A stretch of DNA of 64,000 nucleotides from Candidatus Altimarinota bacterium (GTDB lineage: Bacteria; Patescibacteriota; Gracilibacteria; BD1-5; UBA6164). Shown here one piece after another: positions 1 to 64,000 of this stretch; position 1 is the first letter of the stretch, and every line of letters begins with the position of its first letter. The notes under the pieces are model-generated. The model had not been told where the DNA came from. It ran no database searches and saw nothing but the letters and a program-made list of their open reading frames with translations. Location: the NCBI GenBank assembly GCA_019454605.1, contig JACFNZ010000002.1:1-64000 (forward strand). Reading direction: 5' to 3'. The position numbers and the translations under genes are program-made.

Positions 1-719
1 AAAAAAGGTTTATTTGAAACTAAAGCTCAAACTAAACTATTTTCTCATCTGACTATATTTTTATCACAAACAGATATAAAATCAAGATAGTTATACATAG
101 TTAAAAATGGCATATTTACTATATTTTCTCAAGAAGTTTTATTGTCAAATACAAAAAAAATAGTATCTTTATATTTTTTAAATTCATTTTTTATTTCATT
201 AAAAGTTTCTTTGTAACAAAAAACTGAAACCCAAATTTTGTTATAAAATACATCATTTTTATCTTTAAAAAAATCTGTTTTTGAAAGATTTTTTTTATTA
301 TTTATTATAACTCATCAACCATCTGAAAGTAAAGATGGAACAAAATGAGTTATTTTTATATTTTTTGAAGTATAAAAAGTATTGTGAATATTTTTTATAT
401 TTTTATCAAGTGAGAAATATGAAAAATTTATTAAATTTATTTCAAAATCAAATTGGTGTAAAAATTCAAAGTCTATTTTTCTATCAAAAAAGTTAAATAT
501 ATTTTTTGATGGGGGAGTTGTTTTAATATCTTTTAGATTAAATACACTTAATTTATTTATTTTTTTATTTCAACTAAGTTTTAAAAACAAATTTTTATCA
601 TCTATAAAATATCTAATCTCTAAGTTTCTATACTCTTTTAATAATGATTTTGCTAAATTAAAAGAAAATCAAGCATCTCAATAATTATCAATTATTGTTG
701 TGTAAAAATCAATTATCAT
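1..719 (-). CDS. earP: EF-P arginine rhamnosyltransferase EarP (C-terminus beyond window)
   Basis: Transfers rhamnose from dTDP-rhamnose to an arginine of elongation factor P, which helps ribosomes through polyproline stretches. About 239 residues are visible of the 370-380 usual for the family. The N-terminal signature DNYGDAG (residues 11-17) matches the family's DNxGDxG, which carries catalytic Asp residues. A weak match to the central LEYLS...FPGF region follows, and RGENS near residue 225 matches the conserved RGEDS that contacts the nucleotide sugar. Glycines in these motifs are encoded by TGA. The only good ATG is at 719, and the gene diverges from the VanY gene. Family assignment rests on motif recognition and is firm; neither efp nor dTDP-rhamnose genes are in the window. 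Confidence 0.85.
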
Positions 720-789
720 TTTATTTAATTTTATTGAAAATACTATTATTTTTAGTATTATATATAAGATATTTTTATTATCAAATTTT

Positions 790-1509
790 ATGAAATACTA
801 CTTAATATTTTTTATAGTTATAATATGATTTTGTTATAGATATATAGCTTTTTCTCCTCATATTAAACAAAATATAATAATAAAACCAATAATTTTAGAA
901 GAAAAAGAAGATAAAAAAGTAAAAGAAAAAGAGATTTTTGACTTTTACAAAGATGATTTAATTACCAAATTTGTTTCTCCAAATAATTCTTTTAATAATT
1001 TAAAATATATTCCAAGTGATTTAGAAAGCATAGCTTGAGAATTTATTTTTGACTCAAAATGAAATCAAAAACTAAGAAAAGAGGCTTTAGAAAACTTAAA
1101 TAATTTAGCAAAAGATTTTTATTTAGAATTTAACACTAAAATAAAAATTATTTCAGCATATAGAAGTTATGAATATCAAGTTTGAATTAAAAAAAACGGA
1201 TGTAGTGATCTATTTTGTGCTAAAGCTTGATATTCAGAACATCAAACTTGACTTGCTTTTGATATGTTTGAAGCAAGTGATGAAAAAACTTATTTATCAA
1301 ATAAAAATTATAAACTTTATTATAATTGGATGATGGAAAACTCATATAAATATTGATTTATAAATTCATATAGAAAATGAAAAAGTATTGATCTTTATGA
1401 AAAAGAACCTTGGCATTTTAGATATGTATGATTAAAACTTGCAAAAATATTGCAAGACAATAATATGACTTTAATAGAAATATTTTTAAAACAAGAAAAT
1501 GAAAAGTAA
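790..1509 (+). CDS. D-Ala-D-Ala carboxypeptidase, VanY/M15B family
   Basis: A zinc peptidase expected to trim D-alanine from peptidoglycan stem peptides outside the membrane. The protein has 239 residues. Residues 1-22 form a hydrophobic signal anchor. The zinc-binding motif SEHQTGLAFD lies near residues 150-159 and the second metal/catalytic motif EPWHFRYVG near 206-214, both typical of VanY. The basic, Lys/Glu-rich linker at about 35-55 separates the anchor from the domain. The ATG at 790 is the only start that leaves the signal segment intact. The gene overlaps the downstream methyltransferase start by 11 nt, which suggests co-translation. Confidence 0.9.
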
Positions 1510-2179
1510 AAAAGTAAAAAAATGACCTTCAATGAAAATTCAAAAAACTTGATTTCATAGAAAAAAGAAAGTTCAAAGATGAAATTTTGTAATTCAAGAT
1601 GAGTATTTTTTTAAAGCAAAAAAAGACGGGTATAGAGCAAGATCTGTCTATAAATTGCTTGAATTGCAAGATAGATTTGATTTGATAAAAAAAGATTATT
1701 CAGTTATTGATATATGAGCTGCTCCTGGAAGTTTTTTACAAGCTATAAAAAAAATAGTTGCAAATGACAATTTAATAGTTTGAGTTGATATAAAAGATAT
1801 AGTTCCTTTGGGATACAATAATGTAAAAACTATAAATTGTAGTATATTTGATTATGAAAAACTTGATTTAGAACTTGAAAAAATATTACCAAAATGACAT
1901 ATTTTTGATGTAATTACTTCAGATATAGCACCAAATACAACTTGAAGATTTGATGTTGATCAATATGCATCTGTTGAACTAAATATTGAAATATGTAAAT
2001 TTAGTGAAAAATACCTAAAAACTTGATGAAATATGATTTTAAAAGTATTTAAATGAGAAGATTTTAATGAATTAGTAATGGAAGTAAAAAAGAGATTTAA
2101 TGATTTAAAAACCTATAAACCTCTTGCTTGTCGTGATAGTTCTCATGAAGAATATATAGTTTGTTTAGGTAAAAAATAA
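1499..2179 (+). CDS. rlmE: 23S rRNA 2'-O-methyltransferase, RlmE/FtsJ family
   Basis: Methylates the 2'-O of a uridine in the ribosomal A-loop using SAM. The 227-residue protein shows the SAM-binding motif DIGAAPGSFLQ and the four catalytic positions of the family: Lys in GYRARSVYKL, Asp in SDIAPNTTG, Lys in LKVFKGED and Glu in SHEEYIVC. A basic N-terminal tail of about 40 residues precedes the fold. Two starts are possible: ATG 1499 (overlaps the vanY end by 11 nt) or ATG 1532 (216 residues); neither has a Shine-Dalgarno motif. The end lies 33 nt before recX. Confidence 0.88.
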
Positions 2180-2212
2180 ATTTCGACTTGATTTAACTAA
2201 CTGCAAAAAAGT

Positions 2213-3016
2213 ATGTTCACTCCCACTTCAAAACAATTACAAGCTATTAAAAATATAGAAAAGTTTTGCAATATAAATTCACATAGAGATTTTTTTGAGT
2301 CAAGTGAGGAATTTCAAGAATATTTCAAACTACTTTCTAAAAAAGCATCAAAAAAAGCAAAACTACTTTGAGATGTAGAAAGTGGAAAAATCACTTTAAA
2401 AGAGATAAATAAACTAAAAAAAGAGAAATTACAAAAAATATATGCAGATGAAAATACACTTAAAAACTACTGACTCAAATATATAGAAAAATACCATCCA
2501 ACAAAAGCAAAACTACTTGAAAAATTAACTCAAAAAACAAATAATAAAGAAAGTGTAAAAAATGTATTTGAGAGTTTAAAGAGTTATATAGATGAAGTAA
2601 AAATGATTTGATATATGATAGATGATTATAAATCAAAACAAAAAGATATAAATTATATAACTTGAAAACTTTATCAAAAAAAGTTTGATAAACATCTTAT
2701 AATAAAAGAAATTGAAAAACTAAAAAATTTAGAAAGTTATTTAGATAAAGAAAAACTAAAAAAACAAATAATTTCTTTAAAAAGTAAAAATAAACGAGTA
2801 AACTATATCAAACAAACTCTTATAAAAAGGGAAGTAGATAGAGAAATAGTTGAAGAAGTTTTAGAAGAAATATTTTGAAATGATGAAGAACTTGAAAGTA
2901 TAAAGTATGAAGTAGAAAAACTAAAAAATAAATGATTTTCAAAAGAAAAAATTTTGAAAAAAATGATATTAAAATGATTTAAGTATAGTGATGTGAGAGA
3001 TATGATGAGTAAATAG
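2213..3016 (+). CDS. recX: RecX family regulatory protein
   Basis: RecX proteins are all-helical modulators of RecA filaments. This 267-residue protein is Lys/Glu-rich and contains three-helix repeats of the RecX pattern, for example YGLKYIEKYHPTKAKLLEKL near residues 88-107, then a second repeat around 'MIGYMIDDYKSK', where RecX has a conserved Asp-Asp, and a C-terminal repeat ending 'GFKYSDVRDMM'. It is longer than typical RecX because of an N-terminal helical extension of about 80 residues. recA is not in the window. The stop is TAG, and no terminator is visible before the toxin-antitoxin pair that follows. Confidence 0.7.
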
Positions 3017-3076
3017 ATTTATTTGATATTTTATAGTATATTTGTATAATTATAATATATTTTAACTTATTTAAAA

Positions 3077-3325
3077 ATGACACTTCAATCATATATTTCA
3101 GATAAAAAGTATATTTGTTGGTATGTATCAGATATTGAAAAACTCTCTGATGATGCTATTATTGAGTGAATTATAAAATATGGGACTTGGGAGGATTTAA
3201 AATATGTTATAAGCACAAAAAAAGATATTTTTAAAAATTATATAAAAAATTTATGAGATAAAAAAAGAATAAATTTATCAAAAAAAGAATTAAACTTTAT
3301 AACTAAATTAAACGAAAATGTATAA
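3077..3325 (+). CDS. DUF6922-like antitoxin partner of AbiEii toxin
   Basis: A small protein of 82 residues that resembles the DUF6922 family commonly encoded directly upstream of AbiEii nucleotidyltransferase toxins: a Trp/Asp start segment (CWYVSDIEKL), a central 'IIKYGTWEDLKYVI' and a C-terminal 'LSKKELNFITKL' tail. Its TAA stop lies inside the first codons of the following toxin gene (8-nt overlap), the layout expected for a translationally coupled antitoxin-toxin pair. Assignment is by pattern and context; the exact mechanism is unknown. Confidence 0.6.
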
Positions 3326-3935
3326 AGAGATTTTAGATCAAAATCAACTAAAATTACTTGATTTGATAAAGATATTTCAAAAAGATTTTTATCTTGTTTG
3401 ATGAACAGCAATAGCTTTATATATGTGACATAGAAAAAGTATAGATTTTGATTTATTTTCAAAAAAAGAGCTTAAAATAAACTCTATTATGAATACCATC
3501 ATAAAATTATGATATAAAATAGAATATACTCTTGTGAGCAATAAAGATGAGTTAACAATTATTATATTGTGAGTAAAAATCACATTTTTATATTATCCGT
3601 TTGAAATAGAAGCAAAAAAATATATTTTACCAGATATTATAAAATCACCAAATTTACTTACTTTAGCTAGTATGAAAGCATATGCTATTTGAAGAAGAAG
3701 TAAATGGAAAGATTATGTTGATATATATTTTTTAATTCAAAATTGATATACTATTTGAGATATATCTAAAAAAGCAAAAGATATATTTTGATGAGCATTT
3801 GAAGAAAAACTTTTTAGAGAACAACTTTGTTATTTTGATGATATTGATTATAGTGAAGAAGTTATTTATATTTGAGAAAATATAGATAATAAAATCATAG
3901 AAAAATATCTTTGTGATAAAGCAGTATTGATTTAG
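3318..3935 (+). CDS. AbiEii/AbiGii-type nucleotidyltransferase toxin
   Basis: A 205-residue protein with the nucleotidyltransferase-fold signature LVGGTAIALYMGHRKSIDFDLF (about residues 26-47); GG and DFD are the nucleotide/metal-binding elements of the AbiEii (DUF1814) family. A later 'KDYVDIYFLI' helix is also characteristic. Members transfer nucleotides onto RNA such as tRNA ends or act in abortive phage defence; the substrate here is unknown. It overlaps the upstream small antitoxin by 8 nt. Stop TAG. Length fits the family. Confidence 0.8.
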
Positions 3936-3945
3936 TAAAATAGTT

Positions 3946-5127
3946 ATGAAAAAAATAAATATAATCCAATTTCTTCCATATTTTCCACCACATAAATGAT
4001 GACTTGAAACAGTTGCTGAAGAGTTTTCAAAATATTATGTGGCGGGAGATTATTGAAATATTATAAATATCACTTTTGATATATGACAAGAAATAGAAAA
4101 AGTCAGTGAAAATGATTTAATAAAATACAAGTGAGAAGTTATTTGATATAATAAAGATTGATATAAGGTGTATTTACTCCCAAGTTTTGATATAATTCCA
4201 AACTTTCCATTTCCTAAATTTTGGAGTAAAACTTTTTGGAGAGTTTTAAAAGAAATTAAACCCCTCCTAACCTCCCCTTATCAAGGGAGAAAAGTTGTAG
4301 TTCAAACACATACAAGGTTTTTCTTGTCTTCATTTTTATGATGATTATTTGCTAAGAGAAATAAATTAAAATGGGTTCATATAGAGCATGGAAGTGATTA
4401 TGTGAAACTTTGAAGTAAATTAAAATCATTTATTTCATATATGTATGATAAAACTATTTGAGTTTGGATTTTTAAAAAGTGTGATAGTATAGTTGCTATC
4501 TCAAATGCTTGTAAGGATTTTATACAAAAAAAGTTTGTAAAGAGAGATGTTTGAGTGATTTATAATTGAATAAATTTTAAACCTTGAAATAAAAAAGAAA
4601 ACATAAATTATATAAAAATATGATTTGTTTGAAGATTAGTAACTCTTAAATGAGTTGATTTACTTATAAAATCTTTTTTAAATTTAGAAAAAAAATATCA
4701 AAATATTAAACTTGAAATACTTTGAGATGGAGAAGAAAGAGAGTTTTTAGAAAAACTTTCAAATAATCATAAAAATATAGAATTTTTATGATTCAGAGAT
4801 AGAGAATTTATTGCTAAAGAATTTTTACCTAGTATTGATATTTTAGTAAATCCAAGTTTTATGGAATGACTTCCTACAACTGTACTTGAATGACTTTTAT
4901 TAAAATGTGTTATTGTTGCAACTGATGTTTGATGAACAAAAGAGATATCAAATCTTGATGATTTAATACTTGTAAAATCTTTAGATATTTTAGATTTAGA
5001 AAAATGAATTGAAAAAGCTTTATTAAATTATAAAAAATTATCTTGAATTTCATACAATCATATAAAAAATAATTTTGATTGGAATGAGAATATAAAAAAA
5101 TATTTTAGTTTGTATAATGAAGTATAG
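3946..5127 (+). CDS. GT4 family glycosyltransferase
   Basis: First gene of the polysaccharide cluster. The 393-residue protein has the GT-B layout of family GT4: N-terminal acceptor domain beginning 'IIQFLPYFPPHKGGLETV', a linker, and a donor domain with 'GFVGRLVTLKGVDLLI' and the E-x7-E motif in FMEGLPTTVLEG near residues 304-315. It probably adds a sugar to a growing glycan at the inner face of the membrane. A GC-rich palindromic insert at 4261-4295 encodes residues 'PLLTSPYQGR' without breaking the frame. The stop TAG is directly followed by the ATG of the next glycosyltransferase. Confidence 0.88.
4261..4295. repeat. GC-rich palindromic insert inside a glycosyltransferase gene
   Basis: A run that stands out from the A+T-rich surroundings. 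Its core, CTCCCC-TTATCAA-GGGAG, can fold back on itself, and in frame it encodes PLLTSPYQGR. Peptides of this kind come from a short palindromic DNA repeat seen scattered in genes of many unrelated bacteria. It lies between the GT-B N-terminal strands, where an extra loop would be tolerated. No second copy was seen in this window. Confidence 0.55.
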
Positions 5128-6222
5128 ATGAAGAAGAAAATATTAGTTTTTAATTTAACACCAAGATGATGAATGCTCCACTATTCATCTCAATTTTGTA
5201 ATGAATTATCAAAATATGCTGATTTAAAAGTTGCAATAGCTGATTATTATAAAGAGAAGTTATATAATAGTAATATTAATTTTATTAAAATAAAAACTAA
5301 CCCAAATTTAAAGAGTTTTATTTTTGATACTCTATCATTTTGGAGACATATAATTTTGATATATAAAGTATTAAAATTTAAACCAGATATAATCCACTTT
5401 ATAGATAATCATCCATGGTATTTATTTTATGCAAGAATATTTAAATTTTTAAAAATTACTATTTATACTACTCAGCATGACCCTACTTTACATAGTTGAG
5501 AAAATACAAATTTACTATGAAAAATCGCAACTAAAGTAAATACATTATTAAGAAAAAACTCAAAAAAAATTTTTGTTCATTGAGATAAACTTAAAAATGA
5601 AGTTATAAAAAAATATTGAATTTCAGATAGTAAAGTTATATCTATTGTACATGGAAATTATAATTTTTTAAAAGATCTTTTTTATAAATGATGAAAAGTT
5701 CAAAATAATACATTTTTATTTTTTTGAAGAATAGTTGATTATAAATGATTAGATATATTACTTGAAAGTTTGAGATTTGTAAAAAAAGAAATCAATGATT
5801 TTAAATTAATTATTGCATGATTTTGAGATTTAAGTAAATATAAAGAAAAACTAGATGGGTTTCAAGAAAATATAGAAATTTATAATTTTGATATACTTGA
5901 TAATGATATTTACAAATATTTTGAAAAATCAGAATTTGTAGTTTTGCCCTATAAAGATGCTACTTGAAGTTGAGTTATTCCAGTTGCTTATGCTTTTTCT
6001 AAACCAGTAATAATAACAAATGTATGAGAATTAACAAAAGTTGTTGAAAATAATATAACTTGATTAGTAATTGAGAAAAATGATATTGCAAAATTAGCTG
6101 AAAGTATTATATTTATGCTTGAAAATAAAGAAAAAACTGTTAATATGTGAAAAAAATGAAGAAAACTTAGTGATAATGAATTATGATGGGAGTGAGTAGT
6201 AAAGAAAGTTTATTGATTTTAA
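5128..6222 (+). CDS. GT4 family glycosyltransferase
   Basis: A 364-residue GT-B enzyme. The N-terminal 'NLTPRGGMLHYSSQF' is the glycine-rich loop of GT4 enzymes (both glycines TGA). The donor half has 'LFFGRIVDYKGLDILLES' and 'PYKDATGSGVIPVAYAFSKPVI', where the usual E-x7-E is replaced by a Thr/Gly/Ser-rich loop, as in several GT4 subfamilies. The start abuts the upstream stop, so the two glycosyltransferases are certainly co-transcribed. Sugar and acceptor cannot be told from sequence. Confidence 0.85.
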
Positions 6223-6239
6223 TTTTAAAAAAAATAAAA

Positions 6240-6896
6240 ATGTATACTTTATATACAACAATGCTTATAAATTTAAAAAAATCAGAAGATGAACTTTGGG
6301 AGCAAATATGAAACATAAGAACTGATATAAGAAAAGCTATAAAAAATTGAGTAGAAATAATTATAAATCCAAGTGATGAAGATATAAAACAATCATATCA
6401 TTTGTATTTAAAAATGATGAAAAAGAAATATCTTCCTGTTTTAAAAGATTATAAACTTTGAAATTTTGAGAAACAGAAAATTATAGTATGAAAATATGAT
6501 TGAAAAGTTATTTCTTATATACAATTTCAATTATTTTCAAAAACAGATATTTTATGAAAAACAAAAATATGTGCTTTAGAAACAATTGCAAGTGACGATG
6601 AATATAAAAATTTGTCATGAAATACATTACTTTATTGGTAATGAATAAAATATATGAAATCTTTATGATTTGAATATTTAAATTTCAATTGAGTGGATTA
6701 TCAATATTGATGATTGGATTTTAATTCTTTAGCTCACTTTAAAAGAAAATGGAATGGAATTGAGATACAAGCTATATCTAAAAAATCATTGTTTTGATAT
6801 ATTTATTGGAGATGGCTTAGAAAATTTAATTTTATAAAGAAAATAGTTTATTTTTTACTTGTAAATTTATTTAAAAATATATATTTAAAATATTAA
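6240..6896 (+). pseudogene. FemAB-like aminoacyltransferase interrupted by in-frame TAA
   Basis: Read through one stop, this encodes about 218 residues of the FemAB/GNAT peptidoglycan-bridge type: 'LWEQIGNIRTDIRKAIKNGV' at the start, a central 'ALETIASDDEYKNLSGNTLLYW', then 'GIKYMKSLGFEYLNFNGVDYQYGGLDF', which is the family's C-terminal strand with the 'yDFgG'-like motif. A TAA at 6639-6641 separates the two halves in the same frame, most simply a GAA (Glu) to TAA change. Without readthrough the product is 133 residues and lacks the second half of the fold; an ATG at 6653 could restart it. It may be a pseudogene, a sequencing error or a very recent nonsense mutation. Confidence 0.65.
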
Positions 6897-6897
6897 T

Positions 6898-7443
6898 ATG
6901 GATATAATTATTTGAAATATATTCAAAATATTAACTTTATATAAAGTTTTATTCTTGAAATTAATATGAGTACAAATTTGATTATTTTCTAAATCTATTA
7001 TTTGGCATATTCCAAAAATAAGATATGCAAAAATGATAAAAATTTGAAATAATTTTCAGATTTGAAAGTATTGTAGGATGACTTGAAATATAGAAATATG
7101 AAATAATGTTTTTATAAATGAATTTGGTAGTATAAATGCTTGAATCTCTGAAGATAGTAAGATAACTATATGAGATAATGTAATGTTTTGACCTTGAGTT
7201 TTTTTACAATCTTGAGATCATTCATTCAAAAAATGAGAAATTTATATGTTTTCTAATGAATGAAAATCTCTGCCAATAATTATTTGAAATAATGTTTGGG
7301 TATGAGCTAGAACAATAGTTTTGAAATGAGTAACTATTTGAGATAATAGTGTAATATGAGCAGGAAGTGTAGTAACAAAAGATATTCCAAGCTGAGTTGT
7401 TGCTGTATGAAATCCAGCTAAAGTAATAAAAGAAATAGTTTAA
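6898..7443 (+). CDS. Hexapeptide-repeat (left-handed beta-helix) acyltransferase
   Basis: A 181-residue O-acetyltransferase of the maltose/galactoside/WbbJ type. Hexapeptide repeats begin at 'IKIGNNFQIG' (about residue 45), continue through 'IEIGNNVFIN' and 'ITIGDNVMFG', and close with '[38 protein letters not shown]', ending in the usual NPAK tail. The catalytic His is in 'QSGDHSFK'. It probably acetylates a sugar of the surface glycan. It follows the broken FemAB-like gene by 1 nt. Confidence 0.9.
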
Positions 7444-7456
7444 AATTTAAAAAAAA

Positions 7457-8200
7457 ATGAATAAAATAATAAATATATTTAAAAGATTGTGATTTGAAAA
7501 AATTAATTGAATTGATAAAAGTAATTTATCCAATTATGATTCAGATATTGTATCTGAATCATATTCTAATAAATTTTATTTAAAAGATAAAGAAGATTTA
7601 TTTTTTTTAAATAAATCTAAAAATTTAAAAATACTTGATATATGATGTTGATGATGAAGAACAACTTTTTCTTTATATAATTTATGATTTAATAATATAA
7701 TTGCTTGAGATTATTCTAATCGAATGATAGAAAAAGCAAAAAATAATTCACTAGAATTGAAGATTGAAGAAAATCTATTTTATGTAATTGATGCTACTAA
7801 TTTAGAAACTTTTAAAGATGATATTTTTGATATAGTTTTTTTCTCTTATAATTGAATAGATTACATTCCTTCTATTGAATATAGATTAAAAGCATTTAAA
7901 GAAATAAATAGAGTATTAAAAAAATGAGGGTCTTTTTTTTATAGTTTTCATAATACTTATTGGTTTTCTGTCTATAGATTAATTAATTTAATCAGAACAT
8001 TTATTAATGGTTATTTATTTTCTTGATATGAAATAGAGAAAAATGAATGATGATTTTTATTTACAAAATATTCCTCTTTTTTTAAGGAAAAAAAATATTT
8101 AAATAATATTTGATTTGAATTAAATAATTTTTGAAAATATAATTCAAAAAAAGATTTTATACTTAATTATATGTTATATATAGAAGCCTTTAAAAAGTAA
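7457..8200 (+). CDS. Class I SAM-dependent methyltransferase
   Basis: The 247-residue protein has the SAM-binding motif LDIGCGGGRTTFSL near residues 60-73 (four TGA glycines), motif II 'NIIAGDYSNRMIEKAK', acidic loop 'DATNLETFKDDIFDIVFFSYNGIDYIP' and post-III 'FKEINRVLKKGGSFFYS'. This is the Methyltransf_11/25 pattern. Within a polysaccharide cluster it may methylate a sugar or a lipid carrier; the substrate is unknown. Start at ATG 7457 after an A8 run, no Shine-Dalgarno. Confidence 0.85.
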
Positions 8201-8253
8201 ATATTTTTTTTGTAAATAATAATTTAGTTTCTATTTATATTAAAATATTAAAA

Positions 8254-9300
8254 ATGAATAAAAAATTTATATCAATTATTTGGTGATATCACAAGCAAAT
8301 ATTTTCTTTTGATAAAAAACAAAACTATCATATGCTTCCTATCGAAGCTATGCAAGAAGAATGATTTGAGTGTGAAATTTTCGCTATTGATTCACAAGTA
8401 AAAATAGAAGATGATCCTAATTTTATTGCCGGAACTAAAGTTATTTATTATAAATGATTTTTGGATTATTTAATTTATTTATTTAAAAATAGAAATGCTA
8501 TTATTTATAGTAATAGCTTAACTATAAAAACACTTTTAGTTTGAATTATCTGAAAGAAAACTGTTTTTATGGCACATGACCAAGTTTTTCCATTAGAAAA
8601 TAAAAAAATCAAACAATTAATAGTAAAATTTTTTTATAGATTTTTTTCTTTCATAAGAGTTATTAATAAATGAGAATCAGAGCTATTAAATAAATTAAAT
8701 ATAAATAATAAAATTTTACCTTTATCTATATCTGATAATTTTTTAAATACTGATTTTATAAATAGAAGATGATGAATTTTTATATGAAATCTATATGCAG
8801 ATAAAAACCCTGAATTTCTTATAATAGTTATGAAAGAAATAATTAAAAAATATCCAGATTTTATTCTCAAAATAGCTTGAGAAGATAGATATAATAAAAA
8901 TTGACTTAAATTTTCTGACATAATAAATAATGAATGATTAAGTAAAAATATACTAATTTTATGATTTATTCCACATAATAGATTAAAAAATTTATTATCT
9001 GAATCTTTAATATATATAAATACTTCTATTTCAGAGTGACAATGTTTAGCAGTTTATGAAGCTTCGTTATCGGGTTGTATTTTATGTTTACAAAATATAT
9101 TAAGTTTTCCATCAGTTTTATGAAAAAATGCATTATATCACAGTATTGAAGATGAACTTATAAAAAATATTGATACTATTTTAAAATGAAATTTTGATTA
9201 TATAAATATTAACAAAGAAAATCAAAAAATGATTTTAGAAAAATATAATTATGATTATATTAAAAGTGAAACTAAGAAAATGTTTTTACAATTAAATTAA
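8254..9300 (+). CDS. GT4 family glycosyltransferase
   Basis: A 348-residue GT-B enzyme. N-terminal half: 'FISIIWGYHKQIFSFDKKQNYHMLPIEAM'-type loop and 'FMAHDQVFPL'. Donor half: 'IFIGNLYADKNPEFLIIVMKEI', 'ILILGFIPHNRLKNLLSES' and the E-x7-E motif in ISEGQCLAVYEASLSGC. Placed after the methyltransferase with 53 nt between them, 5 nt before the next glycosyltransferase. Donor and acceptor are unknown. Confidence 0.83.
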
Positions 9301-9305
9301 AATAA

Positions 9306-10406
9306 ATGAAAATAGCAATGTTTGCACAATGCATGTATTCCCCTTGGATTGAATGAATAAAGAATAACTCACTTTTATTATCAAAGGAATTATCACAAAA
9401 AATTGATTTAGAAATTATTTCACATAAACCAAAGATAATACAAGAAGATAAGAATATTGTATGATTAAAAATAAATTACTTACTGAAATTATCAGATAAT
9501 AAAATTTTTCAGTTATTTTATTTTATAATTTGAGCAATAAACTCATTATTATTTATTTATAAAAAAAATATAAAAATCATTTCCTTTCAATATCTTGAAA
9601 CTTCTTTTATATTACCAATTATTTTTATTTCATTATTTAAATGGAATACAAAATTTATATTAACAATATATTCAACAGATGAAGTTTCAATTTGATATAA
9701 AAAAATTATATTAAAATTATTTAAATTTAAATTTAAAAAAATAGTTATAATTTCTCAATATTTAAGAACCTTTTTATTAGAACTTTGATATAAAAATGAA
9801 AATATTATATATATTCCACTTTCTTATGATAAAAATAGATATTTAAAATTAGCTCCTTTTGAAAAAAAAGATAAAAAAACTATTTTATTTTCAGCTTGAA
9901 TTATAAAAAAATCTTGAAGTTTTTTTATGGTTGATTTAGCTTCTATAATGCCTGAATATAAATTTATTTTTGCATTAAGAAAATTTAATAAAAAAAGTGA
10001 AAATGAACTTGAGTTATTAGAAAAATATATAGAAGAAAAATGAGTTAGAAACATAGAAATAAAAAGAAATATAGAAAAAATGGAAGATTTACTTTGAGAG
10101 GTTTGAGCTTTAATTTTACCATTACAAGATATAAATATAAAAATGCTTATACCTTTAGCTCTTCTTGAAGCAATGGCAAGATGAACAATTTGCTTTGTTT
10201 CAGATTTACCAAATTTAAAATTATTAGTTTCTAATAATAAAAATGCTATAATTTTTAAAAAAGATGATTTATTTGATTTAAAAAATAAAATAGATAAATC
10301 CATAAATAATGAACAAATTTCTATAGAAGCTTATAATTTTTGAAGGAGTTTCTCAGATTATAAAGAGATATGAGAAAAATATTTTAATTTATTAAAAAAT
10401 ATATAA
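9306..10406 (+). CDS. GT4-like glycosyltransferase
   Basis: A 366-residue protein with a GT-B outline: N-terminal 'FAQCMYSPWIEGIKNNSLLLSKEL', central 'VIISQYLRTFLLELGYKNENIIYIPLSYD' at the domain linker and donor-domain 'ILFSAGIIKKSGSFFMVDLASIMPEYKFIFA' followed by 'LLEAMARGTICFVSDLPNLKLLV'. The first Glu of the E-x7-E motif is missing, so the catalytic details may differ from its neighbours. It abuts the kinase-like gene with 1 nt between stop and start. Confidence 0.75.
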
Positions 10407-10407
10407 T

Positions 10408-11424
10408 ATGATAAATATTGATATTTATTGACTAAAAGTTTTGGTTAAAACTGATGATATTGAATTAAAGGGTTTTATAAAAAGATATTATAGTATTTTT
10501 TTAGTTGATAAATTAAGTGATTTTGATATCGAAATTAATTTAGATAGATATTGATATTTTTCTAAAAATTTATTTTTAGATGATTTATCTCAATATACTA
10601 CTATTTGAGATAGTGTTAAAATTGATTTTAATTGAGATAAATATTATTTTGAAGATAGAGAAATTAAATGATTGATAAAATTTTTAAATAATTGAAAAAT
10701 TGTAATAAACTGATTTTTAAAACCAAGAAAAATACATCATATTGTCCATATTTTATTACAGTGATTTGATAGGATAGATAAATATTATAATAGATTTATT
10801 ATAAAATCTTTAATACATGATATCATTTTCATTTTACTTGAAAAAAAATTAGCAATTAATATTTTACATGCTACAGCAGTAACAAATTGAATTAATACTT
10901 TTATTTTTACATGATTATGATGAAGTTGAAAATCAACTTTAGCATCTAGTTTTTTATCTAAAAAATGATATAAGATATTATCTGATAATTATTGTTTAGT
11001 AAAAGAAAATAAATTATATCCTTTCCCAGAATTACCAAGAATAACAAAAGAGACAACTAAATTATTATGAATAGAAGAGTGAAAAAAAGCAGACTGAATT
11101 AAGACATATTTGAATAATGAATTGTCATGAATAAAAAAAGAATATAAAATTGATAAAGTTTTTATTTGTTCTTATTGAAATAATTTAAGTATAAATAAAT
11201 TAGATGATAAAGAATATATTTTTGAAAATTTATTTTCAATAAATAACTATACAAAAGAGTTTCCTGAATATTTGAATTTATCTTTGTTATCATTGATAAA
11301 TAAATTTAATACCTGAAAGCAAAGGTTAAATACTTTATCTACTTTTGTAGAAAATAATAATTTTTATCTTTTGCAAAATGATAAAAATATAGAATTTAAT
11401 TTAGAAAAAATAGAAAATGTATAA
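10408..11424 (+). CDS. HprK-like P-loop kinase of polysaccharide cluster
   Basis: A 338-residue protein with a clear Walker A, GLGGSGKST, near residues 168-176, just after 'LHATAVTNGINTFIFT', which is the strand and turn of HPr kinase/phosphorylase C-domains, and 'KILSDNYCLVK' as the next conserved strand. No HPr kinase N-domain is present, so this is one of the 'HprK-like' kinases found in surface-glycan or peptide clusters. Substrate unknown. Its TAA overlaps the next gene's start by 8 nt, indicating coupling to the nucleotidyltransferase-like protein. Confidence 0.75.
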
Positions 11425-12403
11425 ATTTTTAAATTTTCCAAAATCAATACCTATTGAGGAATATGAGAATCAAACTAAAGAATTTTTAAATGACTTAAAT
11501 AGTTTATATATAAATAATAAATTTTCTTTATATAGTATTTGAGAACTATGACTTCTTTGAGTTTCTGATTTAGATTTTTTAATTATTAGTCAAGATTTTT
11601 TATTTAAAAAGAATATTTTAGATATAATAAAAAAATATAATTTAATTGATACTCCTATTTTTTTAGAATATTCAAAAATTGATAACATAGAATATTTAAC
11701 TCATCATTATAATTTTAACTATGTTTGAGGATATAAAATTGATGAAAAATTATTGATTAAGAATAACAAAAATTTATTTTTAATATACTCTTGGAAGGTT
11801 TTATTTTTCTCATGACTTAGAAATTTTTATATTCCATTTTTTAAAAAAGAAATAAATGTAAAAAAGACTTTAAGTTGGATAAATGATTTAAGATATCCTA
11901 TTTATTATTTATCAAAAATTACTAATTTAGATAAAGAAATATTAGATTTTATTAATGAATATGAAAATTTTAGAAAAAATTGGTTTAATAATCCAGATGA
12001 GAAAAAACTTGTTATATTTTTAGAAAAATCAATAAAATACACTTGGGATTTAATATTTATATTTTCAAAAGAAATGTTTGTAATAACCAGTATAGATACT
12101 TCTATTTATTGAAGATTTCCTACAATTTTTAAAAATAATAATAATCAGGAATTTTTTATTAAGAAAACAGAACAATATTTTAAAAAAATTAGTAAAATAG
12201 ATAGATTTCTTGTTTTACCAATATCAATGAATTACAAACTATGGGATGATAAAATAAAAAAAGATTTAAATATAATTTTATCTATGAATAAAAACTTTTT
12301 AAAGTTTTGATTTATATGATTAAAATTAAATATTTTACTTTTTCTAAAAAAAATAATTGATTTTATAAAAATAAAACTTTTTGAGAAATATGAAAAAATT
12401 TAA
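11417..12403 (+). CDS. Nucleotidyltransferase-fold protein (NTP_transf_5-like)
   Basis: A 328-residue protein with the nucleotidyltransferase core 'SIGELGLLGVSDLDFLIIS' near residues 39-57: a Gly-containing turn and a D-x-D metal motif. The rest is helical with 'WINDLRYPIYYLSK' in the middle and a hydrophobic tail ('FGFIGLKLNILLFLKKIIDF'). HprK-like kinases and uncharacterised nucleotidyltransferases are often encoded side by side, which supports this pairing. It overlaps the kinase by 8 nt and the next gene by 14 nt. Product unknown. Confidence 0.55.
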
Positions 12404-13463
12404 TTATTTTATGAATTGATTTCAATTTCAATATTTAATATTTGATAAATATTTATCAAATATATTTAAAATTGTTTTAAAATATCCAAGTATATGAAAA
12501 TATATGCCTTGATATAAATATATTCCTTTAAATTATTTACTTATTAAAAAACTATATAAAACTTGAGAGATTCAAAAATATGATATAGTTCATTTTAATA
12601 ATACTGAAAATTTTTTAAATTTTAAAAAAATACCAAATCAAATATCAATTGCAGAATCTCATTGATTTGATTTTTGAGTTAATTATGAAAGATTTTTAAA
12701 AGATGAAAAAAATATAATAAAAAAAATTCTTTGATATATCATAGATAAATTAATTTGATGGAAAATTAGACAAAAAATACAAGAATTTGATATTTATTAT
12801 TGTTCTACTCCTGATATGTTAGAACCACTTAAAAAAATTAGAAATGATGTGAAGTGGTTACCAAATCCCATAAATACAGATATATTTAAACCAGATTGAA
12901 ATATTATTAAATTAGAGTGAAATCCAGCTTGTTTTTTCCCAACAAGACTTCATTGAGATAAAAAACCAGAATATGCTATAAAAATATTTCAAGAATATAT
13001 AAAACCAAATTATCCAAAAGCAACACTTCATTTACTTAATCAATGATTTGAGGTTGAAAAATATAAAAAACTATTAAATGATGAAAAAACTTATTTTTGG
13101 CATGATTTTATGGATAAAGAAACATTAGCTTCAAAAATAAGATGATCAGATTTTTGCTTTTGAGATTTTTCTATATGATGATTAAGTTTGATGCCTATGC
13201 AAATTATGGCTTGTAAAAAACCTATTATAACTTATGATATGCATGAGTTAATAAAAATTGAAAGAGATGAATTATTAGATTTAACAAAAAAACTTTTTGA
13301 AGATGAAGATTTTAAAAAATCTTATATTGAAAGAAATTATAAATATATTATTGACTTTCATAGCGAAAAAAGTATATGTAAAATACATTTAGAAAACTTA
13401 AAACCATTTTTAAAAGAAAAACTTGATTTGTCTGATGAAGATATAAATGAATTAACTATATAA
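12390..13463 (+). CDS. GT4-like glycosyltransferase
   Basis: A 357-residue GT-B-like protein. Features: 'YDIVHFNNTENFLNFKKIPNQISIAESHGFDFG' in the N-domain, 'YCSTPDMLEPLKKIRNDVKWLPNPINTDIFKPDG' at the linker (a hallmark 'lpNpidt..F' of GT4), 'FFPTRLHGDKKPEYAIKIFQ' starting the donor domain and 'SDFCFGDFSIGGLSLMPMQIMACKKPIITYD' where E-x7-E would be. The canonical glutamates are absent. Fifth glycosyltransferase of the cluster; it ends just before a fragment of the PIG-L gene. Confidence 0.78.
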
Positions 13464-13467
13464 AAAT

Positions 13468-13527
13468 ATGAAAAAAATATTAGCAATATGACCCCATCCA
13501 GATGATATAGAACTTTGAATTTTTTAA
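13468..13527 (+). pseudogene. Truncated duplicate of PIG-L deacetylase 5' end
   Basis: Twenty codons ending in TAA that repeat the start of the PIG-L gene at 14894: the first 16-17 residues (IGPHPDDIELG included) are the same, with only two base differences over about 51 nt (ATT/ACT and CCC/CCA). After codon 17 the sequence diverges. The DUF4143-type ATPase gene lies between the two copies, so this looks like the severed or duplicated end of the original gene, left when the ATPase gene was inserted. Confidence 0.8.
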
Positions 13528-13595
13528 TTGACTTTCATTAAAAATTAACTAAACTAATATTACTAATTTAACTTTAGTAGGCTTATTGCAATAAT

Positions 13596-14879
13596 ATGTA
13601 TATACAAAGATTTATAGAAAAAGATATCATAAAATATATTGATGCAAAAGAGTATATTGCTATTATTTGACCAAGACAAGTGTGAAAAACAACATTTGTA
13701 AAACATTTAATGGCTATTTATAAAAATAGTTTTTATTATAATTTTGAAGATTTTAGTATAAAAAATGATTTTGAAAAAAATCCTATATGATTTATAAAAA
13801 ACCATATAAATTCTACTCAAAAAAATATATTATTTTTTGATGAATTTCAATATGTAAAAGATGCTTGAAATTTATTAAAACTTATTTTTGATACTTTTGA
13901 GGATAAAATCAAAATTATTATCACTGGATCATCAAGTCTACATTTAAAAGAAATATGAGCAAAGATGACTTGAAGAATGTTTAGTTTTGATATGTATTGA
14001 CTTTCTTTAGATGAGATTTTATTGCATAAAAATTCAAGTTATCTTAATTCTAAAAATATAATTAATTCAAAGTTTGATTTTCTTAATGTCAGTATTGATG
14101 ATAAAGATTTTTTAGATTTTAGAGATATTTCTTTTGTAAATCATATAAAAAATATAGTTGATGAATATATAATTTGGTGATGAAAGCCTGTAATTATAAA
14201 ATCTGATTCTATTCAAGATAAAAATATAGCCTTGAGTAATTTTACACAAAATTATATAAACAAAGATATAGTAAATCTTTTAAAGGTAAGAAATATAGAT
14301 AAATTTTCTAATTTAATGGTAAGTTTATCTATTCTTATATGACAACAAATAGTTAATGAAAATTTATCAAATGATTTATGAATAAATATTGTTACTTTAA
14401 ATGAATATTTAAATTATCTAAATAATACATTTATAAATAAACTTATAAATCCATATCATAAAAATAGTTTAAATGAGCTAAAAAAACAAAAAATAGAATA
14501 CTTTTATGATTTATGAATAAGAAATTATCTCATTAAAAACTTTAATAACTTAGATATAAGGATTGATAATTGACACTTGCTTGAAAATTATATATTTTTG
14601 AGATTAGAAGAAAGGAAACAAGAATATATTTCACTAAATTATTGGAGAGAAAAATCAGGAAATGAAGTTGATTTTGTTATAAAAATGCATAATAAAATAA
14701 TTCCTATAGAAGTAAAATATCAAAATTTTAAAAAATGAGAAATTACAACATGAATGAAAAAATTTAATGATTTATATGAAAAAGAAATAAAGTATAATAT
14801 TGTTATCACAAAAGACTTGTTAGATATTTGAAATATAAATAACAAAAAGATATATTTTATTCCATACTATTTATTTTAA
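13596..14879 (+). CDS. AAA/DUF4143 family ATP-binding protein
   Basis: A 427-residue protein of the widespread AAA_14 + DUF4143 family. Walker A 'IIGPRQVGKTTFVKHL' (residues 24-39), Walker B 'ILFFDEFQYV', sensor 'IIITGSSSLHL', and a C-terminal domain with 'NYWREKSGNEVDFVIKMHNKIIPIEVKY', which resembles a PD-(D/E)xK core (D...E-V-K). The family is mobile and of uncertain role; members often occur as single-gene cargo. Here it sits inside the polysaccharide operon between two copies of the PIG-L 5' end, a sign of recent insertion. Confidence 0.85.
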
Positions 14880-14893
14880 AAATTATTATTACT

Positions 14894-15499
14894 ATGAAAA
14901 AAATACTAGCAATATGACCACATCCAGATGATATAGAACTTTGATGTTTTTGAACTATGTGTAGATATGCATCTGAATGAGATGATATTAATTTTCTTGT
15001 TTTAACTAAGTGAGAGTGATGATCTAATTGATTAGATAGAACAAATGAAGCTAAAGAAAGTGCATCTTTATTAAAATGTAATTTATTTATAGAAAACTTA
15101 AAAGATAAATATGTTTCTGAATGAGTTGAAACAATTTCTGTAATAGAAAAATATATAAATAAAATTAAACCAGATATAGTTTTTATACCATCAAGGTATG
15201 ATACACATCAAGATCATAGAGCAATTCATTATGCCTCTTTGGTAGCTACAAGATTGATAAATGAAATATATATTTATCAATCTCCTAGCACAAACACTGA
15301 TTTTAAACCAAATTATTATGTTGATATAACTGATTTTATTGAAACAAAATTAAAAGCTGTAAAAATTCATTCATCACAATGATGAAAAGTATATATGGCT
15401 GATAGAGCAGTTAAATGACTTGCTGAATATAGAGCCTTTGATATATTTAGAAATGATAAATTTTTTGAAGCATTTGAACTTTTTAGATCTATAAAATAA
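14894..15499 (+). CDS. PIG-L/LmbE-type zinc deacetylase
   Basis: A 201-residue N-acetyl-sugar deacetylase. The zinc-binding motif HPDD is at residues 9-12 within 'ILAIGPHPDDIELGCFGT', and a second site 'PSRYDTHQDHRAIHYASL' holds the H-x2-H ligands; 'TKGEGGSNGLDRTNEAK' is the family's conserved loop. It probably removes an acetyl group from a HexNAc residue of the glycan precursor. WbqC follows immediately (8 nt), a frequent partner in polysaccharide clusters. Confidence 0.92.
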
Positions 15500-15507
15500 A
15501 ATTAAAT

Positions 15508-16176
15508 ATGATTTGTTCTATCCATCAACCAAACTATATACCATATCTTTGACTATTTAATAAAATAAAACAATCAGATGTATTTGTTATTTATGATATT
15601 GCTCAATATACAAAATGAGATTATCATAATAGAAATAAAGTAAAATGATCTAATTGAGAAGTATTATTAACTTTACCAGTTTTTGTTAATTTTTGACAAG
15701 AAATTAAGGATGTGAGATTTAATAATTCTATTTTAAAAAAACATTTTCAAACTATAGAGCAAAATTATAAAAAAGCAAAGTTTTATAATGATTATATAAC
15801 TAAAATAAAAGAAATATATGATTATAAATGAGATAGTATTTCTGAATTTAATACAATTACTATAAAAAAAATATGTGAATTACTTTGAATAAAAACTAAG
15901 TTTATTATTTTGTCTGATCTTATAAATTCTATGGAATCTAAAAATACAGATGCTTTAATAGATATTTGTAAATTAGTTTGAGCTACAGAGTATATTTCTT
16001 GAGCAGGATGAAAAAATTATATTGAAGAAAGTAAATTTACTCAAGCTTGAATTATTTTACATTATCAGGATTATCATCACCCAAACTATAATCAATTATG
16101 GTGAGATTTTATACCTTATATGAGTATAATTGATTTAATATTAAATGAATGAGAAAATAGTATTAATCTTATTTAA
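15508..16176 (+). CDS. WbqC family protein
   Basis: A 222-residue WbqC-like protein, recognised by the N-terminal 'IHQPNYIPYLGLFNKIKQSDVFVIYDIAQYTKGDYHNRN', the 'LLTLPVF' strand and the C-terminal 'YHHPNYNQLWGDFIPYMSIIDLILNEG'. WbqC proteins occur in O-antigen and related clusters and are thought to be transferases for modified sugars or amino-acid substituents. It is tightly linked to PIG-L upstream and the epimerase downstream (3 nt). Confidence 0.9.
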
Positions 16177-16179
16177 AAT

Positions 16180-16935
16180 ATGCCTTTTAGAGCCCATACC
16201 CACAAACTAAAAAACTTTGAAATATCATTTTCTCCAAAAAGATGATGAATTATAACAAGTATCAAACAAGATATTCATGAAATACTCTATCTAAATTTAG
16301 ATACTTTTAATAATCCAGAAAAAAATGTGAGAGGTGGTATCCCACTCCTTTTTCCAAATGCTTGACCACTTGATAATGGAGATATTTACAAATTAAATCA
16401 ACATTGATTTGTAAGAAATAGTATTTTTGAAATTGAAAGTATAACAAGTAAAAATATTACACTAAAACTAATACTTGAAGAGAAATATAAAGAAGTTTTT
16501 CCATTTAGTTTTGAATACAAACTTTTGATTTCAACTCAAGATGATTTTTTAAAAATCACTCAATATATAAAAAATACTTGAAAAGTTTCAATGCCTGTTT
16601 CTCCAGGATTTCATCCTTACTTTTTGGTAGATAATAAATTAAAAAAAGATGTAAAGTTTAGTTTTTCAGGTGATAATTATTTTGATATTTGGTCTATTTG
16701 AGATACAAAAGAATTAAAAAATCCTTGAAAGTTTGAAGTAGATTTTTGAGAATATATTTTAGAATTTGATTATGATAAAATATTTAAATATATTTGGCTT
16801 TGGAGTGAAGAGTGAAAGGATTTTTTGTGTATAGAACCAATTTATGAAAAAGAAAATGGACTTTTAGATAATCCATTTATTTTATGAACAGGTGAGAGTG
16901 TAGAGATGAGTATGGGAGTAAAAATAAAGAAGTAA
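16180..16935 (+). CDS. Aldose 1-epimerase family protein
   Basis: A 251-residue beta-sandwich protein of the galactose mutarotase/YeaD superfamily. Diagnostic stretches are 'GGIPLLFPNAGPL', 'HGFVRNSIFEIE', 'PVSPGFHPYFLV' (catalytic His) and the C-terminal 'FLCIEPIYEKENGLLDNP', with the general-base Glu in 'EPIY'. It would interconvert sugar anomers, here probably of sugar phosphates feeding the glycan. Last gene of the plus-strand cluster; it converges with the RelE-like module, with 1 nt between stop codons. Confidence 0.88.
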
Positions 16936-16936
16936 C

Positions 16937-17185
16937 TTATTGATGATTATCTATTTTATAAATAAGTAAGTCTCAATCTTTATCAATAGTTCAAATTGCT
17001 CTAAATTGCTTATTTATTCTAAAATACCATATATTTGATCATTTTGGTTTTCTTTCTTTAAAATAATTTCAAGAGTTTATATTTTTTAATACATTTATTT
17101 TAGATTTTTTATATTGTTCTAATAAATTTCTTTTTTCTAAATATTTCAAAATACCTTCATCTTCTAATATATTATTTATAATCAT
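16937..17185 (-). CDS. RelE/ParE-like toxin
   Basis: An 82-residue protein whose C-terminal half, 'GSNIWYFRINKQFRAIGTIDKDGDLLIYKIDNHQ', matches the RelE/ParE fold pattern: two central strands with an RINKQ-R motif and a final strand ending in I-x-N-H. RelE-like toxins cleave mRNA on the ribosome, ParE-like ones block gyrase; which one cannot be said. It is encoded 5 nt after a small acidic protein, in the antitoxin-toxin order. Confidence 0.62.
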
Positions 17186-17190
17186 ATTTT

Positions 17191-17406
17191 TTATATATTT
17201 GTAAATAATAATTTATCTTTTTTTAAAATTTCATCTTTTCATTTTAAAATATCTTTAGAAACATCATTTTTATCTAATTCATATAAATTACTATTTTCAT
17301 CTTCAATAAAAGTAATAAGTATTTTTGACTTTTTACCTAAATAATCATATTTATTATTAAAAATAACTTTATCATTTTCTAAAAATGCTTCAATTGTATT
17401 ATACAT
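17191..17406 (-). CDS. Putative antitoxin of RelE-like module
   Basis: A 71-residue protein (begins MYNTIEAFLENDKVIF, ends LLFTNI) encoded 5 nt upstream of the RelE-like toxin. No known DNA-binding motif is evident, though the size, charge and position fit an antitoxin. The ATG at 17406 diverges from grpE across a 179-nt A+T-rich gap. Confidence 0.5.
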
Positions 17407-17585
17407 AAAAATTATTTTAATTAATTAATTAATTTAATTTATTATACAAAAGAAATATATTTTTCAAATTTTAATTTTTGATAAAACATAATTTAAAAAA
17501 ATCTCTAAAATAAAAATCTCAAAACTTGAAAAAATTAAAAAATCTATATAATTGTTTATAAATAATATTTAATAATTACAAAAAA

Positions 17586-18122
17586 ATGACACAAAAAGAT
17601 GAAACATTAGAAACTGATTTAAATGATTTAGAACAAGAAATAGAAATACTTGAAGAATCACAAGAAGATGAGCAAAACATAAAAAATACTAAAGAAAGTG
17701 ATGAGATTTTAAAATTAAAAGATCTACTTAATAGAACTCAAGCTGATTATTTAAACTTTAAAACAAGAAGTGAAAGAGATAGAGAAGATATGATGTTTTT
17801 TTTAAAGTATGATATTTTAAAAAAAATATTACCAAGAATTGATGATATTGAAAGAATTATAAAAAACACTAAAGATGAAGAGAAAAACTCAAGTTTATTT
17901 GACTGACTTTTGATATTAGAAAAATCATTAAAACAAGACCTAAAATGACTTTGAGTAGAGCAATTTGATTCAATTTGACAAGAAATTGATCCAAATAAAC
18001 ATGAAGTTATGACTCAAATACCAAGTCCTTGAAATGAAGGAAAAATAATTGATGAATTTGAAAAATGATATATTCTTTGAGATAGAACTCTAAGAGTTGC
18101 AAAAGTAGTAGTTTGATGTTAG
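17586..18122 (+). CDS. grpE: Nucleotide exchange factor GrpE
   Basis: Co-chaperone that releases ADP from DnaK. The 178-residue protein has an acidic N-tail, a long coiled coil ('LKDLLNRTQADYLNFKTRSERDREDMMFFLKYDILKKILPRIDDIERI' region, residues 44-95) and the C-terminal beta-wing with 'IDPNKHEVMTQIPSPGNEGKIIDEFEKGYILGDRTLRVAKVVVG', which is the GrpE signature. Five TGA codons fall on expected glycines, for example in 'KGY' and 'LGDR'. dnaK and dnaJ are not adjacent. Confidence 0.95.
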
Positions 18123-18143
18123 TTTATTTATTTTTTATATTTT

Positions 18144-18887
18144 ATGTTTAAATTAATAGCTTTTGATATGGATGGGACTTTAGCTCCATCAAAATGACAA
18201 ATGGACCCAGAAATGACTGATTTATTTAAAAAATTACTTACAAAATATAAAGTTGCAATTATTTCAGGATGAGATTATGTTCAATTTGAAAAACAAGTTA
18301 TATCTTTTTTGTGAGATGATGAAAATATTTTAAAAAATCTTTTTATATTACCAACTTGTTGAACTAAATTATATAAATTTGAAAATAAAAATTGGCAAAA
18401 AATATATTCTCTTGATTTTACTTTAGAGGAAAGACAATATATTGTAAAAGTGCTTGAAGATGCTATAATAGATCTTGATTTAAAACCAGAAACTATTTGG
18501 TGAAAACAAGTAGAAGATAGATGAACTCAAATTACATTTTCTGCTTTATGACAAGAAGCTCCTTTAGAAGTAAAACACACTTGGGATAGAGATCAAGAAA
18601 AAAGAAAAAGAATTAGAAATTATATATTAAAAGATTTACAAAATTTTAATATTCTTATTTGATGATCAAGTTCTATAGATATTACAAAATCGTGAGTAGA
18701 TAAAGCTTATTGAATGAAGAAATTAAATGAAATTTTAGATATCTCTCTTGATGAAATGATTTTTGTTTGAGATGCTATTTTCCCAGGAGGAAATGACTAT
18801 CCGCCACTGACTATTTGAGTTACATCAAAAAAAGTAGAAACAATTGAAGATACAAAAAAATATATTAAAACTTTAATCACAAATTAA
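18144..18887 (+). CDS. HAD-IIB sugar phosphatase / phosphomannomutase-like
   Basis: A 247-residue HAD hydrolase with motif I DMDGTLAPS (residues 8-16), motif II 'VAIISGGD', a cap-domain insertion and motif IV 'DEMIFVGDAIFPGGNDYPPL'. The last motif is typical of HAD-IIB sucrose-phosphatase/phosphomannomutase-like proteins. It could act on mannose phosphates, which would feed ManC (39.3-40.7 kb) and the glycan cluster, but this is inference. Ends 1 nt before galE. Confidence 0.85.
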
Positions 18888-18888
18888 A

Positions 18889-19902
18889 ATGTCAAAAACT
18901 CTTTTAATAACTTGATGACTTTGATATATAGGTTCTCATGCAGTTGTTACTTTTACAAATACTTGATATAAATGTGTAATAATTGACAATTTATCAAATA
19001 CAAATTTAAATGTTTTAGAAAATATAAAAAAAACTCTAAATTGAATAGAGGTTGATTTTTATAAAATTGATTTGCTTGATAAAAAATGATTAAAAGAAGT
19101 ATTTTTAAAATATAATTTTGATTGAGTTTTGCATTTTGCTTGATTAAAAGCAGTTTGAGAAAGTTGTGAGAAACCATTTTTATATTATGAAAATAATGTA
19201 ATATGAAGCTTGAATTTATTTGAAATTATGAATGAATTTGAAGTTAAAAATATTATTTTTTCAAGTTCTGCAACTGTTTATAAACCAAAAGATTTAACTG
19301 ATTTTTGATTAAATGAAAAAGATGAAGTTTGAGAATGTTCTAATCCTTATTGAAGCACAAAATTTTTAATTGAAAATATTTTAAGAGATTTGGTAAAAGC
19401 TCGTCAATTTAAAGTTGTAAATTTAAGATATTTTAATCCTATTTGAGCTCATAAAGATGGATATTTATGAGAAAACCCAGTTTGAATACCAAACAATTTA
19501 TTGCCATATATTTTTAAAGTAGTAACTTGAGAGTTAAAAGAAGTATGAGTTTTTTGAAGTGATTATGATACTGTTGATGGGACTTGAGTTAGGGATTATA
19601 TAGATGTTTGTGATTTAATTGATTGACATTTAAAATCATATAAATATTTAGAAAATATTAACTCTCCAATCTTTGAAGTATTTAATTTATGAGTTTGAAA
19701 TTGAGTTTCAGTTATGCAAATGATTTTGGAGGTTTCAAAAATTGTAAAAAAAGAAGTTCCTTATAAAATACTTGATAGAAGACCAGGGGATTTAGCAACA
19801 GTTTATTGTGATCCAACTAAAGCAAAAAATATACTTTCTTGGGAGGCTAAAACTCCGCTAGAAGAAAGTTTAAAAAATAGTTATAATTTTTATAATAAAT
19901 AA
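18889..19902 (+). CDS. galE: UDP-glucose 4-epimerase
   Basis: Interconverts UDP-glucose and UDP-galactose using bound NAD. In the 337-residue protein the Rossmann motif TGGLGYIGSH (residues 8-17) has three TGA glycines; 'HFAGLKAVGES' binds NAD, 'SSSATVY' and 'YGSTK' carry the catalytic Ser/Tyr/Lys, 'LRYFNPIGAH' and 'GVRDYIDVCDL' bind the UDP-sugar. All catalytic residues are present. It supplies nucleotide sugars for the upstream glycan cluster. Confidence 0.97.
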
Positions 19903-19905
19903 ATA

Positions 19906-19933
19906 TTGACTAATAATTTTATTATGATAAAAT
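19906..19933 (+). promoter_or_regulatory. Putative sigma-70-type promoter
   Basis: TTGACT (19906-19911) and TAAAAT (19928-19933) with 16 nt between, in the 80-nt gap after galE and before a secreted protein gene. Matches the general bacterial promoter consensus; not tested. Confidence 0.45.
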
Positions 19934-19982
19934 TTTTTTGAAATTTAATTAATTTCAAATTTATTTTTATAATTTCTATTAT

Positions 19983-20723
19983 ATGGTTAAAAATAAAATA
20001 ATAACTTGATTTTTGGTTTGAAGTATATTTTTATCACCTTTAGTTTCTGGGGCAACTTATGATAATAAAGATAATTGATATAAAGCTCCTATAACTAAAA
20101 ATGAATTTAATTTTACTTTAAAAGTTGATTGAGATGATGTAATTTTAAATTGGACAAGATTTGATAATTTTTTAAAAAAAGATTTTAAATATTATAAAGT
20201 CGTGAGATCAAGCTCAAATCCAAATCCTGTATATCCAGATGATTGATATATAAAGTATGAAGATAATATATGAGTTACTTCATATACTGATGAAGATGCT
20301 GAAGATGGAATAAATTATTATAGAGTTTGTGCTATAACAGAGCAAAATGAAAGGTATTGTAGCAAAACTTTAGTTGCTAAAATAGTTGATATTGGTGACA
20401 ATAAAGAGGAAAAATATGAAGAAAAAGAAGTTGAAAAAAAGTATAATGAAGAAAAAAAAGTAGAAAATAAATGACTTTCTAAAGTAGTTACAAAAAAACT
20501 TAATGTAATAATTTCAAATTTTGAAAAAAAATTAAATGAAAAACTTTGAGATGAGACAGCAAAAAAAGTAGAAATACTAAATAATGCAATTGTTCAATTA
20601 GAAAAGTTAAAAGAAAAAAATAAAAAGGTAACAAATATTGTTGATTATGTGATTAAATGAATAAACAATATACTAAGTGAAAGTGATTTTAGTGAAATAG
20701 AGAAAATCTTAGAAGTGAAATAA
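19983..20723 (+). CDS. Secreted protein with Fn3-like domain and coiled coil
   Basis: A 246-residue protein. Residues 1-24 are a signal peptide (basic start, 'FLVGSIFLSPLVSGA'). Residues 33-125 resemble one fibronectin-III or Ig-like domain ('DDVILNWTRFDNF', 'YKVVRSSSN', 'GVTSYTDEDAEDGINYYRVCAITE'), the typical strand pattern for Fn3. The rest is Lys/Glu-rich and predicted coiled coil. Function unknown; a surface-binding role is likely. It is followed by a strong convergent terminator. Confidence 0.7.
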
Positions 20724-20743
20724 TTTTTTAAAACTAAAAGATA

Positions 20744-20778
20744 ATAAAAAAGCAAACAACTTGTTGTTTGCTTTTTTA
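20744..20778. terminator. Bidirectional rho-independent terminator
   Basis: Ten-bp stem AGCAAACAAC / GTTGTTTGCT (20751-20772) with a 2-nt loop, flanked by A5 and T6, between convergent genes; it serves both the Fn3-like gene and the giant minus-strand gene. Confidence 0.9.
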
Positions 20779-20779
20779 T

Positions 20780-23700
20780 TTAACTCTTGCTTAATTTTCT
20801 CACTACATTTTTTAATAATATAGTTTGTTTGATATATTTATTTTTTAATTCAAGAGAATTTGATTGTTTCTCAAAAAGATATTTAGCAATTAAAAACTCA
20901 TTCAATCTTTCTATGTAATTACTTTTATCAGTTGGTTTTATTTTATTGTTAAAAATAATATATAAAGACAATCTTGTGATTAAACTACTTATTTTATAGT
21001 TTTCTATCTGAGCAACTTTATAGTTTTGAATTTTAATATATTTTATTACATCACTATCTTTTTTTGCATTTTCTCTTTCTTGTAGCATCTTTTTCTTTAA
21101 ATTTTCAACATATGACTTATCTTTTACAATAGGAGTATTTTTATCATCTTCATTATTTGAACTATTTGAACTAACTGGTTTTTGCCCACACATACCATCA
21201 TAATAACTAGGAGAATAATCTCACTTAGGACAATTATCTATTCTAAGTGTTACTCATCATCCACCTCAAGAGCTAGATCATCAGTTTCATCATGAAGGTG
21301 GAGGAGTTACAGGTGGTGTAACTGGAGGAGTTACAGGTGGAACTACGGCTAAGTCATTTACTAAAGCAAAATATGTAAAGTCAGTAGTTTCAAAAGATAT
21401 ATTAGATCAGTTTTTTGTTGAAGAGATTTCAGTCCAATTTATTCCATCTTCTGATTTTAGTATTTTATAATTAGCACTACTATTTGCTATAGGAAGAGTT
21501 ATTTTTATTTTTTGATTTAATTTTATTCAAACTCAAAGTGAATCAGCTCAGATTTTTAAAATATTTTCTATATTTAAGTCTTTTAATTTTTGAGTATTAA
21601 ATACTGCATTTTCTCAAATAAACTCATTTTTATTTATAAAAATTGGCAATTTAAATCATCAATTCCATATTCAAGAGTGAGTTAAAGTATCAAAAAATGT
21701 TTCTCAAGTTCAAAAACTTAAAGTTATTCAAGAGTTAAAAGATATATCTTTTACACTTCAAGAGTAGACAGTTTGTCATGAATTAGTTCATCAAGTGAGA
21801 GTTATTTCTTCAACAGGATTATTAAATAAAGTAAATCTATCAGTTGAAGTATTTCAAGAAACTAAAGTATTATTATATTTTGCAAAATAACTATCTTTAT
21901 CAAGTGGAATTATGGTATTTGTACTATTTGTTTCAAATTTTTTAGGAGTGTTTATAACTCAACTAGCCATATATTTATCATATTGATTATCAACTATATC
22001 AAGCTCATAATAATATGTTTTTTCTTTAGGCAATGTTACTTCTATATTGAAACTATTGTCATTTTTATTGTAAGTATAATTATCCATAGTCCATTTTGAG
22101 AACTCTTTTAAATTGTTTTTATCTTCTCAATACCTTAGTTTTAGATAAGATCAATCTTTAAATCTAAAGTTTTTATCATCAATTTTAAATTTTAAAGAAA
22201 CTCCCACACTTCACCACCATTTTTCTTTATACTCAACTCTCATTAAATTTGGTGTAGGAATGCTTGTATTTAAGTCATCATCTAAATTATAATTTCATCA
22301 AAAATAACTATTTACATCTATATTGTATAAAGATGAAAGTATTTTACTATAAATTGATCTATAATCAATTCAAACCCCAAACCAGTCATTGTATTCTTTT
22401 TTTGGTTCTAGTTTTCAAGTAACTTTTTGAGGAATAGAATTTTTAAAAGTATTATTTGTAGAAAGTATAAAATATCATCATCATTGTCAGTGATCAGTTC
22501 AAGCTCATCAATTTGCTTTTAGTGTTCTTCAAAATTCACTATAAATTATAATTGTCACATCTTTTCAAGCATTTTTTTCTCTTTGGAAAAAAGCAGTTAT
22601 ATCTTGTGCTAGGTCTTTTGTTCTATCATTTAAATTATAATCTCACATCAATTGCTCTCAGTGAGTGTCATATCATCCACCTCAAGGCACATAATAAGTA
22701 ATTCAAAGTCAATTATTTATAAGTCCAGAAACAAAATTCAATCTTCAACTTAAAGTCCATCACACACTTTCTTGTCAAGAATTTGCTACATTGTCTAAAG
22801 TAATAGAATTTTTAAATGTAGATTTTGAATCAAGGGGATAGGTTCTATTATTTAAAATATCTTTCAAAGTATTTATTTGATATGTTTTTTCATCATTTGT
22901 TGTAGTCCAAGTATTATTTTTGTATTTTATAGAATTTTGTCCAATATTTATAAAATTTCAATTTGTATAAATAGGTGGTCTTGAAGTTCATAAAACTATA
23001 TTATTTAATGGATTTGGATCATTTTTTATCAATTCTCAAATAAGCCCAGGAGCTCAAATACTTTGAGATCAATTTTTACTTGCCACTTGTATTTGTGCAC
23101 TATCATGAGCTCTTGAATGATTTGGAGTTCAAACTCTGTTTATTATTCTTAAATCTCAGTTATCAAAATATGGCTTAAATGCTTCTAAGCTTTTATTTAA
23201 ATATACTTCTCATAAATCTATTAAATTAGATGAATCTATTGCAAGACTTTGTCTTATTGTTTGATAATAATTAAAATCTTGTTTTGGAATAATTCAGTTC
23301 ATCCAATCGTATCAACCATTTAATTCTACCATTATTAGTTTAGAATTTTGGTTATTTATAGGAGTTGATCAAGAGACTTCATTTGACTCGTTTAAATCAA
23401 TTCAATTTAATAAAATAAACTCACTTTGAGCAAGCATAATTGCTAAAGCTCATTTTATATATTTATTTCTATAATTGTTATCATTTGGTAAAAATAATCT
23501 TTTATTTCCTTTGTCATCAAATAATAAGAAATTTTTTAGCTTTTCAGTTACTGAAGCGGGCAATTTTACTCCCAAATATAAATAATTTTCAAGTTGTTCT
23601 ATAAGTTCATCTGGATTTATATCTCTTTCTAAAGTAAAATCATTATCTACAGTAAAGTTAAAATTATTTACTATATATTTTCAAGTTCAATAAGTTATTG

Positions 23701-25363
23701 TTCAAGAATTTGTAGTTAAATTTCAAGTTTCTAAGTTGTAATTTCAAGCTATATCAATTCTATTTCAAGAGTTTGTTAATACATAAAATTCAGGCATTTT
23801 TATCGTTCAAGTAGCAAAATTTATAGTATTTCACTCAAAAGTTACTTCAAGATTTGATAAATTTATATTTCAAGAAAATGTATTTTTATTATTTGTTTCA
23901 AAATCAATATTTCAAATATTTATTTTTCTTGTAATTGGAACTAAGTCACTAAAAATATATGATCAAGTTTGGCTATTAAAAGCTATTTTTGAGGCAAAAG
24001 TAGACCATTGATTATGAAAATAAGCATTCATAAAGTTTTTATTGTCATCAAATCAACCTCTTCAAAAAATACTTCTAGGATTATATGGTATCCAATCAAG
24101 ATTTGTAAGTAAAGAAGGGTCATTTATGAGTTCATCAGTAATTTGAGGATTTTTATAGTGAAGGAGCTTTAGTGTTCAAATAGCAAGTTCTAAAGGATTT
24201 TTATATCTTAAACTATTCATCACTTCATCACTATAGAGTATATCTGAAGATAAAAGAGTTTTTATAGCAGGATAGAGTTCAAAATTATTTGATAAAATCG
24301 TATTTCAAAGATTTTTTATTTCATTTTCTGTTGGCTCATCTTTCACATAAAACTTTAATAATCTCCATGCTAAAAAATATGCTATTTCATTTTTTCTTTT
24401 TGAAAAAATATAGTCAATTGCATTGTCTCAAAGTCAATTATTTCAAGAAATAGGATTTATTATCAAAGTATTGTTTATAGTTCAACTATTTGAATCATAA
24501 AATGAAAAACTATCTCAAGAGCTTAGACTTCAAGTTAAAAAAGTTATTCAAGTTGAAGTGTTATGATAAGCATTATCAAAAGTAACTTTTTTATCACTTC
24601 AAGCTCTAAATCAAGTCAAAATTCTTGCAAATGCTGCCACATCTGTTTCTTCATAATTTCTTACAGCTAGGGGATTATCTCAGTTTTCCCAAGGTTTATA
24701 TTCTCACATCAAAAAAAGTTGCATAAGCTCTCTTGCATAGTTTTCATTTGGATAGTTTTTATCTGGTTGGTTTAATAAATCAAGATAAGTTCACATAGCA
24801 AAGCTATTTTCTGGAGTTGTTGTATCAAATAAAACTTTTTTAATCAGTGTTTTATAATTTCAAAGAGAATTATCAAAAAGTAAATCAAAGTGATTTTCTA
24901 CATCTAAATAACTAATATCATTTATCCCATTTCAAGTTCTATCTACAGGAAAAATATCTTCAAAAAGTGAAAATAATTTTCTTTTTGCTTCATAGGGGTC
25001 TATATAATATCTATAAGCATAAAATTTTCTCATAGAATTTGTATCACTTGGATTGAAAGTAGGTCATTTAAAATCATTTATTTTTTGATTGTAATCATCT
25101 CTATTTGGTCAATTTTGTGAAGGGAAAAGGAGATTTACAGCATTTTCAGCACTTCAAGCATTGTATAGATCTTGAATTATTTGAGGATTTACTCATATTA
25201 AAGCTCTTTTTGCAAGATGAGTTGCTTTTTCTATAGTCCAAGGGCTTGAGCTTCAGTTTGTAGAAACTGCATTTGAATAGTTAAAAGGAACTAGAGAAAA
25301 TAGAATTGTTAAAATTAAGCTTAAAGAGATAATTTTTTTAAATAAAAATATGTTTTTTATCAT
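20780..25363 (-). CDS. Giant secreted DUF1800 + DUF1501 fusion protein
   Basis: A 1,527-residue protein. Signal peptide at residues 1-33 ('LILTILFSLVPFNYSNA'). Residues about 45-330 and on show the DUF1800 pattern ('KATHLAKRALIGVNPQII', 'NYARELMQLFLMGEY'). A DUF1501/sulfatase-like part follows around 780-1000: 'MVELNGGYDWMNGIIP', 'AHDSAQIQVASKNGS', 'GAPGLIGELI', 'VTIIIYSEFGRTLKANGGAGTDHGQGG'. Ig-like/Fn3-like segments, a 'PPVTPPVTPP' linker and a Cys-containing helical tail close it. DUF1800 and DUF1501 are usually separate neighbouring genes with a role in secretion or the envelope. TGA occurs dozens of times. The function of the fusion is unknown. Confidence 0.82.
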
Positions 25364-25432
25364 TATATTTTAATTAAAGATTATTTATTATTTTATAGTA
25401 ATTTTATTTTTTTTGTCAAGATGGGGGTTTAA

Positions 25433-25765
25433 TTATAATCAAAAAGCTATTTTAATTTTTTCATTAAGTAAATTTTTGTATTTTAAATCTAATTTTCATA
25501 AAATAGAAATAATTCTTTCTTTATCAATTGTTCTAATTTGTAATAAGTCAATTCTTGAAGTATTTTTTAATCAATTTATTTTAGTGTTTTCAATAATTAA
25601 AGTATGGGGATAATCTTTTATAATAGATGAAATAATAGCAATTACAAATGTTTTTGAATTTTTATTTGCAAAATCATTTTGTATAATGATACAAGGTCTT
25701 ATTCATGCTTGTTCACTTCACTTTACAGGATTTAAATCAACTAAAATTATATCAAATTTATTCAT
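25433..25765 (-). CDS. MazF/PemK-type endoribonuclease toxin
   Basis: A 110-residue PemK/MazF family toxin: '[28 protein letters not shown]' is the diagnostic N-terminus (here 'P-V-K-G-S-E-Q-x-G-x-R-P'), with the catalytic Arg in GIRP, followed by 'TFVIAIISSIIKD' and 'SRIDLLQIRTIDKERI'. MazF toxins cut mRNA at short sequences. The gene starts 3 nt after the upstream antitoxin's stop, so the pair is translated together. Confidence 0.9.
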
Positions 25766-25768
25766 AAA

Positions 25769-25996
25769 TTATAAATTACCTAAATATTTTGTATTATTTT
25801 GCATTTCAGATAAATACTCTTCATCTTTTCACATATTTAAATATGCTTGTTCTAGTTGATGTGTTTTCTTGAAATCAATATATTCTCAAATAATATTTTC
25901 AAGTATTTTTCTTTTTGATAATTTATTTTTTTTAGCTTCATTGTCTATAAAATCATAAAAAAAGCTATCAATATTTGTCATTAATTTTGTAGTCAT
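25769..25996 (-). CDS. MazE-like antitoxin
   Basis: A 75-residue acidic/helical protein located 3 nt upstream of the MazF-type toxin. 'KKNKLSKRKILENIIGEYIDFKKTHQLEQAYLNM' fits a ribbon-helix-helix followed by a toxin-wrapping helix, as in Phd/MazE-like or RHH antitoxins. Assignment is from position and size. ATG at 25996. Confidence 0.65.
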
Positions 25997-26062
25997 ATAT
26001 ATGTTTTAATATATAAATATATATATAATATTTAATTTTGTAATAAATTCAAATCTATTTTT

Positions 26063-27565
26063 TTAAAAAATTACAGTTATTAAATATAAGCTTAAAATAA
26101 ATAAAACTACACTAGAAAAAATAGAGGAATATTTAGAAAATAAGTTAATTTTTTCAAATACTTTTTTTCTTAAAATAAAAGTCATTATCATAACAAAAAA
26201 CAAACATAAAAATATTCAAATTCACAAAGAAAAAATCATTGGCAATATCAGTTGAAAGCTTCAAAGTGAAAATAAAAGTAAAAATATACTCCAACCAAAA
26301 GTACAAGGAACAAGCCCGGATATAAATCATAATAAAAAAGTTTGTTTTATATTGTATGATTTATATTGTTCATTTTTTTGTTTAATTGACTTGTATATTA
26401 AATACAAACTAAAAAATGATAAAATTATAACTGAAACTCTTTGGATATAGAGCATATAATTTGAAATATCATAAAAGTTTAAAAATATTTTTGTTACTCA
26501 AAAAAGTATAACTATATCTATAAGGTGAGTTATTGAAAAAATAGTTATAAATACTAGTCAATCAAAGAAATTTTTATTTTTATCAAGTATATAAGATATA
26601 AGCAAACTTTTTGAATGCCCAGGTCACATAGCATGGATAAAACCTAAAAAAACTACAGCTAAAAGTATGTAAATCAAACTATCGTTACTTTTATTTTTTA
26701 CATATTTTCATATATTTTCTAAAGTTTTTATAAAATAATCATTTGTAAATCAAGAAGTTAAAAGTCAGTTATTTGCAATATTTATATGACTTTGACCTAA
26801 TGTGTCACAATCTTTTTGAGTTTTAATTTGATTTTTTATATTTTCAAGTATATAGTTTGGGATCTCTTTTCTTGGTTCTTGGTTTGGTCAAAAGTTGTTA
26901 TCAAGAGGGTTAAAAGATCAATAAATCTCTTCATAATCAGTATAAAAATCTCAATCTGAATCTATTTTATTTGGATTTGTTTTATAAATTGACTCTTCTT
27001 CATCAGATAATCAATCTCAATCACTATCAATTACACATTTTTTGAAATTTTTTGATAAATCAAAAGTATAAATTTTTAAATTTGAATTTAAAACAGAAAG
27101 TCAAATAGGTGCTTTTGAAACTTTAGAATCATTTAGATTATAAACAGTTATTTGATTTGTTTGAAGTGGAAAATTATCAAAAAAATAAATTTCAATTTGC
27201 CCCTTTTTTATATCTTCATCACACTTAAAATGATAATTTATTTCAAGTCATCTTGAAAGTATTTGATACTCTTCAAGATCAAGTATTTCTATGCTACTTA
27301 AAGGACAATAAGTATTGTTTGATTTTAATTTTATCGTTTGATTTATATATTTTTGTATTATATCTTTATAATTATAATATTCATAAACTGATTTTGGATG
27401 AATATTGTTTTTTGCAAGTAAATATTCTATTTCATAACTATGAAAATAAGTTGTAATATTTAAATAATTTTGATTAAAACTCAAAAAACTTGAAGAAATA
27501 TCAAGTGGATGAGCAAGTGTTTGAATAGGGAATAAAAGTAGGAAAAAGATGAGTATTTTTTTCAT
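26063..27565 (-). CDS. NicO/RcnA-like nickel-cobalt transporter with Ca-binding repeats
   Basis: A 500-residue protein. Signal peptide (residues 1-18, ending 'QTLAHPLDI'), an extracytoplasmic domain of about 250 residues containing two D-x-D-x-D-G calcium-type repeats ('DSDGDGLSDEEE', 'DSDGDFYTDYEE', like thrombospondin type 3), then six or so membrane helices. The first membrane segment has HAMGPGHSKSL, matching the H-x4-D/G-P-x-H metal motif of NicO/HupE/RcnA transporters. Probably exports or imports Ni/Co; the calcium-repeat periplasmic part is unusual. Confidence 0.78.
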
Positions 27566-27712
27566 TTTTTAATATTTTTAGAATTTATTGTTTTTTATTA
27601 TATAAATTCATTTATGTTTTGCAAAATGAAAAAATTGTGGAGTTATTAAAAAAAGTTGAAATAAAATAATTAGTAATATAATACAAACTATTTATAATTT
27701 ATAAGTTATTTT

Positions 27713-28303
27713 ATGAAGTCTAAAATTGAGTTACTATTGAGTGAAATAAAACAAAAAAAAGAGGATTTATATATCGAATATTCTAAACTAAAAGAAAAAT
27801 ATTGATATGTAATAGAACAGTGAAAAGTTAAATTTAAAGAAGAAATAAAAAAGAAAAATAAATTTTATAAAATATCTATTTTTGAATCTATTTTTTCAGC
27901 AAGAGTTAGGGAGGTATTATCTGCACCATTTATATATGCAATGATAGTCCCAGCAATTATTTTAGATATATTTCTATTTATTTTTCAACAAACAGCTATT
28001 AGATTATATAAAATTCCACTTGTTAAAAGAAGTGATTATATAATTTTTGATAGAAAACAATTAGATTATTTAAACCTAATTCAAAAAGTAAATTGTCTTT
28101 ATTGTTCATATGTTAATTGACTTTTTTCATATGCAGTTGAAATAGCTTGAAGAACAGAAAAATATTGGTGTCCAATAAAAAATGCTTCAAAAAAGAAATG
28201 ATGACATGATTGGGAAGAATATTTTGCTGATTATTGAGATCCAGAAACATTTATGAAAATTATGGGAAGTATAGAAGAATTTAAAAAAAATAAGAAAATT
28301 TAA
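27713..28303 (+). CDS. Conserved hypothetical membrane protein with CxxC motif
   Basis: A 196-residue protein: an N-terminal coiled coil of about 50 residues, a membrane segment around 75-95 ('FIYAMIVPAIILDIFLFIFQ'), then 'NCLYCSYVNGLFSYAVEIAGRTEKYWCPIKNASKK' with a CxxC and a further Cys that could bind a metal, and a Glu/Asp-rich tail. The 'YCSYvNGl...ARTE.YWCPIK' pattern recurs in many bacteria as an uncharacterised family. Function unknown. ATG 27713 follows an A+T-rich divergent region with the NicO gene. Confidence 0.75.
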
Positions 28304-28510
28304 ATATAATTAAAAGTTATCTAAAAAGTATTAAACTATTTAAGTAGTAAAATTACTACTCAAAGCTCTTAAAAAAGGTAATTGTCTCAAATGGTGGCAC
28401 AAACAAGACACTCGTCTAACTTTTTGCCAAATTATATTTGAGAATAAATATGAAGTTATAAAGATTTATGAGAATATTAGGAGAATTATTTTGCAAATTT
28501 GAGAACAAAA
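28304..28510. other. Unassigned 207-nt intergenic stretch
   Basis: Between a membrane protein and a terminator. The plus strand holds one frame open from about 28342 to a TAG at 28515 encoding some 57 residues without ATG ('KWWHKQDTRLTFCQ' in it), less A+T-rich in the middle than flanks. It could be a decayed gene or an RNA. No known RNA family was recognised. Confidence 0.25.
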
Positions 28511-28538
28511 AAACTAGAACGGATGTTCTAGTTTTTTT
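28507..28538. terminator. Bidirectional hairpin terminator
   Basis: Nine-bp stem AACTAGAAC / GTTCTAGTT with GGAT loop (28512-28533), A-run before and T7 after. It overlaps the stop codon of the minus-strand gene and could also end plus-strand transcription from 27.7 kb. Confidence 0.85.
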
Positions 28539-28938
28539 AAAATTTAAACAATTCATAAATTTCTTTATGATTATTTTTTATTTCTTGTTCCCACCAAGTA
28601 GTTTCATTATTACCTCAATAATGAGTTTTTGCATAAATAAATAAAATTTCACATTGATTTCTTTCTTCATCAACAAAAACAATTATTCTATTTCAAGAAG
28701 TTTTTGCTGATTCATTTGATCAAACTATTTTAAATTCACATTTTGCAATATATCAAGTATCACAAATATGTATTTTTTCAGCTTTTGTGCTCTTTAAATA
28801 CATTTCAATATCAGAAAGCATCATATGAATAAATTCAAAAGTTTTATCCCAAGATTTATATTTTTTTATAAAATTTTTCATAAAATGTCTTGTAGCGTAC
28901 TCACTTACTACAACATTATAATTTTTTCTAATAGACAT
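28537..28938 (-). CDS. Toxin of Panacea (DUF4065) module, RelE/HigB-like
   Basis: A 133-residue protein overlapping the Panacea antitoxin gene by 11 nt. Strand-rich: 'TGYIAKCEFKIVG', 'GNRIIVFVDEERNQCEILFIYAKTHYGGNNETTWWEQEI' has the Arg and late Tyr/Lys/His expected in RelE/HigB-like mRNA interferases. Panacea antitoxins pair with varied toxins, RelE/HigB-like ones among them, so this assignment rests on both fold pattern and context. Terminator at its 3' end. Confidence 0.6.
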
Positions 28939-29611
28939 TTTCTAGCTCTTCTTGAGTTATAAGTAAATACGGAATTACTTCTCTATCATATGACATCATC
29001 CAAGGAAGTTGATTGTGAGTAAATTCAACTATTTCTTGTGTTCTTTTTCATTTCCATTTTTTAGCAATATCTTGAAGCATTTGAAATTCATCATCATTTA
29101 ATTTATCATGATTTGGATTTTCAATATTTTCTATGAGATATGCAGGTCATTTTACTTTAACGCTTATTTCTTTTTCTTCGAAAAGTTCATCTAAAGTAGA
29201 AAAATAAGCATCTGGAACAGGTCATTGAGCAAATTTTTTATATTCTAAACCTGTAATTGGTACTAAATTGTAATAGTACCAAGCAAAATCAAGCAAATAA
29301 CAAAGTTTTGCTAATTTTGTTTTTGTTATTTTACCATCATCATCAGCTCAATATTTTATAAAATTTGTAATTATTTGTTTGTATTTATCCCAATCAATAT
29401 TTTTAGAACTTAAAGTTTTAGTATCAGTTTCTATAAAATTATCTATTTCAACTCATAAAAGTTCTGATAATTTTACTGCTTGTCATAAAGTTGGTTCTAT
29501 ATTTCACTTCTCTAATTTTGAAAATGTTTGACGAGTGATTCACAGATACTTAGCTACTTCATCTTGAGTAAGTTTTTTTTCTTTTCTTATGTTTTCTATA
29601 TTTGCTACCAT
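28928..29611 (-). CDS. HTH + Panacea (DUF4065/SocA-like) antitoxin
   Basis: A 227-residue protein with an N-terminal XRE helix-turn-helix ('IRKEKKLTQDEVAKYLGITRQTFSKLEKG', residues 7-35) and a Panacea domain (about 75-200; 'KITKTKLAKLCYLLDFAWYYYNLVPITGLEYKKFAQGPVPDAYFSTL' carries the K-L-x-Y...G-P-V-P signature). In known systems the Panacea part neutralises the toxin and the HTH represses the operon. Palindromes lie just upstream (29664-29703). Confidence 0.88.
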
Positions 29612-29663
29612 AATACATTGGTTAGTATTAATATGTACCTATAGTATATGATTTATTAGTTTT

Positions 29664-29703
29664 TGTCAAAAGTATTTGACATATTTTTAACATAAAATGT
29701 TAA
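29664..29703. promoter_or_regulatory. Two palindromic operator-like sites
   Basis: TGTCAAA-AGTA-TTTGACA (29664-29681) and TTAACAT-AAA-ATGTTAA (29687-29703) are perfect 7-bp inverted repeats 5 nt apart, 53 nt upstream of the HTH-Panacea start. They are the obvious candidates for self-repression by the XRE domain. Confidence 0.6.
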
Positions 29704-29779
29704 AATAGTTAACATTTAAATTGACAAAATATATTAAGTTTTTAAAATATGTTAACTTTAATTTTAACAAAAATAAAAA

Positions 29780-30259
29780 ATGACTCTCACTCCTTGGTAT
29801 AAAAAACACTCTTTTTCTAAATATTTTTTTCAACATTCAGAAAAAATAGTTGCTTGAATTTTAGCTCCATTATTTATCGCAATATTTTTTTATTTTGATG
29901 GAACTCCCTGGAAGTGGGAAGAAATAAATCCTATAACTATGCCTCCACCAATAAGGATTATTTTGAGTGCTTTTGTTTATATAACTTTTTGAGCATTTTT
30001 ATATTTTATTAGAGTTTATCAAGTTCTTTATTATTTATTACCATATTGATGATTTGTTAAAATAAAAGCAATTATATGGGCTTGATTAATACTTTTTTCA
30101 TATTTTTATGTAATTCCTTTTTTAATTTGAATAGCAAATTTTGTTATAATGGTTTGATATAATTTATTTACTTTGCTTCTCTATATTGCACCACCAATAT
30201 TTTTTGGAATATTGATTTGATGATTAATATTTATTTATAAAAAATATAAAAAGAACTAA
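29780..30259 (+). CDS. Hypothetical membrane protein
   Basis: A 159-residue protein with four hydrophobic segments (around residues 23-41, 57-80, 96-113 and 120-150) and a basic C-terminal tail (YKKYKKN). No family recognised. It is divergent from the Panacea operon and shares its promoter region; whether it belongs to that system is unknown. It ends in a hairpin shared with the DUF559 gene. Confidence 0.6.
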
Positions 30260-30281
30260 GATTTTTCTTAGTTCTTTTTAT
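30251..30281. terminator. Bidirectional terminator
   Basis: Ten-bp stem AAGAACTAAG / CTTAGTTCTT (30251-30276) with 6-nt loop and T5; it contains the stop codons of both convergent genes. Confidence 0.85.
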
Positions 30282-30579
30282 TGCAATTATTTAAAATACT
30301 TTCACAAACCCCATCAAAATTTTTCATAACTTCTTCATTTGAAAATCTTATAACTTTTAATCATAATCACTCTAAAATATGAGTTCTTTCAACATCATAA
30401 GCCTTTCATTGATCATCAAAATGACTTTCTCAATCTATTTCAATAACTAGTTTTAATTTTGGAATATAAAAATCGACTATAAAATTATCTATTGGTCTTT
30501 GTCTTAAAACCCTAATATCATGATTTTTTTGAAATTCTCTAAAAAAATTATACCAAAGTTTTTTCTCTGGTTCTGTCAT
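30268..30579 (-). CDS. DUF559 endonuclease-like protein (start uncertain)
   Basis: From ATG 30579 the product has 103 residues: 'MTEPEKKLWYNFFREFQ', 'LRQRPIDNFIVDFYIPKLKLVIEIDGESHFDDQGKAYDVERTHILEGLGLKVIRFSN'. The I-V-D-F-Y...L-x-x-E-I-D-G core is that of DUF559, a Vsr/PD-(D/E)xK-related nuclease domain. The family's usual first 15-20 residues are present upstream in frame ('LLFNPKLKERTRELRKN') but there is no ATG, GTG or TTG there, only ATT at 30633 or 30639; the frame opens right after the stop of the gene at 30649. An ATT start or coupling is possible. Confidence 0.75.
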
Positions 30580-30648
30580 ATTTTTTCTTAATTCTCTTGT
30601 TCTTTCTTTGAGTTTAGGATTAAAAAGTAAAATAGTAATGCAGTAAAA

Positions 30649-30972
30649 TTAGAGATTTGATAATATTCATACGATACTTCAGAAAATAACTACAAAGATG
30701 ATAACATTTATAAAACAAATTATCAGTCAAGCTATCGCAAGTCATCTAGGTCTTTTAAAAACTCCTATAAAAGAGAATATAAAAGCTAATAACCATAAAA
30801 TTTGTCATATAGCTGGAATCCAAGATATAAATAAATTTATAAGTGCTAAAACAAATCATGCTGTTGCGAGTCAATTAGACTCTTGAACTACATTTTGTAT
30901 AGCTACTTTTTGATATGGTTCTGGTGAAATTTTATCGGTCATTTGATGGTTTTCAGTAGTATTATTTTGCAT
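30649..30972 (-). CDS. Small membrane protein (DUF4190-like)
   Basis: A 107-residue protein with a soluble N-terminus of 35 residues and three hydrophobic segments containing small-residue patterns 'GLATAGFVLALINLFISWIPAIG', 'LWLLAFIFSFIGVFKRP', 'GLAIAGLIICFINVII', which resemble the DUF4190 fold. Function unknown. It lies immediately upstream of, and in the same frame as, the DUF559 gene. Confidence 0.65.
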
Positions 30973-31094
30973 ATTTTAAAAGTTAAGAAATATTATTGAA
31001 TATAAATCTTGAGAAATTAGCAAACTGACTTTGAATTGATATTAAAGATTTATTTTAATGAAATATGAAAAATAAAATCTTTAGTTTTCAATAA

Positions 31095-33014
31095 CTAATT
31101 TATAATCTCAAAATCCATAGGAGTAAAACTATTCTTTTTATAAAATTCTAAAAATGATTTTTTATTAAATTTTATGAATACATTATACATTTTCTTAATA
31201 TTTTTTTCATCTAATTTTGACTTTGAAAATTTAGTAAAACTAGAAATATCTATATCTTTAGAGTAGATAATAAATAAAATTCAAAAATCATTAAAATAAT
31301 AACTTCCTGTGTGAATATAACCATCCTTTAGTACTTTTTTTCTTAATTTAAGTAAAATTGGCTTTAAATAATTCCAACCTATTCAAAGAAAAATATTAGA
31401 AATTTCTGAAAATCATTTTTTATTAATTGATTCTATGGATTTTATAAAACTCTTATGATCGATATTAATATTCATTTTTGGTTTTATTTTATTATTCCCA
31501 TAATAATACATATCTACTTCATGTGATAAAGATGGATCAATATGAACATATAATGATTTTTGTCATTCATGATTAGGAGGAAATCAATATGGAAATATTA
31601 ATCAATGTCTATTAAAATAAATAAACATATCTAGCTCATCAGAAAATCTTATATTATCTCTATTTATTAAATTTAGTCTTCTCTCTAGAAATAAAATAAA
31701 TTGTGATGGGAATTCAGTTATTTCAGAATAAATTCTTAATATATTAAGATAAATAGGTAAAAAATCATATTTATAATCTATATTTCATCTTTCTATTAAA
31801 TTATTTGTATAAAGGCTTATTTGTCATAAATAATCTCAAGTAATATTTAATAAAAATATTTTATTAAATTCATTTCAATTGAGTATTACTTCCTTTCATA
31901 ATTTATTTTTAAATAAAGCTTTACTATTTCAATCAATATACTCTCTCGTTCTAATAGCCTGATAATAAGCATCAGAAACTATTTTATCAATATCTTCATT
32001 TAATCATATGAGAGCTCAGTTTTTTGAAGCTTCTCTTAATATTCAAGATTTAGCTTCTAATATAAAAAGATTATTATCATATATTAAAATTCCATCAGTT
32101 TCATAAATTATACCGTTCAATTCGTATTTTAATCAATTGTAAGATATAGATCAAGGTAAAATATTTGATAAATACTTTATAGATTGTTTTTCTAAATATT
32201 CTCCTCTTTTTTTTGCATATTTTTGCCATATTTTATTATCTTTTTTCAAAATATTTTCAATATTACTCTTTAAATTCCGTAGAAAAATAATTGGAACTAA
32301 TATATAATATTGATTCTTAAATTTTAAAAATGGTTTATTGTAAATATAACTTTTATTACCATAAAACCCTCAAAAATCTCACTCATTAAATATATTATTA
32401 TCTCATAGTGTAAGTGAAAAATACTCTAATATATTTTTCTCAATATCATTATTTGGAGAAAAAATAAAAGAAAAGTTATTTAATTTTGTTTCTGATATTT
32501 GATTATAAAAATCAATTAAATTTTCTATATTAAATCATACTGTATCAGATAGATAACCATTAAAATCTTTGAAAAGTCATATGTTATAGTCATATAAATG
32601 CTGATTATAATCATTTCACTTAACAGTTAGAAAAGATGCTTTAACATTTCTAACAAAATCATCTTCTATTTGTTTTGAAAAAAAATCAGTAATTTTAAAT
32701 CACAAAAAAGAAAAATCCTTGAAAAAATCTTTTAAAAGTCTTTTAGAAGGTTTTTTCATTTTCATTTCAGACTCTGGAATAGATGAAATAATACTTATTA
32801 AGTATTCTAAAGAAGAAAAATCATTATCTCAAGCATATTTGATATCTTTAACTAAATGTACAAAAACATATTTATAAACTTCAAAAAAATCATATTCTTT
32901 TATAAATAAAAATACTCTATCTATATTTGATTTTAGATCTTCATATGATAGTTCCTCAGATAAAATTTCTAAAGATTGATTTACGACTTTTTGTGTACTC
33001 TTTTTATTAAACAT
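31095..33014 (-). CDS. Large protein B of paralogous nuclease pair, PD-(D/E)xK-like
   Basis: A 639-residue protein without a known family name. Helical N-terminal half; then 'RGEYLEKQSIKYL' (about residue 275) and 'GIIYETDGILIYDNNLFILEAKSG' (about 300-323): a D-x(n)-E-x-K arrangement expected of a PD-(D/E)xK (NERD-like) nuclease core. The following 'ASKNGA...IVSDAYYQAIRTREYI' and C-terminal part align with the protein encoded just upstream (33043-35346), so the two are tandem paralogues. Starts 28 nt after that gene's stop. Stop TAG. Role unknown; DNA or RNA cleavage in defence is a reasonable guess. Confidence 0.6.
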
Positions 33015-33042
33015 GTTTTTTAGAGAATAAAAGAATTAAACT

Positions 33043-35346
33043 TTATAAATAATATTTATCCCAACAACATCTCTTAAATTTTTTTCAACTTCAACATGGA
33101 CAAGGTCATTTTCTGGAATATTTTACTCATGTTTTTAAATTAATATAATCAGGATTTTTTCAATTATCAGTATTTCTAAATATTTGTTCTAAATTATCAT
33201 CATATTCCCATTTTTCTTTGTGATAAAAAACTGTATCAATAATTTTTTTACTATCTTTTAAACTTCACAGTCATATCCAAATATTAGATTTTTGAATATA
33301 TTTTCTTTTTTCAGATATATTTATAATTTCCTTTATTAAAACATCTTTGTTATTTGAATTAAATGACACATAAGTAATATTACCTTCTGGTATTGAGAAA
33401 TTATGATTTATATTATCTTTTAATGTTTTATTTTTTGTTTGAATTATATAATTTATTAGATTATCTCTTCATTCTCAGGATAAATCCAATAAATGAAAAA
33501 TTATATCGACTATACTTTCTTCTTTTATTTGTTTTAATTCTATAAATAGTTTTTCAAAATTATCATTTTTCCATACTTGTTTTATGTCATCTCATTTATC
33601 TGATACATCAAATCATGCTTTAATAGGATAATAATTTCTATCAATTAATTGTCAAAAATCTGTATCTAATCAATAAGAATCATATCTATCATCTTTCCGT
33701 AATTTTTTGGTTATATGGAATCATAAATATACCATTTCCTCATCAGCCTTAAAATAATCCATTAAATCAATTCTTTGTCTTATATAATAAAGAAAATCAT
33801 ATGGATCATTCAAATAATGAGTTAATAATTCTAAATCAAAAATACTTAAAAATATTCAATACGGGTCTGTTTTTTTCTTTTCTAATAATAGATTTGATTG
33901 ATGAGTTAAGGAAGGAAAGTTTTCTGTAGTAACCCCCATAATATAAACTTCATTAATTTTTTCTGATAAATTTATTTCATTTCAGTTATTATCAATAAAT
34001 TTAACTCATTTATTTAATATACTATCTCTTGAAATTAATCATTGATTATAAGCATCTTGAACAGCATGTTGAAAATCAATTTTTAGTCTTTCATCATTTC
34101 ATTTCCTTGATAATTCTGTTAATTTCTGAGATTTAACTTGTACACAAAGTGCTTTACTTCATAAAATACATAGTATATCAATGTCTGTCTTTGTTTTTCA
34201 TTTTTTTTCTTCAATTTTAACTGACTTAAATGTATTTTCTTTTCAAAAAATATTTACCAAAAAATCATATGTTATATTTTCTCAAGCATCTCATCTATTC
34301 TTTCAAGCAATATTTATATATTTTTTATCATCTATCATCCAATAATATGGACTTTCATATATTGCTTCATAAAGAATAAAAATAATTGGTACAAAATATC
34401 TATCATCGTCTAATTTTATTATTGGTTTAGCTTTTAATATATTAAAATCTCATATATTTTGAAATGTAGAATTAATTCATTTTTCCAAAGAAAATGAAAA
34501 ATTATTTAAAAAATTATCTATACCTAAAATATCTTTAAAATCAGATTTATTAATAACTAATAAATCAATTAATCATTTATAGAATGAGTTCCATCATTCT
34601 TCTCTCATATTATTAATATCATATTCTTCTCCCTGATTATCAAAAAATAGATCTACATATTGATGAATTTCCATCATAGGTAAAATTTTATCAATTTCTT
34701 CTTGAATATTCTCTTTTGGATATTTTTTTTGTAATTCTTGAATTAATTCAGGACTAGTCTCTTTAAGTGTCTTAAAATTAATTCTAGATAGCTTTTTATG
34801 TAAAATTCTTTTTATTTTAATTATAATATTCTTTACTTCATTAAATTTAAAAGATTTTTCTTTTTCAAGCCATTCTTTATCATTAACATACTTTTTATCT
34901 AAAAAGTCTAAATATTGGAAATCATAGACTCAAGATCATGCATAAAATATTGGTTCCACTAACATATTTCCATCTCCAAAAAAATCTTTTTTATCTTGTT
35001 CATAATCATTAACTTGAAATCAATTTTCAGCACCTTTTTGTAATCTTTCAATAAATGGAATCATAAATGAATTATGAAGTTCTTCCAATAAATTATAAAC
35101 TCTCTTTTTTAATTCTATAAAATCTTGTGGCGAATCTGGAAATGAAAAATCTATATCTTTTTGTATTAAAAATCAAAGTAGTAGTAAGGCTTCATTATTA
35201 CTAACTCTTGAATACATATCTACCTTATGTAGATTTTCCATATCAAAAACAAAGTCTTCTGTTAAAATCATTGACAAAACATAAATAAATCATTTTTCAT
35301 TTACTAAGTTTTTTATATCATGAATTACATCTTTTTTTTCTTTCAT
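33043..35346 (-). CDS. Large protein A of paralogous nuclease pair, with SEC-C zinc motif
   Basis: A 767-residue protein. After a helical N-terminal half comes 'YFVPIIFILYEA', 'NRGDAGENITYDFLVNIFG' and 'KTDIDILCILGSKALCVQVKSQK' (about residues 350-410), a D-x(n)-Q-x-K variant of the PD-(D/E)xK core, then 'VQDAYNQGLISRDSIL' and a C-terminal half shared with protein B. The last 30 residues are a SEC-C zinc motif: GPCPCGSGKKFKRCC, known from SecA and many accessory proteins as a metal/nucleic-acid or ribosome-contact module. First gene of a two-gene unit. The function is unknown. Confidence 0.65.
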
Positions 35347-35471
35347 AGTTAAGTTTATATTAAAAAAATAATGTTTAAAGTTGAAATATATGATTTAAGT
35401 TTATAGTAGAATCTTCTTAATTATTCTTTAGGTGAGTAAAATTGTTATTATTATAAGTATATAACATATGA

Positions 35472-35523
35472 AAGCAAAGAAAAAAGTAATGTCTAATATT
35501 AGACATTACTTTTTTCTTTGCTT
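35472..35523. terminator. 52-bp perfect palindrome, probable terminator
   Basis: A perfect inverted repeat with 26-nt arms and no spacer, centre at 35497/35498. The arms carry A6/T6 tracts, so it forms a strong bidirectional terminator about 80 nt downstream of the tmRNA end and 126 nt before the nuclease gene start. Confidence 0.8.
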
Positions 35524-35602
35524 AAAAACTTAAGCTATTTTTTATCTTTTAATCGTAACTTCTATTTCTAAATAATAAAAGTTCGATTCAGTTATTTCTA
35601 TT

Positions 35603-36070
35603 TGGTGGAGCCAACGAGATTCGAACTCGTGTCTTTTGAGGATAACCAAGCAGTCTACTATTATAGTTTATTTTAATAATATTATAAATAAAAAACAAAC
35701 AAAAAACTTATAATATAATGCATTTTGAATACTTATAATTGAAAAAATACATCTTGTAAATCAAAAATAAGACTTTTAATTTATAATTTTATAGAGCTTT
35801 TAAAAGTGTAAAATATCTATAAAATTCGTAGTAGGTCAACCGACACTCATCTTAAAAGAAGACTACTTTTTTACTTTTAAACTCTAAGTTTTGACTAAGC
35901 AAAAGTTGGAGCAAAAGAAGGAGTTAAAGCTTTTTTGAAAGCATTTAGACCTTTAGCAATTCTATTGTTTGCATTTATTGTTGTTTATGATTGATTATGG
36001 AAGCCACAAACACCTCCCAAATAGCATACTTAAATCACCAAATCTCAAAATAGAAACCATAAATGACCCC
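35603..36070 (-). ncRNA. ssrA: Transfer-messenger RNA (tmRNA), divergent
   Basis: Rescues stalled ribosomes. The 468-nt RNA (5' at 36070) has a 7-bp acceptor stem GGGGTCA / TGGCTCC with two G-U pairs, an encoded CCA, and a T-arm ACGAG-TTCGAAT-CTCGT. TTTTGAG near the 5' end pairs with CTCAAAA before the T-arm (helix P2). A pseudoknot (GGGAG:CTTCC with TGTTTG:CAAACA) lies just before 'ATAGAATT' and the resume codon GCT at 35957. The tag reads AKGLNAFKKALTPSFAPTFA, stop TAG (35895-35897), ending in FA as in mycoplasmas. The D-arm lacks the usual TTCGAC. A -10 box TATACT lies 8 nt upstream of the 5' end. Confidence 0.85.
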
Positions 36071-36078
36071 ATAGTTTT

Positions 36079-36084
36079 AGTATA
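36079..36084 (-). promoter_or_regulatory. -10 box of the tmRNA promoter
   Basis: TATACT on the minus strand, 8 nt before the predicted first base (36070) of the tmRNA; only a weak T-rich -35 is visible upstream. Confidence 0.5.
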
Positions 36085-36172
36085 TAAAAAAATTTTAAAA
36101 AATCAAAATTACTTTACTTTTCCTAAAAATAATTAAACTATAAAGATGAGTTTACCTATATAACTAAAAAAT

Positions 36173-37417
36173 ATGTTGAAATACATAAAATCAATTTTTT
36201 CTAATATGTTTGGTAAAAATAAAGAAATTTATCAAAAACCATTAAATATAATCTCTATTATTTTAGTTATAGGATTTGATATATTTTTATTTTATCAAAT
36301 ACTTTCTTGATATAATTATCAAAAGGATTTTGTAGTTTCTGTTTCTGAAAAATATAGTTGTATAAACTATTTTAATGATAATAATCTACTTTCTAGTATA
36401 GAGTATTACACAACAAATGATCAATTTTTAAAATACGATAATAACTGAAATGAAGTTAGGAAAAATTTTGATTCTCCAGTTTGTAGCTTAGTTTATGAAA
36501 AAATTTCAAATATAAAAAACTCTAAAGAGTTTATTGATTTTATTTTGAAAAAAAATGACCTACAAAAAAATATTGATGATTTTAATTATAAAAAAACTGA
36601 TTATGAATATCAATATAACGATTTTTTAAAAGAATCTCAAGCATGAATTACTAATGAAAATGAAAGAATTTCTGATATAAAAAGAGAAGATGCAAGGAAG
36701 GATTATAATGATATAAAAAATAAAATTACTTCTTTAGAAACTAGAGAAAAAGAATTAATTAACTCATTTAAACAAAATAATAATTATTTAGATTTAGTTA
36801 ATTATCTAGATTCAAATAAAAAAGAATTTCAAAAAAAATATGACAAAGAAGCTTTTTATTATCCTGTAAAAATTGCTTTTTTTCAAGCTATTTTACTTTT
36901 ACCATTATTTTTACTTTCACTATTTTTATATAAAGTATTTGTAAAAAGACAAAATAAAATTTTTACCATACTTTTTTCAAATCTTACTTTTATAACTTGA
37001 TTATTTGTATTTGTATTATTTTTGAAATTTGTATATTTCATAATACCTAAAAAATTTCTAGCTTGATTTATAGCTCTCTTAAAGAGTATGAATTTATGAT
37101 TTTTATGGAATTATATATTGATATTACTTTGAATTTGATTATTTTGATTTATTATATATTTATCTCAAAAATGATCAGAGAAATTATCTTTAATTAGACA
37201 AGAACAACAAAAACAATTGATACTGCAAAACTTAAAAAAAGTACAACTTGAAAGATTTGAAAAATGACTTTGTTTAAGTTGTAATTCAAAACTTTTAAAA
37301 GATAGTAGATATTGTCAAACTTGCTGAGATGATCAATATTATGAATGCAAAAATTGTGAAAACCTTATACCAAAAATATTTAATTATTGTAATAAGTGCT
37401 GAACAAATCATAATTAA
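36173..37417 (+). CDS. Zinc-ribbon membrane protein
   Basis: A 414-residue protein. One membrane helix near 26-44, an extracytoplasmic coiled-coil region rich in Lys/Asp/Asn (about 60-225), then three or four hydrophobic helices (228-250, 265-285, 300-345) and a Cys-rich C-terminus with paired Cys ('GLCLSCNSKL', 'RYCQTCGDD', 'YECKNCENL', 'NYCNKCGTN'), four CxxC zinc knuckles. No known family recognised; the zinc ribbons suggest protein or nucleic-acid contact on the cytoplasmic side. Followed by the TPM protein after 19 nt. Confidence 0.65.
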
Positions 37418-37436
37418 TTTTTTAATTTTAAAAAAT

Positions 37437-38336
37437 ATGAAAAATATTTTTAAGATAATAATTTTATTTTTAATATTTTGAGTTTTTAATACTTTTTGAT
37501 TTGATATAAAAAGTTTATGACCAATTAATAGCTATGTTATTGATCAAGCTTGAGTTTTAAGTAAAGAAAATAAAACTTCACTAGAAACCCAAATATCAAA
37601 TTTAAATCAAAAATATACCACTGAAATTTTAATTATTTTATTAAAAACACTTTCTTGAGAAGATATATCAAGTATTTGAACTAAAATATGACAAGAAATT
37701 TGAGTTTGAAAAAAAGATAAAGATAATTGAGTTGTAGTTTTAATTGCAATTGATGATAGAGAATGGAATATTTCAACTTGATACTGAGTTGAGTGAGTTT
37801 TGCCAGATATACTTACAAAAAGACTTTGAGAAAAAAACTTTATTTTATTTAGAGAATGAAAATATTTTGATGGAATATCTTGACTTTTAACTGATTTTTG
37901 AAAGGCTTTTGAGTGAGATCCAAGTATTGTATCCTTAAAAAGTAATTCAATAAGTGATAATCAAGATGAATGATTTGATATTATGGCTATAGTATTTGCT
38001 ATAATTTTATCACTTAGTTTTTGAGCTATTATATCTGATAATTTAAAACAAAAAAAATATAAAAAAATTATTAAATATACTATAATATGATGGATTTTTT
38101 TACTTCCATTATTTATATTTAGTTTACTAACATCATCAATTATTTGGTTTATATGAACTTATATTTGAGCACTTTTATGAAGTAGTGCACCAAGTTCTTG
38201 ATGATGAAGTAGTGGATGATGGGGGAGTTGAAGTAGCTCAAGAAGTAGTTGGAGAGGATCTAGTTCATCGTCTTCTGGATTTTGAGGTTTTGGATGATGA
38301 AGTTTTTGAGGATGATGAAGCTCTTGAAAATGGTAA
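37437..38336 (+). CDS. TPM domain membrane protein (YgcG-like)
   Basis: A 299-residue TPM-domain protein: signal peptide at 1-22, TPM fold with 'YVIDQAGVLSKENKTSLETQISNLNQKYTTEILIILLKTL', 'DNGVVVLIAIDDREWNISTGYGVEGVLPDILTKRL' (classical), two or three membrane helices, and a Gly/Ser-rich tail ending 'SGFGGFGGGSFGGGGSSGKW', which is the family's characteristic ending. Most of those glycines are TGA. It is adjacent to LemA, a very common gene pair. Role in envelope stress or protein quality control is suspected. Confidence 0.92.
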
Positions 38337-38373
38337 TAATATTTTACAAAATTTATTTTTTAATTTTATTTTT

Positions 38374-38964
38374 ATGAAAAAAACACTTATAGTTTTAGCT
38401 GTGATATTAGTATTATGATTTAGTTTATTTTCTTTTATTTCTTGAAAATATAATTCTCTAGTTACAAAAGAAGAAGTAGTAAATACTGCTTGGGCACAAG
38501 TAGAAAATCAATATCAAAGAAGATTTGATTTAATTCCAAATATAGTTGCATCAGTTGCGTGAGAAGCAAATTTTGAAAAATCAACTCTAGAAGCAGTTGT
38601 TCAAGCAAGAGCTTCTGCAACTAAAACAAATATTGATATAAATGATGCAAAAGACTTTGCTGAGTATCAAAAAGAACAATCTTGAATATCACAAGCTTTA
38701 TCAAGACTTTTAATGGTAACTGAAAACTATCCAAATTTAAAAGCTAATCAACGATTTGCTGATTTAAGAGTTTCTCTTGAATGAACAGAAAATAGAATAT
38801 CAACAGAAAGAATGAGATATAATGAAGTAGTTCAAGATTTTAATATATACTTAAGGACTTTCCCAAATAATTTACTTGCATCTTTTTTTTGATTTGAAAA
38901 AAAGAATTTATTTGAAAGTGATGAATGAGCTTCAGTTGCTCCAAAAGTTGATTTTGAGAAATAA
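38374..38964 (+). CDS. lemA: LemA family protein
   Basis: A 196-residue membrane-anchored helical bundle: N-terminal hydrophobic helix (residues 4-24), then '[36 protein letters not shown]' and '[53 protein letters not shown]', unmistakable LemA signatures. Partner of the TPM-domain protein upstream (37 nt). Function poorly known. Ends in a terminator at 38966-38996. Confidence 0.96.
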
Positions 38965-38998
38965 AAAAAATAGTTTAGCGAAGCTAAACTATTTTTTT
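38964..38998. terminator. Rho-independent terminator
   Basis: Nine-bp stem TAGTTTAGC / GCTAAACTA with GAA loop (38971-38991), A8 before and T7 after, right behind the lemA stop. Confidence 0.9.
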
Positions 38999-39060
38999 AA
39001 AATAAACTTGCTTTATTTAACTTAATAATTAAATTTTAGGTATTAATTTAAATAAAAAAT

Positions 39061-39336
39061 ATGGAAAAAATAGAAATAAAAGTTTGTAGATGAAAAAATT
39101 GTTCCTCAAGATTTAGTGAATATATCTTAAAAAGACTTGAACTTGAAAAAGAAAAATTTAAATTAGATGAAGTTGATATATCTATTATGCCTTGTCAAAA
39201 TCAGTGTGAAAAATGACCAAATGTGTCTTTTGATTGAAAAATAGAAAACTACCAAGACCCTATAAAATCATCGAAACTTATGCACGAAAAAGTAAAAATT
39301 TTAAGAGAAAAGTTTAAAAAAAATCTAAGACCTTAA
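39061..39336 (+). CDS. Small Cys-rich protein, thioredoxin-like ferredoxin type
   Basis: A 91-residue protein with CRGKNCSS near residues 9-16 and 'IMPCQNQCEKGPNV' near 43-56. The C-x4-C...C-x3-C spacing with 'GPNV' is that of the [2Fe-2S] thioredoxin-like ferredoxins (the NuoE/Shethna type) and related CxxxxC proteins. It may bind a [2Fe-2S] cluster. Stands alone between terminators. Confidence 0.65.
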
Positions 39337-39347
39337 GGTCTTAGATT
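39322..39347. terminator. Bidirectional terminator overlapping a stop codon
   Basis: Perfect 26-bp palindrome AATCTAAGACCTT / AAGGTCTTAGATT followed by T-run; it contains the TAA of the Cys-rich gene and lies 5 nt from the manC stop. Confidence 0.88.
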
Positions 39348-39351
39348 TTTT

Positions 39352-40701
39352 TTAAACTCTCCCAAAATCATCATCAAATCTTATAATATCATCTTCTTCT
39401 AAATAATCACCAATTTGGCTTTCTATAATATGTAAATCAACTTTTCCTGGATTTTCAAGTCTATGTTTTGTTCAAATAGGGATATATGTTGATTCTCATT
39501 TTCTAAGTAAAAATTCTTTATCATTTAAAGTTACTTTTGCAGTTCATGAAACAACAACCCAATGTTCTGATCTGTGGTGATGCATTTGAGATGAAAGCTT
39601 TTTTTGTGGTAATACAGTAAGTCTTTTTGATTTAAATCAAACTCATTCATCAACTATAGTATATGATCACCAAGGTCTATAAACAGTTAATCAAAAATTA
39701 GTTTCTTGTTTATTTTCTTTTTTAAGTATTTCAAGTACTTCTTTTACTTTTTGAGTTTGGCCAGATTTTGAAATTAAAAGTGCATCTTTTGTATCAACAA
39801 TAATTAAATCATCAACTCAAATTAAAGCAACTTCTTTTGAATTATTTTCTAAAATAACATTATTATTTTTTGCATCAATTTGTGTTATTTGAGTTGATAG
39901 GTTGTTTTCATTAAAATAATCTTTAAAAGCATCAAATGAACCTAAATCATTCCAATATATATTTAAAGGAACAATCTTTATATTATCTGTCTTTTCAAGT
40001 AATCAATAATCAATTGACAAATCTGGAAGTTTTGAAAAATTTTTTAAAACTCAATTTTTTATTATTTCATAATAATCTTTATTGTGTTTTTTTAATTCAT
40101 CAAAAAATACTTTTTTTGAAAACATAAAAATTCATCCATTCCAAAAGTATCAATTTTCTAGATATTTTTTTGCATTTTCTAAATTAGGTTTTTCAATGAA
40201 TTTATTTACTTTAAATGGTTTTTTTCACTTATTTTCAAAAGAAATATATCAATATCAAGTATGTGGTGAAGTTGGTTTTAATCAAAAAGTTAAAATAGAA
40301 TTTTTAGCATCTTCTACACTCTCAAGTACTTCTTTTGTAAATAAATTTTCTTCTCAAATTAAATGATCAGATGATAAAACTAAATATATATCATCATCAC
40401 TTCATGATTCAATTCAAAGTGAAATAGCTCAAAGAGTATTTTTTTGAGTTTCTTCAATTATTATTTGGTTTTCATTTAAACTAGATTGATTTAAACAGTG
40501 AAATTTATAATCATTATTTGTAATTACAAAAATATTTTCTTTTGAAGTTATATTCAATGCTCTATTGTAAGCCATTTCAAAAAAACTTACATTTCAAAAC
40601 TCTTTTAATTTTATAAATTGTTTTGGATAATATTTTCTTGATAAAGGCCAAAGTCTTGTTCCAGATCATCAAGCAAGTATTAAAACTTTTAAATTTCCCA
40701 T
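39352..40701 (-). CDS. manC: Mannose-1-phosphate guanylyltransferase / mannose-6-P isomerase
   Basis: Makes GDP-mannose; the C-terminal cupin may also isomerise fructose-6-P. The 449-residue protein has the guanylyltransferase motif '[22 protein letters not shown]' (residues 6-27; GG by TGA), '[14 protein letters not shown]', 'WNGGIFMF', and the cupin 'YRPWGSYTIVDEG', '[16 protein letters not shown]', with zinc-binding His. Typical length of the bifunctional ManC/AlgA type. With GalE and the HAD protein it supplies precursors for the glycan cluster. Confidence 0.95.
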
Positions 40702-40758
40702 ATTTCTTAGTTATTTGTAATTAGTTTAGTTTTATTATATAAAAATATATTTTTTTTC

Positions 40759-40794
40759 AATAAAAAAACTTATCATATGATAAGTTTTTTTATT
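40759..40794. terminator. Palindromic terminator between manC and typA
   Basis: 36-bp near-perfect palindrome centred on CATATG (ATTAAAAAAACTTATC... with T6), overlapping the typA stop codon; ends the typA transcript before manC. Confidence 0.85.
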
Positions 40795-42592
40795 AATCTT
40801 TTTTTCTTGAGAATTTTTTTCTATCAGTTTCAGTTAAATATTTTTTTCTAAGTCTTATATTTAAAGGAGTAACTTCTACATATTCATCTGGACCTATATA
40901 ATCAATAGCTTGTTCTAAAGTCATTTTTATAGGATTTTGAAGTTTTAATGCTTCATCTGTTCAAGAAGCTCTTATGTTTGTTAATTGTTTATTTTTTGTA
41001 GCATTTACAACTAATTCTCATCATTTTAAATGCTCTCAAATAATCATTCATTCATATATTTCAATAGCAGGATCTACAAATAAAGGTCATCTTTCTTGTA
41101 ATTTCCATAAAGAGTATGCCATAGTAGATCCATTTTCTCCAGAAACCATTGATCAAACTTCTCTTTTTTCAATTACTCATTTATAAGTAGCAAATTCTTC
41201 AAATGCAGAAGTAAGTATTCATTCTCATTTAGTTGCAGTTATAAATTCTGATTTAAATCATAGTAATCATCTAGTTGGAACTTTAAATTCCATAGAAGTA
41301 GTTCAATTATCATCACTCATATTTATCATTTCTCATTTTCTTTTTCATAATTTTTCTATAATTGATCAAGAAAATTCTGAAGGTACAGAAACAGCTACTC
41401 TTTCAATAGGTTCTTGTTTTACTCAGTCTATAACTTGCATAATTACTTCTGGAGCTCAAACTTGTAGTTCATATCACTCTCTTCTCATAGTTTCAATTAA
41501 AACTGATAAATGAAGTTCTCATCTACCTGAAACCATATAATTATCTCCATCAAAACTAATTTTCATTCAAACATTTGTTTCAAGTTCTTTTTCTAGTCTA
41601 TCTCTTATTTGTCTTGAAGTTACAAATTTTCCTTCTTTTCAAGCAAATGGCGAATTATTAACTAAAAACTCCATTTTTAAAGTAGGTTCATCTATTGTTA
41701 TTGCAGGAAGTGGTATTACATCAGCATTTTCTGCAATAGTTTCTCATACAAATATATCTGGAATTCAGGCTATAGTTACAATATCTCAAGCATGAGCTTC
41801 TTTTGTTTTAACTTTAGCAAGTCATTCATTTGTAAGTATTTCTGATATTTTTGCTTTTCTTTTTTCTCAAGAATTAGAAGTAATTACAACTTCTTGTCAA
41901 ACTTTAACTTTTCATTCATAAACTCTTCAAATAGCAAGTCTTCATAAAAAATTATCATAAGCAAGGTTTGCTACTTGCATTCTAAATGGTTTTGTTTCAT
42001 CATTTGGAGCTTCTGTAACTTTATTTAAAATCATATCAAATAAAGGATCAAAGTTTTTTCCATCATCACTTGGATCAAGTTTTGCAATTCAATCTCTTGC
42101 TATTGTATAACAAACTGAAAAATCAAGTTGCTCATCAGTTGCTCAAAGTTTAACAAATAAATCAAATAATTGATCAACAACCCAATCAGGTCTTGCAGTA
42201 GGTTTATCTATTTTATTTATTACAACTATAGGTTTTAGTCATAATTCTAAAGCTTTTTTAAGTACAAATTTTGTTTGTGGCATAGGTCATTCATATGCAT
42301 CTACAACTAAACAAACAGAATCAACCATTCTTAAAACTCTCTCTACTTCAGATCAAAAATCTCGGTGTCCTGGAGTATCAACTACATTTATTTTATTTCA
42401 TTTATAAAATAAAGATGTATTTTTTGCATAAATAGTAATTCATCTTTCTTTTTCTTGATCGTTATTATCCATAACTCTTTCATCTACTTTTTCATTTTCT
42501 CTAAAAGTTCAAGATTGTTTTAACATACCATCAACTAGAGTTGTTTTACCATGATCTACGTGAGCTATAATAGCTATATTTCTAAAAGACAT
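40793..42592 (-). CDS. typA: Ribosome-associated GTPase TypA/BipA
   Basis: A 599-residue translational GTPase required for growth at low temperature and stress. G1 '[15 protein letters not shown]' (residues 10-24), G2 'ERGITIYAKN' (Gly by TGA), G3 'DTPGHRDFG', G4 '[15 protein letters not shown]', followed by domain II, '[23 protein letters not shown]', 'PSEFSGSIIEKLGKRKGEM' and the C-terminal '[17 protein letters not shown]', the classic BipA ending. Full length. Only one gene on this transcript. Confidence 0.98.
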
Positions 42593-42705
42593 AAAAAATT
42601 GTTAATTATAATAAAAAATAAAAAGTATTTTTTATAAAAAATACTTCTCCTTATTTTTTTCACAAAGCATTATAGTAAAAAGCTTTAAAAAGTAAAATAA
42701 AAAAT

Positions 42706-42733
42706 AAAAAAATGTGAGAAATCACATTTTTTT
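42706..42733. terminator. Terminator of the rpsF-ssb-rpsR operon
   Basis: Stem AATGTGA / TCACATT with GAAA loop, flanked by A-run and T-run; overlaps the rpsR stop. Confidence 0.85.
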
Positions 42734-42947
42734 ATTTTCTAAGTTCTGGGTCAAAGCTTTTAACAAATGGTAATAAAGCAACCATTCTAGCTCTTTTTAT
42801 AGCTAATGCTAATTTTTTTTGATTTTTAAGTGATACTCAAGTATAGTATCTTGGAGTAATTTTTCAAAACTTTGTAATATATTTACTTAAAAGTTCTGTA
42901 TCTTTATAATCAATTACTACTCCTTCTAAAGGACATTTATTCTTCAT
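42732..42947 (-). CDS. rpsR: Ribosomal protein bS18
   Basis: A 71-residue small-subunit protein. '[57 protein letters not shown]' is the bS18 pattern with the conserved GKI-x-PR and TG (glycines by TGA). Third gene of the operon rpsF-ssb-rpsR. One N-terminal Cys remains of the zinc-type Cys set. Confidence 0.97.
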
Positions 42948-42966
42948 AATATGCTAGTTAATTATA

Positions 42967-43362
42967 TTAAAATTTATCACTTTCATCATCTAATGAAAAA
43001 CTATCTTCTTCATCAATTGAGTCAAAGTCTGATTTTTTGTTTAAAAATATTAAATTTGAGATAACAATTTCTGTTTTATAACTTTTTGTTTGATCTTCTT
43101 TTTCTATAACTCTAGTTTTTAGTCTTCACTCAATATACACAAGTTTTCATTTTGTTAAAAATTTTTCAACTCTTTCTGCTAAACTTCCCCAAGCAACTAA
43201 ATTATGAAATTCTGATTCTGATTTATTTTCTCATTCTATTGTTTTATAATACCTATTTGTAGCTATTGAAAAAAATGCTACTTTTTTATTACTTTCAATA
43301 TTTTTTATAATTGGATCTCTAGTAACATTTCCTATTAAAATAACTTTATTAACAGTTCTCAT
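42967..43362 (-). CDS. ssb: Single-stranded DNA-binding protein
   Basis: A 131-residue SSB: 'VNKVILIGNVTRDPIIKNIESNKKVAFFSIATNRYYK', '[35 protein letters not shown]' form the OB fold, and the acidic C-tail ends 'LDDESDKF', a slightly modified form of the D-D-x-I-P-F tail. Sits between rpsF and rpsR in the usual order; 19 nt separate it from rpsR. Confidence 0.96.
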
Positions 43363-43378
43363 TTTACTTTATTTAATA

Positions 43379-43675
43379 TTAAATATCTTTTCTAACAAAC
43401 ATATGTCTCCATATATTTGTGTTTAAATTCATAATTTTAGTTATTTCAACTAATACTTTACCATCTATTTCTAAATCGTATAAAGTATAGTATCAAGTTG
43501 TAGAAGATTTGATTTTATATGCAAGATGTTTATCTCACCATATATCTTCTTTTTCTATTTTTGCTCATCTACTAGTCATAGCATCTTTTACAGAAGATAA
43601 AGTTTCTTTTTTTTCATCTTCTCAAATACTAGGATTTAATATAAGCATAAGTTCGTATTTTGCCATATTTCCCAT
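43379..43675 (-). CDS. rpsF: Ribosomal protein bS6
   Basis: A 98-residue (or 95 from ATG 43666) bS6. 'YELMLILNPSIGEDEKKETLSSVKDAMTSRGAKIEKEDIWGDKHLAYKIKSSTTGYYTLYDLEI' is the family pattern, with 'GDKHLAYKI' equivalent to the usual 'WGrRrLAYpI'. The shorter start MAKYEL is the more typical one; the longer one adds Met-Gly-Asn. First gene of rpsF-ssb-rpsR. Confidence 0.96.
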
Positions 43676-43780
43676 GGGTTATTATCTTTAATTTTTTAAT
43701 TAAAGAAGGATATAAAATAATAAGCCTTTTTAAAAGCTTGAGAAGTATTTTATAAAAAACAATTTAATTGTCAAAAAATT

Positions 43781-43808
43781 TTGACTAAAAACTTTTTTTT
43801 ATTACTAT
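43781..43808 (+). promoter_or_regulatory. Putative promoter of the DsbA-like gene
   Basis: TTGACT (43781-43786) and TACTAT (43803-43808) with 16 nt between, ending 48 nt before the ATG at 43857. Confidence 0.5.
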
Positions 43809-43856
43809 ACTTTCTAGAGTTTTTTTTAAATTCTTTTTATTTTTTAAAGATATATT

Positions 43857-44876
43857 ATGAGTGAAAACCAAAATAATGACTCAAAAAATCTAAATACTCC
43901 ATATATTATAATAATTATATTATTAATAATAATAGCAGCATTAGCTTTTTTTGTTGGTAAATGATTTAATCAAAGCAATAATTGAAATTCAAATACTCCA
44001 GTAGCTGCAGAAGTTAAGGATATAAAAATAACTGTTATTTGAGATAAAAGATGTAATGATTGTCAAACAGAAGCTGTGACAGAAAATTTAAAAACATTAC
44101 CATTTTTAACTTGAGCTACTTTTGAAGTAAAAGATTTTAGTGATTCTTGAGTTGAGGATTTAATGAAAAAAAATTCTATAACTAAATTACCAGCATTTTT
44201 ATTTAATACAGATAATGTTCCAGATGCTGATTTTAAAAAATATTTAGAAGTTACACCAGCATTTATGTATAATTTAAATATGTGAGCTACTTTTGATCCC
44301 TATGCTAAAATGAGTGAAAGATGATTTACAATAGTTCCAGATGGAATTTTAGCTGAAATAAAGAAAAATTCAAGAATATTATGAAAAGAAGATGCTGAAA
44401 TTCTTTGGGTTGAATATAGTGATATGAATTGTACTTATTGTAAAAAAATGCATAATGAATGAACACATGCAGCATTATTTGATAAATATAAAGATAAATT
44501 ATCTTTAGCATATCAATACTTTGCTATATTTAATAAAGAAGCCCCTTTAGCACTAGAATGTATTGCAGATCAAAAATGAACTGAAGAAATGTATCAAGTA
44601 ATAACAAAATGATATAAAGAAGAAAAGGCAACTCCAAATGATCTAGCTTGATTTGTAGAAAAACTTGATAAAAAAGCATTTGATGAATGTGTTGCAAGTA
44701 AAAAATATGAATCAAAAATAGATTTTGCTATGAAAGTTTGAGCTGAAACTTTTTGAGTAACTTGAACTCCTTGAAATATTTTAATTAATCAAAAAACTTG
44801 AGAATATGCAAAACTTCCTTGAGCATATCCAGTTTCAGAATTTGAAAAAGTTATAGATAAATTATTGACAAAATAA
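43857..44876 (+). CDS. DsbA-like thiol oxidoreductase with N-terminal anchor
   Basis: A 339-residue protein: N-terminal anchor helix (18-38, 'IIIIILLIIIAALAFFVG'), a first thioredoxin-like half with 'GDKRCNDCQTEAV' (C-x2-C), and a second with 'EYSDMNCTYCKKMHNEG' (NCTYC, DsbA-type C-x2-C), helical insert, and 'TFGVTGTPGNILINQKTG' with the cis-Pro TP motif. Probably forms disulfides in secreted proteins, several of which follow. Two separate CxxC sites in one protein are unusual. Confidence 0.87.
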
Positions 44877-44893
44877 TTAAAATAATGTAAAAT

Positions 44894-44922
44894 AAAAAAG
44901 ATATTAAATTAATATCTTTTTT
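44894..44922. terminator. Rho-independent terminator
   Basis: Thirteen-bp stem AAAAAAGATATTA / TAATATCTTTTTT with AAT loop, behind the DsbA-like gene. Confidence 0.85.
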
Positions 44923-44937
44923 ATTTTTTTATAAAAA

Positions 44938-44967
44938 TTGACTTTTTTATAAAAACAAGTATATATT
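44938..44967 (+). promoter_or_regulatory. Putative promoter of the adhesin gene
   Basis: TTGACT (44938-44943), 18 nt, TATATT (44962-44967), 31 nt before the ATG at 44999. Confidence 0.5.
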
Positions 44968-44998
44968 ACTAAATATTTTTATTTTTTAAATACTTTTT

Positions 44999-47900
44999 AT
45001 GGTGAAATCTTCTACTAATTCAGTTAATGAATGATGACAAGTTAAATTTTGACAAATAGCTAAATGATTTGATGAATTATATAAAAATAGGAAAGCCCTA
45101 GTTTCAGCTGCTGTTTTTACTGTTATGTCTACCGGGGCAATAGCTCAAGCAGAGATTAAAATCCCTCAAAATGTTTTAGAGGAAATTTGAAATATGTTAA
45201 AAAAACCTCAATGAACTCAAATGAGCTTATGAACATTAAATTGAGATTTTCTTTTAAAAAAAGTATGAGAAAATGAAGTAAATATATATAAATGAGATAA
45301 TTTAGTTTATGTTGTTTGAGAAAAAAAAGAAGAAGAAAATAAAAATAATATAGAAGAAGTTAGTTCTCCTAAAAAAAATAAATCATCTTTAAGACAGGCT
45401 TGAGAATGATTTTTAATAGACATAACATCCAATGCTTCTGTTAGAGTTTGAAATTCTTGAATGTATTGACCAACTGCTAGTTTTTGATATGCAAGTGAAA
45501 TTACAAAAAATTCAGCTATAGCTTTAGAAATAGAATGATGAGAAAATTTACAAAGATTTCTTACAACTATATGATTTAGTTTTTGAAATGGGGTTTTAAT
45601 GTTTTCTTGAGAACATTTATGAGTTAGAAGTAAGTTTCAATTTTCATCATGAGAAGTAGAGCAAATGGTTAGACAAAATAGTTTTTGAACTGCATTTAAA
45701 ATGCACTTTAATGAAAAAATCCTAAAATCACTTGAAGTTTCATGATATATAACAAAAGCCCAAAGTTATGAACTATCAAATAAAGAATATACAATAAATA
45801 ATGATACATTATTTGCAATTTATAATAACTACAGAAATATTGCTGGGGGAGAAAAAAAATGAATTCAATGAAAAATGAATTTTAAAATTTCAGAAAAATG
45901 AGAATTAATTTTATGATTAAATTATGAAACATTAACTCACGATTTAAAATACTCTACAGATAATAATAAGTCTCAAATTTGAGGTGTTATTTGATATAAT
46001 CATAAATTTTCTAAAAGCTTAACTTGAAAAGTTGAACTTAGAACTTGAGTTTCATCAACAAGTATATGATGAGAATTATCAAAAAAATTATCAAACTGAA
46101 CTATTGTTTGAATTACTGCTCGTCATACTCAAGGAAGAAATTGAACTTTAGATGATAATTATGTTTGAGTAACTTTAAAAATACCACTATGACAAAGAAG
46201 TAATTCTTTGAATAATAATAGTGCTATAGAAAGTATTAAAAACAATGTAAAACAATGAAATTTCGATAATACACATAAAGAAGTATCAAGAATAGTTTGA
46301 GATGTTAAAGCACAAAATAATTCGTTTAAAAATTATACAACTATTCATAGAGTTGACCAAAAAAGTGAAAGAATATTAGAAATTCAAAAAGGAAACTTGG
46401 ATGAATGAGTATCTATTTTAAATAATATGTGAGATTTGGTTGTAGATTGAGTAGAAGTAAGTGCAATATCATCAATATCAAAAAATTGAAGCACATTTAA
46501 CAATACTTGAGCCTTTCAAATTCAATCTAAAAAATTAGTTATTGTTACAAGAAATTTAATAGCTCCTGCTAAATGAAATGTAGATAATTATGAAGTATCA
46601 TTGGTGAAAATAAATTGATGAAAAGCCTTAGTTAGTCTAGAAGTAAAGTCGGGCTCAATAATAATTTCAAAAGTATCAATTGAAGATCTTTCAGCTATTA
46701 TTAAAGATAATTTAATAGAAACTATAAAACAAGCAAGAATTATTGATAGTGCTAATTATACTCCAAATTCATATTCAATCTTAAAAAATTCACTAAAATT
46801 AGCAGTTGAGGTATTTAATAATGAAATATCTACTCAAGAAGAAGTTGATACTGCAACTAATGATTTAAAAAAATCTATAGAACAATTAGTAAAGATTGCT
46901 GATTTTTCTAAATTAAAAGATAAATTAATAGAAGCTCAAAATATTTCAAAAAATTGATCTTGAAAATATACTGCTGAATCAATAATAAGTTTAAATCAAG
47001 CTATAATTTTAGCTCAAACTACTTTAAATAATTTAAATTCTACTCAAAAAGAAGTAAATGAGGCACTTGATATATTAAATCAAGCTATAACTAAATTAGT
47101 TACTTTAGTAGTTGATAGTATAACAAATATACAACCACCTGTTGTTTTAAGTGTAACAACTAATTCTATAAATGTAGCTAATTCTATATCTGATGCTGAT
47201 TGAATAAAAGATATTAAATATTTCTTATATTCTGATGCTTGATGAACTGCTCAAATACAAATTTCTACAACATGACAATTTGTTTGATTGAATCCAAATA
47301 CTACATATTACATAAGAACAAGTGTTTTAGCACTTAATAAATCAAATAATACTTGGGAAGTGAAAATATCTTGATTAACTAGTGCAGCTACTTCAAATAT
47401 TATTGTTCCAGTTTTACCAACATCAAGTTTTGGAAGTGGAAGTGTAACAAAACTAACAACAGATGGAACATTTACTAATACATTTACGACAAATTCGCCA
47501 TGAGCAGTGACATATAGTTCAAGCAATACAGCAGTAGCGACTGTAAATGCAAGTACATGAGTAGTAACAATAGTATGAGCATGAAGTGCTACAATAACAG
47601 CTAATCAAGCAGCATCACCATGATTTACATCAGATACAGACACATATAGTTTAACAGTAAATGCTGTAGTATGACCAGTTTTACCAACATCAAGTTTTGG
47701 AAGTGGAAGTGTAACAAAACTAACAACAGATGGAACATTTACTAATACATTTACGACAAATTCGCCATGAGCAGTGACATATAGTTCAAGCAATACAGCA
47801 GTAGCGACTGTAAATGCAAGTACATGAGTAGTAACAATAGTATGAGTATGAAGTGCTACAATAACAGCTAATCAAGCAGCGTCACCATGATTTACATCAG

Positions 47901-49063
47901 ATACAGACACATATAGTTTAACAGTAAATGCACCAGCAATAGACAATACTATACCAACTATAAATTCATTTAATATTACGTCAAATACTCCTACAAATAA
48001 CCCAGTAGTTTCTCTTTCGTTAAGCTGAAGTGATAATGTTTGAATTACTGGGTGGATTGTAAAAGAAAATAATTCAACAACTCCTAGTGTTTGAGATACT
48101 TGGCTTGCATCAGCTCCTACATCATTTACTTTAAGTTGAAATCAATGAGAAAGATATTTATATGTTTGGGCTCGTGATGCTGCTTGAAATATAAGTTCTG
48201 TATCTAGTCAAACAGTGTTTTATGATAATGTTAAACCAACTTTAAGAGCATGATCTCCTGTATATACTGTTAATTGAAATAGTGTAACAGTTGAAGTTAT
48301 ATTTGATTGAATGATTTGACCTAATGAATCTTGATCACACTGAAATTTTGTTCCTAGTTGATGGAGTGATGTATCAAATAATTCTTTTAAAAAAACTTAC
48401 TCTTCAAATACTACAGAATCAGTTTCTTTCCCTGATGCAGCCTGAAACTACTCAGATCCTGTAAATATAAATATTACTCAAATAGATAATACAGCTCCTA
48501 CAATAACTTCAGGAAGTAATTTATGAAATACTAATATAAATACTTTATTTAATAAAACTATTACATTTAGTGAATGAGTTACAATATCTTCAGTTTCTTG
48601 AGATCTAGCTAGCTTTGATGAGACAACTCTACCATGATCTCAAGTAACTTCTTGGGTTGTTTCTTGAACTCCAACAACAACTTGAACTAAAACTCTTAAT
48701 TTTACTATAACAGATAATGCTTGAAATAATTCAGTTGTAAGTGTAAGTATAAATGTGGTTGCCCCAGATAATATTCCTCCAAATTTAACTAGTAGTAGTA
48801 TAAATGTACCATCTAATGCAAATGGGTCTTGAACTTTAAACTTTAGTGAAAATGTAACACTAAGTTGATTATCTTTAGTTAAAGCTAGTGATTGAACTCT
48901 TATATGATGAGGTGTATCAGTTGCTTCTTGAAGTTGAACACCAGATATAACTTTAAGTGTAACAACTCCAAATATGCCTTGAGAATATGTTAAAATTATT
49001 TGAACAGCTACAGATGAGGCTTGAAATTCGGCTTCATTTGAATCAAGTGCTTGGTCATTATAA
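44999..49063 (+). CDS. Large surface protein: beta-barrel-like, FIVAR, Big-type domains
   Basis: A 1,354-residue protein. N-terminal region with a hydrophobic segment (35-50, 'ALVSAAVFTVMSTGAIAQA', likely signal). Residues about 130-400 contain many amphipathic beta strands ending in Gly/Phe or Gly/Leu ('GFGNGVLMF', 'ELILGLNYETL', 'GVIGYNHKFSKSLTGKVELRTGV', 'YVGVTLKIPLG'), the pattern of an outer-membr. beta-barrel. FIVAR-like domains (about 575-700), an Fn3-like segment, two near-identical Big-type Ig repeats (from 47408) and four or five further Ig-like units follow. Probably an adhesin; anchoring unknown. Confidence 0.75.
47408..47664 (+). repeat. Ig-like (Big-type) repeat, copy 1
   Basis: 257 nt repeated at 47675-47931 with two base differences (period 267 nt = 89 codons), encoding 'LPTSSFGSGSVTKLTTDGTF...TVNA'. 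Less A+T-rich, and richer in ACA/GCA/AGT codons, than its neighbours. Confidence 0.9.
47675..47931 (+). repeat. Ig-like (Big-type) repeat, copy 2
   Basis: Second copy of the 257-nt repeat at 47408-47664; differences are one C/T (Ala/Val) and one synonymous A/G. The 10-nt linker differs. Recent duplication. Confidence 0.9.
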
Positions 49064-49125
49064 TTAATTTAAAACAAATAAAATAAAAATAAAATAAGTT
49101 ATTTTAGTCTTTAAATATTAAAAAT

Positions 49126-52100
49126 ATGTTTAAAAAAGTTTTTAATATAATTGTTTTTGTTTTATTTGTTTTTTACTCTATTTCAAATACTACAGTTATT
49201 ATTTTTGCTAGTTCTAGTTTAGATATAACTGATATAAAAATAAATTGAAATGCAAATTATTCTAATTACTCTCTAAACCCTGGAGAAGAATTTTGACTTA
49301 GTATTTTTTGAAAAAATAACACTTGAATTGATATAAAAAATTTATTTGTGAACTTTGATTTTAAATCAATAGATCAAACAAATATAAATAATTATTTTTC
49401 ATATAATTGAACAGATTTAAGATGAGTTATAAACTATTGAACTACCATAAATCCTATTCCAAGTAGTGCATATGATATAAATAATTGATTTTCTAGTGAA
49501 ATTACAAACTGAAGTATACCTTTAGTTTTAAATACAAAAACTATGTTTTTAGATAGAGTTTCAAACTCTAACTCATGAATAAAAATATCAAATGATATAA
49601 AAACTTATGAAAATATTATAAACTATAACTTTAGCTGAAAATCAAATATAGATGATAGTGGTGTTATATGACCTATTAATTCTAAAACTATATATGTAAA
49701 TGTAAACCCTCATATAACAGATTACTATTTTGAAAAACAAGATTGAAGTGCTACAACAAATCAAATACAATGAAGTGAAGCAGAATCAATAAATCTAGTT
49801 TTAAAAGTAAAAGATTATAATTGATGTTTAAATATTTCTTCTTGAGAAGTTAAAGCTGATTTAAGTAATTTATGATTATCTTCTAATGAAACTTTATCAT
49901 ATATTTCTTGTGAATGAGACCAAAAAACAGCAGTTTTTAAAAAAAATTGAATTAAAACAAATGCATCTTTATGAGAAAAAATTTTTGATTATACTTACTT
50001 TATAGCTACAGATATTGATTGAAATCAAAATAATCCAAATGATCCAAACACTGATTTTGATTTAGAAGATAAAACCTCTACTCTTAATTTAACTGTAGTT
50101 CCAGCTTCTGCTCCACAAGTATCTTTTTTATCACTAAATAATGATAAAATTTGATGAAGTGAAAGGTTGTCATATAATTTATCTTTTTCTTGAAGTCAAG
50201 CAGGGGATTATAAAATTTCTATTAATTGATGATGAAATTGTGATACTTGAACTGTATTAAAAGATTGGAGTAGTTATAGTTGAGCTAATTCTTTAATAAA
50301 TGAAACTATAAACTCATCATCTTTAGCTGAGTGAAATAATTTAATTTATGCTTGTATAAAAAATAGTTGATGAAATATATGATCTATAAATTTTAATTTA
50401 ATAAAAGATACAACTCCACCAACTACATCATTTTTAATTATATCTCCTGCAAATGTATTATTAAATGATTCAAGTGTAAAATTTAGTTGTAATGAAAACT
50501 CTATTTATGAAGTTAGATTATGATGAACTTGAAATTATGATGGAACTTTTATCTGAAGTTGAGTTGCTTTAGCAAATACTGAGTATACAACATCTATTTC
50601 AAATAATCTCTTAAGTATAGGAAATAATACTATTTACTGATATTGTAAAGATGATGCTACTAATACATCTTTTAATACTTGAAGTATTAATAAAGTAAGA
50701 CCTACCGTTTCTATGTCAAATATTACGAGTTTTTTAGACAATGATATAGATAATGAATGACTTGATTGAAGAGATTTAAGTGTTTCTTGGGAAGCATTAA
50801 ACGATACTTTTGATACTTTTGAATCATATAGAATATATTTATTACCATCTAATATATCTTTTACTTGATGATTAAGTTATGTAGGACTTCTTTCAAATAA
50901 AAATACTACTTCATGGACTTGAGTTCAAAATACAAAAAAAGATAGTTTATGAAATGATTTAGCTTCATGATGAAGTTATAAAGTATGTATAAATATCATG
51001 TGAAAATCTTGAAATTTTTGACAAGAAAGTTGTTCTTCTCCAGCTATACTTACATCTGATATTGTTTTAAATGCAAAAATTACAAGTGCTAAATTTACAT
51101 CAAATACCACTTTAGAACTTACAACAGATACTACTTTAGACACAAATTTATCAAGTCATTCTTGAGGTTTAATTAGTTATGTATATAATCAAAATACTAT
51201 AAATCCAACTTGAGTTTTAAGTGTATCTTGAAAAAAAATAAATTTAATAATTCCAAACTTAAACAATATTTGAGCTACTTGATCAAATATTATAATGCAA
51301 ACTTGAGCATTAAGAAGCCAATGAGGTTGATTTAATAAATATGAAACTTTTAATACAATTAATGACTGACAACTACCAACTATCTCTTGATTTGTAAATA
51401 ATACTGCTTCAATATACAATAATTATTTTAGTTGAAGTATTGATGTGTTATTTAATTTTTGAGAAAATATGAAAGGTGCTTGAAGCACAAAAATTGTTTT
51501 TGATAGAACTTCTTGAAATGCCTCACCTCAAAAAATATTTAACATAACAAATAATTCAAATTTAACTTCTTGAAACCATAATGAAACTATATCACTTAGT
51601 TGATTACTTGTTTCTTGAACAAAGTATAATATGAAAATTATTTGAGAAGATCTCGCTTGAAATAGTGTAAACACTTGAAGTATAATAGTTTGATTTGACA
51701 ATACTTGACCATCAAAACCTACTTTAATTCATAGAGAAAATACCTCATCAACTACACCAATTTTAACTTGGAATGCTTCAAATGATGATAGTTGAAATGG
51801 AAGTTGAGTGGATAAATATATCTTAAAAATATATAATTGAAATAGTTGCGCGTGATGAGAAATTCAAACCTTAGAGTCTACTACTACTTCAAAAAATACA
51901 AATTCTTTAACTAATTGAACTTATTCTTGGAATTTATCTCCAATTGATAAACTTTGAAATATTTGACAAATATCAAATTGTGATAGTTTTTTAGTTGATA
52001 CAACAATTCCAACTATTGAAAATCTTTTAATAAAAGATCTAAATATAAACTCAACAAGTTTTACAAGTTCTTGAAATGATTTAGAAATAACAGCTAATTT

Positions 52101-54060
52101 AACAAATACTGATTTAAATCATATAATTGCTGATTTATCACTACTTACTTGAAACTCAAGCCATACTTGAGTTATTTGTGGTAGTCCTATATCTTGAATA
52201 AGTTGTAGTTATAATTTATGAGTAGTAAAATATAGTTTTAAAACTTGATTTGCTTGAAATATTTGAGAAGCTTCAAAATCTATTACTTTAAATGTTTCAA
52301 CTCCTTCTTGAGTAACAACTATTTCTAAAAATATATCTATAACAGTTGATTCAACTCCTCCAACTATTGCAAATATTATCTCACCTATAAATCAAACTTA
52401 TTGATGAAATAGTTTAAATATTTCGTGGAATTGATTAAGTGATAATAATTTAGAAAAAGTTTTTATAGCATATAAAAAGGGTAGTTGAAGTTATGTAGAT
52501 ATTTACTCTTGATCAAATATTTCTCCATATAGTTTAGATATTACAAACTTTATATCTTGAAATTATCAAATAAAAATTACTTGAAAAGATAGAGCTTGAA
52601 ATACTTCATTTAAAGAAAGTAGTATTTTTACTTTAGATAAAACAAAACCTGTTATAGCAAATACTGTATTTACTTCTATCGTTAATTGAAGTTATATAAA
52701 ATGAAATCAAGTATTTAATATAACTTGGAATGCTTGAGATATAACTGATACTTGATGACTAGCATGATCTCCTATCACTTTAGAATATTCAACAAACTCT
52801 TGATGAAACTGGAATATAATTGCTCAAAATCTTGCAAATAATTGAAGTTATAATTGGAATATTTGAAACTTAAATTCTAAAGAAGTTAAATTAAGAATTA
52901 AAGCAATAGATACATTTTGAAATGAATCAAATTATATTGAAAGTTCTTTATTTACTATAGATTCATCAGCTCCTTGATTAAATTTAGAAATTTGAACTCC
53001 TCCAAATTGAGTTTTTATAAATAATAATTGATTTGATATTATCTCTACTTTAAGTGACAATATAGAATTAAAAAGTGTATTTTATAATTTTAAAAATACT
53101 AGCTCAAACTCTTATTGGGATTGAAATAGTTACTCTTGAGTAAATACTTGGGTAAAATTAAAAGATTTAACTTGAATAAATTATAGTTTAAATGAGTTAA
53201 TTAATCCAACTATAATAAATTGAAATACATATGATTTTACTTTAAAATTAGTTGACAGATCTTGAAATGAAACTTTGTCAACTACTAGAGAATATATTTG
53301 AGATAATATTAATCCAACTTTAAATATTACAAATTCATCTTGATCTTATTTTTCTTGAAGTTTAAATATTTTAGGAACTTCTCTTGACTCTTGAGCTTGA
53401 ATTTCAAGTATAAAAATTAGTATAAAAAAATGAAATAATTATTGGAATTGAAATAGTTTTGTATGAAGTGAACAAATTTTAGCAACTCAAACAAGTAATA
53501 ATTATACAAATTGGAATTATAACTTTGTAGCTCATGCTAGCGAAAATGATGGAGAAAATTATGAAGTTATAGTTTATGCTTATGATAAATCGTATAAAGT
53601 AAATAATACAAGTTCTTGAAATATTAATATAGTTTTAGATAAAACTTGACCAGTTATTGATAGTGATATTTTTACTATAAATACTTCTTGAATTTTTTTA
53701 GGAGGAAATGATTTTTTAATTACTTGGGATAAAACTAAAATAATTAGTTCTTGATCTATTTTAAAAGTAAATCCTATAACTTTAGAATTTTTTAATTGAA
53801 ATAATTGGCAACTTGTTTGAAATAATTTAGAAAATTCTTGAAGTTATAATTTTACACTACCTTTAGTTGATATAAATAATGCTAGATTTAGAATAACATC
53901 TTTTGATGAAATAAGTAATTCTTCAAATACTATTTTGTCAAATACTTTTATAATTGATTCAACTCCTCCAACTATAAATAGTATAGAAACAATGGATTTA
54001 AATGCTAATTGACAAATAGATGCTTTACAAGTATTTTTTTTCAGAAAGTATTTTAGATAA
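49126..54060 (+). CDS. Giant Ig-like surface protein, N-terminal part (frameshifted)
   Basis: The first 1,644 residues of a protein whose reading frame shifts at 54034-54041. Signal peptide at 1-30 ('IIVFVLFVFYSISNTTVIIFAS'). A long string of Ig-like/Fn3-like units follows with Asp/Asn/Ser/Thr/Gly-rich strands and recurrent phrases such as 'DTTPPTTSFLIISP', 'AGNTSFKESSIFTLDKTKPVI', 'DSTPPTINS', i.e. bacterial Ig-like domains separated by 'D-x-T-x-P-x-I'. The frame ends at TAA 54058 shortly after an eight-T run; the frame continued one base off gives the rest of the domains. Full protein would have about 2,485 residues. Confidence 0.75.
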
Positions 54061-54124
54061 TTCTATTAATTTAAATGATTTTAGTATTGAATGAATTTGA
54101 ACTCCAACTTCTTGGGAAACTTGA

Positions 54125-56581
54125 ATGAGTGTAGATGATAATATTTTTATATTAAAATTTAATGATTTTTGAGATACTTCATCTACTCCAAAATTAAATT
54201 ATACAAAGTGAAGTTTAACAGATTTATCTTGAAAAAAACTTGAAAATATTTCAAATAATCTTTCTATAGATAAATCTTCTCCTAGAGTTTTAAATGCTGA
54301 AATATTTGCAAATAATTCTTGAATTTTTAATAAAATAGAAGTGAATTTTTCAGAAAACATTAATTCAACAACTGATAAAACAGCATTTGTTTTAAATAAT
54401 TGATTAACTATAAATAGTGTTTTAATTTCTTGAAATAAAGCTATTTTAAACCTTGATTTATGAAGTGTTAATACAGATAGTAATTGATATAATTTATTGT
54501 TTACTTCAAATAGTTTTTGGAAAGATCTAGCTTGAAATGATGCTTGAAGTTTATGAACTGAAATAAACTTAGCTGATAAAGCAAAACCTGTTTTGATTTC
54601 TTATGATATACTTGATACTAATTGAGATTTTGTAGCAGATAAAGTAAAATTAGTTTTGTCAGAAAATATGTCTTGAAGTTTAGCTTGATTTTTGGTAAAC
54701 TCTTGAAGTTTGTCAAATTGAAATTTAGAGGATAATAAAATAACTTTTGATATATCTTGAGTTTCAGGGACTGCTCCAAATATACTTTTAAGTTATACTT
54801 GAAATTTAGAGGATAATAATAGTAATAAACTAGACAATATAACTAATTTAACTTTAAATGAAAAGATTTCTCCTAAAATAATTAATTCATATACTCTTGA
54901 TCAAAGTGGGAACTGAAAAATAGATTGAATTGAAATAGAGTTTAGTGAAGATATAAATAGTGATTTTAGTGATTTTAATATAGTTGTTTCATGATATAGT
55001 TTAAATAATTTTTCTACTTATACTAAAAATTGAAATAATAAAGTGATAGTTTCTTTAAATGAAAAACAAATTTTTGATACAGAAATAACTCCTTTAATTT
55101 CAATAAATCTAAACTCATCATTAAAAGATTTAAGTCAAAATATTATTTTACTTCAATCAAATAATACAATTGACAAAGTTTGACCAGTTATTGTTTGAGC
55201 TAGATTTGATAATATAGATAAAAAAATGTATTTAGATTTCTCTGAGAATATTTCTACAAATTTAAATAATTCATCATTTGCATTGTCTTGAGCAACAGCA
55301 AGTATAGTTAATACTACATTTAGCTCTTGAAGTAATTTTGCAGTTTTAGAGCTTAATTCTACTTGAATAGATATTTGAGTGTCTGAAATATCATTTGCTT
55401 GAAACTCAGTTTGAGATATGCTTTGAAATAAACAATTAAATACTTATTTTTCAAAAATACTAGGATGAGTGATTATAAATGAAATTATGTCTGTTTGAGG
55501 TGTAAAATATATTGAATTAAAAAATATTTCTTCATCTAGTATAGATATATCAAATTGGACTATAAAAAATGCTTTATGAAATTGAAGTGATTATACAATT
55601 CCAGCAAGTCAAACTATTTTGGCAAATAATTATTATTTAATATCTACAAACAATACTTATTTTTCTTGAATTACTTCAAATCAAATAGTAAGTTTAAATA
55701 TAAATTCAGATATTATTTTAAAAAATTGAAATATAGTTATTGATAGTGCATTATATCAAGTTTGAGAGAATAATACTTCTTTAGAAAGATTGAAAAATTG
55801 TTGAAATTGATTATCAAATATTTGTTGGTATAAAGCAGTTTGAAGTGAGTGATTTACAAATAATTCATATAAATGAACTCCAAAAAGTGATAATATTTTA
55901 GATGTAATAAATCCAGAAATAACTACAAATATAGTAGATAACCTGATTTTACCTATCTGAAATTATGATTTAAAATATAATTATAATGATAATATTTGAG
56001 TAAATACTTGAAGTATTAATTTCAAACTTGAAAAATGGGATTGAAATGATTTTGTTACAAATAATTTATTTACAACTTGAAGTGTAGATTTACTAAAAGT
56101 AAATTATATATTATCATGACTTAATTATTGAAAATATAAAGCTACATTTAGTATAAAAGATACTTCTTGAAATACTCAAAATGATGTAAAAATATTTTAT
56201 GTAGATGATTTTAGTTTTAGTTTATCAACTTGAAGTATTAATTTGTGAGAATTAAAACAAAATCAGTTAATTCAAGCACAAGATAATGTAATTGTAACAA
56301 TAAAAACACTTTGAGCTTGATTTGATTTTATACATAATTATCAAATAAATGAATTATGAGATTGGGATTGAAATATATGATATTGAGCTTGTGAGTGAGT
56401 AAGTTGTAATGAAATACAAAACTATAAATCAAAAGTATTTTCTCAAACTAAAGAATTACAAACTTCTTGAGAATTAAAAACATATAATTATATAATTAAA
56501 TATTGATGAAAAATAGATAATTTTAAGGAAGCTTGAAACTATCAAATAAATAATGAGTATAAAGTAAATGTTAAATACTAA
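54125..56581 (+). CDS. Giant Ig-like surface protein, C-terminal part with LTD domain
   Basis: The continuation of the preceding protein in the other frame; homologous sequence resumes at TCA 54041 ('SESILDNSINLNDF'), the first ATG in this frame being 54125 (818 residues). Contains 'FSENINSTTDKTAFVL'-type Big/Cna-like repeats, a lamin-tail domain ('GVIINEIMSVGGVKYIELKNIS', 'WTIKNALGNGSDYTIPAS') and a C-terminal Ig-like domain. If the shift is a sequencing error, the two parts are one gene. Confidence 0.7.
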
Positions 56582-56606
56582 AAAAGAGCCTAAGGCTCTT
56601 TTTTAA
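56581..56606. terminator. Bidirectional terminator
   Basis: Ten-bp stem AAAAAGAGCC / GGCTCTTTTT with TAA loop, just behind the giant surface protein gene and 24 nt from the convergent gene's stop. Confidence 0.88.
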
Positions 56607-56626
56607 GTATCTAAAGTAATTATTTT

Positions 56627-58585
56627 TTATCTCTTTTTATTATAAGTTTTTATTATTTCTTTTAATAAATCTTTTGCTAGATCTTTTGATAATGATGTTT
56701 TGTCAAATCTATATACTGATAGATAAAATATGAAATCATTATAATTTTTTATTACAATGTTATATTCTTTTATAGAGATAGTATTTGATAATAATAATTT
56801 TTTATACTTTTTAAATATCACATTTTCAATTTTATCTAAAGGTTTTTTTAAGCTTTCAAAATTTGTTTTATAAATTATTGTATTTCAAGCTTTTACTTTA
56901 GTAATATATTTTTTTTCAGGATTGTTTGTTTTATCAAAGTAAGTTTTAAAATCTTTAATATAATTTTTAGTTTTAGTTAGATTATCTTGAGATTTAGAAT
57001 TTATATAATCATTTAAAGATAGAAAAATATTTTTATAATTTCTTAATAATTCTTGATAATTATTTGATATATTATTATTTATTTGTGTAAAATAACTAAT
57101 ATATTCATAATTTATTGAATTATAAAGAGAATCTATATATTTTGATAAAGCTTTATTTGTGTTATTATTTAGATACTTTTTTACTTCATCTAAGTTCAAA
57201 ATTAAATTAGTTCAAGATCAAGATGAGTTTCAGTTTTCACTTCAAGTATAACTTCAATTTGAGTTGTTTTCACTACCTGAATTTGAATTATTTTCAATTA
57301 TATTACAAGATTTTAAAAGTTCTCATCAAATACATGATTTTCAAGATTTCAATTGCCAAACATAACTTCAATTATATATTTTACATTCTAAATCAGTTGA
57401 AGTATTACAAGTAGGTGTTATAGATCAACCCCCTCATCATCAGCCACCTCATCATCAACTTCATCATCCAGAGTTTGGTATACAACTATTTCCAGACTTT
57501 GCATATCAACTATTACAAGTTATTGAACAACTAGGAAAACTAGAAATACTTCAATTATTAACACTTTCAATACTACAAGAATTAGTATTTATATTTATAC
57601 TTCAAGTTTTAATATATTCATTTTGTGACCAGTCAGTTATTTTTAAGCTATAACTATAAGGTGCTTTATTTGATAATAAAGTAGTATTTGGGTTTATAAT
57701 TAGAGTTTTTCAAGTATTTGTAAAGTTTGAAGTATAGTTTATATTTAAATTATTTTTATCTTTTAATTCAAAACTATATCAAGTAAATGTGTTTATGTTT
57801 TCAGAAAAACTAAAACTTAAATCATCACTTCAGTCAATATTTAAACTAGTATTTGTAGTTTTTAAAGATGGTTTTGCTTTATCTTCTTCAATAATTGAAT
57901 TGTTAGAAATAATTCAAACATTTCAAAAACTTCAAGTAGTTGATATTATTTGTGGTAATTCTCAAGAGTTAAATATATTGTCAACAAAGTTTATTATTCA
58001 AGAGTTTGAATTTCAAGCATAAGATGTTATACTATTTCATCATACTTTTATATCTCATAAATCATTTAAATCTGAAATTGGATTTGAAAAATAAACTAAG
58101 TATCAATCAATAAATCAATTATTGTTTTGGTCAAGTGAGTAGGCTTTTATAATAGTATTAGTTCAAATTACTTCTATTTTTACATTTTCTTTTAAAGTAT
58201 TTTGGTCTAATATGCTTATAGTATAATTTCAAGAATTTTGTATTTTATAGCTAAATTCTACACTTGACACACAATTTAAAACTCAAGAAAAACTATATTT
58301 AAAAGCTCAATTTGAAGTAGTTTCAATATTTGTATTACAATTTCAACTTTTATTACTTGAGATATATTCAAATCAAGAAGGCATATTTAGTAAAAAAGTT
58401 TTATTTGTATTATCTCAAAAAGATGTTATTTGAAAATCTACTATAGAGTTAGTAGATAATCAACTTAAATTATTTCTATAAGTTTCTTCTCAAGAAGTGG
58501 CTTTTTTTATTAAAAAATCATTATTTGCATTTACAAAATTTAATAAAAAAATATTTAAAAATATTAAAAATAAAAATTTTTTCAT
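56627..58585 (-). CDS. Secreted protein with Gly-rich linker and helical C-domain
   Basis: A 652-residue protein. Signal peptide at 1-20 ('LFLIFLNIFLLNFVNAN'). Two or more Ig-like or Big-like units rich in Asn/Ser ('FSENINTFTGYSFELKDK'), a Cys-rich part ('CSIESVNNGSISSFPSCSITCNSGYAKSGNSCIPNSGG'), a Gly linker of nine TGA/GGC-type glycines, another short Cys stretch, then about 200 residues of Lys/Asn-rich helix. The C-terminal helical region resembles those of the giant 20.8-25.4 kb protein. Function unknown. Confidence 0.7.
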
Positions 58586-58591
58586 AATAAA

Positions 58592-59584
58592 TTAATTAAT
58601 TATAAAAGTGTTGTTTTTTAAATTTATAATTCATTTAGTAGTCATTATATTAAAAAAATAAGTTCATTTATCTAGGTTTTTAGGTATTTTTACACTCATA
58701 ACTTGATCTGAAATAATTTCAAAAGAAGCATTTTTTAAAATAGTATTATTGCTTAATTGTAATGAAATAACTTTACTAAATCAATTTCATTGTAAAACAA
58801 TTATATTATCTGTATCATTTTTTATACTTTTAGGAGTTATATTTGCTATATTTGTTTCAGTATCACTAAAAGAAAAAAATATTTTTTTATCTAGAGTATG
58901 AATTGAATTATCTATCATTTGTAAAATAATAAAGTATTCTCATTCTCAAAAAGTATTTTTTTCAATAGATAAAAATATATCTTCTTTATCTATAATTGGA
59001 GTTAAATTAATTCATCAAATATTTACATATTTTATAAGATATTTTTTATCTCAAGATATTTTTATCAAATTATTTATATTTGAATTTAAATTATATTTAT
59101 CTAAATTTATATTTATACTTCAAGTGAGTGATTTTTTTATATCATTTTTAATTTCTATTTCTTCTTTTTTATCTTCTTTAATATTTATAATATCATTAAA
59201 ATCATTTTCATTTAAGATTCAGTTATTTTTTGATTTTCAAATAATTTTTATATTATCAACATTTTTAAAATCACTTTCATTTAATCAAACTTCTTTATCA
59301 TTTACAATTATTTTTTCTATATTTAAAGACTTTAATTTATCTTTATTTAAAGAAATATTGTTTTTTCAATCTCAAGGAATTAACAAATTTAACTCTATTT
59401 CATTTCAATTATTAAAAGGAATATTTTTAAGTAATTTTGTATCCCAGGTAATATTTTTAAATAATATTTCAAAATTTTTATTTTCATTTTTAATGCTAAA
59501 ACTATTTAAATTTATATAAATTATTATTAATATAAATAACAATATAGTAGTAAAAATTATAGTTTTTTTATAATTAATAAACAT
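58592..59584 (-). CDS. Membrane-anchored hypothetical protein, IPT/TIG-like end
   Basis: A 330-residue protein with one N-terminal membrane helix (9-25, 'IIFTTILLFILIIIYI') and an extracytoplasmic part dominated by Asn/Ile/Lys. The last third ('IANITPKSIKNDTDNIIVLQGNGFSKVISLQLSNN') matches an IPT/TIG-like Ig fold. Overlaps the next upstream gene by 11 nt and ends 6 nt before the following gene, so the three genes form one unit. No known function. Confidence 0.6.
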
Positions 59585-59990
59585 ATAAATTTAGTTTTTT
59601 AGTTATTAAAGAATTTCAATCATTTAAAGTAACTATTATTGATTCATTTGGATTTGAAGTTGGAGGAGATAAATATAAAAAATTTATATAAGCTCAACTA
59701 CTAGAGTCATAATCCAAACTTGAAATAGTTCAAGAAATAGGATTAGTAAAACCACTTCAAGCAGTTATTGTATATGTTATAATATTTTTTTCATCATCTT
59801 TAAAGTAAAGTGTATAACTTTGAGTTTTATTTGTTTTTATGATACGAGGATCACTGTTTGGAATTACACTTAAAACTAAAGGAGGATGATTTGATAGTCA
59901 AACAATAGCAGAAACTATTACATTTTCATTTGCTATTGTTATATTTAATAAAGATATAAATAATATAAAAAATGAAATTATTTTTTTCAT
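59574..59990 (-). CDS. Secreted hypothetical protein, Ig-like
   Basis: A 138-residue secreted protein: signal peptide (1-20, ending 'TIANEN') and one Ig/cadherin-like domain ('HPPLVLSVIPNSDPRI', 'TQSYTLYFKDDEKNIITYTITAGSG', 'SIIVTLNDGNSLITKKLNLYVY'). Overlaps the downstream gene by 11 nt. Resembles single-domain 'DP/DG-ITYT' Ig modules. Function unknown. Confidence 0.62.
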
Positions 59991-60012
59991 ATCTAAATAT
60001 TTATAAAATAAA

Positions 60013-61203
60013 TTATTTATTTTCATTTAATTCTTTTAAGATTTTTTCTTTTAGTTCTTGCTCTTTTTTAGCTTTTTGTTTAGGCACTATAACTACAAAA
60101 TAAGCTAAAATTAATATTAAAATAATTCAAATAGTAAAGATCAAATAATAATTTATTCAAATATATTTTTCATTATAAGTAATATAAAAATCCTTTGATT
60201 TTTCAAAATTTTTAATTTCTTTATTTTTTGCTTCATAACTTAAATCAAAACTTGCTGTTATTTTTTTGTTTACAACTCTTGAATTTATTTTTTGCCAAAA
60301 CATTAAATATTTTGCATTATCAAAAGCCTTATCAGCATAATAATCTTCAATTGATTTAAATTTAACCTCTTTAGTTCAATCATCATTTAAGATATTATAT
60401 CAAAATCATTCCCAAGAAATATCAAATTTTCTCTCACTATTAGGTAAAACATTTCATAAAACATCATTTATAGGAAGGTAATCAACCATTTTTTCTCATA
60501 AATAAGTTCAAGCAGGAGTATATAGGGTTTCTTTTCAAATATTTTTTAATACTTCTCAATTTTCATCAGTTAAAGTTATTTTTCAACTAGGTTTTAGATG
60601 AATATTTCAATTATTTTGGAAAATAGTTTGAAATATGATTGGTAATGAATTAAAATTAGTTTTAGAATCTAGTTTTTTTTCTTTGTTGTATTGTCAAATT
60701 TGGAAATCCTTAACTTCTCATGAAACTAAAACTTCTCAAGGAACATTTACTAAAATTAAAACTCATAATCTTTGAACTACTGCAACTTGTCAGCCTGCTG
60801 GATTTCCAGGAGAGAAAAATATAGCTCAATAATGTCATCCTGGCTCTGATGTAGTTGGGACTTTAATAGTAAAATAAACTTCCTTACTTTCTTTTGGTGC
60901 TAGAGTTAAATTTTTATCTTCTAACTCAATCCAATTAGACAAAGAGTATTTACTTGTTTCTGACTCTGATTGTTTAACAAATTTAGGAGTTCAAGTATCA
61001 TCTCAAGCAATAAAATCTTCTTTTGATGAATAAAGAGTTATGGGAGTATCTCAAGAGTTGGTCAATTTTATTTTTTCTTTTTTTGATGAATTTTTGTCTA
61101 TATCAAATTCAAATTTTAAAGGGCTTATTGAAAAAGATGCAAAAGTATTATTAATAATTCAAAAAGATATTAATAAAATAAAAACTAAAAGTATTTTCTT
61201 CAT
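60013..61203 (-). CDS. DUF916-like surface protein with C-terminal membrane helix
   Basis: A 396-residue protein: signal peptide (1-23), an Ig-like domain starting 'FSISPLKFEFDIDKNSSKKEKIKLTNSGDTPITLYSSKEDF' and a second one with 'GHYGAIFFSPGNPAGGQVAVVQRLGVLILVNVPGE', typical of DUF916 (peptidoglycan-binding part of WxL-interacting proteins), and a C-terminal membrane helix at 358-376 followed by a Lys/Glu cytoplasmic tail. Encoded next to a WxL-like protein, as in Gram-positive surface clusters. Confidence 0.72.
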
Positions 61204-61265
61204 TGGATAATTATTAAAGTTAAATAACTGCTTTTTTAATATACTAAATTCTTTTAAAAAAGCAA

Positions 61266-61298
61266 TAAAAAAACCTACCTTTTTTGGTAAGTTTTTCC
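61266..61298 (-). terminator. Terminator of the WxL-like gene
   Basis: Minus-strand stem AACTTACC / GGTAGGTT (one U-G pair) with A6 loop and T7, directly after the WxL-like stop at 61309. Confidence 0.8.
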
Positions 61299-61308
61299 TT
61301 ATTTTAAA

Positions 61309-61932
61309 CTAAAAATTTCAAGTAACAGTAAATGTTAAAGTATCATTATAATTTCAAGCTTCTGTTTGAGCATCAGTAGTAGCTGTTAAATCCACAGTTG
61401 TTACAGCATTTGATTTAGCAACATTATCAGCTGTTAATATAACTTGAGTTGCTGCAACATTAGCTAATGTTAATGCTGTTCATCAATTATTTGTAGATGA
61501 TTGTATTTCATAACTATCAGTTCAAGTAGTTGCAGTAGAATCTACTCTTTGTAAAGCTCATATATGTCTATCAGTTGCAGTATCTCAAGTAGCAAGTCAA
61601 GTTGATGCAACAGAAACAGTTATTCAATCTATTGCATTAGATGCAGTTGTAACTGATATGTTTTTTGTATTTGGAGTTCAAGGAACTAGATCTCAAAAAT
61701 CAATAGTACTCGAACTAAGAACCATACTTAATGTAGGTAATACTGTAGCAGAAACATTTACTGTTGCTAATCAAGTTCATATTTTAGTAACTGTGTCATA
61801 TTCAACATCTGTATTAGTATCACCACCAGTAACACTTCATGTAAAAGTTATACTAGAAGCAAAAGTACTATTCATAGCTACTAGAGCTATAATAGAAGAA
61901 AAAGCAATAGCTTTTTTAAAACTTGTTTTCAT
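61309..61932 (-). CDS. WxL-like secreted surface protein
   Basis: A 207-residue secreted protein: signal peptide (1-25, 'AIAFSSIIALVAMNSTFAS'), then an all-beta, Thr/Ala/Val-rich domain ('ATVLPTLSMVLSSSTIDFGDLVPGTPNTKNISV') and a final strand 'AGNYNDTLTFTVTGNF', laid out like the C-terminal WxL domain (but with Phe in place of W). Less A+T-rich codons than neighbours suggest strong expression. Likely bound to the surface together with the DUF916-like protein. Stop TAG. Confidence 0.7.
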
Positions 61933-62001
61933 AAATTTATGATTAAAAAATAAATAATGTATAATAAATTAAATATTTTTTGTTTTTATTTTATAATTCT
62001 A

Positions 62002-62028
62002 ATTATCATAATTTTTTAAAAAAGTCAA
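62002..62028 (-). promoter_or_regulatory. Putative promoter of the WxL-like gene
   Basis: On the minus strand TTGACT (62023-62028) and GATAAT (62002-62007) 15 nt apart, about 70 nt upstream of the start at 61932. Confidence 0.4.
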
Positions 62029-62107
62029 GAGAATATTTTATTTTTTAAAATTAGCTTTTTTTAAATAAATAATTATTATTTTTTAAATTATTTTTTATAA
62101 AATATTT

Positions 62108-62461
62108 ATGAAAAAATCATGAGATAAATGAGAAATAATAGCTATTGAATATCTTAAAAAAAATTGATTTGAAATAATTGATACAAATTTTAAATTTTCT
62201 AGATTTTGAGAAATAGATATAGTTTGAAAAAAAGAAGATTTAACGATATTTTTTGAAGTGAAATATAGAAGTAATAATTTTTTTTGAATTTGAGAGGAAA
62301 GTATAACTAAATCAAAACTTTTTAAATTATCAAAAACTATCAATTATTATGTTTTAACTCATAAACTTGATTTTGAAAAAATAAGATTTGATATTATTAC
62401 TATATTAAAAGAAGAAAAATCATATAAACTAACTCACTATAGAAACCAAAGTTTAGTTTAA
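62108..62461 (+). CDS. yraN: UPF0102/YraN family endonuclease-like protein
   Basis: A 117-residue YraN protein: 'GDKGEIIAIEYLKKNGFEIIDTNFKFSRFGEIDIVGKKEDLTIFFEVKYRSN' is the full signature (G-E-x-x-A...GEIDIV...VFVEVK-R), a PD-(D/E)xK core with E-D-x-EVK. It is thought to be a Holliday-junction or related nuclease. The gene starts in an A+T-rich region and is separated from tex by 72 nt. Confidence 0.92.
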
Positions 62462-62533
62462 TTATTAAAAAATAATTTACTTTTAAAATAACTTCTCTAT
62501 ACTCTTTTTTAAATATTTTTTAAAGTAAATAAA

Positions 62534-64000
62534 ATGTTATTAGAACCAAATTATTTAGAAATCATTTCAAATGAATTAAGTATAACTCAAAACCAAGTTT
62601 TAGTTGTTTTAGAAATGATAAAATCTTGAGATACAATTCCTTTTATTGCTCGTTATAGAAAAGAAATTACAAGAAACCTAGATGAAATTCAAATAAAAAC
62701 AATCATTGATTTAGAAAAAAAGATAAAAAACCTGTATGAAGCAAAATTTAGTGCTATAAATAATATAACAGAAGCCTGAAAAATGACTCCTGATTTATTA
62801 AATAACTTAATAAATGCAAAAACCTTAAAAGAAGTTGAGGAAATTTATAAACCATATAAATCAAAGAAAAAAACTAAAGCAATGATTGCTTTAGAAAAAT
62901 GATTTAAAGAAGTTTCAGATCTTATAAAATTAAATAAATCATTTGAAATACCTAAAAATTTGCTTTCTAAATACACTGAAGATGAAATTATTTCATGAGC
63001 TATAGATATTATTTCAAGTGAAATTTCATTAAATACTATTTTAAGAGAATTATTAATTACTGAGTATAAAAAATATTGAATAATATCGTCAAGTAAAAAA
63101 ACTCCAAAATCACTAGAAAAACTAAATGATAAAGATAGGGAACAAATCCCAAAGTTTGAATTATATTTTGAAAATTCTCTAAAAATACAAAATATAAAAC
63201 CGTATCAAATTTTAGCTTTAAATAGATGAGAGTCTCTTTGAATTTTAAATGTAAGATTAGAAAAAGATGAAATTATTTTAGATAAATTAAGATATAATTA
63301 CTCAAATATTTTAAATATTAATTCTCCTTTTTTAAAAGAGTTAGAAACAGCATTTTTAAGTTGATATGATACATTGTTTTCTTCAATTGAAAATGAAATA
63401 AGATCTGATTTAACAGATATTTGAGAAGATGATAGTATTTTGATTTTTGAAAAAAATTTATTTAATTTACTTATGTCAAAACCAGAAAATTGAAAAAAAG
63501 TTTTGGCTATAGATCCAGGTTTTAAAGCTTGATGTAAATTGTGTGTGCTTGATGAATTATGAAATCCAATACATTTTGATAAAATATTTTTACACTCTTT
63601 AGATAATGCAAAAACTATACTAAAAGATATTATACTAAAATATAAAATAGATGTTGTTGTAATTTGAAATTGAACTTGATCAAATGAAGCTCAAGATTTA
63701 GTAAAAGAAGTGTTTTCTAAAGATATATTTATAGTAAATGAATCTTGAGCTTCTGTTTATAGTGCTTGAGAAATAGCTCAAGACGAGTTTCCTGATATTG
63801 ATGTGCTTGATAGAGGGACAATTTCTATTTGAAGAAGATTTATTGACCCTTTATCAGAGCTTGTAAAAGTGCCTGTTTGAAGTATTTGAGTTTGAATGTA
63901 TCAACATGATATAACACAAAAAAAATTAGAAGAAAAACTTTCTTTTGTAGTTGAAATGTCGGTAAATGAAGTTTGAATAAATGTAAATCAAGCATCAATT
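62534..64000 (+). CDS. tex: Transcription accessory protein Tex (C-terminus beyond window)
   Basis: An RNA-binding factor; only the first 489 residues are in the window, out of about 700-780. Features: 'VLEMIKSGDTIPFIARYRKEITRNLDEIQI' (N-terminal Tex signature), 'LINAKTLKEVEEIYKPYKSKKKTKAMIA', the YqgF/RNase H-like centre 'KVLAIDPGFKAGCKLCVLDELG' and 'VVVIGNGTGSNEAQDLVKEVF', then '[57 protein letters not shown]'. TGA glycines occur throughout. The S1 domain would follow beyond the right edge. Confidence 0.96.

Follow-up and report, generated by a model that had tools for sequence, protein, structure and literature searches.

The window, that is, the whole stretch of 64,000 nucleotides analysed here, carries two adjacent minus-strand genes, P0001 and P0002, in the following setting.

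33043 to 35346, minus strand: P0001, 767 aa, with a helical N-terminal region, a NERD-like PD-(D/E)xK core (E356, D390, Q403-x-K405, Q435), a C-terminal alpha/beta region and a SEC-C zinc motif at residues 748–762
34132 to 34185, minus strand: strands of the P0001 active site, carrying D390 and Q403-x-K405 (residues about 388–405)
33015 to 33042, minus strand: intergenic gap of 28 nt between P0002 and P0001
31095 to 33014, minus strand: P0002, 639 aa, with the architecture of P0001 lacking SEC-C (core E275, D307, E320-x-K322, Q352)
35603 to 36070, minus strand: tmRNA (ssrA) gene, directly upstream of P0001 and with its 3′ end facing P0001 (full-length match, E 2.9e-12)
35472 to 35523, no strand assigned: perfect 26-bp inverted repeat between the tmRNA gene and P0001, terminator-like
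30268 to 30579, minus strand: gene for a stand-alone DUF559 (Vsr-like) nuclease, immediately downstream of the pair
28537 to 29611, minus strand: gene for an antitoxin with HTH and SocA/Panacea parts, overlapping a gene of 133 aa
25433 to 25996, minus strand: gene for a PemK/MazF-like toxin, with a small partner gene upstream that matches no known family
20780 to 25363, minus strand: secreted protein of 1527 aa, which we take to resemble fused DUF1800 and DUF1501 parts

The host is a tiny bacterium, probably host-dependent, in which the TGA codon specifies glycine. Read with table 11, the whole window contains almost no long open reading frames and the P0001/P0002 region contains 0 above 150 aa; with TGA as a sense codon, dense genes appear. 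The codons of the SEC-C motif, beginning TGT CCA TGT TGA AGT TGA, give CPCGSGKKFKRCC, in which TGA stands for glycine and not for tryptophan. Since the SEC-C glycines are encoded by TGA, the code is table 25, and readings with table 11 or table 4 are ruled out. Table 25 is the code of Gracilibacteria and Absconditabacteria (PMC10746230), and the relatives of the source genome include a Candidatus Gracilibacteria MAG (G045). With TGA as glycine, the coordinates, the lengths of 767 and 639 aa, the strand and the 28-nt gap given in a preliminary description of the locus are all exact, and every motif that it quoted is found in the two proteins. TGA accounts for 71% and 83% of the glycine codons in the two genes and for 74–90% in their neighbours; usage within or just below the range of the neighbours indicates that P0001 and P0002 have long been adapted to code 25 or came from a like-coded donor. 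For the same reason, a recent transfer from a standard-code host is ruled out.

The tmRNA gene falls below the Rfam gathering score and was missed by ARAGORN, and P0001 starts about 260 nt beyond its 3′ end. Its tag-like open reading frame ends in LTPSFAPTFA followed by TAG, the common ending being ALAA. The 3′ ends of ssrA genes are common integration sites, and the position of the pair suggests that P0001 and P0002 were inserted there. The tmRNA 3′ end occurs only once within the window, which leaves no att pair, and synteny with the same-genus genomes is lost, so that no empty site could be demonstrated; given that neither an att repeat nor conserved synteny was found, insertion behind ssrA is suggested only. 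On the other side of the pair, the gene couple at 28537–29611 is likely to be a toxin–antitoxin pair with a toxin of no recognised family.

The SEC-C motif, which had been noticed on P0001 alone, was identified there as Pfam PF02810 (E 4.6e-6; 26.8 bits against a curated cut-off of 20.4; CxCGSGKKxKxCC) and is absent from P0002. Apart from this tail, the two proteins are homologous. BLASTP aligned them with 25% identity over 285 aa (E = 5e-10), and a profile–profile comparison of the relatives of P0001 with the relatives of P0002 gave 99.9% (E 2e-37) over 556 columns, an alignment long enough to indicate a common architecture, SEC-C aside. The paralogy proposed from the sequence is thereby borne out in the broad sense. 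In a tree of 42 rows, P0001 groups with a homologue from a Gracilibacteria MAG (40% identity), both falling within a large clade of SEC-C proteins from plasmids, viruses and proteobacteria; P0002 groups with proteins of Salimicrobium, Rhodococcus, Streptomyces and Gordonia and is no sister of P0001, its exact position being unsure because of a long branch. With the two genes in different clades a recent tandem duplication is unlikely, a conclusion to be read with the caution that the long P0002 branch imposes. The family as a whole ranges over Pseudomonadota, Bacteroidota, Actinomycetota, Bacillota, haloarchaea and Patescibacteria.

Structures were predicted with AlphaFold for P0001 (pLDDT 81, pTM 0.80) and P0002 (pLDDT 72, pTM 0.74). 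Both models show a helical N-terminal region, a core with the order alpha-beta-beta-beta-alpha-beta, and an alpha/beta C-terminal region. The suspected PD-(D/E)xK core is thus confidently modelled in both proteins, the order of its elements being accompanied by conserved E, D and (E,Q)-x-K residues, and each combines the core fold of the superfamily with its E / D / (D,E,Q)-x-K signature. Both cores are predicted to be metal-dependent nucleases and are probably active.

We examined approximately 45 homologue loci, most with several kb of flank, by running a superfamily profile against six-frame translations. In none of them does a second family member lie beside the homologue, and the frameshifted or IS-split copies (Salmonella, one viral contig, Nitrosomonas, Lactococcus) proved to be single genes in pieces. 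The recurrence of the pair in unrelated genomes that would mark a conserved two-gene defence system was therefore not seen, and the ‘tandem unit’ of the preliminary description did not hold up: as there is no other pair and the tree places the two genes in different clades, the arrangement looks like stacking. Presence is patchy (one of four same-genus genomes). Once SEC-C-only matches had been set aside, relatives of P0001 were found in 2 other genomes among the 99 relatives searched, and one more in a further same-class genome; a counterpart of P0002 was absent from the other 379 genomes of the phylum that were searched. P0002-type scans of viral contigs (A3; Streptomyces protein) gave no matches, tblastn found no phage record matching P0001 or P0002, and a scan with the Photobacterium protein returned SEC-C-only matches, as did most matches of the genome-contig scan.

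The layout in the window would nevertheless suit a hetero-oligomeric nuclease, an obligate two-subunit defence system in which P0001, by way of SEC-C, recognises or recruits and P0002 cuts or regulates. The genes share a strand and a 28-nt spacing, which is compatible with co-transcription; they are homologous over their full length with both cores intact, and their common adaptation to code 25 (71% and 83% TGA among glycine codons) may mean that they have long been together. Against such a system stand the lack of the pair at any other locus examined, the different clades of the two proteins, and a copy in an E. coli satellite, an element under strict size limits, that is a single gene, and we regard it as unlikely. 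Quite unlikely, too, is a reading in which P0001 and P0002 would make up an unnamed defence nuclease of two subunits in a code-25 Gracilibacterium, the SEC-C subunit anchoring the complex on ribosomes or on nucleic acid of the phage and the QxK site working jointly with the ExK site.

The neighbourhoods of the homologues were surveyed with PADLOC and from existing annotation, as the preliminary description had proposed, and defence genes are often found there. P0002-type genes abut HmaA, with HmaB following, on a Gordonia plasmid (L031, 3132–11958) and adjoin Avs3a in Rhodococcus; a P0001-type gene adjoins Mokosh MkoA and MkoB in Agrobacterium, and further homologues adjoin PDC-S39 and PDC-S20. 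PADLOC also placed Tmn beside the homologue in genome G041 and a type III restriction (res) subunit beside the Ruminococcus homologue. The Shewanella homologue adjoins an annotated type I R-M locus, and in a same-class genome (L272, 4064–13175) such a locus holds a P0001 homologue between its HsdS and HsdM genes, with HsdR beyond. Lying between HmaA and HmaB, the Gordonia gene resembles an extra subunit of the Hma operon. The homologue in G041, on a short contig (L033, 2–5325) that may be a contaminant, contains no TGA codons and directly precedes the Tmn gene.

In E. coli GD33 and A20, a homologue of 698 aa (33% over 489 aa to P0001) stands alone between psu and the integrase gene in a P4-like satellite that sits at ssrA. 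The psu–int interval of P4-like elements is a documented hotspot of anti-phage genes; Rousset et al. gathered such systems from it and tested them (PMC9122126). This position is the strongest hint of function, and solitary homologues occur both in a defence hotspot and beside defence genes. Together, the defence-rich neighbourhoods and the P4 hotspot lend support to a likely defence role, which had been raised as possible from sequence, although plasmids and mobile DNA weigh heavily in the survey, which had no matched control set. Several observations weigh against defence: the Azonexus, Diaphorobacter, Halobaculum and Exiguobacterium loci have no recognisable defence neighbour, the neighbours of the pair in the window are toxin–antitoxin-like genes and the DUF559 nuclease gene only, and a literature search found no activity reported for any family member; we, too, know of none.

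A nuclease family is by itself no proof of defence, and many homologues lie on plasmids or near integrases or recombinases, as would be expected of nucleases serving DNA repair, plasmid stability or transfer. Such a role is decidedly improbable given that presence in the genus is patchy and that homologues repeatedly lie right beside defence operons and in the P4 hotspot. An arrangement in which one copy has lost catalysis and regulates the other, for which QxK in one protein and ExK in the other might speak, is highly improbable, as the whole P0001 clade has QxK and keeps E, D and K, and the whole P0002 clade has ExK. Indeed, the positions of E356, D390, K405 and Q435 (P0001 numbering; the Q in a helix) are invariant across 34 aligned homologues, and two positions ahead of the lysine all rows of the P0001 clade have Q and all rows of the P0002 clade have E. 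QxK is the Mrr-type variant of the active site. The earlier suggestion that one protein may be inactive is accordingly not supported; the difference marks the two clades.

Our preferred reading, which we consider probable though by no means secure, is that P0001 and P0002 both belong to one widespread unnamed family of anti-phage nucleases, that each is a separate single-gene system and probably active, and that the two are stacked at this locus. The helical N-terminal region would be a presumed sensor or regulator, and a trigger upon infection would release the PD-(D/E)xK core; the released core, acting as a metal-dependent DNase, would cut DNA, so that the phage would be stopped directly or by killing of the cell. 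The SEC-C zinc module of P0001 probably docks the protein to nucleic acid, a ribosome or a protein partner. The two genes, of different lineages, would have been acquired separately and stacked behind ssrA, by chance or for additive protection, and would not form a conserved two-part machine. On this reading the locus draws attention to a broad family whose members are candidate solo defence nucleases, the family being of more interest than the pairing, and it shows such genes in a bacterium that is streamlined and has recoded a stop codon. The copy in the E. coli P4 satellite makes the defence idea directly testable.

As the preliminary description had supposed, no named system covers these proteins: the 2023 PADLOC models and the 2026 NCBIfam leave the family uncovered beyond the SEC-C tail, which is where the PADLOC models match in the P0001 clade, and weak matches to the core in the P0002 clade, among them CARF_PDDEXK (PADLOC) over the core of P0002 (3.5e-4). 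NERD nucleases are related in the core; PF08378 scored 17.9 bits on P0001, below its cut-off of 22.1, and rose above the Pfam cut-off in four homologues, but P0001 has large additional N- and C-terminal regions. The CRISPR ancillary nucleases Can2 and Card1 have the same type of PD-(D/E)xK core and rank high among the fold matches; they differ in their CARF domain, to which P0001 and P0002 show no match, and no type III CRISPR genes appear in the annotation of the homologue loci read.

Foldseek against the PDB ranked Upx (9wuf) first for both models, followed by Can2 and the nickase N.BspD6I. Upx, reportedly a PD-(D/E)xK protein among the defence systems of Gao et al. (2020), is thus the best match of solved structure (E 1e-3 over 370 columns and 7e-5 over 519 columns). 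It is, however, larger (1212 aa) and the overlap is partial, with TM-scores of 0.25–0.30 that are low because only part of each large protein is covered. As neither a full-length fold match nor, on searching, a match at the sequence level was found, the partial overlap indicates a common fold and domain order and not membership.

GapS1, the Gamma-Mobile-Trio anti-phage protein, matches P0002 weakly (NCBIfam NF047931, 1.3e-4, 21 bits, residues 220–366 only) as well as its Rhodococcus (8.9e-7) and Gordonia (5e-4) relatives. These matches of 21–28 bits, against the 320 bits along the whole protein expected of a member, cover the pre-core module and the PD-(D/E)xK core. A Klebsiella prophage is named as carrier of a GAPS1-like protein (PMC12774648), and a set of that prophage protein and four plasmid relatives gave 93.7% (E 2e-7, 207 columns) in profile–profile comparison with the P0002 clade and no significant match with the P0001 clade. 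The N- and C-terminal parts do not align; the order E...VD...(D/E)xK...Q is shared, and GapS1 is likewise a single gene. The family of P0001 and P0002 is best read as distantly GapS1/Upx-like.
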